Of a stretch of 46,436 nt of DNA, positions 1 through 46,436 are shown one piece after another. Location of the stretch: contig JAMPAG010000014.1 of assembly GCA_023667365.1 (NCBI GenBank), forward strand, positions 1 through 46,436. The letters run 5' to 3'. Made by a program: the position numbers and the translations under genes. Positions within the stretch are counted from its first letter, which is position 1, and each line of letters starts with the position of its first letter. The notes beneath the pieces were generated by a model, which saw only the letters and a list, made by a program, of their open reading frames with translations, had not been told where the DNA came from and made no database searches. The DNA comes from a bacterium (GTDB lineage Bacteria > Bacillota > Clostridia > Lachnospirales > Lachnospiraceae).

Positions 1-294
1 GTAGGCATTGTTTTGCTCGCAAAAATGAAAACCATCGTTTCCATTTTACCTTTTATTATTGGAATACTTATCATTGTCAATAGTGCAGTAAACATAATTC
101 AAGCCATCCTGAACAGAAAACAAAACAGCAAATGGATCATTTCGCTGATTGTAGGCTTTGTGACTGCTATTATCGGGATTCTCATGGTTATTGAGCCGTT
201 TGGCGCTGCGCTCTCTCAGATTTTTATCATGGGACTCGGTCTTACCGTTAATGGAGTGAGCAATCTGGTTAGCGGTCTGACCGTTAAGAAATAA
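1..294 (+). CDS. DUF308/HdeD-like membrane protein, 3' end only
   Basis: The frame is open from base 1 to a TAA at 292-294, so the gene is cut by the window edge. About 97 residues are visible. They hold three hydrophobic helices (ILPFIIGILIIVNSAVNII, WIISLIVGFVTAIIGILMVI and the final LSQIFIMGLGLTVNGVSNLV stretch) separated by short polar turns such as NRKQNSK. This paired-helix pattern with glycine-rich turns is typical of the DUF308/HdeD family, small integral membrane proteins of roughly 180 residues whose role in Firmicutes is not defined. A TTG at 13 and an ATG at 25 are possible internal starts, but no ribosome site precedes them, which supports a gene that begins upstream. The family call rests on composition and helix pattern and is moderate. 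Confidence 0.55.
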   Translation, partial: VGIVLLAKMKTIVSILPFIIGILIIVNSAVNIIQAILNRKQNSKWIISLIVGFVTAIIGILMVIEPFGAALSQIFIMGLGLTVNGVSNLVSGLTVKK

Positions 295-421
295 TTTATT
301 TGAATTGAGCATTCTTCTTACATATTGTTTGTGCTGCCGGTAATGGCATGACGGGAAGTGTGAAAACAAATTTTCAAATATTGATTGGTATGCGTGCCAA
401 AACACGCAAAGAGGTATAACA

Positions 422-2746
422 ATGAAAAAAGACGCGATTCTTTCAACGCTGAGCCTGGCGGAAAAGGCAAAGCTGCTTTCCGGACGGGATTTCTGGCATA
501 CAGAGGAGTGTGAGCACCTTAAACTTCCCGGCATCATGCTCAGCGACGGTCCTCACGGTCTCCGTAAACAAGGGGTTGCCGGTGACCATCTCGGTATTGC
601 GGCATCAATACCCGCAACCTGTTTTCCTACCGCTTCTGCTTCTGCCTGCTCCTTTGACCCCGATCTCATAGAGCGGATGGGAAAAGCATTGGGTGAGGAG
701 TGCCGAAAGGAGGACGTTGCGGTACTCCTTGGTCCCGGTGTCAACATCAAAAGAAATCCGCTCTGCGGACGCAACTTCGAATATTTTTCAGAAGATCCGT
801 TTCTTGCCGGCAAGCTGGCCGCCGCATTTATCCGCGGCGTCCAGAGTCAGGGGGTAGGAACCAGTATCAAGCACTTCGCTGCAAACAATCAGGAAAAGCA
901 GCGTATGTGGGAAGACTCTGTTGTTGATGAGCGGGCTCTGCGTGAAATCTATCTGAAAGCGTTTGAGATTGCCGTAAAGGAAGCGCAGCCTTGGACAATT
1001 ATGACTGCCTACAATCGCCTGAACGGTACATACTGCTCCGAAAACAAGTGGCTTATGGAAGATGTTGCCAGAGGAGAGTGGGGATTTGACGGATTGTTTG
1101 TTACAGACTGGGGCGCAATGAGCGACCCGGTGAAGTCTTTCCACAACGGTCTGGATCTGGAAATGCCGGGAACCTGCAAAGGAACAGACAGAGAACTAAT
1201 CCAGTCCGTGCAGGATGGCGTATTGACAGAAGCCGAAATTGACAGAGCCGCTTCCAATGTACTGAAACTTTTAGAACGATCTGCGCAGCGAAACAGCATT
1301 CCTTTTACCTGTGATATGGATGCGCACAATGAGCTGGCAAGAGAAGTCGCACAGCGATCCGCTGTACTTCTGAAAAACAATGGACTCCTGCCGCTCAAAC
1401 CGGATGCAAAGCTGACGGTCATCGGCGCAATGGCGAAACACCCAAGGTATCAGGGCGCCGGTTCCAGTAAAATCAATCCCCATAGACTGGACAACTTCTG
1501 TCAGGTATTGGAAGAAACCGGTGTGTCCTTCGACTATACGGAAGGGTATCGTCAGGATTCTGTGGAACCTGATGCATCAATGATCCACTCAGCGATTGAA
1601 ACTGCTCGCGGTAAGGATGTCGTACTGATCTTTGCCGGCTTACCGGATATTTCCGAAAGCGAGGGCTACGATCGTGAACATATGGAGCTTCCGCCGGCAC
1701 ATAACGCATTGATTGATGCGGTTGCAGATGTAAACCCCAATATCGTGGTCATTCTGCAAGGTGGCAGTCCGATGGTTCTTCCCTGGAGAGAAAAAGTAAA
1801 AAGCATTCTCCTGATGTACTTGTCCGGCCAGCAAGGCGGACATGCCGCATGGGATCTGCTCTCCGGGAGGGTATGCCCGGAGGGCAGGCTGGCAGAAACC
1901 TGGCCTCTCTCCATAGAAGATACACCCAATCATAGTACTTTTGCATCCGGAGAGGAACATGTTTGTTACCGGGAAAGCATCTATGTCGGCTACCGGTACT
2001 ATGATTCCATCCGCAAAAATGTCGCGTATCCTTTTGGCTACGGGCTTTCCTATACAACCTTTGCCTACCGGGATTTGCAGATCATCGGAAAAACCATAAG
2101 CTGTACCGTAAAAAATACCGGAGAATATTTCGGCGGAGAAACGGTGCAGGTATACCTTTCTCTACCGGATTCAAAAGTATTCCGCGCAGAAAAAGAATTG
2201 AAAGCCTTTAGAAAGGTACGTCTCACACCAAATGAAGAAATTCGCGTCACCTTTGAACTGACGGAAAATGCATTCTCCTGGTTCGATCCCAGAAAAAAGT
2301 CATGGTGCGTGGAACCCGGAACTTATCAGATTCTGATCGGCTCCTCAAGTCGTGACATTCGGCTGTCTGGAGAAATTCACATAGACGATGGGGTAACACC
2401 GGAAACATTATCCTATGCCGCAGGCACTGCCGGACAAGAAGAATTTGAAAAGCTTTTGGGGCATCCGGTTCCGAAAGATACACCCCGGCGTCCCTTTACC
2501 AAGGATTCCCTGCTGCTCCACACAACGGACTCTTTGCTCGGCAAATTGATACTGCCTATCAGCAGCAAAACTGCTGCCAAGGAAATGGGCGGCACGCCAC
2601 AGGCTGTAAGGATGGCAAGAGAAACCATGGAATCCATGCCAATCCGCGGTCTCAGCATGGGCGGTGGAACACGAAAGGTGATTTATGGCCTGGTGGAAAT
2701 TTTTAACGGTCATTTATTCAAGGGGCTAAAAAAAATGCTAAAATAG
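422..2746 (+). CDS. Glycoside hydrolase family 3 beta-glucosidase
   Basis: This 774-aa protein hydrolyses terminal beta-linked glucose or related sugars, most likely in the cytoplasm because there is no signal peptide. The GH3 N-terminal barrel is clear: SDGPHGLR (about 41-48), GRNFEYFSEDP (117-127), KHFAANNQE (150-158) and the nucleophile motif FVTDWGAM with Asp229. The second alpha/beta domain follows (AVLLKNNGLLPL, then VVILQGGSPMVLPW). A fibronectin-III-like C-terminal domain of the GH3 type comes next (FGYGLSYTTFAY, then ELKAFRKV). After it there is about 120 residues of extra tail ending in a basic helix (KGLKKMLK). That tail is longer than in minimal GH3 enzymes and may mediate protein or membrane association. 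The start has AGAGGT eight bases upstream. Beta-glucosidase, beta-xylosidase and other GH3 specificities cannot be separated from sequence alone. Confidence 0.93.
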   Translation: MKKDAILSTLSLAEKAKLLSGRDFWHTEECEHLKLPGIMLSDGPHGLRKQGVAGDHLGIAASIPATCFPTASASACSFDPDLIERMGKALGEECRKEDVAVLLGPGVNIKRNPLCGRNFEYFSEDPFLAGKLAAAFIRGVQSQGVGTSIKHFAANNQEKQRMWEDSVVDERALREIYLKAFEIAVKEAQPWTIMTAYNRLNGTYCSENKWLMEDVARGEWGFDGLFVTDWGAMSDPVKSFHNGLDLEMPGTCKGTDRELIQSVQDGVLTEAEIDRAASNVLKLLERSAQRNSIPFTCDMDAHNELAREVAQRSAVLLKNNGLLPLKPDAKLTVIGAMAKHPRYQGAGSSKINPHRLDNFCQVLEETGVSFDYTEGYRQDSVEPDASMIHSAIETARGKDVVLIFAGLPDISESEGYDREHMELPPAHNALIDAVADVNPNIVVILQGGSPMVLPWREKVKSILLMYLSGQQGGHAAWDLLSGRVCPEGRLAETWPLSIEDTPNHSTFASGEEHVCYRESIYVGYRYYDSIRKNVAYPFGYGLSYTTFAYRDLQIIGKTISCTVKNTGEYFGGETVQVYLSLPDSKVFRAEKELKAFRKVRLTPNEEIRVTFELTENAFSWFDPRKKSWCVEPGTYQILIGSSSRDIRLSGEIHIDDGVTPETLSYAAGTAGQEEFEKLLGHPVPKDTPRRPFTKDSLLLHTTDSLLGKLILPISSKTAAKEMGGTPQAVRMARETMESMPIRGLSMGGGTRKVIYGLVEIFNGHLFKGLKKMLK

Positions 2747-2778
2747 ATTACTTTCCGGCTATATTTTGAAGTGAGGAC

Positions 2779-2841
2779 GATGTGATATTTACACATCCAC
2801 TTCGTATGATTCCGTTTCTCTGTTGAGAAACGGAATCATAC
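2779..2841. terminator. Two hairpins in the convergent gap after the GH3 gene
   Basis: A six-base-pair hairpin (GATGTG at 2779-2784 with CACATC at 2792-2797) is followed by a perfect 17-bp inverted repeat (GTATGATTCCGTTTCTC at 2804-2820, loop TGTT, matching arm at 2825-2841). The pair lies between two convergent genes, where a bidirectional terminator is expected, but neither strand has a good T-tract after the long stem. It could instead be a transcript-stabilising hairpin or a protein site. Confidence 0.5.
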
Positions 2842-2900
2842 GCAACAGGGTCTATCCGCTCTCCACAACCTATATTACAGGAAGAATCCCAGACCCAAAA

Positions 2901-3380
2901 TCATTTCTTTTCAAAAAGTTCCAGCCAAAAATCTTTCACTGACGCCATCGCCATATTATCGCCGGAATATAATTCCTTTGCCCATTTATAAGGAGTCATT
3001 CCCTTAAAATAATCTTTCACCTTTTGTTGCTGATCCTCTTTTACTTCAACTTCCCAGGCTATTTTACCATCTGCCTGACAGCAGGTGATCTTTTTGTCCG
3101 TAAAACAGGTTACATATATTTCCCCAGTCTTAGGGTTTCTTGATGAGACGATTTGATTAACAACCGGTATCTGATTTCTTTTTATTTCACTATTGTACAT
3201 TAAATCTGCAAATGATATTTCTAAAAATGTACGTGATCCTTTCCCCTGCTCCTTTTGGTTCATTTCTTCAGATTCTTCTTGCATTTCTAAAGAAAAGGAC
3301 TCATCTGTCTTTGCGTCTGATGTCCCATTGTTATAGTAAGGTACGCTAGTGTTATTATTATTTACCCCTGTCAACGACAT
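2901..3380 (-). CDS. Hypothetical protein, 159 aa
   Basis: I do not recognise this protein. It has no signal peptide and no membrane helix. The first 55 residues are low complexity, rich in Asn, Ser, Glu and Gln (GVNNNNTS, then EMQEESEEMNQKEQGKG), and are probably disordered. The rest looks like a compact alpha/beta domain with one Cys pair (ITCCQADGKIAWEVEV), a helix (KVKDYFKGMTPYKWAKELY) and an aromatic end (VKDFWLELFEKK). The ATG is preceded by GGGAGG with correct spacing. It is transcribed away from the ABC exporter but on the same strand, about 220 bases downstream of it, with its own promoter candidate. A link to the exporter is possible but unproven. Confidence 0.75.
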   Translation of the reverse strand: MSLTGVNNNNTSVPYYNNGTSDAKTDESFSLEMQEESEEMNQKEQGKGSRTFLEISFADLMYNSEIKRNQIPVVNQIVSSRNPKTGEIYVTCFTDKKITCCQADGKIAWEVEVKEDQQQKVKDYFKGMTPYKWAKELYSGDNMAMASVKDFWLELFEKK

Positions 3381-3427
3381 GATTTATATCCTCCCTACTA
3401 CATAGAAAGCCATGGACAACTTTATGA

Positions 3428-3457
3428 AATATATCATATGCCATCCATGGCTTGCAA
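3428..3457 (-). promoter_or_regulatory. Candidate promoter of the 159-aa gene with flanking inverted repeat
   Basis: Reading the minus strand, TTGCAA (3452-3457), an 18-base spacer and TATATT (3428-3433) make a plausible sigma-A promoter. A perfect 10-bp inverted repeat (AAGCCATGGA at 3407-3416 and TCCATGGCTT at 3444-3453) brackets the -10 region, so a repressor or an RNA hairpin could act here. Confidence 0.4.
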
Positions 3458-3514
3458 AATGCTGGTTTGCTTCTATAACATATCACGCCGCAAACTACAT
3501 TGCAACATATATTC

Positions 3515-3600
3515 CTACAAATTCAAATGGTTAAGCGCAATTTCAAGCTTCTTGATCATTTCATCAATTTTCTCTATGTAGTAAAAACGCCCACCACGAA
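3515..3600 (-). pseudogene. Relic of the hemZ 3' end beyond the ABC exporter
   Basis: Directly after the exporter stop codon, in the same frame, the minus strand reads RFYYIEKIDEMIKKLEIA and then NHLNL-stop. The HemZ C-terminus in this window reads LYIEKIDEMIERKRRLLAE. At DNA level 3554-3580 matches 7193-7219 at 25 of 27 positions, and both pieces end with a similar ATTTG-TA(A/G) stop region. The piece has no start codon or ribosome site of its own and lacks about 40 bases compared with hemZ. I read it as a decayed copy of the hemZ 3' end, but independent origin cannot be excluded. Confidence 0.5.
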
Positions 3601-3601
3601 A

Positions 3602-5347
3602 CTATACAAACAATTCCTTCTGCGCCGCATATATTTTTGCATATTCGCCATTTTGATCAATTAACGATGCGTGAGTACCTTCTTCCATTATTTTACCACC
3701 GTTTATATAACAAATGTAATCGGCTATGGATGCTGTTGGCAATCTATGTGTAATGATGATACCGATTTTGTCCTTACATATTTCCTTAAATTGCTGATAC
3801 ATATTGTACTCGGCTATCGGATCTAATGACGCGGTCGGCTCGTCAAGAATCACAATCCCGCTTTCCTTGTAATATCCTCTTGCAAGCGCAAGTTTCTGCC
3901 ACTCACCTCCCGACAGATCAGCCCCGCCATACTTTTTACCTAAGAAAGCCTTTTCTTTTGCATCAAATTTAAGTATAATTTTATCCGCCCCGGTCAGCTG
4001 AACCGCTTTTTGTAAGTTCTCGTTATTGATTTGGTCCGATAATGCGATATTTTCTTCCATCGTAAGCGCATATTTGTTATAGTCCTCGAATGTCGCCGAG
4101 ACTAGTGCAAATACTTCCTCTCTTACTCCCCCGCTGATGTCTTTTTGATCATAGCAGACTTTTCCCTGTGTCGGCTCATATAATCCGAGGATTACCTTCG
4201 CAAGGGTGGTTTTGCCCGCGCCATTTTCTCCAACGAAAGCCGCAATTTGACCCTTACGGATCGTTAGATTGATATTGCTCAAAATATCTTTGTCGCCCAG
4301 CGGATACCGAAAGCTGACATGATCTACGGATAACTCCTTGTCCGCGGACATACCGGACACATGATAGTTTCCTTCCTCCATGTCTAAAAGCTTAAATCCG
4401 GATTCTATTTCAAGCTTTTCGGCCGGGATATTTTTTATTTCATCCAATATTTTATTAAATACATGATTTACCACTCCAACCAGGGAAATCATGGAAGCAT
4501 ATTCTGCAACCGTTATCCTTCCTGTATGCATTAAGAATATTCCCATTCCAAGCACTGCGCCATATGCCAGCGCATTTGCTGCGGACGTGATAAGCTGTAA
4601 GAGCATCACTCTTTTTTCAGACTTTAACTCCTTCTCTATGAAAGAGTTCAATATTTCCGTTCTTTTTTTCAAAAAATAATCTGCGCAATGGAGTATTCTT
4701 GTATCCTTTACATATTGCAGGTTCGTGACATACTCCTCGTAACCGCTCATCTTTCTTCTGAAAGGAGTCAGATCAAGCTTCGTCTGTGTATGGAGCTTCG
4801 TTACCTTGCTATATCCTAATACGGGTAAAATCAGGATCGGATATACAAATAATAATTCTGCAGAATAGGAATACAGCAGAATCATGGAACTGATCAGGCT
4901 GATCATATTGCTTATAAAGTAAGTAACATTCAGTGAAAAATACATGAAAATACCGTTTACCATTGTTTGTGAAGAGTTCACGATATAATCGTTTATTTTT
5001 GCGTCTTCAAACTGCTGATACGGTATCTTATCCATTTTATTATGTATTTGCGTCTGCGCCACCCTTTTTATGCTATTTCTTAATAACGTATCGATCACTT
5101 CAAAGGCAACCGGCAAGGCTACCGACACTCCGTAACTTGTACAATAGATCAGCACATACAGAAGCACTTTATTGGTATCTGCTTCGCTGCCGTCTGTATA
5201 TCTCTGGATATAATCAATCAGAACCTTCCACAGATAGGCGGCTAAGACCGGCAGTATCCCATACATACTATGGATTACAATATTCACCGCAAACGGCACG
5301 AACGATTTCTTTAGCGTAAAAATAATATTTCTAATCAATACTTTCAT
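3602..5347 (-). CDS. ABC exporter half-transporter (membrane plus ATPase), subunit 2
   Basis: About 581 aa from the chosen start. An N-terminal exporter-type membrane domain (about six helices, residues 10-310) is fused to an ATPase domain. The ATPase shows Walker A GENGAGKTT (about 373-381), signature LSGGE (about 478), Walker B IVILDEP with the catalytic Glu, and the H-loop ITHRL. The Q-loop is atypical: SATFEDYNKYALT has Glu where Gln is usual. The start is placed at the ATG at 5347 because AAAGGAG lies seven bases upstream. An in-frame upstream ATG at 5368 has no such site. The gene overlaps the previous ABC gene by 17 bases, so the two are translationally coupled and probably form a heterodimer. 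Substrate is unknown; peptides, lipids and drugs are all possible for this class. Confidence 0.88.
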   Translation of the reverse strand: MKVLIRNIIFTLKKSFVPFAVNIVIHSMYGILPVLAAYLWKVLIDYIQRYTDGSEADTNKVLLYVLIYCTSYGVSVALPVAFEVIDTLLRNSIKRVAQTQIHNKMDKIPYQQFEDAKINDYIVNSSQTMVNGIFMYFSLNVTYFISNMISLISSMILLYSYSAELLFVYPILILPVLGYSKVTKLHTQTKLDLTPFRRKMSGYEEYVTNLQYVKDTRILHCADYFLKKRTEILNSFIEKELKSEKRVMLLQLITSAANALAYGAVLGMGIFLMHTGRITVAEYASMISLVGVVNHVFNKILDEIKNIPAEKLEIESGFKLLDMEEGNYHVSGMSADKELSVDHVSFRYPLGDKDILSNINLTIRKGQIAAFVGENGAGKTTLAKVILGLYEPTQGKVCYDQKDISGGVREEVFALVSATFEDYNKYALTMEENIALSDQINNENLQKAVQLTGADKIILKFDAKEKAFLGKKYGGADLSGGEWQKLALARGYYKESGIVILDEPTASLDPIAEYNMYQQFKEICKDKIGIIITHRLPTASIADYICYINGGKIMEEGTHASLIDQNGEYAKIYAAQKELFV

Positions 5348-7097
5348 TGTACCACTCCTTTTGAACATGATACATTTTCCAATAATCCTGCCGGTTATTC
5401 ATCAATTCCGCATGTGTTCCGGATTCACTGATTTTTCCTTCTTTCAGAACCAGAATACTGTCGCAATACTTTGCCGCTCCAAGTCTGTGGGTTATCAGAA
5501 GTCCGCTTTTGTTTATCATATGTCCAATCAGATTTCTGTAAATGGCAACTTCCGCCATGGGATCCTGTGCCGCCGTCGGTTCATCCATGATCAACAGGCT
5601 GTATTCTTTTGCTATGGCGCGGATCAGCGCTATTTTCTGCCATTGACCGTTTGATAAATCTTTACCGTCTTCGTATTTTTTACCCAGCGTATCGTTGATA
5701 CTGCTGATCGTGTTAAAAATGCTTGTTCCATCCACCTTTTCAAATAAAGCCAACAGCTCTTTTTCGTCATATTTTTCATGACTGCCGATTTCCAGATTGT
5801 CACTTAAACTTATCTCAAATTTCGCATAATCCTGAAATACCGCAGAAAATATTTTATATCTTATATCCGGGGGAATCTTTGCTATATCATAGCCGCCAAT
5901 TTTTATATAACCTTTCTCAGGTTTATAAAAACCAAGAATTAGTTTTATGAGTGTAGTCTTTCCAGAACCATTTTCACCGACAAGGAGCACTTTCTTTCCA
6001 AGATCAATCCTAAAGTTTACTCCTTTTAAGACGTAATCCTTTTCCAGATCGTATCGAAACCAGACATCCTTTACTTCCAAAACAGGATTGCGTTTTATTT
6101 CTTCATATGCCGCATCCCAGTTAACATGATTTTCATCATATTGCTGCTCACCTGCATCAATAACGCTTTGATATATTTCATATACTTTTTTACTATAGGC
6201 GCAGTTTGATATAGCTGCCGCCATATCCCATCCGATATTTTTCGTCAACTGATAAAGTCCTTCTACCGTTCCCACCAGACATCCGATCGTAATCGACTTA
6301 TTTTTTAAGGATGGTAAAAGGACGCTTATCACTACCCCGATAGCCAGGCACTGAACAAAAACAAAAAATGCTTTTTTTAATCGGACGCTGCCTGTCATCT
6401 TCAGTATTTGGGAATGATATTCATGAAAAGACGCTTTCCACTTTTTCTGCATAAAGCTGTTCGTCTGAAAAACATGTGATTCTTTTGCATACTCACGACT
6501 TGTTATGACATGAGAATAATAACAGGCTTTTTCCCACAGTCCGCCCGACTCATCCCAGCCTTTCATTTCCTTCATGCTGTATTTGACGGAAAAAATACAT
6601 ACCGGCACCAAAGTGACTACAGAGATTAGCAAAACAACGAATCCGGCTTTTCGAATGATCCCCAGAATCAAAATGAGTGTCAAGGATGTGCTGAGTATAC
6701 TAAAAAATCCATCGATACTGCTTCGGCACATGTTTTCATAATGGTTTCTTACGATATTGATATTTTTAACTATTGTAGGATTTTCATAAGCGGTATATGG
6801 TAATCTGTCACACTTGCCGTAAAAATTTTCATTCAGATCAAGGCTGGCAGCGTACTTCAATTTTAATGAAACGTACTTGATCAGCCCTTTTGTTACCCCC
6901 ATAGCAATCTGTTGTAAAACCAGACCGATTATGACAGCATAAGGCAAATACTTCTGTTCCACATCATTATGGTCGATCAGACTCTGTACCAGACGGATCT
7001 GAATATACGGAAGTGCGGACATCAGTAGATAGCACAGTGAAATGATCATAAAATATTTTTGATTTGTTTTGCTCACAAATTTCAATACATGGTACAT
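5331..7097 (-). CDS. ABC exporter half-transporter (membrane plus ATPase), subunit 1
   Basis: 588 aa: six predicted helices in the first 320 residues (for example YFMIISLCYLLMSALPYI), then an ATPase domain with Walker A GENGSGKTT (374-382), Q-loop VFQDY, Walker B LLIMDEPT (about 501) and H-loop ITHRLGAA. The signature is LSNGQ in place of LSGGQ, and the D-loop region reads AAQDP where ASLDP is usual. In heterodimeric exporters such differences make one ATP site degenerate, and the partner gene carries the matching asymmetry. The ATG lies only 11 bases after the hemZ stop, and its ribosome site (AAAGGATG) begins in that stop codon, so it is probably transcribed with hemZ. No peptide precursor or immunity gene that would name the cargo is visible nearby. 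Confidence 0.88.
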   Translation of the reverse strand: MYHVLKFVSKTNQKYFMIISLCYLLMSALPYIQIRLVQSLIDHNDVEQKYLPYAVIIGLVLQQIAMGVTKGLIKYVSLKLKYAASLDLNENFYGKCDRLPYTAYENPTIVKNINIVRNHYENMCRSSIDGFFSILSTSLTLILILGIIRKAGFVVLLISVVTLVPVCIFSVKYSMKEMKGWDESGGLWEKACYYSHVITSREYAKESHVFQTNSFMQKKWKASFHEYHSQILKMTGSVRLKKAFFVFVQCLAIGVVISVLLPSLKNKSITIGCLVGTVEGLYQLTKNIGWDMAAAISNCAYSKKVYEIYQSVIDAGEQQYDENHVNWDAAYEEIKRNPVLEVKDVWFRYDLEKDYVLKGVNFRIDLGKKVLLVGENGSGKTTLIKLILGFYKPEKGYIKIGGYDIAKIPPDIRYKIFSAVFQDYAKFEISLSDNLEIGSHEKYDEKELLALFEKVDGTSIFNTISSINDTLGKKYEDGKDLSNGQWQKIALIRAIAKEYSLLIMDEPTAAQDPMAEVAIYRNLIGHMINKSGLLITHRLGAAKYCDSILVLKEGKISESGTHAELMNNRQDYWKMYHVQKEWYNESID

Positions 7098-7108
7098 TGA
7101 TTCATCCT

Positions 7109-8611
7109 TTACAAATAATTGATCGCTTCGTCTTCTCTTTTCATCCCGTATCCTTCTCCCGGAATTTCCGCAAGCAGCCTCCGCTTCCGCTCGATCATTT
7201 CGTCAATCTTCTCTATGTAGAGCGCCACATCCTTGACATTCTCGCACCGCTCAATCCGCCCGTCGGGGTACACCCGTTTCGTGATGGAGCCTGCGCCTAA
7301 TGCCACAATGGTCTGTTTCTCCTCCATAATCAAAATATTATAGATTCCGTTTTTGCCGGGCTTCGCGTATCCGGTATTCTCAAAATTGCCGGACATATTT
7401 TTCTGGCGGTACAGATAGTAAGGCTGCATTCCCATTTCTTTTGCGCCTGCTGCCGCGACCGCCATGGTCTCGTCCGTGTTGCAAAGCGTCTCGATCCCGT
7501 TTTCCTCAATCCATTTTCCAAGCCGCGACGCCCGCTTTAGCGCAAGCGAATGCACCGTCAGACTGTCCGGCGCCAATTCTTTTACCGCCTCGATCGTCCG
7601 CCTCACGTCCTCCGCAGTTTCTCCCGGCAGACCGAGGATCAGATCCATATTGATATTGTCGAATCCTTCTTCCCGCGCCGTCAAAAACGCCTCGCGCACC
7701 TGCCCGGGCGTATGCCTTCTGCCGATCATGCGCAGCGTCTCCTCCTTCATCGTCTGCGGATTGACGGAAATTCTCGTCACGGGATAACGTCTGATCACGC
7801 GCAGCTTTTCCCTCGTGATGCTGTCGGCGCGCCCCGCCTCCACGGTGAACTCTTTTATTTTTTCTAACGGAAACGATTCCGCAAGCTTCTGCAGCAGACG
7901 TTCCAGCCGCTCCGGGGACAGGCTGGTCGGCGTACCGCCGCCGATGTAAATGGTCTCCGGCGCTCTGCCGGAAAACGCCTCACGCACATAATCAATTTCT
8001 CGAAACAGGCAGTCCAGATAGTCGTCCATCCGTTTTTCCCAGACACTGACCGGATAGGAGGTAAACGAGCAGTACAGGCAGGTCGTCGGGCAAAACGGAA
8101 TCCCGAGATACAGGCTGTAGCCGTCCTTTTGATCGAGCTGCTCCAAAATAGTTTTTTCACGGACGGCAATGTCCAAGCAGAGCGCCGCCTTCTCCCTGCT
8201 CACGAAATGTTCTTTTTGTAAAAAAAGAATGACATCCTCTCCGGATGCCCCCTGCTCGATCAGTTCCATTGCAAGTTTCGTCGGGCGGATGCCTGTCAGA
8301 TTGCCCCACGGCAGCGTGGTTTTCGTCTCCGCGCAGAGCGTCTCATAAAGGAAGCGCTTGAAAACGGCTTTCGCCTTCTCTTTTTCCGGCGGCAGAGGTG
8401 TCGTGTATTCGTGCGGGGCATGATTGAAAAACACAATCCGCGCCTCATCGTCTGAGACCCTGACGACAATGTCCGCCGAAACGCCCTGCTCCTCCCATTT
8501 TTCCGGCAGTAACACCTTCACCTGCGTTGTCGGATAAAACGACTGCGCCAGCGCATGAAGATCATATTCATAATTTTCCCTGTTGCAGGAAACCGCTAAT
8601 ACCCGCCGCAT
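7109..8611 (-). CDS. hemZ: HemZ: radical SAM coproporphyrinogen dehydrogenase-like protein
   Basis: A 500-aa oxygen-independent coproporphyrinogen III oxidase homologue of the HemZ type, a cytoplasmic radical SAM enzyme. The iron-sulfur motif CPTTCLYC gives C174, C178 and C181. IYIGGGTPTSL follows in the SAM-binding region and FDNINMDLILGLPGET later in the barrel. The 165-residue N-terminal extension (GNLTGIRPTKL) is characteristic of HemZ compared with HemN/HemW. The C-terminus (YIEKIDEMIERKRRL) is the segment found as a relic beyond the ABC genes. The ATG has AAAGGAG upstream. It is the last housekeeping gene of an apt-relA-MBL-lipoprotein-hemZ run on one strand. No other haem-synthesis genes are in the window, so a role in porphyrin metabolism is by family only. 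Confidence 0.92.
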   Translation of the reverse strand: MRRVLAVSCNRENYEYDLHALAQSFYPTTQVKVLLPEKWEEQGVSADIVVRVSDDEARIVFFNHAPHEYTTPLPPEKEKAKAVFKRFLYETLCAETKTTLPWGNLTGIRPTKLAMELIEQGASGEDVILFLQKEHFVSREKAALCLDIAVREKTILEQLDQKDGYSLYLGIPFCPTTCLYCSFTSYPVSVWEKRMDDYLDCLFREIDYVREAFSGRAPETIYIGGGTPTSLSPERLERLLQKLAESFPLEKIKEFTVEAGRADSITREKLRVIRRYPVTRISVNPQTMKEETLRMIGRRHTPGQVREAFLTAREEGFDNINMDLILGLPGETAEDVRRTIEAVKELAPDSLTVHSLALKRASRLGKWIEENGIETLCNTDETMAVAAAGAKEMGMQPYYLYRQKNMSGNFENTGYAKPGKNGIYNILIMEEKQTIVALGAGSITKRVYPDGRIERCENVKDVALYIEKIDEMIERKRRLLAEIPGEGYGMKREDEAINYL

Positions 8612-8644
8612 GACCGCCGGCTCCTTTCGTTTTGATTGGTTTTA

Positions 8645-8667
8645 GGCATTTGCGGAACGCAATTACC
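8645..8667. repeat. Short GCG palindrome repeat, copy 1
   Basis: GCATTTGCGGAACGCAAT followed by TACC, lying between the lipoprotein stop and the hemZ start. It belongs to a family (other copies near 9371, 19378, 19584 and 35234) built around TTGCG-AAA-CGCAA. Confidence 0.5.
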
Positions 8668-8679
8668 TCTTATCGGTTC

Positions 8680-9345
8680 TTATTCCGGAAAAACCTCCGT
8701 CACTTCAACACCGATATAGCTGAAGAACGCCTGAATCTCCTCCGCCGATCCGCAGGAAAACCCGTCGTTTAACACAAACAAACCGCTTGCGAAAACCGCA
8801 TGATCTTCACCGACAAGGAATGTGACGGCTGCCGGAACGGCGTCTTCATAGGTATAAAGATAAATGACGTTTTCCTTCACCTCTTCATTCACAAACGTCT
8901 TCGTGACCATACAGGAACTGGATGCCGCCAGCCCCTCGACGCCGCTCATGGCGTTAATCTGCGTCACCAGAGAAGTCAGGGGTTTCTGCACAAGAAGATC
9001 CCGCAATCCCTCGGAAACATGATTCAGTCCGCCCATTTCCAACATTGCGTTAATTCCGTCTTCGTCAACGGAAATCGCATACACCGCTTTCGGCGCCGTA
9101 TCGCCGCCGACGTTGATATTTTGAACAATCTCCTGAATCTCGCTGCTTCCGGTATAAAGCTGCACATATTCTTCGGATCGTGTCATTTCCGACATCAATC
9201 CGACGATTTCCAGTCCCTGTTCATATAAAGATTTGGTTTCTGTATTTTTTTCAGCGCTTCCGCAGGCGGATAAGCCTGCTGCCGACAGCACAAGAACCAC
9301 AGCCGCCGATAATGCTGCCACGACCGTCCTGACCGATTTTTTCAT
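8680..9345 (-). CDS. Small lipoprotein of unknown function (DUF4358-like layout)
   Basis: 221 aa from the ATG at 9345, which has AAGGAG ten bases upstream. Longer in-frame starts lack a ribosome site. The signal is MKKSVRTVVAALSAAVVLVLS followed by the lipobox LSAC, so the mature protein is anchored by the Cys on the outer face of the membrane. After a short linker come a helix (SLYEQGLEIVGLMSEMT) and an alpha/beta region with repeated strand segments (KAVYAISV, YLYTYEDAVPAAVTFLV). The size and the paired-strand pattern recall Lachnospiraceae DUF4358-type lipoproteins, but I cannot confirm that family. It sits between the MBL hydrolase (52 bases away) and hemZ (68 bases), probably in the same transcript. 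Confidence 0.75.
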   Translation of the reverse strand: MKKSVRTVVAALSAAVVLVLSAAGLSACGSAEKNTETKSLYEQGLEIVGLMSEMTRSEEYVQLYTGSSEIQEIVQNINVGGDTAPKAVYAISVDEDGINAMLEMGGLNHVSEGLRDLLVQKPLTSLVTQINAMSGVEGLAASSSCMVTKTFVNEEVKENVIYLYTYEDAVPAAVTFLVGEDHAVFASGLFVLNDGFSCGSAEEIQAFFSYIGVEVTEVFPE

Positions 9346-9370
9346 ACGAATCTTCCCTCTCCTTAACACG

Positions 9371-9393
9371 GGCGATTGCAAAACGCAACTCCC
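9371..9393. repeat. Short GCG palindrome repeat, copy 2
   Basis: GGCGATTGCAAAACGCAACT sits between the MBL hydrolase stop and the lipoprotein ribosome site. It is a diverged member of the family described at 8645. Confidence 0.4.
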
Positions 9394-9397
9394 TGCC

Positions 9398-10039
9398 TTA
9401 CACACAAAACGGATTATACTGCTTCTCATGTCCGATCGTCGTCACGTCCCCGTGCCCCGGATACACCTTGGTCTCATCCGGCAGCACAAACAGTTTTTCT
9501 TTTACGGAGCGCACAAGCTCGCCCGCGCTTCCGGTCGGCAGATCGCTCCTGCCGACGGATTCCGCAAACAGCGTATCGCCGCTGATGAGAATGTCCGCCT
9601 CCGCGAAATAATAGCAGCAGCTTCCCACCGTATGACCCGGCGTCGCGATCACCCGGCAGGTCATGCCTGCGATCGTGATCTCCTCGCCGTCCTTTACATA
9701 TTGATTCGGTTTTACCGTACATGCTCTGCCTGCGTCCGCAGATACGTTTAAGTCCGCGCTCTCGCACAAGGGACGTTCCCCCTCATAGGCATACACCTTC
9801 GCGCCCGATCTCGCGCGCAGCTCCTGCACGCCCCAGATATGATCGAAATGCGCGTGCGTCAGCAGGATGCCCGCCACGCGGAATCCCTTCGATTTGAGGC
9901 GCTCGTATATCGCTGCTCCCTGATCCGCCGCGTCAAAAACAATCGCGTCCTTCTCCGCACCCTCCTGCTCCTCGTCATATACAAAATAGCAATTTGTCTG
10001 GACGGCGCCGATTACCATCCTGCCGATTTTGATTGTCAT
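9398..10039 (-). CDS. MBL-fold metallo-hydrolase (glyoxalase II-like)
   Basis: A 213-aa cytoplasmic metallo-beta-lactamase-fold hydrolase. The metal ligands are visible: THAHFDHIWG (HxHxDH), the histidine in ATPGHTVGSCCYY, the aspartate in ILISGDTLFAESVGRSDLP, and the last histidine in YPGHGDVTTIGHEKQYNP. The length and motif order match the short hydroxyacylglutathione hydrolase-like proteins common in clostridia. These lack the long C-terminal substrate domain of classic glyoxalase II, so the substrate is probably another thioester and is not predictable. The ATG overlaps the relA stop as ATGA and has AAAGGA upstream, which indicates translational coupling with relA. Confidence 0.9.
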   Translation of the reverse strand: MTIKIGRMVIGAVQTNCYFVYDEEQEGAEKDAIVFDAADQGAAIYERLKSKGFRVAGILLTHAHFDHIWGVQELRARSGAKVYAYEGERPLCESADLNVSADAGRACTVKPNQYVKDGEEITIAGMTCRVIATPGHTVGSCCYYFAEADILISGDTLFAESVGRSDLPTGSAGELVRSVKEKLFVLPDETKVYPGHGDVTTIGHEKQYNPFCV

Positions 10040-12414
10040 GATCTTGTCCTTTCTACATCTATCACGCTCGGAATCGTCCGCAGTTTGTCCGTGATCCGGT
10101 TCAACTCCTCGCGGCTGGAAACGTCAAACGAGATTTCCATTGTCACCTTGTCCGTCTTGCTTGTCCGCGTATTGAGCGAGCGGATGTCAATATTGCGCTC
10201 CGTCAGCGCGCGCGAAACGTCCGCCAAAAATCCGCTCCGGTTTGTCGCATAGATCACGATCTCCACCAGATAAGAGCCGCCATGATCCTCCGTTCCCTGC
10301 CACTCCGCGTCAATCAGCCTCTGCCGCTCGATCTCTGGAAGATTGAGCACATTCACGCAGTCCGTCCGGTGGATGGACACTCCGCGTCCCCTCGTGACAA
10401 ACCCGACGATCTCGTCGCCCGGCACCGGAGAACAGCATTTGGAAAAACGAACGGCGACGTCATGAATGCCTTTCACAACGATCGCGCTCTTTCCTTTGCT
10501 CTGAATCTGCGCCCTTGCCGCGCTCTGCTCATTGTTCGCACGGATCTCGCTTAAAATTTCCTCATCGCTCTGCGTCCTTTTGTGATCCGCCTCGTACATT
10601 TCCTGCATCCGGTTGGCGATATGACCTTCCTTTAAGCCGCCGTGCCCGATCGCCGCAAGCACGGAATCCCAATCCTGGAATCCGTATTTGCGCATGATGC
10701 GCTCCATATATTCCGGCCGCATCAGATTGCTTGTATTTAAGGCGCGCGCCTTGCAGTAGTTCGTAATCAGTTCCTTGCCTTTGATGATATTGTCGTCTTT
10801 TAACTGACTCTTGAACCACTGGTTGATCTTCGTCTTCGCCTGCGTGCTCTTGACGATATTCAGCCAGTCCCGGCTCGGTCCCTTGGAATTCTGCGACGTC
10901 AGGATTTCCACACGGTCGCCGTTTTTTAACTCGTAGTCGATCGTGACCAGCTGCTCGTTGACACGCGCGCCGATCATCCGGTTGCCGACCGCGCTGTGAA
11001 CGCTGTAGGCAAAGTCGATCGGCGTGGAACCTGCCGGCAGGCTCTTCACATCCCCTGTCGGCGTAAAGCAGTACACATTATCCGAAAAAAGATCAAGATC
11101 ACTCTTTAACAGCTTGATAAATTCCTTGTTGTCGGACATATCGCGCTGCCATTCCAGAATCTGCCTTAACCATGTCAGCTTTTCCTGCTCGGAATCGTCG
11201 ATCTGCTTGCCGTCCGAGGCAACCTTATATTTCCAATGCGCCGCGATACCGTACTCCGCCGCCTTATGCATCTCAAACGTGCGGATCTGGATCTCAAACG
11301 GCGTTCCGCTCTTTCCGATCAGCGTCGTGTGAAGCGACTGATACATATTTCCTTTCGGCACCGCAATATAGTCTTTGAAACGCCCCGGTATCGGCTTATA
11401 CATTTCATGGATGACGCCGAGCGCCGCGTAACAATCCTTTACGGAATCGACGATGATCCGGACTGCAAACAGGTCGTAGATCTGATCGATCGTCTTATTT
11501 TGATTTTTCATTTTTTTGTAAATACTGAAGAAATGCTTGACGCGCCCGTCGATCTGCGCTTTGATGCCGGCGTTGCGGATATGTTCGCTGACCTCGTCAA
11601 CGATGGTCTGGATATATTTTTCCCGCACATTCTTGCGAATGGCGATCTTATCCACCAGATCGTAATAGACATCCGGCTCCAGATATTTTAGGGAAAGGTC
11701 GTCTAACTCGACTTTTACTTTGGAAATGCCGAGACGCTGTGCGATCGGCGCATAAATATCCAGCGTCTCGCGCGCGATCGCCTGCTGCCTGTCCGGCTTT
11801 TGATACTCTAATGTACGCATATTATGCAGGCGGTCGGCAAGCTTAATGATGATGACGCGGATGTCCTTTGCCATCGCCAGAAACATCTTGCGCAGATTTT
11901 CCACCTGCAGGTCAATCTTATCCCCGCTGCCTTCTTTGTACTTGAGCTTATCGAGTTTCGTCACGCCGTCCACGAGCAGCGCGACGTCCCCTCCGAACAG
12001 CCGCTCTATATCCTCGTAAGTATAATCCGTATCCTCGATTACGTCGTGTAAAAGCCCCGCCGCAATCGTCTCCTTGTCCATTTCCAGATCCGCAAGAATA
12101 ATCGCGACACAGAGCGGGTGGATGATATACGGCTCACCCGACTTTCTTACCTGATCTTTATGCGCCTCGTACGCCACCTTGTAAGCGTGTTCGATCATGG
12201 AACAGTCCGTTGTCGGATGGTATTTTAAGATGCGATCAAGAAGGCTCTGATATAGCGTCTCCGGGCTTTGAAACTCCTGCATCGCCTCAATGCGCCCGTC
12301 GTCGATCACCAGTTCCGGTTTTTTCTCCATGTCGGCGTACCCTTCTAAAGATACCGTGCCGACACGCACCAAATCTTCCTTTTGCTGTACTGCCTGCTTA
12401 TTTTCTTCCGTCAT
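10036..12414 (-). CDS. relA: RelA/SpoT-type bifunctional (p)ppGpp synthetase and hydrolase
   Basis: 792 aa. It makes (p)ppGpp from ATP and GDP/GTP under starvation and also degrades it. Domains in order: HD hydrolase (about 70-200) with the intact HDVIEDT motif at 123-129 and KLADRLHNMR; synthetase (about 285-400) with RFKDYIAVPKGNMYQSLHTT; TGS (about 445-505) with VYCFTPTGDVKSLPAGSTPIDFAY; a helical and Cys-containing region (VRFSKCCSPVPGDEIVGFVTR); and a C-terminal ACT domain (about 715-790). Both catalytic halves look intact, so it is the long Rel type usual in Firmicutes. I place the start at the ATG at 12414 with AGGTG upstream; a GTG at 12420 is an alternative. It follows apt, a common arrangement in this group. 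Confidence 0.96.
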   Translation of the reverse strand: MTEENKQAVQQKEDLVRVGTVSLEGYADMEKKPELVIDDGRIEAMQEFQSPETLYQSLLDRILKYHPTTDCSMIEHAYKVAYEAHKDQVRKSGEPYIIHPLCVAIILADLEMDKETIAAGLLHDVIEDTDYTYEDIERLFGGDVALLVDGVTKLDKLKYKEGSGDKIDLQVENLRKMFLAMAKDIRVIIIKLADRLHNMRTLEYQKPDRQQAIARETLDIYAPIAQRLGISKVKVELDDLSLKYLEPDVYYDLVDKIAIRKNVREKYIQTIVDEVSEHIRNAGIKAQIDGRVKHFFSIYKKMKNQNKTIDQIYDLFAVRIIVDSVKDCYAALGVIHEMYKPIPGRFKDYIAVPKGNMYQSLHTTLIGKSGTPFEIQIRTFEMHKAAEYGIAAHWKYKVASDGKQIDDSEQEKLTWLRQILEWQRDMSDNKEFIKLLKSDLDLFSDNVYCFTPTGDVKSLPAGSTPIDFAYSVHSAVGNRMIGARVNEQLVTIDYELKNGDRVEILTSQNSKGPSRDWLNIVKSTQAKTKINQWFKSQLKDDNIIKGKELITNYCKARALNTSNLMRPEYMERIMRKYGFQDWDSVLAAIGHGGLKEGHIANRMQEMYEADHKRTQSDEEILSEIRANNEQSAARAQIQSKGKSAIVVKGIHDVAVRFSKCCSPVPGDEIVGFVTRGRGVSIHRTDCVNVLNLPEIERQRLIDAEWQGTEDHGGSYLVEIVIYATNRSGFLADVSRALTERNIDIRSLNTRTSKTDKVTMEISFDVSSREELNRITDKLRTIPSVIDVERTRS

Positions 12415-12427
12415 TCTCACACCTGTT

Positions 12428-12531
12428 ATGCGAAACTTATTTGCCTGTCATCCTTTTCACTATCCGAAAGAATCCGCACCCGCGGATTCTTTGAATAAGT
12501 TTTGCTATGCAAAACTTATTTGCCCTCATAC
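12428..12531. repeat. Direct repeat and two hairpins between relA and apt
   Basis: Two similar 25-bp segments (ATGCGAAACTTATTTGCC at about 12429 and ATGCAAAACTTATTTGCC at about 12508) lie 79 bases apart, and the second covers the apt stop codon. Between and over them are two hairpins: AAAGAATCCGC (12467-12477) with its complement at 12482-12492, and AATAAGTTTTGC (12494-12505) with its complement at 12509-12520. The order is the same as in the composite two-hairpin elements elsewhere in the window, though without a T-tract. Confidence 0.55.
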
Positions 12532-13040
12532 CGGATCGCGGAATCCAGACGATAGCCGCTGATCCGCTCCCTGCCTTTTAATCCGGCAAGCTCCATCAGA
12601 ACAACTACGCCGACGACCTCGCCGCCAAGCTGCTCCACAAGCTTGATCATCGCCTCCGTCGTGCCGCCCGTCGCGATCAGATCGTCCACGATCAGCACTT
12701 TCTGTCCTTTTTTGATCGAATCCTTATGCATCTCGATCGTTGCGGTTCCATATTCCAGCTCATAGCTCATGGAAACGGTCTCTCTCGGAAGTTTTCCCTT
12801 TTTACGGATTAAAATAAACGGCTTCCTTTGATTATAAGCGATCGGCGTTCCAAAAATAAAGCCGCGCGACTCCGCGCCGACGACCACGTCATACTCCAGA
12901 TCCTTCACCAGCCCCTGCATGGTGTCAATCGCAAGCTGTAATCCTTCCGCGTCCTGCAGCACGCTCGTGACATCGCGGAAGATGATCCCCTCCTCCGGGA
13001 AATCCGGAATGCTCACTACATACTCTTCCAGTTTTTTCAT
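12516..13040 (-). CDS. apt: Adenine phosphoribosyltransferase
   Basis: A 174-aa purine salvage enzyme that joins adenine and PRPP to give AMP in the cytoplasm. Visible motifs are the N-terminal IPDFPEEGIIFRDVTSVL, VVGAESRGFIFG, which lines the active site, and the PRPP loop VLIVDDLIATGGT at 115-127. The length is typical (170-180 aa). The ATG has a GGGAGG ribosome site. It is the first gene of the apt-relA-MBL run and has a sigma-A-like promoter at 13120-13149. The last codons lie inside a hairpin that continues into the relA gap. Confidence 0.96.
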   Translation of the reverse strand: MKKLEEYVVSIPDFPEEGIIFRDVTSVLQDAEGLQLAIDTMQGLVKDLEYDVVVGAESRGFIFGTPIAYNQRKPFILIRKKGKLPRETVSMSYELEYGTATIEMHKDSIKKGQKVLIVDDLIATGGTTEAMIKLVEQLGGEVVGVVVLMELAGLKGRERISGYRLDSAIRYEGK

Positions 13041-13119
13041 ACCAATCCCTCCCTGTCAGAATAAAACGGTCAAACTTATCATCCGATCGTACGAATCCTG
13101 TTTTCAAACAATTATCATT

Positions 13120-13149
13120 ATTATAGTATAAATGACCATGCAGAATCAA
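13120..13149 (-). promoter_or_regulatory. Sigma-A-like promoter for apt-relA
   Basis: On the minus strand TTGATT (13144-13149), an 18-base spacer and a perfect TATAAT (13120-13125) give a start point near 13113, about 73 bases before the apt ATG. Confidence 0.65.
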
Positions 13150-13252
13150 GTACCAGGGAAAAAAAGAATGAAATCCGATCTGCTCCATCCCTCCAATCCA
13201 GGCACCCTGAAACGAGCAAGCCCGTTTTGAAAAACATCTGCGATTTTTCAAC

Positions 13253-15097
13253 CTATTCCGTTCCGTACCACGAATAAGTCTCACAGATATAGTCCTGCCA
13301 GTCCTGTACCAGTTCCTCGTAAGACTTGCCCCACTCCGCATGGTACGACTTATCCGCACCGACGTACCGGATCACCGCCTGTTCACCGTAACAGTCCGCA
13401 AGATAAGCAACAAAAGAAGCCCCGCTCTGATAGGTCGCATTCGGATCATCCCATCCGCACGCATAGGTCATAAAATCTCCAAAATCGCGGTAATCGATTC
13501 TTATATCGATCGGGCGTCCGATATGCCGGATATATTCGGTTCGATACAACTCTATTTCCTGAAAATCGTCCCCCTCCACGGGATGATTATAATCATCATT
13601 CCAAAAATCATAGGCATATTCATTATACAGGCAGTCATAATTTCTGGCAAATCCCTCGCACGCCCAGAGCTGATCCGGGTCGTCACGTCCGTCCATAAGC
13701 GCATGAATATACTCATGCATCAGGGAAACCACACTTTTTAAGTAGATCGTATGCTTTCCCGTCTGGTAAAAGGATGCATCCGACATGCCTGTGCCATTGG
13801 AAAAGAAAACCGTAAGATCATTTTCATAACGGTCAAAATCAAACAACTCCCGATACTGCCCCATCTGACGGACGTTGCACTCAAAAAACGCTTTCACTTC
13901 ACCATAATCTTCGTGCAGAAAATGTTCCGATACTTTAGGATTTGCCTCCCAATTACGGTCCTGCCAGTCCTTTTCTATGTAAAAAGAAGCATATTCACAT
14001 GCCGCCGCATAATCAAACACCACGCCGCCGTATTGATAACGGATTTCCGTTAAGCTGCATTCCACGCCGTTTTCTGTGTAGAACGCCTCCAGCGCTTCCT
14101 TCGCGCGCCCGATTCCCTCCGCGGTTCCCGAATCGGACAACAGGTTTAAGAACTCCTGCTCCGTATGCGCGGACAGATACGTCTCGACAAAACAGCAGGC
14201 GTTCTTCTTTGCCGCCTCCACGTCTTCCGGCGTGGCAAACCGCTCATCAAAGCACAGCAGGTTTAAGTCGTACAGCTCCGGGCTGCTCATCCGCCAAAAA
14301 ACGCTTCCGTCTCTGTCTGCTGGGACCGCTTCTCCGCCATCGGTCTCTGCCTCCCAGCCGCCGGTTCCTGCCTCTCCGTCACCGATCCCCGCCTCTTCGC
14401 CGTCGATCCCCGCTTCTCCGCCGCCGATCCCTGCTTCTCCGCCGCCGGTCCCCGCTTCTCCGTCACCGATTCCTGCCTCTTCGCCGTCGATCCCTGCCTC
14501 TTCGCCAGCGCCGATCCTCGCTTCTCTGCACAGATGATCCGCATATCCGTACGCCATCCCGTAATTTCCCCACTCGCCATACGCCGTAAGCAGGCACGCC
14601 GCAACAAAGTCTGCAAAATCTCCCGCTTGCAGTGAGGTATACAGCCGATGCTCCACCACGGAAACACCGTCATAGCTTTCCGGCGTGAGCACCACAATCT
14701 CTATCTTTGGCAGAACGCCGTCCATACAGCCAAACGCTCTCTCCGCCGCCGCGATACACGCCTGCCGCTCCTGCTCGCTGATCACGGTTTCAAAATAATA
14801 GACCGCATGAGCGGTCTCCGTCTTTTTCACATCCTTACGGAACGTAAACTCTCCAAGCACCGGTTCCCTGTAGCGGATAATGTCTGCTTCATATTCATAT
14901 ACTGTCGGCACTGTACCGTCTTCCGGATTCTTATATTCCTCCATGTCCCCGTTTTCATTCTCATTTTCAGACGATAAAGTGCCTGCATCCCCCTCATGCC
15001 CTGTCTGCGTTTCCGATCCTTTATTCCCACTTAAACCGCAGGCTGTGAGTACGATCGTCATGATCATGACCGCACATAAGAACTTTCCTTTTCTCAT
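13253..15097 (-). CDS. Lipoprotein, putative gluzincin metallopeptidase with internal tandem repeat
   Basis: 614 aa from the ATG at 15097 (AGAGGAAG upstream). The signal MRKGKFLCAVMIMTIVLTAC ends in a lipobox Cys at residue 20. An acidic linker follows. The catalytic motif is HEYIH at 461-465 in SVVSLMHEYIHALMDG, with a candidate third zinc ligand Glu481 in LWACEGFARNYD. HExxH plus a Glu 16 residues on, in a W-x-x-EG-x-A context, is the arrangement of the peptidase MA-like gluzincins. Residues 199-257 are about eight copies of a seven-residue Gly/Glu/Ala/Ile unit (GEAGIGG) that interrupts the otherwise ordinary sequence. It would act on the outer face of the membrane. No partner gene is adjacent. 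The peptidase call is from the motif only. Confidence 0.72.
   Translation of the reverse strand: MRKGKFLCAVMIMTIVLTACGLSGNKGSETQTGHEGDAGTLSSENENENGDMEEYKNPEDGTVPTVYEYEADIIRYREPVLGEFTFRKDVKKTETAHAVYYFETVISEQERQACIAAAERAFGCMDGVLPKIEIVVLTPESYDGVSVVEHRLYTSLQAGDFADFVAACLLTAYGEWGNYGMAYGYADHLCREARIGAGEEAGIDGEEAGIGDGEAGTGGGEAGIGGGEAGIDGEEAGIGDGEAGTGGWEAETDGGEAVPADRDGSVFWRMSSPELYDLNLLCFDERFATPEDVEAAKKNACCFVETYLSAHTEQEFLNLLSDSGTAEGIGRAKEALEAFYTENGVECSLTEIRYQYGGVVFDYAAACEYASFYIEKDWQDRNWEANPKVSEHFLHEDYGEVKAFFECNVRQMGQYRELFDFDRYENDLTVFFSNGTGMSDASFYQTGKHTIYLKSVVSLMHEYIHALMDGRDDPDQLWACEGFARNYDCLYNEYAYDFWNDDYNHPVEGDDFQEIELYRTEYIRHIGRPIDIRIDYRDFGDFMTYACGWDDPNATYQSGASFVAYLADCYGEQAVIRYVGADKSYHAEWGKSYEELVQDWQDYICETYSWYGTE
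14327..14503 (-). repeat. 21-bp coding minisatellite inside the metallopeptidase gene
   Basis: About eight imperfect units of 21 bases encode seven-residue repeats of the GEAGIGG/GEEAGID type. All units keep the frame, so copy number changes would alter length without frameshift. Confidence 0.85.
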
Positions 15098-15183
15098 TCT
15101 CTTCCTCTCTCCAATAACCCATACAGATACCCAATATCCCAGCAACGCCCGCAGAAAGCAGCAGAAAGCAGGTTGATAAAATC

Positions 15184-15212
15184 ATTATACGGTTTTCCGA
15201 TATTTGATGCAA
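15184..15212 (-). promoter_or_regulatory. Sigma-A-like promoter of the metallopeptidase lipoprotein gene
   Basis: Minus strand: TTGCAT (15207-15212), 17-base spacer, TATAAT (15184-15189). The leader to the ATG at 15097 is about 80 bases. Confidence 0.65.
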
Positions 15213-15260
15213 TCAGAATATCACAGATGCGCCCACACAATTCCTTCTCTGCGCAACTCA

Positions 15261-15310
15261 AAAGAATCCGCCACAGGCGGCTTCTTTGAAAGCGCGCGAA
15301 GCGCGATTTT
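15261..15310. repeat. Composite two-hairpin element, diverged unit
   Basis: Hairpin A is AAAGAATCCGCC (15261-15272) against 15276-15287. Hairpin B is AAAGCGCGC (15289-15297) against GCGCGATTT (15301-15309) with a T-run on the plus strand. It precedes three near-identical tandem units and has the same A-then-B order with different stem sequences. Confidence 0.6.
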
Positions 15311-15315
15311 TGATC

Positions 15316-15553
15316 TATAGGCACTCTCGTGACCTGTGAAGAATCGCAAAGCGATTCTTCGAAAGACTTTCGCGCAAGCGGAAGTCTTTTTAACCTATCG
15401 GCACTCTCGTGACCTGTGAAGAATCGCAAAGCGATTCTTCGAAAGACTTTCGCGCAAGCGGAAGTCTTTTTAACCTATCGGCACTCTCGTGACCTGTGAA
15501 GAATCGCAAAGCGATTCTTCGAAAGACTTCCGCGCAAGCGGAAGTCTTTTTTA
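15316..15553. repeat. Three tandem 80-bp composite two-hairpin elements
   Basis: GCACTCTCGTGACCTGTGAA occurs at 15321, 15401 and 15481, an exact 80-base period. Each unit continues with hairpin A (GAATCGC, loop AAA, GCGATTC) and hairpin B (AGACTT(T/C)CGC, loop GCAA, GCGGAAGTCT) followed by five or six T on the plus strand. The last hairpin B runs up to the malG stop codon. The T-runs follow the plus strand, yet the genes on both sides are on the minus strand, so these do not look like simple malG terminators. The whole 15098-15550 gap otherwise holds only the promoter at 15184. Confidence 0.9.
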
Positions 15554-16387
15554 CCCCTTCACCGCTCCTGCCGTCATGCCGTCCACCAAAAAGCGCATCA
15601 GGCAGAAATACAGGATAACGATAGGTACCGCGATGAACACGGAGCCCGCCGCGAACCGGGCAAATTCCGTCTCGCCGAGGCTCATTAAGCCGACCGCCAC
15701 CGTATACAGGTCTTTCTCCTTTAACAAAAGCTTCGGCAGGATAAAATCGCTCCACGGGAACACAAAGCTCGTGAGCGCCGTGTACACAATGATCGGCATG
15801 GAGATCGGCAGGTTGATCTTTAGGAACACCTGAAAATTCGTGGCGCCGTCGATCCGCGCCGCCTCGTCGATGGAACCCGGTATCGTGTCGAAAAATCCTT
15901 TCTGCGTCAGGTAGCCCATCGGCGCGCCGGAGCTGTAGATCAGGATGAGTCCCCACATTTTATTGATGAGTCCGAACTGCGTCATGATGATGTAGACCGC
16001 GATCATACCCATAAAAGAGGGGAACATGCCGAGCACGAGCGTCGTCTTCATGATCGCTTTTCTGCCGCGGAACTGAAAACGGGACATCGTGTACGCCGTC
16101 AGTATGACTAAAAACGTACCGATCAGGCAGCTCATCGTCGCGATAAAGAGCGTATTGCGGAACCATCTCGGATAGTTATACATTTCCGTGTCCGTAAACA
16201 GCATCCGAAACGTGTTCAGGCTGTACTCGCTCGGAAAAAAGCCGTCAAACGAATAGATGGATCCCGACTTGCTGAAAGAAGCCAGGATCAGCCAAAGGCA
16301 CGGAAAGAGAAACACAAAGCAGACTGCGATCAAAACGATATGTGTCACGAGCGTATCCATGATCCGTAAGGTCTTTCTACTTTTCAT
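15551..16387 (-). CDS. malG: MalG-like maltodextrin ABC permease
   Basis: A 278-aa inner-membrane permease of the carbohydrate ABC importer class (CUT1), with six helices. The first is IVLIAVCFVFLFPCLWLILASFS. The ATPase-contact (EAA) loop is seen as GFFDTIPGSIDEAARIDGATNFQVFLKINLPI, broken here only by its own turn, at about residues 168-200. The ATG overlaps the malF stop as ATGA and has GGAGGA upstream, so malF and malG are coupled. The C-terminus FLVDGMTAGAVKG is the usual MalG ending. No ATPase (MsmX/MalK type) gene is in the cluster, so the importer must share an ATPase encoded elsewhere, as is common in Firmicutes. Confidence 0.93.
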   Translation of the reverse strand: MKSRKTLRIMDTLVTHIVLIAVCFVFLFPCLWLILASFSKSGSIYSFDGFFPSEYSLNTFRMLFTDTEMYNYPRWFRNTLFIATMSCLIGTFLVILTAYTMSRFQFRGRKAIMKTTLVLGMFPSFMGMIAVYIIMTQFGLINKMWGLILIYSSGAPMGYLTQKGFFDTIPGSIDEAARIDGATNFQVFLKINLPISMPIIVYTALTSFVFPWSDFILPKLLLKEKDLYTVAVGLMSLGETEFARFAAGSVFIAVPIVILYFCLMRFLVDGMTAGAVKG

Positions 16388-17718
16388 CGGAACGTATCCT
16401 CCTCTCTGTATGACGCGCTGCCCGTATAGATCGACAGGGAAATCAGCGATGTGATGACAAAAATGACTAAGCTGATCGTTGCGCCGATGCTGTAATAGTT
16501 ATTGTTGATGGAAAGATTATACAGCCAGTTGATGAGCAAATCGGTATCGCTGGCAAGGAAATAACCGTCTATGTATAATCCGCCCCGCAAAAAGAAGAAA
16601 ATGCCGAAATTATTAAAGTTGCCGATAAACTGCGAGATCAGAACCGGCGTGGTGGAAAAAAGCACGAAGGGCAGCGTGATATGCCGGAACTGCTGAAACG
16701 CATTCGCCCCGTCGATCTTCGCCGACTCCATCTGACTCGCATCCCGGTTAGACAACAGCCCCGTCGCCAAAAGCATGATCGACGGCACGCTGATCCACGC
16801 GTTGACGAAAAGCCCGATCAGCCTTGCGATCCACTTTGCGTCAATATCGAGAAATCCGACCGCTTTATGCCCCATTCCCGTGATGATCTGATTGACCGGT
16901 CCGCCGTAAGAAAACATGAATTTGAAACCGAGCAGCGTGATAAAGCCCGGAACCGCATAGGCAAGCACGGGAAACGCGCGCCAAAGCGCTTTTCCCTTTA
17001 CACAGTCCTTATTTAATAAAAGAGCAAGTCCCAGCCCCGCAAAATAATTGAGCGCCGTCGAGAAAACCGCCCAGACGATATTCCAGCTCAATATTTTCAG
17101 GAACGTCGGCGAGAACTGCGAAAGCGTTGCCAGCTTCACAAAATTATCCAGCCCGATCCAGTCCACCAGCTTCGGCGGCACGATCGTCCCGCCATAGTTT
17201 GTAAAGGCGATCGCGATCATAAAGATGATCGGGAGAATATTAAAAACGCACACGCCCAGAATCGGCAGAAACAACACTGTCTTATAAAATTTTCTGTCTA
17301 AGAACTGCCGCAGATCCTCGCGAAACGTTGCGGGCTTCCCACCCCTTTCGCAGATCTTCTGCGTCTCGTAAGCGTCCCGGATATTGGACAAATAACATAA
17401 GAGCAGGCAGAGCGCGGCAATCACCGAAAGGATTCCCATGAGCAGCATGACGACGGAATTGTCCCCCTCGATGCCGAGCCAGGTATCCGCCTCTTTCGTT
17501 CCGAGCGTGAAAAGTCCTGCAATATCCGCAAATCCTCGTTTGATAAAATAAAACGCCGCCAGCGCAAGAACCAAAAGATAAAGAAGCCCTTTGCCGATCT
17601 GTCCGTACAGGAGCTGTCCAAGCCCCATCAGACACATGCTCGCCTTCACGTTCTTTTTGCCGTTTTTCAACAGGTCGCGCGCACCGCCCGCCCGCAGCTT
17701 TTTCTTTTTCTTCTGCAA
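16384..17718 (-). CDS. malF: MalF-like maltodextrin ABC permease, TTG start
   Basis: A 444-aa permease with about eight helices. It carries the longer N-terminal region of MalF (ASMCLMGLGQLLYGQIGKGL, then the helix LLYLVLALAAFYFI) and an EAA loop near SAKIDGANAFQQFRHITLP. It forms the membrane channel with MalG. I choose the TTG at 17718 because AAAGGAGGG lies eight bases upstream. The GTG at 17760, which overlaps the malE stop, has no ribosome site and would add only 14 residues. The first residues are strongly basic (QKKKKKLRAGG). The large extracytoplasmic segment around residues 85-110 (LGTKEADTWLGIEGDNSV) is as expected for maltodextrin permeases with a soluble-domain insert. Confidence 0.92.
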   Translation of the reverse strand: MQKKKKKLRAGGARDLLKNGKKNVKASMCLMGLGQLLYGQIGKGLLYLLVLALAAFYFIKRGFADIAGLFTLGTKEADTWLGIEGDNSVVMLLMGILSVIAALCLLLCYLSNIRDAYETQKICERGGKPATFREDLRQFLDRKFYKTVLFLPILGVCVFNILPIIFMIAIAFTNYGGTIVPPKLVDWIGLDNFVKLATLSQFSPTFLKILSWNIVWAVFSTALNYFAGLGLALLLNKDCVKGKALWRAFPVLAYAVPGFITLLGFKFMFSYGGPVNQIITGMGHKAVGFLDIDAKWIARLIGLFVNAWISVPSIMLLATGLLSNRDASQMESAKIDGANAFQQFRHITLPFVLFSTTPVLISQFIGNFNNFGIFFFLRGGLYIDGYFLASDTDLLINWLYNLSINNNYYSIGATISLVIFVITSLISLSIYTGSASYREEDTFR

Positions 17719-17759
17719 ACCTGATCCCTCCTTTGAAGTTCCGTGCAATTCCGCCCGCA

Positions 17760-19322
17760 CTAGTTGCCGGAAAGCGTAAAGATCGCGTCATGAATCTGCG
17801 TGTCCACCTGCGCAAGCCCGGCTTTCAGCTTCTCCGGATCGTCGTATTTTTTCTCGCCCGGTAAGCGGAACGCGTCCTTGGCAAGGTCGGAGAAAAACGA
17901 CTGTGCCGGCGTCCAGATCTGATCGACTTCCGTAACGGAAGGCATGAGCACGACATTGCCCTCCTCCAGACTCTGATAAATCATTTCCGATATACCGCCC
18001 CGCTGCACTGCCACGTCGTTTCTGGCGGGCGCGATCCCCAGCAGTTCACATCTTCTCATAACCATATCATAGCTTGTGGCAAATTCGACAAACGCAAGGC
18101 AGGCGTTCGGCGCTTTCGTGTACGCGCTGATCCCGTAGCCGTTTACGCCGCCCATGGTACGCAGCGGAATGAGTTCCGGGTTCTCCTCGGTTAAGTCCGC
18201 GCTCGCGGGAAGCATCGGCACCTGCGTCATGACAAGATTTTCTTCGGCAAGCGCGCGCGCCTCCTCCTCGCTCATCCCCTGCCCCTGATATGCAAGGATC
18301 AGCTCTTTTAAGAACAGCGTATACACGTCAGGCGTCGTCATCGTTGCAAAATAGGTGCCGTCCGCCAGTTTGCTGTAGGCGTTCACCGTGATGGTATCGT
18401 CAATGCAGCCCTCGTTCATCAAAGACGCCTGCTGCAGCAGGACGGATGCGCCCATCCACGAATCCCCCGCCGAGAAACCGACGTCGGACGGATCGGTGTT
18501 ATTGTTTCCGAATACATAGCCTCCATAGGAAAAAAGGAAGCTTGACGAGAAATATACGTCATACAGGGAACGCATGTATCCGAACTGTCCCTCATTCTCC
18601 GCCATCCGCTGCTCGGAGAAGCGGTACATATCATTCCAGTTCTCGATCATGTCCGGAATCCCGTCCGCGTCGTCGTCCCACGCCGTCTCCCAATCATCCG
18701 GCAGCAGATCTTTCCGATAATACAGCATGGACGTCTGCACGTTGACCGGCACTGCCATATAGTAGGTCACGCCGTCAATTTCCCTGCGGTACGCTTCCCA
18801 TGCACGTTCGGGAATCTGCGCATAACAATCCAGCTCCTGTACCGGGATCGGATAAATATGCTTTCCGTCCACATATTTCATCAACACATCGTTTGCCTGA
18901 TACAACACGTCCGGTCCGTATCCGTAAGGTCCGTCGTCCGCCAGATTGCTGTACTGATCCATGTTGGCGTCCACCGCCACGATGCCGTATTCGGCATATG
19001 CCTCGTTAAACGCGTCGATCAGCTCCTGAAAATAACCCTGCTCGATCGCCGTATCGTTTTCCAGCACACGGATCGTCACATTCTGCTCCAGCTCACCCGT
19101 ATAAATATTGCTTAAATCCGGCACGGCTGCATCACCGCTTCCGCCATTCTGCGCCCCGCCGCCTTCCTCCGACGTCCCTGCGCCGCCGCTGCCGTTTCCC
19201 CCGCTGTTTCCGCCGCCATTCCCGCCGTCGCTGCCCCCGCAGCCGGACAGTAATCCGATCCCCACGCACAGCAGTCCGACGCCCAAGTATTTTGCAAGCA
19301 GTCTGTATCCTTTTCGTCTCAT
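17760..19322 (-). CDS. malE: MalE-like maltodextrin-binding lipoprotein
   Basis: A 520-aa extracellular solute-binding protein of family 1. The signal ends with the lipobox LLSGC (Cys28), followed by a Gly/Ser/Asn-rich tether (GGNGGGNSGGNGSGG) and then the mature domain, starting near QNVTIRVLENDTAIEQGYF. DVLYQANDVLMKYVDG and the region VPVNVQTSMLYYRKDLLPDDW fit the hinge and sugar-binding parts of this family. GGVNGYGISAYTKAPNACLAFVEFATSY is the usual late motif. At 520 aa it is longer than E. coli MalE because of the tether and extra loops. The ATG has GGAAAGG upstream. The gene leads malE-malF-malG. Starch or maltodextrin as ligand is inferred from the GH13 neighbour. Confidence 0.9.
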   Translation of the reverse strand: MRRKGYRLLAKYLGVGLLCVGIGLLSGCGGSDGGNGGGNSGGNGSGGAGTSEEGGGAQNGGSGDAAVPDLSNIYTGELEQNVTIRVLENDTAIEQGYFQELIDAFNEAYAEYGIVAVDANMDQYSNLADDGPYGYGPDVLYQANDVLMKYVDGKHIYPIPVQELDCYAQIPERAWEAYRREIDGVTYYMAVPVNVQTSMLYYRKDLLPDDWETAWDDDADGIPDMIENWNDMYRFSEQRMAENEGQFGYMRSLYDVYFSSSFLFSYGGYVFGNNNTDPSDVGFSAGDSWMGASVLLQQASLMNEGCIDDTITVNAYSKLADGTYFATMTTPDVYTLFLKELILAYQGQGMSEEEARALAEENLVMTQVPMLPASADLTEENPELIPLRTMGGVNGYGISAYTKAPNACLAFVEFATSYDMVMRRCELLGIAPARNDVAVQRGGISEMIYQSLEEGNVVLMPSVTEVDQIWTPAQSFFSDLAKDAFRLPGEKKYDDPEKLKAGLAQVDTQIHDAIFTLSGN

Positions 19323-19377
19323 ACCGATTCACACACCTTTCCTGTTTTTTGCTTCCTCTCGATCCTCTTTTTTACAA

Positions 19378-19403
19378 GCATTTGCGAAACGCAATCAATT
19401 ACG
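19378..19403. repeat. Short GCG palindrome repeat, copy 3
   Basis: GCATTTGCGAAACGCAAT, upstream of malE and just left of the structured element at 19411. It is the best palindrome of the family (TTGCG, AAA, CGCAA). Confidence 0.5.
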
Positions 19404-19410
19404 TTCATGC

Positions 19411-19569
19411 TTGTGCAAAATATACTTTCCAAAAGCAGGTGCTTTGAAATGAATTTCTCGAAATTCATTTTGACGCCGGTACTTACATGCCGTATTTTGG
19501 CATGTTATGTACCGTTGCGAGCGGAGAGCAGCGAGAGCGTGCCTGCGTTGGAATGTATATTTTGCACAA
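19411..19569. repeat. 159-bp structured element between GH13 and malE (MITE-like or RNA)
   Basis: The outer arms (TTGTGCAAAATATACTTTCC plus AA at 19411-19432 and their complement at 19548-19569) pair at 21 of 22 positions. Inside are a perfect 10-bp hairpin (AAATGAATTT at 19447-19456 with 19461-19470, loop CTCG) and a 14-bp imperfect hairpin (GGTACTTACATGCC at 19478-19491 with 19499-19513). No reading frame is supported. Terminal inverted repeats suggest a small non-autonomous transposon, but no target-site duplication is visible. As RNA it would fold into a closed multi-branch structure in the GH13-malE gap. Confidence 0.7.
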
Positions 19570-19583
19570 TCGCACAGCCTATA

Positions 19584-19603
19584 GGATGCGTTTCGCAATT
19601 ACC
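19584..19603. repeat. Short GCG palindrome repeat, copy 4, over the GH13 stop
   Basis: GGATGCGTTTCGCAATTACC contains the GH13 stop codon. Its reverse complement closely matches the copy at 35234. Confidence 0.5.
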
Positions 19604-21398
19604 TGATCTTTTTTATGATGACATATCCGTCGGTTTCCAGTACGCCGTCCCAGTAACGGTTCTGCGCAAAGACCACGCCTTCCGTCTTGACGGGAAGCGC
19701 CGCGCCTGTCTGATTCGTCCACAGCGTCCACTCCTCCGCGGCAAGCGCCGCTCCAGCCGTCCCTGTGTTCTCTGCCGTGTGTCCCGCTCCGGCGCTCTCC
19801 ACGCCCCCGCTCCCGCTCTCGCGATATGGGGCTTCTGAGAGAAACCGCCGCAGGCAGAACAGCCCGTTCTCGGAAGTGATTCTGATCTCTCCGCCCTGAA
19901 TGACCGGCTGTCTGCGCAGCGACAGCAGCGCCTTTAACTGCGCCCGTACATCCCTGTCCCAATGAGTTTCGTCCCAGTCAAAACATCTGCGGTTATCGGG
20001 ATCATAGCCGCCATCGGTCGGAATTTCCGTCCCGTAATAAACGCAGGGCGCCCCCTCAAACATGCAGGTGACCGCCAGCGCGGATAAAAGCCGGTTCTTG
20101 TTTTTTCCGACGCTCGTATAAAAACGGTCCGTGTCATGGGTATCCAGCAGGTTCAGCATCATCCGGTTGACCGTGTCGGTGTTGCGCATGAGCAGTCCGT
20201 TCAGCCTCCACGCGAACTGCTGCGCATCAAACGCGTCAAACGCATAATAATCCAGACACGCCTTGGTAAACGCGTAATTCATGATGCTGTCATACTGGTC
20301 CCCCCGCAAAAACGAATTGGCGTCATGCCAGTTTTCTCCGATAATCACGCAGTCCTCCTTTGCTTCTTTCACCCGCTTGCGGAACAGCCGCCAGAAATCA
20401 TGGGAAACCTCGTCGGAGACGTCCAGCCGCCATCCGTCTATCCCATATTCTTTGATCCAATACACCGCAATATCCGTTAAAAATTTCTGTACCTCCGGAT
20501 TTGATGTATTGAGTTTCGGCATATAATTGCAAAAAGAAAACACTTCATAATTGACCGTATCCTGATCCGGTTTGTCTCCCCGTATGAGAAACCAGTCATG
20601 ATAAGCGGACGCTCTTCCTTTTTTCAGAACGTCCTGGAACTGCCTCATGCGGTCGCTGCAATGGTTGAACACCGCATCCAGAACGATCCGCATGCCCCGC
20701 CTGTGCGCCTGCTCCACAAGCTCCTTCAAGTCCTCATTTTTTCCAAACTGTTCGTCGATCGTATAATAATCGGAAATATCATATTTATGATTCGAGACGG
20801 ACTGAAACACCGGCGTCAGATACAGGGTATTTACCCCCAATTCTTTGATGTAATCCAGTTTTGCCGTAATGCCCGGAATGTCGCCCCCGGCAAAGCTCTT
20901 CGGCAGCGGCTTTCCGCCCCACGGCAGGTTGATATAGCGCTCGTCCTTCTCTTTGATGCCGCGGTAAAAGCGATCCACAAAAATCTGATAAAAAACCGCC
21001 TGCCGCATCCATGGCACCTCCCGGTGCAGATCGGCTTCATTGAGATAGGGCAACTGAAAAAAATTGAAATATCCGAGTGAAAAATCATACTCTTTTGTCA
21101 GACCGTCCTCGGAAAAATACCATGCGTCCGCCCCCTGCCAGATGCGAAACACATAGGCGGTCCTGACATCGGACAGTGCGATCTCGCTCTCATAATAGGC
21201 AAACAGTCTGTCCTCGTACTTTCTTTCCATGGGAAAATGATTCTGCTTCTCCTGAAACCGATATTTACACTCCAATAAAACCTCGATCCGGTCCGCCTTA
21301 TCCCGCCTGTCCAAACGCAGGCGCAGCACAAGCTCCCTGCCGCTCTTCGAAAAGCAGTATCCGGAATCCGGCATATGATAGATTGCCTGTTCATTCAT
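19599..21398 (-). CDS. GH13 alpha-glycosidase (neopullulanase/cyclomaltodextrinase-like)
   Basis: 599 aa, cytoplasmic (no signal peptide). An N-terminal CBM34-like beta domain (about 1-115) precedes the catalytic barrel. The four GH13 regions are present: DAVFNH, GWRLDVSDE with the nucleophile Asp, VIIGENWHD with the acid/base Glu, and LLDTHDTDRF. The N-terminal domain and the region-II sequence point to the GH13_20 group, which cleaves maltodextrins, cyclodextrins or pullulan after import. Residues 530-575 (ESGSGGVESAGAGHTAENTGTAG) form a low-complexity stretch inserted in the C-terminal beta domain. The ATG has GGGAG upstream. The gene is divergent from the LacI-type regulator and leads toward malE-malF-malG, so one regulon is likely. 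Confidence 0.92.
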   Translation of the reverse strand: MNEQAIYHMPDSGYCFSKSGRELVLRLRLDRRDKADRIEVLLECKYRFQEKQNHFPMERKYEDRLFAYYESEIALSDVRTAYVFRIWQGADAWYFSEDGLTKEYDFSLGYFNFFQLPYLNEADLHREVPWMRQAVFYQIFVDRFYRGIKEKDERYINLPWGGKPLPKSFAGGDIPGITAKLDYIKELGVNTLYLTPVFQSVSNHKYDISDYYTIDEQFGKNEDLKELVEQAHRRGMRIVLDAVFNHCSDRMRQFQDVLKKGRASAYHDWFLIRGDKPDQDTVNYEVFSFCNYMPKLNTSNPEVQKFLTDIAVYWIKEYGIDGWRLDVSDEVSHDFWRLFRKRVKEAKEDCVIIGENWHDANSFLRGDQYDSIMNYAFTKACLDYYAFDAFDAQQFAWRLNGLLMRNTDTVNRMMLNLLDTHDTDRFYTSVGKNKNRLLSALAVTCMFEGAPCVYYGTEIPTDGGYDPDNRRCFDWDETHWDRDVRAQLKALLSLRRQPVIQGGEIRITSENGLFCLRRFLSEAPYRESGSGGVESAGAGHTAENTGTAGAALAAEEWTLWTNQTGAALPVKTEGVVFAQNRYWDGVLETDGYVIIKKIR

Positions 21399-21511
21399 CT
21401 TTGTTTACTCCCTGTTTCGTCTCATTACGACACTTTCGTTCCGCTTCCTTTTCCGTCCTTTCCTGTCTCCCTGCGCCGATCCGCTCCTTTGCCTGCATCA
21501 CGCTTCCTCGT

Positions 21512-21568
21512 CTCTGTTCTGCGTTCCTGCCTCTGTTCTGCGTTCCTGCCTCTGTTCTGCGTTCCTGC
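21512..21568. repeat. Three tandem 19-bp repeats in the GH13-lacI divergent region
   Basis: CTCTGTTCTGCGTTCCTGC occurs three times head to tail at 21512, 21531 and 21550. It lies between the GH13 start and the regulator promoter. It is not palindromic, so it is not an obvious LacI operator. Its place upstream of GH13 leaves a regulatory role open. Confidence 0.85.
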
Positions 21569-21598
21569 TGCCGTCTCTGTCTTTTTTCCCCGCCGCAA

Positions 21599-21627
21599 TT
21601 GACAAAAATTCTCCCGCAGTCCATAAT
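21599..21627 (+). promoter_or_regulatory. Promoter of the LacI-type regulator, implying a leaderless mRNA
   Basis: A perfect TTGACA (21599-21604), a 17-base spacer and CATAAT (21622-21627) lie directly before the ATG at 21634. A start point seven bases after the -10 box would coincide with the A of the ATG. No Shine-Dalgarno sequence exists in the gap. Confidence 0.7.
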
Positions 21628-21633
21628 AAAACT

Positions 21634-22422
21634 ATGCATACAAAATATACCATTCGAGACATTGCAAAAATGGCAGGCGTGTCGGCAGCAACCGTATCCT
21701 ATGTGATCAATAACCGGGAGGACCAGCGCATCAGCGCGGAAACGAAAAAAAAGGTCCTCCAGATCGTCAATCTGCTCGGCTACAGCCCGAATTCCTCGGC
21801 AAAGTCGCTCGCGACCAATAAGACTTCCCATGTCGCGCTGTATCTTTCCCGCGAGGATTCCCTCTACAAACGCTGCGAGCAGCTCTCCATGATCGAGGCG
21901 CTCTCCCATGTGTTAAAGGAGCACGGCTATCATCTTTTGGTCTTAGACCGCGATGACCGCGACAAGATCGACTATGCCGACGCCATTATCTGCTATGACG
22001 ATACCGCCGATTTTTTCAGCGAGGTCGGCGACAAAAACTTCATCCCCCTGATCGGATTGGATCTTCTGACCGATACGCCCCTACAGATCTTCTTTCAGGT
22101 CTGTACGGATTATCAGGCGTTAAAAGATGCCGCTGACGCGCATTTCGGCACGGATCGTTACGCCTATTTCTGTCTGGAACCCAATAACCATGCGGTTCGC
22201 GAGCTCATTCTCAGGACATTTGCGCAGGTTCATTTTGTTGAATCTGGATCGGTTGTTCCGGATGGAAATCTCTGTTACAGTCAGACCAGTCTGTGCCCCC
22301 TTTTAGGAAGCACAGCCCTTTACCTGCCCCTCGACCTGCATCGCAAGATGGAGCGGCTTTACGCCTGCATGGAACTTGCCCTAAACCGCGTACCCGACTG
22401 CGACCATGTCGTGTTTGTGTAG
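21634..22422 (+). CDS. LacI-family transcriptional regulator, short form
   Basis: 262 aa. The DNA-binding head is typical: YTIRDIAKMAGVSAATVSYVI (residues 5-25), ISAETKKKVLQIVNLLGYSPN and the hinge SSAKSLATNKTSHVALYL. The sugar-sensing part is only about 200 residues, against about 270 in standard LacI proteins, and ends at PDCDHVVFV, so the second lobe is incomplete or unusual. It may sense a ligand differently or dimerise without one. It is divergent from GH13 and next to the lipoprotein with LacI-type operators, so it is the likely local regulator of maltodextrin genes. The promoter suggests translation without a leader. A hairpin terminator follows 20 bases after the stop. Confidence 0.88.
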   Translation: MHTKYTIRDIAKMAGVSAATVSYVINNREDQRISAETKKKVLQIVNLLGYSPNSSAKSLATNKTSHVALYLSREDSLYKRCEQLSMIEALSHVLKEHGYHLLVLDRDDRDKIDYADAIICYDDTADFFSEVGDKNFIPLIGLDLLTDTPLQIFFQVCTDYQALKDAADAHFGTDRYAYFCLEPNNHAVRELILRTFAQVHFVESGSVVPDGNLCYSQTSLCPLLGSTALYLPLDLHRKMERLYACMELALNRVPDCDHVVFV

Positions 22423-22441
22423 GAACTTTCCCGACCCTAAG

Positions 22442-22469
22442 AGACTTTCGCGTAAGCGGAAGTCTTTTT
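22442..22469 (+). terminator. Intrinsic terminator of the LacI-type regulator
   Basis: AGACTTTCGC (22442-22451), loop GTAA, GCGGAAGTCT (22456-22465) and a run of five T. The stem is nearly the same as hairpin B of the 80-bp repeats at 15316-15553. Confidence 0.8.
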
Positions 22470-22624
22470 AACTTATAGGAATTCCACAGCCCGGAAGAAT
22501 CGCGAAGCGATTCTTCGAAAGAGTTTGCGCACAGCGCAAACTCTTTCTTTCACATTGGCAGTCTCGCAGTCCGTGAAGGAATGCTAACGGCATTTCTTCA
22601 AAAGCGTGCGCAGCACGATTTTTT
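22470..22624. repeat. Two composite two-hairpin elements in the convergent gap
   Basis: Unit one: linker with TATAGGAATTCC, hairpin A GAAGAATCGC (22494-22503) against 22507-22516, hairpin B AAAGAGTTTGCGC (22518-22530) with a perfect 13-bp complement at 22534-22546. Unit two: linker TCTCGCAGTCCGTGAA, hairpin A GAAGGAATGC against GCATTTCTTC, hairpin B AAAGCGTGC against GCACGATTT with a T-run near 22617. The second may also terminate the minus-strand lipoprotein gene. Confidence 0.75.
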
Positions 22625-22659
22625 ATTCATGACAATCGCATTTTCGCAAAGCGTGAATG

Positions 22660-23871
22660 CTATTGTTCCAGCGCAACCGTCAATTCGCCGCTTGCAGGAT
22701 CATAGGTCAACGTATAGGTTCCCGTCTGCTTTACGATGATATTGGCGTTCTCCGTCCCGTCCACAAGCGCGAGCGACGCTTCATCCGTGATGTTCGTATA
22801 GCGGACATACTCATTTCCCACGCCGGAATTCTCACCCACGGTCACCAGCGTTGTAAGCAGGAATTCATCGCCTTCCTCCAGGTCGATCGTCAGCGTGTGG
22901 ATGCCGTTTTCCTCTTTGAACCCGTACATCTCATCATAGCGGTCCTCCCAGTTCGTAATGACCGCGCCTTTGATATAATACGTCGTCACCGCTTCCTGCT
23001 CGCCGCCCGCCATTTCTCCGTTGTACGTCCACTCAATCCGGTCATACGGATTGGAATTATAAATCTCTCTTGTCTCCTCCGAATAGGTGCTCGCGCCCGT
23101 GTCATACACATCCGCACCCGGATAGGTATACAACATCAGCGTATAGTTTCCCGATACCGCGCATTTGATGTTTGCTTTCAGCGTGCTGTCGGAAAGACCG
23201 CCCGATACGGTAAAATATTCCGTGCCGTCCGCCTCGGTCGTCGTCATGTAACCGCCGCCCCTCTGGTTCGCCCAAGAGGAATCAATCGCAAACTGGAACT
23301 CGTCGCCTGCGCACAGGTCAAGCGTGATCGTATACAGGTTCTCGTCCGCGCTCTTCGCCAGATAATGCTCTTCATTGATGACTTTGCCCCAGCTCGACGC
23401 GGAAAGCAGCGGACTTGTGCCGCTCCCCACAATGGCAAATGTTCTGGTATCCTCCACATATTCCATAAATCCGGCATAGACACCGACATCCGCCGTGATC
23501 GGCGCGGAAAAATCAAAGGTATGCGTATGGGAAGGCGTTCCAAACCATCCCATAAAGATCAGACCGTCCTTCTCCGGCGTATACTCTTCCGCGAGCGCTC
23601 CGTCCGCTACCTCCTGTGTCGATAACACGGTCGTGCCATCATTATCGTAAAACGTTACCGTATAGACGGCGGGTTCTGCATCGGCAGCCGCATCTGTGCC
23701 CTCCGTCTCATTCTGCACGTTTCCCTGTGTCTCATCCTGCTGCACGCCGCTCTGATCCTGCGTTCCGTTCTGTGCATCATCTGCATTTCCCGCGCCTTTC
23801 CCGCATCCTGCCAAAACAAACAGACACAGTAACAGCGCAAACACGTTCCACTTTCCGTTTCGTTTTTTCAT
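22660..23871 (-). CDS. Putative starch-binding surface lipoprotein
   Basis: 403 aa. The signal peptide ends at the lipobox LAGC (Cys23), followed by an acidic Gln/Asn/Glu-rich linker to about residue 68. Residues 70-135 resemble an InlB-type B-repeat (VTFYDNDGTTVLS, then GLIFMGWF, then VYAGF). Residues 143-250 and 296-402 look like two related beta-sandwich modules; each has an IVG or IKG strand, then LYTITLDLCAGDEFQFAI or HTLTIDLEEGDEFLL, then a GNYTLMLYTY or GTYTLTYDP ending. This layout resembles SusE/SusF-like or CBM starch-binding modules. It has no catalytic motif. It is anchored outside the cell and would hold alpha-glucan near the importer. Upstream is a promoter with two LacI-type operators. 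The ATG has GGAGG at good spacing. Confidence 0.75.
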   Translation of the reverse strand: MKKRNGKWNVFALLLCLFVLAGCGKGAGNADDAQNGTQDQSGVQQDETQGNVQNETEGTDAAADAEPAVYTVTFYDNDGTTVLSTQEVADGALAEEYTPEKDGLIFMGWFGTPSHTHTFDFSAPITADVGVYAGFMEYVEDTRTFAIVGSGTSPLLSASSWGKVINEEHYLAKSADENLYTITLDLCAGDEFQFAIDSSWANQRGGGYMTTTEADGTEYFTVSGGLSDSTLKANIKCAVSGNYTLMLYTYPGADVYDTGASTYSEETREIYNSNPYDRIEWTYNGEMAGGEQEAVTTYYIKGAVITNWEDRYDEMYGFKEENGIHTLTIDLEEGDEFLLTTLVTVGENSGVGNEYVRYTNITDEASLALVDGTENANIIVKQTGTYTLTYDPASGELTVALEQ

Positions 23872-24011
23872 TGTCGTCCTCCATTCCTTTTCCTGCTCTT
23901 GACACTTCCGTTTTTTGAGTAATCTTTTGAATCTTCCGGTGCTTCTTTTTGCACTCCTTTTGCACTTTTTCCGCGGCTCTTTTCGTACCCTTTCTTTCGC
24001 CCGCCGCCGTT

Positions 24012-24031
24012 GTGCTTAACCAGTTAAGCAA
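24012..24031. promoter_or_regulatory. LacI-type operator, downstream copy
   Basis: GTGCTTAACCAGTTAAGCAA, a 20-bp palindrome with one mismatched end base. It lies 48 bases (centre to centre) from the second copy, inside the transcribed leader of the lipoprotein gene. Confidence 0.75.
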
Positions 24032-24059
24032 CGAGGTAAAAAAATATAGTTCCGCGCAT

Positions 24060-24079
24060 TTGCTTAACCAGTTAAGCAA
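24060..24079. promoter_or_regulatory. LacI-type operator over the lipoprotein start point
   Basis: TTGCTTAACCAGTTAAGCAA has perfect nine-base arms around a CA centre. It abuts the -10 box, so a bound repressor would cover the transcription start. LacI-family proteins bind such palindromes. Which regulator binds is inferred from the nearby short LacI protein. Confidence 0.8.
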
Positions 24080-24108
24080 ATGATAGCACACTTTTGCGCA
24101 CACTTCAA
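24080..24108 (-). promoter_or_regulatory. Promoter of the putative starch-binding lipoprotein
   Basis: Minus strand: TTGAAG (24103-24108), 17-base spacer, TATCAT (24080-24085). The leader of about 200 bases contains both the operator half downstream and a purine-rich stretch before the ATG. Confidence 0.7.
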
Positions 24109-24175
24109 TTTCTATAATCACCAAAAAGATTTTTCATATTTTGTCTATATTGGACAAAGCGGACGGAAAATGCGA

Positions 24176-24209
24176 TGCTTATCGTGCAAGCAGACGGGAA
24201 ATGCTTCGC
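24176..24209. repeat. 34-bp direct repeat, copy downstream of groEL
   Basis: The segment starts TGCTTATCGTGCAAGCAG and ends AAATGCTTCGC. It matches 26677-26710 at 33 of 34 positions in the same orientation. It lies between the groEL terminator and the lipoprotein promoter. Confidence 0.85.
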
Positions 24210-24227
24210 GAAAATTCTATTGTCATG

Positions 24228-24275
24228 AAAAAAGGAAGCGGCATCGCCTGTCGCCCAGGTGCCATACCGCTTCCT
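24228..24275 (-). terminator. Intrinsic terminator of groES-groEL
   Basis: On the minus strand AGGAAGCGG (24267-24275) pairs with CCGCTTCCT (24233-24241), with an inner stem CCTG/CAGG, and is followed by six T. It lies 70 bases after the groEL stop. Confidence 0.88.
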
Positions 24276-24344
24276 CTTGAACCCATTTTCTAACGCGAAC
24301 CGCCATGATTTTGCTTTGCGGAAGTTCATGTCAGGCGCTTTTTC

Positions 24345-26000
<1,656 letters not shown>

Positions 26001-26056
26001 TCATTGTTGCCGCCATTCCGGGAAGACTGCCCTGTCCGCCTCTCACCGCCGCCGTC

Positions 26057-26101
26057 CGCGAATGTTCCATTCACGAATGCTCTATCCACGAATGTTCCGT
26101 C
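26057..26101. repeat. Three 15-bp repeats in the groES-groEL spacer
   Basis: CGCGAATGTTCCATT, CACGAATGCTCTATC and CACGAATGTTCCGTC lie head to tail in the 192-base spacer. No hairpin or frame of interest is visible. They may simply be a small expansion that widened the gap. Confidence 0.7.
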
Positions 26102-26162
26102 TCGTGAAACCGCTTCCGGCTGCAATGCTGCGCCGCTCCATGCCGCCCGATCACAGCACACC

Positions 26163-26447
26163 CTACTCGATCACTGCAAGAATATCGCTCTGCTTTACAA
26201 TGATATACTCGTCTTCCTCGATCTTGACCTCTGTTCCTGAATACTTGGAATAGATGACCTGATCGCCGACCTTGACTTCCATCTTCACTTCTTTTCCGTC
26301 GATCATGCCGCCCGGTCCGACTGCAAGAACCTCCGCCTGCTGCGGCTTCTCCTTATTCTGTCCCGGCAGAACAATACCGGATTTTGTTGTCTCTTCTGCA
26401 ACCAACTGTTTCAGTACGACTCTGTCGCCCAACGGTACCAATTTCAT
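26163..26447 (-). CDS. groES: Co-chaperonin GroES (10 kDa)
   Basis: 94 aa, standard length. It caps the GroEL ring. LVPLGDRVVLKQLVAEETT, then SGIVLPGQNKEKPQQAEVLAV (the mobile loop), GPGG, and VGDQVIYSKYSGTEVK with the final YIIVKQSDILAVIE are all typical. AAGGAGG lies before the ATG. It is the first gene of the CIRCE-controlled operon. Confidence 0.98.
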   Translation of the reverse strand: MKLVPLGDRVVLKQLVAEETTKSGIVLPGQNKEKPQQAEVLAVGPGGMIDGKEVKMEVKVGDQVIYSKYSGTEVKIEEDEYIIVKQSDILAVIE

Positions 26448-26481
26448 GATAAAGCCTCCTTATGTCGATTGATTTTGTTTG

Positions 26482-26508
26482 TTAGCACTCTTTTCGTTCG
26501 AGTGCTAA
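26482..26508. promoter_or_regulatory. CIRCE element (HrcA operator)
   Basis: TTAGCACTC (26482-26490), nine bases, GAGTGCTAA (26500-26508): an exact match to the CIRCE consensus bound by the heat-shock repressor HrcA. It sits just downstream of the groES promoter. Confidence 0.97.
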
Positions 26509-26520
26509 TTGCTAATGCAT

Positions 26521-26549
26521 ATATTATGTTTTTTACATGGTCTTTGCAA
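26521..26549 (-). promoter_or_regulatory. Promoter of groES-groEL
   Basis: Minus strand: TTGCAA (26544-26549), 17-base spacer, TAATAT (26521-26526), directly before CIRCE as expected for HrcA repression. Confidence 0.55.
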
Positions 26550-26676
26550 CCGTTAAAAAAGCAAATAGCACACTGTATTCTCTTATTTTCTCTTTATTTC
26601 TTTTATTTTCTTCTGTTTTCTCATTTTTACCATAAAAAGTATATTTCATACTTTCTTTAGAAATACTTCGCTTCTC

Positions 26677-26710
26677 TGCTTATCGCGCAAGCAGACGGGA
26701 AATGCTTCGC
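26677..26710. repeat. 34-bp direct repeat, copy upstream of groES
   Basis: The partner of 24176-24209 (33 of 34 identical). A shorter third piece, TGCTTATCGCGCAA, recurs near 26800. Confidence 0.85.
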
Positions 26711-26882
26711 ATTCCCCGCTCGCGTTGCTCGCCGCAAAGCATTTCCTGCGCCGTTGCTCGTGCCAGCACGGCAACGCCCCCGGAAACACTTTGCTTTTCT
26801 GCTTATCGCGCAAAAAAAGAGCCCCGCCTGCGCGGAACTCTTTCGAAACCTGTGCCTGAGCGCTTCGTTTTCACGGAAAGGC
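26711..26882. other. Structured gene-free stretch upstream of groES
   Basis: This part of the 611-base gap between groES and the GGDEF gene has several inverted repeats: GAAATGCTTCGC with GCAAAGCATTTC (about 26699-26748), CGTTGC-CGTGC with its complement (about 26753-26777), and a hairpin-B-like stem AAAGAG/CTCTTT near 26816-26845. Frames across it have no ribosome sites and I see no gene. Confidence 0.5.
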
Positions 26883-27072
26883 TTTCATTTACATGTATAC
26901 GCTTCATCTGCATACAGACGTCTCTATTTGCATGCATACGCTTCATTTGCATGCATACGCTTCATTTGCATGCGTACGCTTCATTTGCATGCGTACGCTT
27001 CATCTGCATGTAGACGCTTTCATTTGCATGCATACGCTTCATCTGCATGCAGACGTCTCTATTTGCATGCGC
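26883..27072. repeat. 19-bp tandem array (about ten units) at the end of the GGDEF gene
   Basis: The unit is CGCTTCATTTGCATGCATA with small variants, repeated about ten times at 19 or 20 bases. Each unit carries a TGCATGCA-like palindrome. The last unit covers the stop codon and final codons of the GGDEF protein. A 55-base block at 26881 recurs at 27016 with only three differences, so the array grew by a larger duplication as well. Function unknown. Confidence 0.92.
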
Positions 27073-27997
27073 GCTGCAAACGCTCCTGATAGCCGGGCGC
27101 ATTTTTGATCTGATATTTTAAGTCAAACATCTCATATTCGGCATCGGAATAAAGCTCGTCAAGATTCTGCTCGACATTGTCCTTCATCACGATCCCGTAT
27201 GCGACTGACGGTGAGAGCTTGGCATCCTCGAACTCCATGCACTCTCTGGCAATGCGCTCACAGTAATCCTTCGCTTCGTCCGGCTCCGCCATCGGAATGA
27301 GTACCGTAAACACATCCCCGTCCGTTCTGCCGATCACATAATCCTCCTTGGCGTTGCGCTTGACCATTTCCGCGATCACGCGGATCAGCCGGTCGCTCTC
27401 CTCATTGCCAAAATGATCATACGCATATTTCCAGTCATTGATATTCAGGCAGATCTCTGCTACCGGTACGACCTCGGAACGGTCGATCGTCTGCCTGCGC
27501 TTCTCAAAATAAGACTTGTTGAGCGTTCCGGTCAGAAGATCCTCCTCGTCCCCATGTGTCATGCGGTATTTCTCTTTTTCAAGACGACGCTCCAATTCAT
27601 TGCTGTACTCGTCCAGCTCCTTATGCAGATAACTCTCCTGCCCGTATGCCGAAAAAAGCGCCGCCGTGTCCGCAAACAACCGCTCCATCCGCTCCTTTGC
27701 CTTTTCGTCCGATCCCTGTGCCTGCACATACAAATGTGCCACCGTCCGGTCCGCCACACGAATCTTCATGCCCGGACAGGCGGCAACGTCCGGAATCTCC
27801 CCCGTATAGCCGCCGGAGCGCGCCATCTGCTCGCCGTGTCTGTCCGTGAGCAGATACTCTGCGCCGCAAAGTGAGGACAACTGCGCAAGATATGCCGTCA
27901 TCCGCTCCATATCATATAATTTCTGCAAGCTGTAATTCTTGATATTTTCGCTGATCCTCTCATCAAATGAAAGATTATGATAATCCATACCCCGCAC
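27059..27997 (-). CDS. Degenerate GGDEF-domain protein
   Basis: 312 aa, soluble. Residues 1-110 form an unassigned sensor-like domain. A coiled coil follows (ELDEYSNELERRLEKEKY), then a GGDEF-type domain from DLLTGTLNKSYF. The catalytic loop reads RTDGDVF in place of RGGEEF, the metal-binding motif reads LNINDWKYAYDHFGN in place of DIDNFKxINDxxGH, and there is no RxxD inhibitory site. It probably cannot make cyclic di-GMP and may act as a regulator or partner of the intact cyclase just upstream, whose stop is 15 bases away. GGAGGTG precedes the start; GTG at 27997 and ATG at 27988 are both possible. The 3' end runs into the 19-bp array. Confidence 0.82.
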   Translation of the reverse strand: MRGMDYHNLSFDERISENIKNYSLQKLYDMERMTAYLAQLSSLCGAEYLLTDRHGEQMARSGGYTGEIPDVAACPGMKIRVADRTVAHLYVQAQGSDEKAKERMERLFADTAALFSAYGQESYLHKELDEYSNELERRLEKEKYRMTHGDEEDLLTGTLNKSYFEKRRQTIDRSEVVPVAEICLNINDWKYAYDHFGNEESDRLIRVIAEMVKRNAKEDYVIGRTDGDVFTVLIPMAEPDEAKDYCERIARECMEFEDAKLSPSVAYGIVMKDNVEQNLDELYSDAEYEMFDLKYQIKNAPGYQERLQRACK

Positions 27998-28012
27998 AAC
28001 ACCTCCGCATTC

Positions 28013-29116
28013 TCATAATACGACTTTGTTCTTGCCGCTCGTCTTTCCTTCGTAAAGCTTATCATCCGCCTGTTTGATGATCGTCGCCATCGCAAAGCCC
28101 GGCACATATGCCGACGCGCCGAACGTCATCGTAAATTTGATCTCGTCTTCTTTGTACATAAAAGAATGATTCTCGATCGTCTGACGGATCCGTTCGCCGA
28201 TCATACGCGCGATCTCGCCGTTTCCCTGCACAAGGATCAGAAACTCTTCTCCACCCCAGCGGCAGACGGCATCCCCCTGCCGGATCGCGTTCTTCATAAT
28301 GTCCGCGACATGGATCAGCGCACGGTCGCCGCACTCATGGCTGTATGTGTCATTGATCCGCTTGAAATTGTCAATATCTCCAATGATAACGCTGAACAGC
28401 GTTCCCTTTACCTTCGCGCGGTTCATCGTCTCCTGCAGATGAACTTCCATTCCTCTGCGGTTCAATAGACCTGTCAGCGGATCCACATTCGCCTCATGTC
28501 CGAGATCCTCATTTTGCGTCATGAGCGCATTCGTGGAATCTTGCATTTCAATGATAAAATTGAACGAAACGACCATCATCAGGAAAAAGACAACAAACGT
28601 ATTCGCCATGAACAAAACCGGGAAATCCGCTTCATCAATCAGAATGAGCGGCGCATTCCTTTTCATGTGCTGGTATAAAAGAACATACAGGACATATGCA
28701 AACACCGCCAAAAAGAGCGGCAGCAAGATCCTAAGCTTGGACTTTAGTGCGGAAAACGCCAGGTAAAAGCTGATCGGCACTACGCAGATGATGCATAAGA
28801 AAAACCCACTGTTCCAGCCAATCATGACCGTGCTTAAAACCGCATTAAACACCAATTCCACAAACGTCAGCGAATACACCAGCACCACCTGCTCTGACTT
28901 CACTGCCAGCAGAAGCAGGATATAAAGCGAAAGTATGACTAAATTATACATGACAAGCGGAAATACGGAGCACATGGTAAACAGCTGCATATACAAAAGA
29001 TGCACCGCCATCACAATGATTACCAGCACACGCATTTTCGTCTTTGTCTCGATGACCTCGTCACCATTCATTTTTCTGCGAAATGACCGCAGCATATTCT
29101 TGATCGTTGTCCCCAT
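28013..29116 (-). CDS. Membrane diguanylate cyclase
   Basis: 367 aa. About six hydrophobic helices fill residues 25-190 (for example VLVIIVMAVHLLYMQLF), followed by a GGDEF domain from DPLTGLLNRRGMEVH. The metal and GTP motifs are intact (IIGDIDNFKRINDTYSHECGD), the catalytic loop is RWGGEEF, and RQGD five residues before it is the product-inhibition I-site. The enzyme should make cyclic di-GMP in response to a membrane-sensed signal. The start is placed at the ATG at 29116 because GGAG lies six bases upstream; an ATG at 29128 has a weaker site. It lies between a chemoreceptor and the degenerate GGDEF gene on one strand, which suggests a signalling operon. Confidence 0.9.
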   Translation of the reverse strand: MGTTIKNMLRSFRRKMNGDEVIETKTKMRVLVIIVMAVHLLYMQLFTMCSVFPLVMYNLVILSLYILLLLAVKSEQVVLVYSLTFVELVFNAVLSTVMIGWNSGFFLCIICVVPISFYLAFSALKSKLRILLPLFLAVFAYVLYVLLYQHMKRNAPLILIDEADFPVLFMANTFVVFFLMMVVSFNFIIEMQDSTNALMTQNEDLGHEANVDPLTGLLNRRGMEVHLQETMNRAKVKGTLFSVIIGDIDNFKRINDTYSHECGDRALIHVADIMKNAIRQGDAVCRWGGEEFLILVQGNGEIARMIGERIRQTIENHSFMYKEDEIKFTMTFGASAYVPGFAMATIIKQADDKLYEGKTSGKNKVVL

Positions 29117-29173
29117 CACAAGCTCCATTCCGGAAATTCTTATAACCCGCCCCTGGATTTCCCGTTTTTTCTC

Positions 29174-30883
29174 TTAATCGATCCGAAACATTGCCACAAT
29201 CTGATTGAGTTTATCAACCGTCTCAATACAGTTTTCCACAAGCTCATTGTTCTGGACCGTCTGTTCAACAACACGCGTTGTTTTATCTGCAATATCCGTT
29301 ACGCCGACCGTCGATTCATTGACCGTCGAGCTGATACCGGCAAGCGCACCCGCGATCGCTGAGATTGTATCCGCCAGTTTTGATACGGATTCCTCGATCG
29401 TGGACATACCGGAAGAGTAGCCTTCCGAATCCGTATAATAGCGTTCACCTACCTCCGAGAACTGCTGGTAATCTTTTAGAACCACTTTTTCAAGAAACTC
29501 AACCGTATCCCGCAGCGATTCCGCTAAGGAGGATACCGCATGGTTGACGTCCGCCACGATCATATTGATGCTTCCCACGGTCTCGGACGTCTGATTGGCA
29601 AGGGAACCGATCTCTGTTGCGACAACGGCAAAACCCTTGCCCGCTTCTCCTGCTCTCGCCGCCTCAATAGACGCGTTCAGCGCAAGCAGACTCGTCTGCG
29701 AAGAAATCGCCATGATCGCGCCCGTCAGCTCATTGATCTTCTCAACCGCCTTGGACTCTTCGATCGCCTGCTCCGTCTTCTCACTGATACTCCGATACAT
29801 CTTTGTTGTGCGGTCCGTCGCCTCAAGCGTTGTCGCCTTCAGTCCCTCGGCGCGCTTCTTGACCTCGCTGGCAAGCCGCTCACCTTCTGTCGCAAGCGTT
29901 TTAATCTGCTCAGCTCCTTCTTCCATCTGACCGATATTGCCGTTGATGGTCTCCGTCGTCGCCGCCGTCTCCTCCATGCCTGCCGCGATCTGCTGCGTTG
30001 TCGCAGAGTTGTCCGTGCACTTACTGTTGATCTCCGCGGAGATCGCTTTTACCTCGTTCACATTGCCCGTGATCTGCGTGCTGACATCTTCGATATTGCC
30101 GACCATGGTGCGCAGATTCGCGCGCATATCACGGATCGCACGCCCCATCATACCGATCTCATCCTTTTTCTTGACGATCTTGGCGCTCGCCGGATTCCTT
30201 GTAAAGTTAAACTCACTCGTATCATGAATAATCTCCGTAATCACGCCAAGTTCGCGCAGCATATAGCCGACTGCAAAAAGACTGAGCACCATGCCAATAA
30301 CTACCAGAAGCACACCCCCCACGGCCAGATAAAGCTGCATATCCGAAACACCGTGAAGAATATCGTCCTCATCCGCCGTCATAACAAGAATGCTCTGATT
30401 CTCCAAAACCCTGAACGCGGCATATTTCATGACGCCCTTAAATTCATATGTAATTACGTCCGGCTCCGGCACAACGCCCCGATCCAGTTCGGCAAGAATC
30501 TGCTTGACCGCCGCATTCTCGACCGGCTGACCAATCTTGTCCGGCGTCGGATGGTACAACATCGTGCTGTCACGCGCCACCAGATAAGAATAGGAAGAAT
30601 CCACTCCGTCCAGCGTTGCGTCCGACAGGACCCCATCCAGCATCTCCACCGGCATTTCTCCTCCCGCAAGAGAAATTTCATATTCCAATGTTCCCGCATA
30701 GGCTATCGTCAACGACATCATACTGTTACGCGCCTGTTCCTTAATCAGCTTCTGGCTTCTCGGCAATGCGATTAAAATACATCCGGTAACCGCAATGATG
30801 ACGAAAATCTCCGCAAGTACCATAATCTTAAATTTTAATGATCGAAAAAAATGAACCTTACTGCCTGTTGCGTTTGCCTCCAT
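29174..30883 (-). CDS. Methyl-accepting chemotaxis protein
   Basis: 569 aa. Helix 1 ([21 protein letters not shown], about 20-40) and helix 2 ([20 protein letters not shown], about 182-201) bracket an extracellular Cache-like sensor of about 140 residues ([17 protein letters not shown]). A HAMP domain and a long signalling coiled coil follow. The conserved hairpin tip is seen as [20 protein letters not shown] and [20 protein letters not shown]. It would report ligand binding to CheA and CheW, which are not in the window. The ATG has GGAGGAC upstream. It leads the transcript that contains the two GGDEF genes 45 bases downstream, so chemoreception and cyclic di-GMP may be co-regulated. Confidence 0.95.
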
Positions 30884-30940
30884 TCAAGTTGTCCTCCGTT
30901 TAGTTGTCTGATTTTTTCGCATGTATACAATATTTTGTTA

Positions 30941-30949
30941 ATTATAACA
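30941..30949 (-). promoter_or_regulatory. Extended -10 promoter of the chemoreceptor gene
   Basis: Minus strand TGTTATAAT gives a perfect TATAAT (30941-30946) with the TG extension. No good -35 box lies 17 bases upstream, which fits an extended -10 promoter. Confidence 0.5.
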
Positions 30950-31051
30950 CATTTCTTCGCAATATAGAAGATTTTTTGTATATTTTTTCAATCTTTTTCA
31001 AACGTTTTCGCAATTGCCGTAAAAGAGTTTTCTGTCGTCATCCTTTTTTCA

Positions 31052-31079
31052 TTGAAATTTTTCCTCTTTTATGTATAAT
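31052..31079 (+). promoter_or_regulatory. Promoter of the ABC-F gene
   Basis: TTGAAA (31052-31057), 16-base spacer, TATAAT (31074-31079), about 50 bases before the ATG. Confidence 0.65.
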
Positions 31080-31129
31080 GAAAACGTCGGTGTAAAAAAT
31101 CAAGCAAGAAAGAAACAGAGGATTTCAAA

Positions 31130-32773
31130 ATGATCAGTGCAAACAATGTAACGTACCGCGTTGGCAAAAAAGCGCTTTTTGAAGACGTCAATATCAAATT
31201 CACCGAAGGCTGCTGTTACGGTCTGATCGGTGCGAACGGAGCGGGCAAATCCACGTTCTTAAAAATACTTTCCGGGCAGTTGGAGACCACGAACGGCGAC
31301 ATTTCCATCACGCCGGGGCAGCGTCTTTCTTTTTTGGAACAGGATCACTTCAAATATGACTCCTATTCCGTCACGGACACCGTGATTATGGGAAACGCGC
31401 GCCTGTATGAAGTCATGAAAGAGAAAGACGCCATTTACGCAAAGGAGGATTTCTCCGATGAGGACGGTATCCGCGCCAGTGAACTGGAGGCGGAATTCGC
31501 CGAAATGGACGGCTGGGAAGCGGAATCGAACGCTTCCATGCTCTTAAACGGTCTCGGCATCGAGCCGGAGCTGCACACCGCGCAGATGAGCGACTTAAAC
31601 GGCAGCGAAAAGGTCAAAATTCTGCTCGCGAAAGCGTTGTTCGGCAATCCCGACGTGCTCCTGCTCGACGAGCCGACAAACCACCTCGATCTGGATGCGA
31701 TCGCGTGGCTTGAGGAATTTTTGATCAATTTCGAAAACACCGTCATCGTCGTCTCGCACGACCGTTATTTCCTTAATAAAGTGTGCACGCACATCGCGGA
31801 CATTGACTACGGCAAAATCCAGCTCTATTCCGGCAACTATGATTTCTGGTACGAGTCCAGCCAGCTTCTCATCCGTCAGATGAAAGAGGCAAATAAGAAA
31901 AAAGAAGAAAAAATCAAGGAATTGCAGGAGTTTATCTCCCGCTTTTCCGCAAACGCGAGCAAATCCAAGCAGGCAACTTCCAGAAAGCGCGCTCTGGAGA
32001 AGATCGAGTTAGAAACGATCCGCCCGTCCAGCCGCAAATATCCGTATATTGATTTCCGCCCCGAACGCGAGATCGGTAACGAGGTGCTCACGGTGGACAA
32101 TCTTTCCAAAACCATCGACGGGGTGAAAGTGCTCGACCATGTTTCTTTTATCTTAAATCACGACGATAAGGTTGCCTTTGTCGGCAGCAACGAACTTGCC
32201 ATCACCACGCTGTTCCGCATCCTCGCCGGCGAACTGGAACCGGATGAGGGCAGTTATAAATGGGGCGTCACGACGTCTCAGGCATATTTCCCTAAGGATA
32301 ATACGCAAGAGTTTAATAACGATTTAACAATTACAGATTGGTTGACGGGTTATTCTCCCGTGAAGGACGTTACTTATGTGCGCGGTTTCCTCGGCAGAAT
32401 GCTTTTTGCAGGGGACGACGGCGTCAAGCGTGTCCGCGTCCTCTCCGGCGGCGAAAAAGTACGCTGTCTGTTAAGTAAAATGATGATCTCCGGCGCAAAC
32501 TGCCTCATTCTTGACGAACCGACGAACCATCTGGACATGGAGTCGATCACGGCGCTCAACAACGGACTCATCAAGTTTGGCGGCGTGGTGCTGTTTTCCT
32601 GCCACGATCATCAGTTTGTGCAGACGACTGCAAACCGGATCATGGAATTCCTGCCGGACGGCACGCTCATCGACAAGATCACGACTTATGACGAGTACTT
32701 GGAGAGCGACGAGATGGCGCGGAAACGGACGGTATATAATGCCGACGCGTCGAAAGAGGACGATGAGAACTGA
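31130..32773 (+). CDS. ABC-F family ATPase (YkpA/YbiT type)
   Basis: 547 aa, no membrane segment: two ATPase domains joined by a charged helical linker, the ABC-F plan of ribosome-binding translation factors. Domain 1 has Walker A GANGAGKS (34-41), signature LNGSEKVK and Walker B VLLLDEPTNHLDL. The linker (NKKKEEKIKELQEF, then ASKSKQATSRKRALEKI) is the P-site tRNA interaction motif region. Domain 2 has LSGGEKVR and LILDEPTNHLDM, but its Walker A reads GSNELAITT with Ile358 where Lys is usual. From memory, related YkpA proteins also deviate here, so it may be a subfamily trait. The ATG has AGAGG upstream. It is not one of the well-known antibiotic-resistance ABC-F types by eye. Confidence 0.92.
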   Translation: MISANNVTYRVGKKALFEDVNIKFTEGCCYGLIGANGAGKSTFLKILSGQLETTNGDISITPGQRLSFLEQDHFKYDSYSVTDTVIMGNARLYEVMKEKDAIYAKEDFSDEDGIRASELEAEFAEMDGWEAESNASMLLNGLGIEPELHTAQMSDLNGSEKVKILLAKALFGNPDVLLLDEPTNHLDLDAIAWLEEFLINFENTVIVVSHDRYFLNKVCTHIADIDYGKIQLYSGNYDFWYESSQLLIRQMKEANKKKEEKIKELQEFISRFSANASKSKQATSRKRALEKIELETIRPSSRKYPYIDFRPEREIGNEVLTVDNLSKTIDGVKVLDHVSFILNHDDKVAFVGSNELAITTLFRILAGELEPDEGSYKWGVTTSQAYFPKDNTQEFNNDLTITDWLTGYSPVKDVTYVRGFLGRMLFAGDDGVKRVRVLSGGEKVRCLLSKMMISGANCLILDEPTNHLDMESITALNNGLIKFGGVVLFSCHDHQFVQTTANRIMEFLPDGTLIDKITTYDEYLESDEMARKRTVYNADASKEDDEN

Positions 32774-32840
32774 TCCCATTCGGTGTCAAAAGCCCTGCTC
32801 CTATATGTATGATGTAACCCGCGGAAAGGAGGAATTTTCT

Positions 32841-33692
32841 GTGAAAGCTGTGGATCTCCATGTTCATTCCAATAAGTCGGACGGCTCCGTGTCCCCGTCA
32901 GGGCTCGTGGAGCTTGCCGTGCAAAAAGAACTGCGCGCATTCGCTTTAACGGATCACGACACGATCGACGGTCTTGACGAAGCAATCTTTGCCGCCGTGT
33001 CCTATCCTGATCTGGAGGTCATTCCCGGCATCGAACTTTCCTCGGAATATCACGGAAAGGACATTCATGTGGTCGGCTTATACCTCGACTATCACAATGA
33101 GGATTTTCTTGCGCAGCTCCATGTTTTCCAGCATTCGCGCGTAACGCGGAATGAAAAAATGTGCAATAACCTGCGGGAGGCAGGCATTGACATTACGTTT
33201 GAAAAATTGCAGGCTGAGTACGCGGGCAGCGTCATCACGCGCGCCCACTACGCCCGCTACCTGCTCTCGCACGGCTATGTGCAGTCGCTTCCGGAAGCGT
33301 TTGACCGCTATGTGGGAGATCACACCCGTTATTTTGTTCCGCGGGAAAAGATCACACCGGTGCAGGCAGTCGAGCTCATCCTGCGTGCGGACGGCATTCC
33401 CATTCTCGCGCATCCGACGCTCTATCACATGAGCGACGCGCATCTTGAGGAGCTGGTTGTGCTCTTAAAGGAAGCCGGACTTGTCGGCATGGAATGCGTT
33501 TACAGCACGTTTACTCCCGCGGAGGAGCGCGAAATGAAACGGCTTGCGGACCGCCACGGTCTTTTATACAGCGGCGGCTCGGATTTTCACGGCAAGGCGA
33601 AGCCGAACTTAGAAATGGGCACGGGATACGGTCATCTTTTCGTGCCGGAGACGATACTGGATGAACTGGTACGGTATAAGAAACGCCTCTAA
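32841..33692 (+). CDS. PHP-domain phosphoesterase (TrpH/RNase AM-like)
   Basis: 283 aa from the GTG at 32841, which has AAAGGAGG eight bases upstream. The frame is open further upstream only because it shadows the ABC-F gene. The PHP metal-binding motifs are all present: VDLHVHSNKSDGS, LTDHDTIDG, IPGIELSSEYHGKDIHVVG, PILAHPTLY and YSGGSDFHGKAK. Cytoplasmic proteins of this type hydrolyse 3',5'-nucleoside bisphosphates or trim RNA 5' ends. It follows the ABC-F gene by 67 bases on the same strand and probably shares its transcript. Confidence 0.9.
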   Translation: MKAVDLHVHSNKSDGSVSPSGLVELAVQKELRAFALTDHDTIDGLDEAIFAAVSYPDLEVIPGIELSSEYHGKDIHVVGLYLDYHNEDFLAQLHVFQHSRVTRNEKMCNNLREAGIDITFEKLQAEYAGSVITRAHYARYLLSHGYVQSLPEAFDRYVGDHTRYFVPREKITPVQAVELILRADGIPILAHPTLYHMSDAHLEELVVLLKEAGLVGMECVYSTFTPAEEREMKRLADRHGLLYSGGSDFHGKAKPNLEMGTGYGHLFVPETILDELVRYKKRL

Positions 33693-33780
33693 ATGAATGC
33701 ACTGCATTCTTCCCACTGATTCACCGCACCGCCTGAAAGGCATGACCGAAAATAGATAAAAATTTTAGGAGCAGAAACAC

Positions 33781-34602
33781 ATGCAGCGAAAAATCCTGTT
33801 CACGGATCTGGACGGCACGCTCTTAGACGACAAAAAGCAAATCTCAGAGCGCACAAAAAAAGCGCTCTATGCGCTGAATGAGCAGGGGCATATTCTCGTT
33901 TTTACGACGGGACGCCCTCTGGGAAGCGTATTGGAGACCCGCGCGGCGCTCGGTCTGTGCTTTCCCGATTCCTATATGATCGCCTATAACGGCAGTCTGA
34001 TCTGGCACTGCGATTCCAATACACCCGTTATTGAACATACGATCTGCATGGACGACGTGCGCAGCATTCTCGCGGAGACGCACGCGCTCGACGTCCACTG
34101 TCATACATACGAAAACGATACGATTCTTTTTGAGCGCGACCGCACGGAACTTTCCTACTACCGCACGCACATTCATCTGCCCGCGCGCATGGTTCCCGAT
34201 ATTGCGTCGGCGCTTGGCAGGGAGCCGTATAAGCTCATCGCCATTCATTTGGAGGATCATGCGCTTTTGGAAGAATTAAGGGCGCGGGTGCTCGCAAAGC
34301 TCTCGGCGCGGATCACCGCCGTCTTTTCCAACGAACATTATCTGGAGTTTTACCCGATCGACTCCGGCAAGGGAAATGCGGTCAGGAGTCTCTGCGATAC
34401 GCTTCACATCCCGCTCTCCGACTCCGCGGCAATCGGCGACGAATCCAACGACATTTCCATGATCGACGCCGCCGGCTTGGGCTGCGCAATCGCCAACGCA
34501 AAGCCTGCCGTCCGGGAACACGCTGATCTTATCACGAAGAACGACAATAATCATGACGGCATCTGCGAACTGCTGGCGTATTTTTTTGGTGTTGACTGCT
34601 AG
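33781..34602 (+). CDS. Cof-type HAD phosphatase
   Basis: 273 aa, cytoplasmic. Motif I LFTDLDGTLLDD holds the nucleophile Asp, motif II is VFTTGRP, the lysine lies in PIDSGKGNAVRSL, and motif IV is AIGDESNDISMIDAAGLG. The large cap between motifs II and III is the C2B type of the Cof family, which dephosphorylates sugar phosphates, flavin or pyridoxal phosphates. AGGAG precedes the ATG. It follows the PHP gene by 88 bases. A weak T-rich hairpin near 34650 may end the transcript. Confidence 0.92.
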   Translation: MQRKILFTDLDGTLLDDKKQISERTKKALYALNEQGHILVFTTGRPLGSVLETRAALGLCFPDSYMIAYNGSLIWHCDSNTPVIEHTICMDDVRSILAETHALDVHCHTYENDTILFERDRTELSYYRTHIHLPARMVPDIASALGREPYKLIAIHLEDHALLEELRARVLAKLSARITAVFSNEHYLEFYPIDSGKGNAVRSLCDTLHIPLSDSAAIGDESNDISMIDAAGLGCAIANAKPAVREHADLITKNDNNHDGICELLAYFFGVDC

Positions 34603-34691
34603 CGAAGTTTTCGGTTTGCAGACATATAGATCTGTGAAAAATTAAAACTTGATTTTATTTTTTTATGAAAGTATTCTATACCGCAATACCG

Positions 34692-34934
34692 CTACCATGC
34701 CACATTATCAAATACTTCGATTCCCAAAATCGTAACAACCGTTCCTTCCACATATTCCAATCCGGATTCAGCCGGCGCCATCGTATGTACCAATTTGACG
34801 CTATACAAAACCGCGCGGTACTCGACCGTTCCGCCGTCCTTGTAACGGAGCGGAACAGGAATGAGAAGAATGAGCGCAAGGATCATGCCGCATACGATCG
34901 CCGCTTTCTTTTTTCTGCCGGAAATTTTCTTCAC
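34692..34934 (-). CDS. Small single-span membrane protein, unknown
   Basis: 80 aa from a GTG at 34934 (GGAGGG eight bases upstream, start MKKISGRKKKAAIV). A basic N-terminus and one helix (AAIVCGMILALILLIPVPL) are followed by an extracytoplasmic beta-rich part (VEYRAVLYSVKLVHTM, then GTVVTILGIEVFDNVAW). I do not know a family for it, though similar short anchored proteins are frequent in clostridia. The preceding small gene stops four bases before this start, so the two are co-translated. Confidence 0.7.
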   Translation of the reverse strand: MKKISGRKKKAAIVCGMILALILLIPVPLRYKDGGTVEYRAVLYSVKLVHTMAPAESGLEYVEGTVVTILGIEVFDNVAW

Positions 34935-34938
34935 AGAG

Positions 34939-35202
34939 TCAGCCCTCCACAATTAAATATCGCCCGTCATCAATTGCAAACACCTCGGATGCGCCTAGAA
35001 TTTCCTGCTCCTTAGCGCCATCCACATCAATCCCTTCCTCATCAAAATATTCCCATACTTCTTTTGCGGAATCCACGACGACCGCCATGCAGTCCTCCAA
35101 AAATTCCTCCGCTTCCTTTCTTGTTTCCGCAACGCGCTCTGGAAAAAGCTGCCCCTGCTTTTCCAAAAACGCGTCCAATACGGCATTGTCATAAATCTGC
35201 AT
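34939..35202 (-). CDS. Small acidic hypothetical protein, 87 aa
   Basis: The ATG at 35202 has AAAGGAG eight bases upstream; an earlier in-frame start lacks one. The protein is acidic and helical (YDNAVLDAFLEKQGQLFP, then RKEAEEFLEDCMAVVVDSAKEVWEYFDEEG), ending in a short strand region (EVFAIDDGRYLIVEG). No signal peptide. It is paired with the small membrane protein downstream. Function unknown. Confidence 0.75.
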   Translation of the reverse strand: MQIYDNAVLDAFLEKQGQLFPERVAETRKEAEEFLEDCMAVVVDSAKEVWEYFDEEGIDVDGAKEQEILGASEVFAIDDGRYLIVEG

Positions 35203-35233
35203 CTCTGTGCTCCTTTCTGCTTTCATCCTCTTT

Positions 35234-35255
35234 GGCAATTGTGAAACGCATCCGC
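35234..35255. repeat. Short GCG palindrome repeat, copy 5
   Basis: GGCAATTGTGAAACGCATCC, between the DUF3990 partner stop and the 87-aa gene. It matches the reverse complement of the copy at 19584. Confidence 0.5.
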
Positions 35256-35257
35256 TT

Positions 35258-35689
35258 CTATATCACGTCTCCTGCGCGATAACACTCTCTGATATAATCG
35301 CGCGGCTGATAATAAAAATCTGAGTTGTAATTTGAGATTGACTGATCGATCCATGACGTATATACCTCTATCAGCGTTCTGATGGGATCATCCGTACATA
35401 AATCTTCAATCAATCTCTCATAAACCTCGCCCACTGTCCAATAATCCGGCACCTCATACTTACATTCTGCCTCATTATCAAAACTTCCGACTGAAATACC
35501 GCAGGACGTGATAAACTCATCCGCTGTTTTCTCAATCGGCTCGCAATGCAGCACATCCGCATATTGATAAATGCGGCGTAATACGTTCTCGCCGAGCGCT
35601 AAAACGACATTTTCCCGCTTCTGCCGCTGCTGCCTGCCAATATATTCGATCAGACTACACAAAAAAAACAAGTTACTGTCATTCTTCAA
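35258..35689 (-). CDS. Partner protein of the DUF3990 gene, putative antitoxin
   Basis: 143 aa, starting at a TTG (35689) that overlaps the upstream stop region by 11 bases, with no strong ribosome site, so coupled translation is likely. Sequence blocks are LFFLCSLIEYIGRQQRQKR, ALGENVLRRIYQYADVLHCE, TADEFITSCGI and VPDYWTVGEVYERLIEDL. Proteins with this block order are, as I recall, found beside DUF3990/DUF3791 loci in clostridia. It is acidic and has no signal peptide or known enzyme motif. The antitoxin role is inferred only from the pairing, length and overlap. Confidence 0.65.
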   Translation of the reverse strand: MKNDSNLFFLCSLIEYIGRQQRQKRENVVLALGENVLRRIYQYADVLHCEPIEKTADEFITSCGISVGSFDNEAECKYEVPDYWTVGEVYERLIEDLCTDDPIRTLIEVYTSWIDQSISNYNSDFYYQPRDYIRECYRAGDVI

Positions 35690-36155
35690 TGTTCACTTCA
35701 CATCCTCTCAAAAAAGTCAGAGTTGACAACGCCTTCACAGTATGAAAGCTGATCTGGTGCGTTGGTCTCTTAAATTTTGCCAATGCCCAAAAAGCCTCGC
35801 GCGAAATTTTTCCGTCCACAAAATTTTGCACATAATTGAAAATGGTATCATTTGCCATCGGTCCCTCTACAATATCATAAGAATGCGCTTTCCCCAGCCT
35901 GCAGGAGACGATAAAATCCAACCATTCTTCTGTCATTTCTGAAAACTTCAATATTTTCAGCGTTTCATCCGGCGTATAGGCATACTCGTTTATCACTCCC
36001 GTATTTTGATAGCGTACCGCCCAACGCTTCGCCTGTTCTTTTAACAGCGTGCAATAAAAACCATAATAAAAATCCTTATGAAATTTTGTAATACGAATTT
36101 CCGGGTATTCCACAAGCTGTCTGCTGCCGTGATATAAAATCATATTGTGATCCAC
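35679..36155 (-). CDS. DUF3990 protein, ADP-ribosyltransferase-like, putative toxin
   Basis: About 158 aa. The family core is clear: MILYHGSRQLVEYPEIR, then KDFYYGFYCTLLKEQAKRWA, DFIVSCRLGKAHSYDIVEG and PTHQISFHTVKALSTLTFL. The YHGS start, the GFYxT-x-x-x-QAxxWA helix and the QISF strand correspond to the H-[ST]-[QE] layout of ADP-ribosyltransferase folds (H in YHGS, Q in HQISF). The GTG at 36155 has GGGAG ten bases upstream; the ATG at 36143, where homologues usually begin, is an alternative with a poor site. If active, it would modify a cytoplasmic target with ADP-ribose. The overlap with the 143-aa partner suggests a toxin-antitoxin pair. Confidence 0.75.
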   Translation of the reverse strand: MDHNMILYHGSRQLVEYPEIRITKFHKDFYYGFYCTLLKEQAKRWAVRYQNTGVINEYAYTPDETLKILKFSEMTEEWLDFIVSCRLGKAHSYDIVEGPMANDTIFNYVQNFVDGKISREAFWALAKFKRPTHQISFHTVKALSTLTFLRGCEVNIEE

Positions 36156-36218
36156 GCCTTTATTACTCCCTTTTTTTTCAAACACAACGGTTTCTCCTGC
36201 CCCAATATTTCTTTTTTC

Positions 36219-37841
36219 TCAACTTTCGCAAAACGTATCCCGCAGCACCTGGTACACACCCTTTTGCGTATAATCGGGGCACCGGTGGTTTGCCGCCCGT
36301 TTGACTGCGTCGCAGGCGTTCTCCACCGCATAGCTCATGCCCGCCGCCTTCATCATGCCGATGTCGTTCTCGTTGTCCCCGAACGCCATCGTCTCCTCGT
36401 AACTGACGTCAAAATATGTCTGCACAAAACGGATGGCGTTTCCCTTATCCACTGCCGCATCCATGAAATCAATCCACTCTTCTCCCGCCATGCAGACCTT
36501 GACATGTTCCTTCCAGCGCGGAATCATTTCCTGCTCCGCCACCCGGCGGACACTGCCGTTACGGTGCATCGCGCATTTGATGATCTGCGGATCGTTTTTT
36601 AACACATCCGGCACGACCTCCATCTTGTTATGGTAACTGTCCCGGATGAGCGCGATAAACTGCTCGTCCCGACTCTCTAAGAGACTTCCCTGCGGCGTCG
36701 ATACCACAAACTCATACCCTTCTCCGCAGGCGCGCATCTGGCGGATGATCTCATGCGCCTGCTCTCTTTGCATATCCGTCACGGAAAGCGTCTTCCCCTG
36801 ATAGACGATATGCGCGCCGTTTTCTGCGATATAGATCAGATGTTCACCGGCGTCGGCAAACATCCTGTGGATGCTGTGATACTGCCGCCCGCTCGCCACA
36901 CAGCACAAAATTCCCTGCTCCGTCAGCCGCCGGAGCATCTGAACGATTTCCGGGTAAACTTCCGGTGACGAATCTTTCACCAGCGTGCCGTCAATATCCG
37001 TGGCGACAAGACGGATACGCCCGCCTGCACCCTGCCCGTCCGGTCCGCCGTTAACACCCGCCGCGACAGAACAATTGCGCCCGCCTGCACCCTGCCCGCC
37101 CGGTCCGCCCGGTCCGCCGTCAGCATCCGCTCCGCCAAGACGGTCACGCCTGCCTGCGCTCTCGCTCTGTCCGCCCAGCCTGCCGATCTCCTGCACAAGA
37201 CGCGCAAGCGGCAGACCGACCACATTACAATAGTCCCCCGCGATCCGGCTCACATACGCCGCAAAAGAGCCTTGAATGCCATAGGCACCCGCCTTGTCAA
37301 GCGGCTCTCCCGTGCGCACATATTCCTCGACCTGCTCCCGCGTCATCGGCACGAACGTCACTTCCGTACATTCATAAAAACACCTTTGCCCGCATGGAGA
37401 CAGCAAGGTTACGCCGGTATAGACCTGATGCGTCCGTCCCTGCAGACGCATGAGCATCCGCACGGCGTCCTGCGCATCCTTCGGCTTTCCCAAGACCGTA
37501 CCGTCAACGGCGACGATCGTATCCGCCGCAAGGACAAGATACGGTTTTTCGCCGCATTCACGCCGCTGTATGTCCGCATGACCTTCCGCCGCACCACGCT
37601 CTTCGCTGAATACACAACTCTCTGCCTTGCGCTCCGCCAGATACCGCGCAAGCGCCGCATCCGCTTTCATTTTCGCAAGCTCCATAACGATCCGTTCCGG
37701 CGCAGTCTGTGTCGTCCTCTCCTCGCCGCCGCCCGCAAGCACCCGGAATGCAATGCCGATCTGCGCCAAAAGCTCCTTTCGCCGCGGCGACGCCGACGCT
37801 AATATGATTTCGTATTTTTTGTTAATCTCCTCGATTTTCAC
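36219..37841 (-). CDS. Maf nucleotide pyrophosphatase fused to a Cof-type HAD phosphatase
   Basis: About 540 aa from a GTG at 37841, just before the Maf domain; longer in-frame starts would add a basic stretch that shadows ppk. Residues 10-215 are Maf: YEIILASASPRRKELL, VLAADTIVAVDGTVLGKPKD and EPLDKAGAYGIQGSF, a complete nucleotide pyrophosphatase for non-canonical or modified nucleotides. A Gly-rich linker follows. Residues about 275-535 are HAD: VATDIDGTLVKD, CVASGRQ and AFGDNENDIGMMKAAGMSY. The fusion could couple release of a nucleoside monophosphate to its dephosphorylation. The linker carries decayed copies of the HAD start. No stop codon or frameshift interrupts the joint. Confidence 0.88.
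   Translation of the reverse strand: MKIEEINKKYEIILASASPRRKELLAQIGIAFRVLAGGGEERTTQTAPERIVMELAKMKADAALARYLAERKAESCVFSEERGAAEGHADIQRRECGEKPYLVLAADTIVAVDGTVLGKPKDAQDAVRMLMRLQGRTHQVYTGVTLLSPCGQRCFYECTEVTFVPMTREQVEEYVRTGEPLDKAGAYGIQGSFAAYVSRIAGDYCNVVGLPLARLVQEIGRLGGQSESAGRRDRLGGADADGGPGGPGGQGAGGRNCSVAAGVNGGPDGQGAGGRIRLVATDIDGTLVKDSSPEVYPEIVQMLRRLTEQGILCCVASGRQYHSIHRMFADAGEHLIYIAENGAHIVYQGKTLSVTDMQREQAHEIIRQMRACGEGYEFVVSTPQGSLLESRDEQFIALIRDSYHNKMEVVPDVLKNDPQIIKCAMHRNGSVRRVAEQEMIPRWKEHVKVCMAGEEWIDFMDAAVDKGNAIRFVQTYFDVSYEETMAFGDNENDIGMMKAAGMSYAVENACDAVKRAANHRCPDYTQKGVYQVLRDTFCES
37005..37160 (-). repeat. Tandem repeats encoding the Maf-HAD linker
   Basis: CGCCCGCCTGCACCCTGCCC occurs at 37018 and 37078, an exact 60-base period, with a third, more diverged copy around 37117-37160. 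Each repeat includes a variant of the HAD motif-I region: functional DIDG, then GVNG, then DADG. Confidence 0.8.
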
Positions 37842-37932
37842 GCCTTTTCCCGCTCTCCTACCTGATTCGGATGTCAAAGACCTGCTCATAAAACGTTTCC
37901 CGGCAGATTGCAGGGCTTTTGACACTTCCATC

Positions 37933-40065
37933 TTACGCTTCGGACACATGCGTCTCCGGAATGAATATCCGCTCGTTGACTGCCGTATCCTTCTGCTTTG
38001 CGGCCGCCTTTGCCTCTTTGCAGAAACTGTCCTGACAGCAGAGCGCTTCCCTGCCGCGGCGCTCCGCCTTGACATAACTTCCGTCGCTCTGGCAGATGTG
38101 CGCCTTGACATTGTCTTTTAGCTGTACCTCTAAAATGTGATACGCCTGCGCCTTCAATTCCTCATCCTCAATCGGAAAAAGAATTTCCACGCGCCGCTCT
38201 AAGTTTCTCGGCATCCAGTCCGCGCTTCCCATGTAAATCTCCGGTTTCCCGTCATTTTCAAAGTAAAAAATCCGCGCATGCTCCAAAAAATTACCGACAA
38301 TGGAACGCACATGAATGTTCTCGCTCACACCGGGAATCCCCACTTTCAGACAGCAGATGCCGCGCACGATCAGCTCCACCGTAACGCCTGCGCAGGACGC
38401 CTCGTACAACGCCTCGATCACATCACGGTCGCAGAGAGAATTGACCTTGGCAATGATGCGCCCCTGATTTCCATTTCTTGCCTGCTCCGTCTCCCTGCGG
38501 ATCAGATAAAGAAAACGCTGCTTTAACCAAAGCGGCGCAAGCGCCAGCTTGTTCCATGAAAGCGGTTCGGAATAACCGGACAGCATATTGAACACCGCCG
38601 TCGCATCCTCCCCGATCTCCTCATTGCAGGTGAACAGTCCCGTATCCGTGTAAATCTTCGCGGTCGCGTCGTTGTAATTGCCCGTTCCAAGATGTACATA
38701 CCGGCGGATCCCGTCTTCCTCCCGTCTGACAACAAGTGTTATTTTACTGTGCGTTTTCAAGCCGACCAGACCGTAGATTACGTGACAGCCCGCTTTCTCC
38801 AGCTTCTTTGCCCACACAATATTATGTTCCTCATCGAAGCGCGCTTTCAGCTCCACAAGCACAGAAACCTGCTTTCCGTTGTCCGCCGCCTGCGCCAATG
38901 CCGCAATGATCGGCGAATTGCCGCTGACGCGGTACAGGGTCTGCTTGATGGCGAGCACATCGGGATCTTTTGCCGCCGTCTTAATAAAATCGACCACCGG
39001 CAGAAACGACTGATACGGATGGTGCAGCAGAATATCTCCTTTTTTGATCTGTTCAAAAATATCCGCATCGGGCGGCAGTTTCGGATGATTCTGCGGGCAG
39101 TATTCCTCCCGCTTCAAATGTTCAAAGCCCTCCAGCCCGTACATTTTCATTAAAAAAGTAAGATCGAGCGGCCCGTTGATCTCATAAATTTCCTCCGTGC
39201 TGATCGCCAGCTCCCGCTGAATTACTTTTAGAAGCCGCTCATCCATTCCCGCCTCGACCTCTAAGCGGATCGCCTGCCCCCACTGACGTTTTTTTAACTG
39301 CTTCTCAATCTCCTTTAACAGATCTTCCGCCTCGTCCTCCTCGATCGTCAGGTCTGCATTCCGCATGATCCGGAATGGATGTGCACAAATTATATCGTAA
39401 TTTAAGAAAAGTTTCCTTATGTTTCGTTCAATGACTTCTTCTAACAGAATCACACTGATTCCGTTTTCCCCCGCCGGCAGCGGGATGATGCGCGGCAGAA
39501 CGCTCGGCACCTGCACGGTGGCAAATTCCGGCTCCTCCTCTTTTCCTTTCTTTAATAAAAGAGCGCCGATGTTCAGCGATTTGTTGCGGATCAGCGGGAA
39601 CGGCCGGGAGGAATCCACCGCCATCGGCGTGAGTACGGGATAAATATTGTCCTCAAAGTAGCGGTCAAGATATTCCCCTTCTTTTTTGGTCAATTCCTCA
39701 TGATGCTCGATCACGCGCAGTCCGTTTGCTTTTAGCTGCGGCACGAGCGAACGCCGGTAGACGGCATATTGCTCTTTGACGAGCGCATGCGTCTCTTCTT
39801 CTAATAAGGAAAGCTGTTGTTTCGGCGTATAGCCGGCAATATCCGTTTTCTTATAGCCCGCATTCACCATATCTTTCAAAGATGCGACGCGGATCATAAA
39901 AAACTCATCCAGATTTGAAGCGGTAATGCTCAAAAATTTTAGTCTCTCAAACAACGGATTCTGTTTATCCTTTGCCTCCGAAAGCACGCGCTTATTAAAC
40001 AGCAGCCAGCTTAACTCTCTGTTCGTATAATATGCCGGATTCCCAAAATCAACCGATTCTGCCAT
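37933..40065 (-). CDS. ppk: Polyphosphate kinase PPK1
   Basis: 710 aa, full length. It polymerises the gamma phosphate of ATP into polyphosphate. The N-terminal domain begins YYTNRELSWLLFNKRVLSEA. The phospholipase-D-like catalytic half has LAIKQTLYRVSGNSPI, KARFDEEHNIVWAKKLE, His439 in GLKTHSKITLV (the autophosphorylated His position) and the second conserved His596 in FLEHARIFYF, then GSADWMPRNLERRVE. About 40 residues beyond the usual end form a Cys-rich basic tail (REALCCQDSFCKEAKAAAK). AAAGGCAGGG precedes the ATG. It follows ppx by 35 bases, so synthesis and breakdown of polyphosphate are co-encoded. Confidence 0.96.
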   Translation of the reverse strand: MAESVDFGNPAYYTNRELSWLLFNKRVLSEAKDKQNPLFERLKFLSITASNLDEFFMIRVASLKDMVNAGYKKTDIAGYTPKQQLSLLEEETHALVKEQYAVYRRSLVPQLKANGLRVIEHHEELTKKEGEYLDRYFEDNIYPVLTPMAVDSSRPFPLIRNKSLNIGALLLKKGKEEEPEFATVQVPSVLPRIIPLPAGENGISVILLEEVIERNIRKLFLNYDIICAHPFRIMRNADLTIEEDEAEDLLKEIEKQLKKRQWGQAIRLEVEAGMDERLLKVIQRELAISTEEIYEINGPLDLTFLMKMYGLEGFEHLKREEYCPQNHPKLPPDADIFEQIKKGDILLHHPYQSFLPVVDFIKTAAKDPDVLAIKQTLYRVSGNSPIIAALAQAADNGKQVSVLVELKARFDEEHNIVWAKKLEKAGCHVIYGLVGLKTHSKITLVVRREEDGIRRYVHLGTGNYNDATAKIYTDTGLFTCNEEIGEDATAVFNMLSGYSEPLSWNKLALAPLWLKQRFLYLIRRETEQARNGNQGRIIAKVNSLCDRDVIEALYEASCAGVTVELIVRGICCLKVGIPGVSENIHVRSIVGNFLEHARIFYFENDGKPEIYMGSADWMPRNLERRVEILFPIEDEELKAQAYHILEVQLKDNVKAHICQSDGSYVKAERRGREALCCQDSFCKEAKAAAKQKDTAVNERIFIPETHVSEA

Positions 40066-40100
40066 AGCACTGCCCTGCCTTTCCCCATTCTCACATTTCC

Positions 40101-41651
40101 TCAGATTTTCTTCTCGGACTTCCGATGAATGACCGGTCTGACGCTGTATACCTCTTCAAAGAAATCCGCCCTGTTGCGAAACAGTCCTTTTTCTAAGGTA
40201 ATATCCGTCGCAGAATCCACATAGAGCAGCAATTCCTGCTCCTTTAACTGCGCCTTGATATTCTTGAATTTCTGCTTGTGGCTGCGGTCAAGCCCGTTCG
40301 CCACGCGCAGGATTGCCGTCAGCTTTGCAATCACCAGATACACGCTTTTATCAATATTTTCGTTTTCCGAAAATTCCCCATAGGTCGAGAATTCCAAATG
40401 GTTGTATTTTACCACATTCGCCACGATTACCCGCTCCGTATGGGACAATCCGATGATTTCCGTAGAAAGAATGATGCTGTAGGAGCATTCGCTCACATTC
40501 GTCAGGCTGATGTATTTTCCACAGTCATGCAGACGCGTCGCGATTTGCAATAACAGTCGTTCTCTTTTCCCCAGCCCATGAATCTTCTTCATGCTGTCGT
40601 AAATCGTAAGTGCAATGGATTCCAGCGTATCGCTCCTTTTCCGGCTTCCCATATAGCGCTTGCTGATATTTTTGGCGCAGGCAATAATATCCTGTTCAAA
40701 ATCATGCGTGAACGAAATCAGCTTCGTGCGCTCCGCGTACTCATAGGCGATCCCGTCGCAGAGCGTCACGCCGGGCGCCCAGATCATGTTCGCGCCGCAC
40801 GTCTCCAAAACCTGCGCCGTGATGACCGCCGAAATGTATAGAAGATTGCTGTTTTCCTCGGAAATGCCAAGATGTTCGGCAATCTGGCTGTTGGTAGAAC
40901 GATCCATCCGCTCCATGAACTGTGCGTAAATCTCCTTATCGACATAACCCGGAGCCGGACCGCCGGGAATCCCCTTTTGCAGTACCATGGAAATATAGTC
41001 GTCCACGACGATGATATGCCTGATCGCACCGTCCTTCAGATAGAGTTTCTTGAACACGGCAAGCTGATTGTCGATCATTTCCCTGAGCAGCTCATGAACC
41101 TGACTGCGCTTGGGATTGAGTCTTTGCAGATTATCGTTCAGTCGCAGCACGCCGAGACGCATATTCTGGGTTGTCACGAGCGTATCTTTTTCGAAAAGAG
41201 AAAGCTGGATGGAACCGCCGCCGATGTCGGCGATCAGCGCGCCCTCCTCGATGATCCGGTTAAAATCCTCTCCTTTGGACGCAATCGCCTTATAATCGAG
41301 GAAACGCTGTTCCGAATTGCTGAGGAGACTGATCTCCACCCCCGTTCTCTGCTTGATCTGATCTAAAACAATGAGCACGTTGCGCGTCTCGCGCACGGCG
41401 CTCGTCCCGTACGCTTTGTAAGCGCCGACCTGATAGGTCTTCATCATATTGGTAAATTCCCGCAGCACCCTGCAAAGCTCATCCATATTGTCATAGCTGA
41501 TCTTACCGGAGGCATAGCTGTCCGTCCCCAGATCCAGCCGATGTCTGATATGGTCAATCTCCCGTAATTTGTTCTTTTTGGATATTTCAAAAATTTTCAT
41601 CGACAGCTCGTACGAGCCGACGTCGATCGCTGCAAAGGTCTTTACCGCCAT
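40101..41651 (-). CDS. ppx: Ppx/GppA exopolyphosphatase with C-terminal HD-like domain
   Basis: 516 aa, cytoplasmic. The ASKHA fold shows FAAIDVGSYELSMKIFE at the phosphate-1 loop, AYGTSAVRETRNVL, and ADIGGGSIQLSLFE at the phosphate-2 loop. The C-terminal half has an HD-type motif (LLQIATRLHDCGKYISLTNV), as in the long Ppx proteins. It releases phosphate from polyphosphate chain ends and may hydrolyse pppGpp. In the first motif Ser-Tyr-Glu stands where Ser/Thr-Asn-Ser is common, a mild deviation. AAAGGAG lies before the ATG. It is directly upstream of ppk. Confidence 0.93.
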   Translation of the reverse strand: MAVKTFAAIDVGSYELSMKIFEISKKNKLREIDHIRHRLDLGTDSYASGKISYDNMDELCRVLREFTNMMKTYQVGAYKAYGTSAVRETRNVLIVLDQIKQRTGVEISLLSNSEQRFLDYKAIASKGEDFNRIIEEGALIADIGGGSIQLSLFEKDTLVTTQNMRLGVLRLNDNLQRLNPKRSQVHELLREMIDNQLAVFKKLYLKDGAIRHIIVVDDYISMVLQKGIPGGPAPGYVDKEIYAQFMERMDRSTNSQIAEHLGISEENSNLLYISAVITAQVLETCGANMIWAPGVTLCDGIAYEYAERTKLISFTHDFEQDIIACAKNISKRYMGSRKRSDTLESIALTIYDSMKKIHGLGKRERLLLQIATRLHDCGKYISLTNVSECSYSIILSTEIIGLSHTERVIVANVVKYNHLEFSTYGEFSENENIDKSVYLVIAKLTAILRVANGLDRSHKQKFKNIKAQLKEQELLLYVDSATDITLEKGLFRNRADFFEEVYSVRPVIHRKSEKKI

Positions 41652-41807
41652 ATTCGATCATGCTCCTTTCCCGGTCCGCCTTCCTGCGCCGGTTTTCACT
41701 AAACTGTCCGCACAAAACGTTATTTCCCGACACGAAACGCCCCTCATCCGGCAAGCGTCCTGCGCCGTCACTTCTCACGTCCGGCAGGCGCCAACCATCC
41801 TGCATCA

Positions 41808-43094
41808 TTACTGTCCCACGCCCAGCAGATGGTCGATAAACTGCTGTGCCAGACGCCCCGATCTGCCTCCATGCGCCAGTTCCCACTGGTTCGCCTGCAG
41901 CAGAAGTTCCTCCTTCGGCATGGTGACGCCGTTCCGCTCGGCAAGCGCCAGCACGATCTGTTCAAACTCCTGCTTATCGGGCGCGCCGAAATAGATCGTC
42001 ACGCCGAACCGCGATACGAGCGACAGCTTCTCCTGCACCGTATCATTCGTATGAAGTTCCTCGTCGCGCTCCGCCTTATCCCGGAAGCTTTCGCGGATCA
42101 GATGCCGCCTGTTCGACGTCGCATAGATCAATACATTCTTAGGACGCTTCTCCAAGCCGCCCTCAATGACTGCTTTCAGATATTTATATTCCGTCTCAAA
42201 TTCCTCAAAGCTGAGATCGTCCATATAAATAATGAATTTATAGTTCCGGTTTTTAATCTGCGAAATCACGTCGTTCAGACACTGAAACTGGTGTTTATAC
42301 AACTCGATGATGCGCAGTCCCCTGTCATAATATTGATTCAGGATTCCCTTGATACAGGAGGATTTTCCGGTTCCCGCATCCCCGAACAGCAGACAGTTAT
42401 TCGCATTCCTGCCCGATACAAACGCTTCCGTATTGTCCGTCAGCTTCTTCTTGGCAAGCTCATAGCCGATCAAATCGTCTAAATGAACATGTTGAATGTT
42501 TAATATAGGTTTAATAAATGTGCCTGTCTCCTGCGCTTCCACGCGGAATGCCTTATGGAGTCCGAATCTGCCGACGCCGTATTCCTGATAAAACTGCGTC
42601 AACACGTTTTTGATTTCCTGCGCTGTCGCACATTCCCCAAGCCACTGCGCAAGCGTGCAGATCCGGTCTCTGATCCGTGTATTGTACACATGCCCCGCCG
42701 TCTCGCACCGCTCATAATGCTCCACCATGGAAAACGCGGGAACGGAAAGCCGCCGCATCATCGTTCCGAAATCGTAGGTGAAAAACTCCCCGATGATTTC
42801 CAGATCATGCGCCGCCGCATCGTCCAGCGTTCCCTTGATACCGCCCACGATCTCACACGACATACTGTACGGATTCTCATCATTCACAAGCAGATCGGCA
42901 AGGTAGCAATGCCAGACGTTCCCATAAAAACCGCGCTCCGCCGCACAGGTCAAAAGCCCGCTCACACAGCCCGAAGCAATGGCGGAAAGCTCTTCATTAT
43001 CCCGATCCTCATATCGGTGAACCAGATGCGCCATGGACGTAAAGAGCGTATCGTTCAACGCTCCCCGATAAATCAATAACTGCTGTTCTTTCAT
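41808..43094 (-). CDS. DUF815-family ATPase
   Basis: About 428 aa from an ATG at 43094 (AGGAAAGG twelve bases upstream). Upstream in-frame starts, including a TTG overlapping the pheA stop, lack good sites. The first 200 residues are helical and unassigned. The AAA-like ATPase then shows Walker A LLFGDAGTGKSSCIKGIL, Walker B FIIYMDDLSFEEFE, sensor LIYATSNRRHLIRESF and arginine-rich late motifs (VSRFGVTIYFGAPD). It is cytoplasmic. DUF815 proteins are AAA ATPases of unknown substrate. The gene lies between pheA and the polyphosphate genes on one strand; the 156-base gap to ppx leaves co-transcription open. Confidence 0.85.
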   Translation of the reverse strand: MKEQQLLIYRGALNDTLFTSMAHLVHRYEDRDNEELSAIASGCVSGLLTCAAERGFYGNVWHCYLADLLVNDENPYSMSCEIVGGIKGTLDDAAAHDLEIIGEFFTYDFGTMMRRLSVPAFSMVEHYERCETAGHVYNTRIRDRICTLAQWLGECATAQEIKNVLTQFYQEYGVGRFGLHKAFRVEAQETGTFIKPILNIQHVHLDDLIGYELAKKKLTDNTEAFVSGRNANNCLLFGDAGTGKSSCIKGILNQYYDRGLRIIELYKHQFQCLNDVISQIKNRNYKFIIYMDDLSFEEFETEYKYLKAVIEGGLEKRPKNVLIYATSNRRHLIRESFRDKAERDEELHTNDTVQEKLSLVSRFGVTIYFGAPDKQEFEQIVLALAERNGVTMPKEELLLQANQWELAHGGRSGRLAQQFIDHLLGVGQ

Positions 43095-43180
43095 AATGAT
43101 CACACGCCTTTCCTTCCTAAATCGACAAACGACAGTCCCATCCTGTCGCTGTCTGCAAAGAATGACCGCCCGGTCCTTCT

Positions 43181-44314
43181 TCAATAATTTCCTAATATTT
43201 TCATGCTGCGCGCTTCCTCACGCAGTCCGCGCAGCGCGTTTTTGACGGCGCTCTGTGAAAGATTCCCGTCAAAATCAATAAAAAACCGATATTCCCAGCT
43301 CCGCTCCTCGATCGGACGGCTCTCGATCTTCGTCATATTCAGATTATTATAAATAAAATGCGAGAGAATATGGTAGAGCGAGCCGCTCTTATGCGGTATT
43401 TCCAGGCAAATGCTGATCTTATCCGCATCCTTCCGGAATACTTTCTGGTTTGTCACGACGATAAAGCGCGTCGAATTGTTCTTACTGTCGTTGACCCCCT
43501 GCTCCAATATGGTAAGCCCGTAGACCTTCGCCGCATAAGCGCTTGCCAGCGCCGCCTGCGAAACGTCGCCGCCGTCCGCTACTTTTTTTGCCGCGAACGC
43601 ATTATTTTTTAGGCTGATCTGATTCCAGTTCGGATGCTCCTGCAAATAACGCGCGCTCTGCATAAGGGACTGCGGATGCGAATAGACGGTGCGGATGTCG
43701 GAAAGCTTTGTCCCCGGCAGCGCCATCAGGCAGTGCTCGATCGGAATGATCTGCTCCCCGACGATATAGTTTTCAAATTCCACCAAAAGATCGTAAATCT
43801 CGCTGACGATCCCCGCTGTCGAGTTCTCGATCGGCAGAACGGCGTAGTCCGCGCTTCCCTCCTCGATCGCCGCCATCGCGTCGCGGAACGTCTCGACGGG
43901 GCAGCTGTTGACGTCTTCTCCGAAAAAACGCTGTGTCGCCGCCTGGGAATAGGAACCCTCCGCCCCCTGAAAAACAACGCGCGCGCGCGCCGTGTCAAGC
44001 TGATCCACACTGATAAACGGAAGCCGCCCCGTGCTCCCCGCATCGGCAAGCATCTGATATTGCAGTTTGCGGCTCATGGACATGATCTGCTCGAACAGTT
44101 CCTGTACGCCATGGCTGTTAAACTCGCTGCGCGCCAGCGCCGCGACCTTCTGCAGCTTTTCATCCTCCCGCGCCCGGTCAAATACTTTTTTTCCATTTGC
44201 GATCTTATACTCCGCGACTCCCTTGCAGACCTCCATGCGCTCCTCGTACAGCGCCACGATCTGTTCGTCAATCTCGTCGATCCGATTCCGTAATTCTCCT
44301 AAATCCTTCTGCAT
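43181..44314 (-). CDS. pheA: Bifunctional chorismate mutase/prephenate dehydratase
   Basis: 377 aa, the P-protein of phenylalanine synthesis. It converts chorismate to prephenate and then phenylpyruvate. Residues 1-90 are the AroQ mutase (LRNRIDEIDEQIVALYEERM). Residues 110-290 are prephenate dehydratase (VFQGAEGSYSQAA, LPIENSTAGIVSE, and the catalytic Thr282 in NSTRFIVV). Residues 298-370 are the ACT domain with the Phe-binding ESRP motif (331-334), so feedback inhibition by phenylalanine is expected. The ATG follows a purine-rich site (GGGGGCGG). A promoter candidate lies about 100 bases upstream. I see no leader peptide or T-box. Confidence 0.96.
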   Translation of the reverse strand: MQKDLGELRNRIDEIDEQIVALYEERMEVCKGVAEYKIANGKKVFDRAREDEKLQKVAALARSEFNSHGVQELFEQIMSMSRKLQYQMLADAGSTGRLPFISVDQLDTARARVVFQGAEGSYSQAATQRFFGEDVNSCPVETFRDAMAAIEEGSADYAVLPIENSTAGIVSEIYDLLVEFENYIVGEQIIPIEHCLMALPGTKLSDIRTVYSHPQSLMQSARYLQEHPNWNQISLKNNAFAAKKVADGGDVSQAALASAYAAKVYGLTILEQGVNDSKNNSTRFIVVTNQKVFRKDADKISICLEIPHKSGSLYHILSHFIYNNLNMTKIESRPIEERSWEYRFFIDFDGNLSQSAVKNALRGLREEARSMKILGNY

Positions 44315-44418
44315 ATATCCGCCCCCGTCATGCTCAAGCAGGTATTTTACAAGCGATAAAAAAAGATTTCCCTGTATACCGTTCAGCCGTCTGAATCCTT
44401 TCGTTCCTCTCTGCCTTT

Positions 44419-44447
44419 ATTTTATACCTAAACGCCGGCTTGAACAA
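44419..44447 (-). promoter_or_regulatory. Candidate promoter of pheA
   Basis: Minus strand: TTGTTC (44442-44447), 17-base spacer, TAAAAT (44419-44424). The -35 box is weak. Confidence 0.45.
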
Positions 44448-44550
44448 GAAGCATTTTCCATCCGCCGTTATTTTTCCGACCGTTTTTCAACGTTTTTTCG
44501 ATGTGCGGCAATTTTCTCTTTTCTATCCGCGCCAAGTCCGCTATAATAAA

Positions 44551-44625
44551 AAAGAGTTCCGCTGACGCGAAACTCTTTCGAAGAATCCGCTATGCGGATT
44601 CTTCCGGACTACGGAAATTCCTATA
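44551..44625. repeat. Composite two-hairpin element in reverse orientation
   Basis: Read on the minus strand it has the same order as at 22470: linker with TATAGGAATTTCC, hairpin A GAAGAATCCGC with GCGGATTCTTC (44580-44604), then hairpin B AAAGAGTTTCGC with its partner (44551-44578). The linker matches that at 22470 almost base for base, while the stems differ. It lies in the 380-base gap between pheA and the DUF5050 gene, which otherwise holds only the pheA promoter. Confidence 0.8.
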
Positions 44626-44694
44626 AATTTAGAAAAGAGTTCCGCAAAATTTGAATTTTTCTATTATTAAGTAGAGAAAGGTGTGGCTTCGGTT

Positions 44695-45720
44695 ATGAAA
44701 AAATTACGTCCTGTTCTTGTCGTTCTTATCATTGTGCTCATTCTCGGCATTCTGATCGCTCCGAAATATCTTTTGAAAGAGCGCATAGAGACTTATCCCG
44801 ACGACACGATCGGCAATACGGCGGGAAATTTGAATAACGGTGGTTATTTTTGTGAATCGGACGGCGTTGTCTACTTCGCCAATTTCTATGATAACGGTAC
44901 GCTTTACCGTATGAACCCAGACGAGACCGGCATCGAAAAGCTCAACAACCAAAGCATCCGTTTTCTCAACGCCGCCGGCAGCCATCTGTATTATTTTCTG
45001 GCGGATAACCGCAACGGCTCCGATCTCGGCAGTCTCTTAAAATCGACCGGACTCTACCGCTCCACCACAAACGGAAAGAACATGACCTGCTTAAAACGCG
45101 GTACGTTAGACACACTGCTGCTTATCGGCAATTCTATTTATTTTTTATATTATGAGGACACCAAAAACTTTACGATGCATCGGATCGGCACTTCCGGGCA
45201 GGACGATCAGGTTATCACGGATTATATCGCCAATCCTGCCTGCGGGAACGGCACGAGCATTTATTTCCACGGCACGCAGGACGACCACAATCTCTACCGT
45301 CTCGATACGCTGACAAACGACATCGCCCGCATTTGGGACGGCAGTCTGTGGAATCCCGCTTATTCGGACGGCTGGATCTACTATATGGATCTGTCCCGAC
45401 ACTACGCGCTTTCGCGCCTCAATCTCTCGTCGGGCGCCACCGAAACGCTGACGACGGACCGCGTCGAGTTTTTTAACGTCTCTGCGGATTATGTATTTTA
45501 TCAGACCGTGGACAGTGAGACGCCCGCCCTGAAACGGATCAATAAGGACGGCTCCGGCATGGTCACGCTCGCAGAGGGCGTCTACCGCAATCTCTGTCTG
45601 ACAAGTCAGGCCTTATATTTTAGCGCGTACGGCGACGATATGACCATGTATCGCTGCGCGCTCGGCTCCGATTATCCGCAGGAATTTACCGCCGCGCGTG
45701 ATGCGGTAACATCCGAGTAA
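44695..45720 (+). CDS. DUF5050 (beta-propeller-like) anchored extracellular protein
   Basis: 341 aa from the ATG at 44695 (AAAGG thirteen bases upstream); a GTG at 44683 is too close to that site. An N-terminal signal anchor (LRPVLVVLIIVLILGILIAP) places the rest outside the cell. The body is a series of repeats of about 45 residues, each with a Y-F or Y-Y pair and a turn (VVYFANFYDNGTLYRM, SIYFLYYEDTKNFTMHRI, WIYYMDLSRHYALSRLN, ALYFSAYGDDMTMYRC), which fits a DUF5050 beta-propeller. It has no catalytic motif. Role unknown; surface binding is plausible. A perfect 10-bp hairpin lies just after the stop. Confidence 0.85.
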   Translation: MKKLRPVLVVLIIVLILGILIAPKYLLKERIETYPDDTIGNTAGNLNNGGYFCESDGVVYFANFYDNGTLYRMNPDETGIEKLNNQSIRFLNAAGSHLYYFLADNRNGSDLGSLLKSTGLYRSTTNGKNMTCLKRGTLDTLLLIGNSIYFLYYEDTKNFTMHRIGTSGQDDQVITDYIANPACGNGTSIYFHGTQDDHNLYRLDTLTNDIARIWDGSLWNPAYSDGWIYYMDLSRHYALSRLNLSSGATETLTTDRVEFFNVSADYVFYQTVDSETPALKRINKDGSGMVTLAEGVYRNLCLTSQALYFSAYGDDMTMYRCALGSDYPQEFTAARDAVTSE

Positions 45721-45806
45721 GGTGCGGCGCACAGGACAGCTCCTGTAACGGAGCTGTCCGTCCCGCCCGATATGCCCTCATCTGAGTGAGGGACGGCGCA
45801 CGAGAC
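45710..45806. repeat. Hairpin and direct repeat after the DUF5050 stop
   Basis: GGACAGCTCC (45734-45743), loop TGTAAC, and GGAGCTGTCC (45750-45759) form a perfect stem without a T-tract. A 28-bp segment at 45710-45737, which covers the stop codon, recurs at 45779-45806 with 22 matches. The remaining bases to 46133 are AT-rich. I see no supportable gene there. Confidence 0.6.
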
Positions 45807-46133
45807 CGCTTCCGGTTCGCCTTTCTCTGCCCTTCCGGCAGATTTTTTAAGAATTAATATCACACTCTCTGCATAACTGCTCTAAAGGGGGGATGGCCAC
45901 TCTCCTGATTTCTCAATAAAGAAGGCTTTCTAAGCCTCACACTACAATCTAGCTGAAATTCCGCTACTTCTTCAGTATATCTGTATAATTTTACATCTAT
46001 CCATATTGGAACAAGCGGCTCAAAAAAAGCTAAGCATGCTCTTCCCCCGCTCAATTATTGGATTAATCCTAAATCTACACTTACTAAAATCAACTTTTTG
46101 GTGCATAATGTCCGGACGCATTTGTTATGGTTC

Positions 46134-46436
46134 TTATATAAGTTCACTCTGTTTCTCATCTTCCTGCTTTTCCTGTGCAAGTTCGCCCCGGTCAAATAAG
46201 AAGCGGATAATCTTGCCATTCTCTTCCGTTTCATAGCGCAGTCCTTCCCCGTCATACCGGTTAGACTGGAGAATTCTCTCCTTAGCGCCGTCCGCCTCTG
46301 CCGAGACAATGCCTGTCTGACGGTTTGCCGTATCATATATATACTTCTTCCGGTTCGCTTTTCCCTGCTCTTCCAGCAGATTTGTTCCTTTCAAAATAAG
46401 TTTCATACTGAATACCTCGCTTTCATAAATAAGTTC
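46134..46436 (-). CDS. RHS/YD-repeat protein, C-terminal fragment
   Basis: The frame is open at the window edge and ends at 46134, giving about 100 residues. It carries YD-repeat features: KYIYDTANRQTGIVSAEA, NRYDGEGLRYETEENGK and IIRFLFDRGELAQEKQ. These match the core of RHS proteins, large secreted or surface shells that often end in a variable toxin. Here the frame stops soon after the repeats, with no toxin domain and no immunity gene downstream, so it may be a truncated or orphan copy. An internal ATG at 46406 has AGCGAGG upstream, but homology continues before it only weakly. Its full form cannot be judged from this window. Confidence 0.7.
   Translation of the reverse strand, partial: ELIYESEVFSMKLILKGTNLLEEQGKANRKKYIYDTANRQTGIVSAEADGAKERILQSNRYDGEGLRYETEENGKIIRFLFDRGELAQEKQEDEKQSELI

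Follow-up and report, generated by a model that had tools for sequence, protein, structure and literature searches.

The window analysed here, a stretch of 46,436 nucleotides, comprises a complete contig of a Lachnospiraceae MAG (3.29 Mb in 128 contigs) from an uncultured gut bacterium (own genome, G000), and it carries several copies of a two-hairpin repeat. On the strand that ends in T, called here the element strand, the order is linker, hairpin A, GAAAG, hairpin B and TTTTTTA. The linker has the consensus ACTTATAGGAAATTTC(G/C)..A.CC.G, hairpin A is either GAAGAATCGC..GCGATTCTTC or AAAGAACTGCC..GGCAGTTCTTT, and hairpin B is found with many stems. Read on the sense strand of the gene to which a copy is anchored, the same unit runs stop TAA, AAAA, hairpin B, TTTC, hairpin A and linker. 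The seven two-hairpin units named in an earlier note on this DNA were all present, each of them folding as two hairpins with z-scores of –2.96 to –7.52 against dinucleotide shuffles, and the linker TATAGGAATT(T)CC was indeed common to the copies at 22476 and 44622. A covariance model (CM) added three matches in the window, at 12449-12524 (+), 22421-22471 (+) and 26812-26884 (–). The features are as follows:

12449..12524, plus strand: diverged two-hairpin unit between apt and relA (CM match 29.4 bits, E 7.3e-4)
15250..15316, plus strand: degraded unit 1 of the array, with hairpin A GAATCCGCC..GGCGG, hairpin B GCGCGCG..GCGCG and T5 (CM match 36.4 bits, E 1.7e-5; fold)
15319..15393, plus strand: unit 2, member of the tandem array, with linker, hairpin A GAAGAATCGC/GCGATTCTTC, hairpin B AAAGACTTTCGC/GCGGAAGTCTTT, GCAA loop and T-run (CM match 96.1 bits; z –6.36)
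15399..15473, plus strand: unit 3, near identical to unit 2 (CM match 95.8 bits; z –5.95)
15479..15553, plus strand: unit 4, last of the array (CM match 94.1 bits; z –7.52)
15551..16387, minus strand: anchored ABC transporter permease gene, BPD_transp_1 (gene call; Pfam PF00528)
22421..22471, plus strand: hairpin-B-only unit with linker (CM match 34.5 bits; fold –19.4 kcal/mol with flanks)
22476..22549, plus strand: full unit with linker ATAGGAATTCC, hairpin A and hairpin B GAGTTTGCGC/GCGCAAACTC (CM match 74.1 bits; z –6.87)
22556..22628, plus strand: full unit with hairpin A GAAGGAATGC/GCATTTCTTC, hairpin B CGTGC/GCACG and T6 (CM match 68.2 bits)
26812..26884, minus strand: weak match, mostly hairpin B plus T7 (CM match 31.6 bits, E 2.2e-4)
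44547..44622, minus strand: full reversed unit between divergent genes (CM match 79.4 bits; z –6.34)

The three units at 15319-15553 form a tandem array with a period of 80 bp and near-identical sequence (97% matches). The TTTTTTA of unit 4 ends on the stop of the minus-strand gene 15551-16387, the reverse complement of 15551-15553 being TAA, and the stop codon of this gene is itself the end of the element. The other loci present several arrangements. The unit at 22421..22471 directly follows the stop of the plus-strand gene 21634-22422, and the one at 12449..12524 overlaps the apt stop at 12516-12518 without an A/T run, apt and relA both lying on the minus strand. The unit at 22556-22628, whose minimum-energy fold leaves out hairpin B, is placed 31 nt before the TAG stop (22660-22662) of the convergent gene, the match at 26812-26884 runs in the same direction as both of its neighbours, and the copy at 44547-44622 lies in the leader of a plus-strand gene, its T-run adjoining a plus-strand TATAAT (44541-44546); the first and the last of these three are exceptions to stop contact. 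Textbook stop contact with an A-run was found at one of the five window loci, and the exceptions at 44547, 22556 and 26812 indicate that the stop lock, counted in 58 of 86 arrays of the genome, is a strong tendency and not a rule.

The genome-wide covariance-model search proposed in the earlier note, performed with a seven-copy model, returned at least 145 matches in the own genome, a lower bound because only 150 of the 1565 first-look candidates were scored. Under stricter filters and with 118 candidates scored in each genome, at least 117, 81, 70, 69 and 77 matches were obtained in G000, G001, G002, G003 and G004, respectively. The seven units are real, and their true extent is genome- and genus-wide, larger than had been stated. 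Many related copies are dispersed as an interspersed repeat, present in all five genomes of the genus, and under the same filters and number of scored candidates the covariance model gave no match in 36 genomes of other genera. A pattern scan of the GTDB-species collection yielded three stretches, all of them from Lachnospiraceae MAGs, and no known RNA family was matched at Rfam gathering score in the window. Moreover, a model-free anchor, composed of the A/B junction TTTC[AG]AAGAA plus both stems, identified 166 distinct elements in the sequence retrieved for the genus, identical 70-base copies within one genome being taken once, and gave no matches in 310 kb from five other genera. The two-hairpin repeats are genus-specific. 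Their linker consensus is alike across the five species, with the core present in only 81 of 165 elements. The linker core TATAGGAAWTT was counted 34 times in 1.05 Mb, and 28 of these occurrences fall at model matches.

The distribution bears on the reading that these units are ordinary terminators of the low-GC Firmicute type, flanked by A- and T-runs, whose repetition would reflect no more than the general likeness of terminators. Stem-loops that lie close to stops and have A and T runs at their sides are frequent in this group according to the available part of PMC1590033. Against the reading stand the two hairpins in fixed order, with a junction common to five species and confined to one genus in the searches above, and it is considered improbable.

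The compensatory change of the stems, claimed earlier from the window copies, holds over 127 own copies. Paired cells reached 93.1% vs 83.5% in shuffles, double changes numbered 258 vs 87.8, and the covariation score was 0.313 vs 0.151, none of 500 shuffles being as high, while slid structures lowered the covariation to 0.026-0.087. To avoid circularity, an anchor-based test took the stem edges from the flanking A-run and the TTTC anchor, not from complementarity, in 105 distinct inserts derived from the 175 of 198 anchor sites having an A-run. In this sample the first six bases complemented the last six in 0.862 of cells, vs 0.533 when 3′ ends were exchanged between elements (sd 0.0185; maximum 0.595 in 1000 shuffles). 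Compensatory change hence goes beyond both shuffles and slid controls, as in a structured RNA, in tests that take the copies as independent of kinship. The suggestion that selection acts on the folded RNA is supported by these results together with the strand-dependent stability of hairpin B described below.

The relation of the elements to genes was examined with gene calls from a hexamer script, not from a published gene finder. The 127 matches group into 93 arrays, of which 92 are uniform in orientation, and 86 remained after seven with no neighbour on one side were dropped. Relative to the element strand, the upstream and downstream genes were anti/anti in 40 arrays, same/anti in 27 and same/same in 16, these last running with both neighbours; the three anti/same arrays, including the 44547 copy, lie between divergent genes. 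The earlier observation that T-runs follow one strand and often mismatch the direction of the neighbouring gene was thus confirmed, 67 of the 86 arrays pointing at an antisense gene. In 58 of these 67 the stop of the downstream antisense gene lies within –9 to +1 nt of the element end, an anchoring that the earlier note missed, and 28 of the 86 arrays have no contact to an antisense stop. Because most arrays face an antisense gene and touch its stop, a blocker of antisense transcription is the best fitting of the roles that had been listed, with plain terminators left only for the 27 convergent and the 16 same-direction arrays. In 18 of the 67 arrays, a distinct sense terminator was detected behind the element.

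The same anchoring was observed across the five species. With ORFs of at least 80 codons, and after excluding 21 of the 166 anchor elements that were too near a sequence end, 93 of 145 elements had an ORF stop no more than 14 nt from hairpin B, and in 68 of these the position was exactly –7 (TAA-AAAA-stem), compared with 1, 5, 9 and 2 of 145 at shifted control positions; the rest comprised 28 inner tandem units, by the script's own test, and 24 elements that were neither. The anchored stop was TAA in 86 of 93 cases. In the own genome, TAA closed 60 of 76 element gene ends vs 317 of 792 other gene ends, and AAAA followed the stop in 75% of those 76 ends vs 4.4% of the 792 others.

Two further explanations meet their first evidence here. 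The repeat could be a sense-strand mRNA element, its post-stop hairpins protecting the upstream cistron from 3′ exonucleases or slowing terminating ribosomes, after the model of the stop-proximal REP described in E. coli. The fixed reference point is in fact the stop codon of the sense gene, and REP sequences within 15 nt of a stop are stated to downregulate translation in the available part of PMC12306157, citing its ref. 17. Neither the TAA preference nor the four following A would be required by a sense RNA, however, and this explanation is regarded as unlikely. Alternatively, the repeat could be selfish and devoid of host function, piling up at gene ends as harmless places, so that its terminator look would be nothing but its own end sequence. 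Neutral insertion would scatter across the intergenic gap, whereas 68 of the 93 anchored stops share one exact distance; the selfish reading is judged a shade less likely even than the mRNA element, and the comparison of orthologous sites bears on it again.

The polarity of the elements was determined from the tracts, loops and pairs of hairpin B. In the 161 of 167 rows that were parsed, the 8 nt after hairpin B contained on average 6.32 T on the element strand vs 3.09 on the sense strand, and the sense value was exactly 3 (UUUC) in 146 of 161, so that a U-tract exists on just one of the two strands. Behind hairpin A, 2.65 T of 8 were counted on the sense strand (n=147). The element strand consequently has the form of an intrinsic terminator, a GC-rich hairpin and then a U-tract averaging 6.32 T of 8, and the U-tracts on both strands that would define a bidirectional terminator are not found. 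Inner tandem units without a stop codon keep the T-run (mean longest run 5.62, n=26), so TAA does not by itself account for the run. Of 145 B hairpins, 135 were more stable as RNA of the element strand and 6 as sense RNA. Over 93 distinct B hairpins, 32 wobble pairs could form on the element strand only and 5 on the sense strand only, about half of the excess coming from one pair of a common stem type (15 of 29 in the table of the anchor-based test); hairpin A exhibited no strand preference (6:6). G..A loops (GAA, GCA, GCAA, GTAA and others) were counted, within the top 15 loop types, in at least 101 of 166 elements on the element strand and at least 7 on the sense strand. The stability bias of hairpin B comes partly from these loops and partly from the wobble pairs. 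The U-tract, loops, wobble pairs and stability of hairpin B, all favouring the other strand, and the T-run maintained where no stop exists, further weaken the case for an element acting in the sense mRNA.

The polarity also speaks against ordinary terminators. Stop-proximal hairpins with an A-run only vs a T-run only numbered 18:4 in own contig C40, 10:6 in G004 and 6:5 in G003, and 3:7 in five other genera pooled, a small sample of 106 gene ends; the reversed polarity is strong in the own genome and, in the sampled parts of the two relatives, weak in G004 and absent in G003. Antisense-facing terminators at gene ends were detected at 25 of 214 ends in own C40, 14 of 218 in G004 and 4 of 162 in G003, with none in shuffles under the same gene calls, by a scan that seems insensitive. 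The 27 arrays between convergent genes and the 10 of 48 stop-proximal hairpins of own C40 that are two-way would agree with ordinary terminators, against which stands the excess of A-run-only hairpins in the own C40, opposite to that of the five other genera.

Copies were found inside conserved gene pairs, namely between dnaN-yaaA, rimM-trmD, rnfA-rnfB, luxS-mtnN, fabG-fabF, apt-relA and yicC-remA, and between a topoisomerase B gene and its follower, and the gap to the next same-direction gene was below 70 nt in 17 of the 40 anti/anti arrays. Family searches confirmed DnaN, RimM-TrmD, RnfA-RnfB, FabG-FabF, Apt, RelA/SpoT and LuxS-MtnN, as well as YicC with a RemA-like protein and the type II topoisomerase B subunit; the YaaA-like protein beside DnaN scored below the curated cut-off, and the follower of the topoisomerase gene is what we take it to be from its start only. 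At fabG-fabF and apt-relA the hairpins are diverged and have no canonical A-run. The named gene pairs are commonly co-transcribed in Firmicutes, as known from bacteria other than this one, so the sense polymerase would here have to be able to pass the elements. A position between the genes of conserved pairs would also suit an element of the sense mRNA. Two GyrB/ParE-like paralogues, 53% identical, were found in the own genome (C40:276490-278409 and C51:24865-26754), and it is the C40 gene that is followed by elements in five species.

Taking the observed position, polarity, covariation, placement in gene pairs and differences in presence between species together, we consider it somewhat probable, with confidence a little above even, that these genus-specific repeats are one-way intrinsic terminators, fused in most examined copies to the stop of the antisense gene and predicted to block antisense and to pass sense transcription. 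On the element strand, hairpin B and U6 would release a polymerase arriving from downstream just before its antisense entry into the gene, hairpin A and the linker lying upstream of hairpin B on this strand. In the sense direction hairpin B would be followed by only three U (UUUC), weakening termination, and such a three-U tract may terminate weakly. Furthermore, hairpin B begins about 4 nt after the stop codon and would fall within the cover of the terminating ribosome; antisense RNA would have no such ribosome, and the placement could thereby aid the one-way behaviour. In E. coli, a real terminator placed 5 nt after a stop codon falls from ~90% to <10% efficiency, as given in the available part of PMC4824070. 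A stop-anchored, antisense-only terminator would shield the coding region from polymerases that come in at its 3′ end, and in a convergent arrangement it would terminate the transcript of the opposing gene as well. More tentatively, and well below even confidence, a spreading repeat that settles at stop codons and brings its own TAA may install a one-way valve inside operons, at no fewer than 70-145 sites per genome, the stems being rewritten and the device kept; sense polymerase would pass together with its ribosome, and antisense polymerase would be shed precisely at the last codon.

Antisense transcription occurs widely among bacteria, and Rho is usually regarded as the factor that normally silences it. 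A missing Rho was rejected as the reason for the elements, since Rho was detected above the curated cut-off in all five genus genomes, and the elements are accordingly not replacing it. If the one-way terminator reading is true, the genus would have a second, sequence-encoded control of antisense transcription that can be read directly from the DNA, and a natural means of insulating the genes of an operon.

Orthologous sites were compared among the five species. In four or five compared genes, G001, G002 and G003 are 94-96% alike (dnaN 93-96%), and G000 and G004 are 84-89% and 78-85% like the rest, respectively. At the topoisomerase locus, TAA-AAAA-hairpin-TTTC-hairpin is found at the stop in all five species with five different B stems, a second G001 unit sharing its B stem with the G003 unit. 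The dnaN-yaaA site carries an element in the own genome and none in three relatives, the gene not being found in G004; the luxS and rnfA sites are empty in G004 and have an altered form in some others; no canonical unit exists at the apt site in the four relatives. The rimM site is filled in G000 and G002 and empty in G001 and G004, the gene not being found in G003. Given this distribution and the closeness of G001-G003, the empty rimM site of G001 resembles a loss more than an ancestral state without the unit. Identical B arms made up 6.7% of own-own pairs, 0.6% of own-G001, 11.5% of G001-G002 and 22.8% of G002-G002 pairs; B stems are thus common within clades, and hairpin A less so. Turnover probably takes place by copying within each lineage, with copies overwritten or copied, which would explain why one site carries different stems in different species. 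A fixed frame with freely exchanged stems allows one regulatory site to be followed through complete rewriting between species.

The presence and absence of units at dnaN, luxS, rnfA and rimM, the B stems shared within clades and the tandem duplication would all be expected of a selfish repeat. It is less easily reconciled with the topoisomerase locus, where paired stems are kept with different letters in five species, with the rimM unit apparently lost in G001, or with the fact that no cognate transposase was found, the Y1_Tnp matches being partial and limited to two of the five genomes. RAYT is the transposase partner of REP/BIME. Matches to Y1_Tnp (PF01797; IS200/RAYT-like) were partial in G000 (C14, C83, C61 and C49) and G004 (C20), none was obtained in G001, G002 and G003, and no complete RAYT-type domain match was found in the five genomes of the genus. 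Of the earlier idea of a REP-like mobile element, the difference in presence between species stands, and the expected transposase does not, its domain being absent from three of five repeat-carrying genomes; a RAYT-driven REP origin is not supported, with no intact cognate Y1 transposase in the five genus genomes. An origin from phages or plasmids was likewise rejected, one exact pattern giving no stretches in viral contigs and blastn of 15319-15553 no match among plasmids and phages.

Interspersed terminator-like repeats such as SPRITE, BOX and REP are a known kind, and what is new here is the stop-anchored, antisense-facing layout, of which no equivalent was recognised among the literature matches listed, subscription papers being mostly outside their coverage. 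Pairs of the Neisseria DUS form hairpins (PMC1590033, in its available part). These pairs, which act as terminators, resemble the present repeat as genome-wide hairpins repeated at gene ends, and differ from it in that its own stems are variable and its common word, the linker, lies outside them. Bidirectional intrinsic terminators share with the repeat the A-run, the GC stem and the position near a stop, yet they carry an A-tract and a T-tract, whereas in the present repeat the sense strand keeps only three U ahead of a second hairpin, making the device one-way by sequence (available parts of PMC1590033 and PMC4824070). REP/BIME are similar as abundant extragenic palindromes, some near stops; in the accessible text of PMC12306157, REP are defined as extragenic palindromes without a T-rich tail, the feature that sets them apart from terminators, and the repeat described here, having such a tail, lies outside this definition. 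The streptococcal BOX is also modular, with a variable number of hairpin modules, and is described without a T-run or a fixed tie to the stop codon of the neighbour, both of which the present repeat has (PMC3049150, available part). From the same part of that source, SPRITE is similar in being interspersed, terminator-like, T-rich at its tail and enriched at gene 3′ ends. It consists, however, of one 18-bp stem and a long T-rich tract, instead of two hairpins and a linker, and 15 of its sites are tabulated upstream of CDS and 15 between convergent genes (PMC3049150, available part). The present repeat is unlike SPRITE, as far as this part of the source describes it, in its 70-145 copies, stop-codon lock, reversed polarity and copies inside conserved gene pairs. 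For the sequence and structure of SPRITE, BOX and RUP, the comparison covered the Rfam scan of the window, in which no family reached gathering score.

Other roles for parts of the unit were considered and set aside. A promoter in the linker (TATAAG, sense strand) has no –35 at the usual spacing by eye. Pairing between the 3′ arm of hairpin A and the 5′ arm of hairpin B is possible by eye, and the folds prefer A plus B. As a DNA-uptake word the linker core is an unlikely candidate, since its 34 copies in 1.05 Mb are far below the frequency of the known uptake words.

Other repeats lie beside the elements. The ORF 13253-15145 (–), whose protein gave no Pfam match at 1e-5, contains a 21-bp repeat at window positions 14326-14507. 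A longer inverted repeat, GGATTCGGGKGTCAAAAGCCCTGC ... GCAGGRCTTTTGACACCCGAATCC, occurs beside elements at loci L109, L135 and L139 and in part at L116, and resembles an independent small mobile element of the own genome. A second repeat, approximately TTTTTTTGYRCGGTAAGCAGAGAAGCGAAAYATTTCACGTCTGCTTT, is placed directly behind sense terminators at 26770-26812 (–) in the window and at loci L112, L124 and L126, and a 19-bp tandem repeat, TTCATTTGCATGCATACGC, is present in about ten copies at 26884-27070 of the window.
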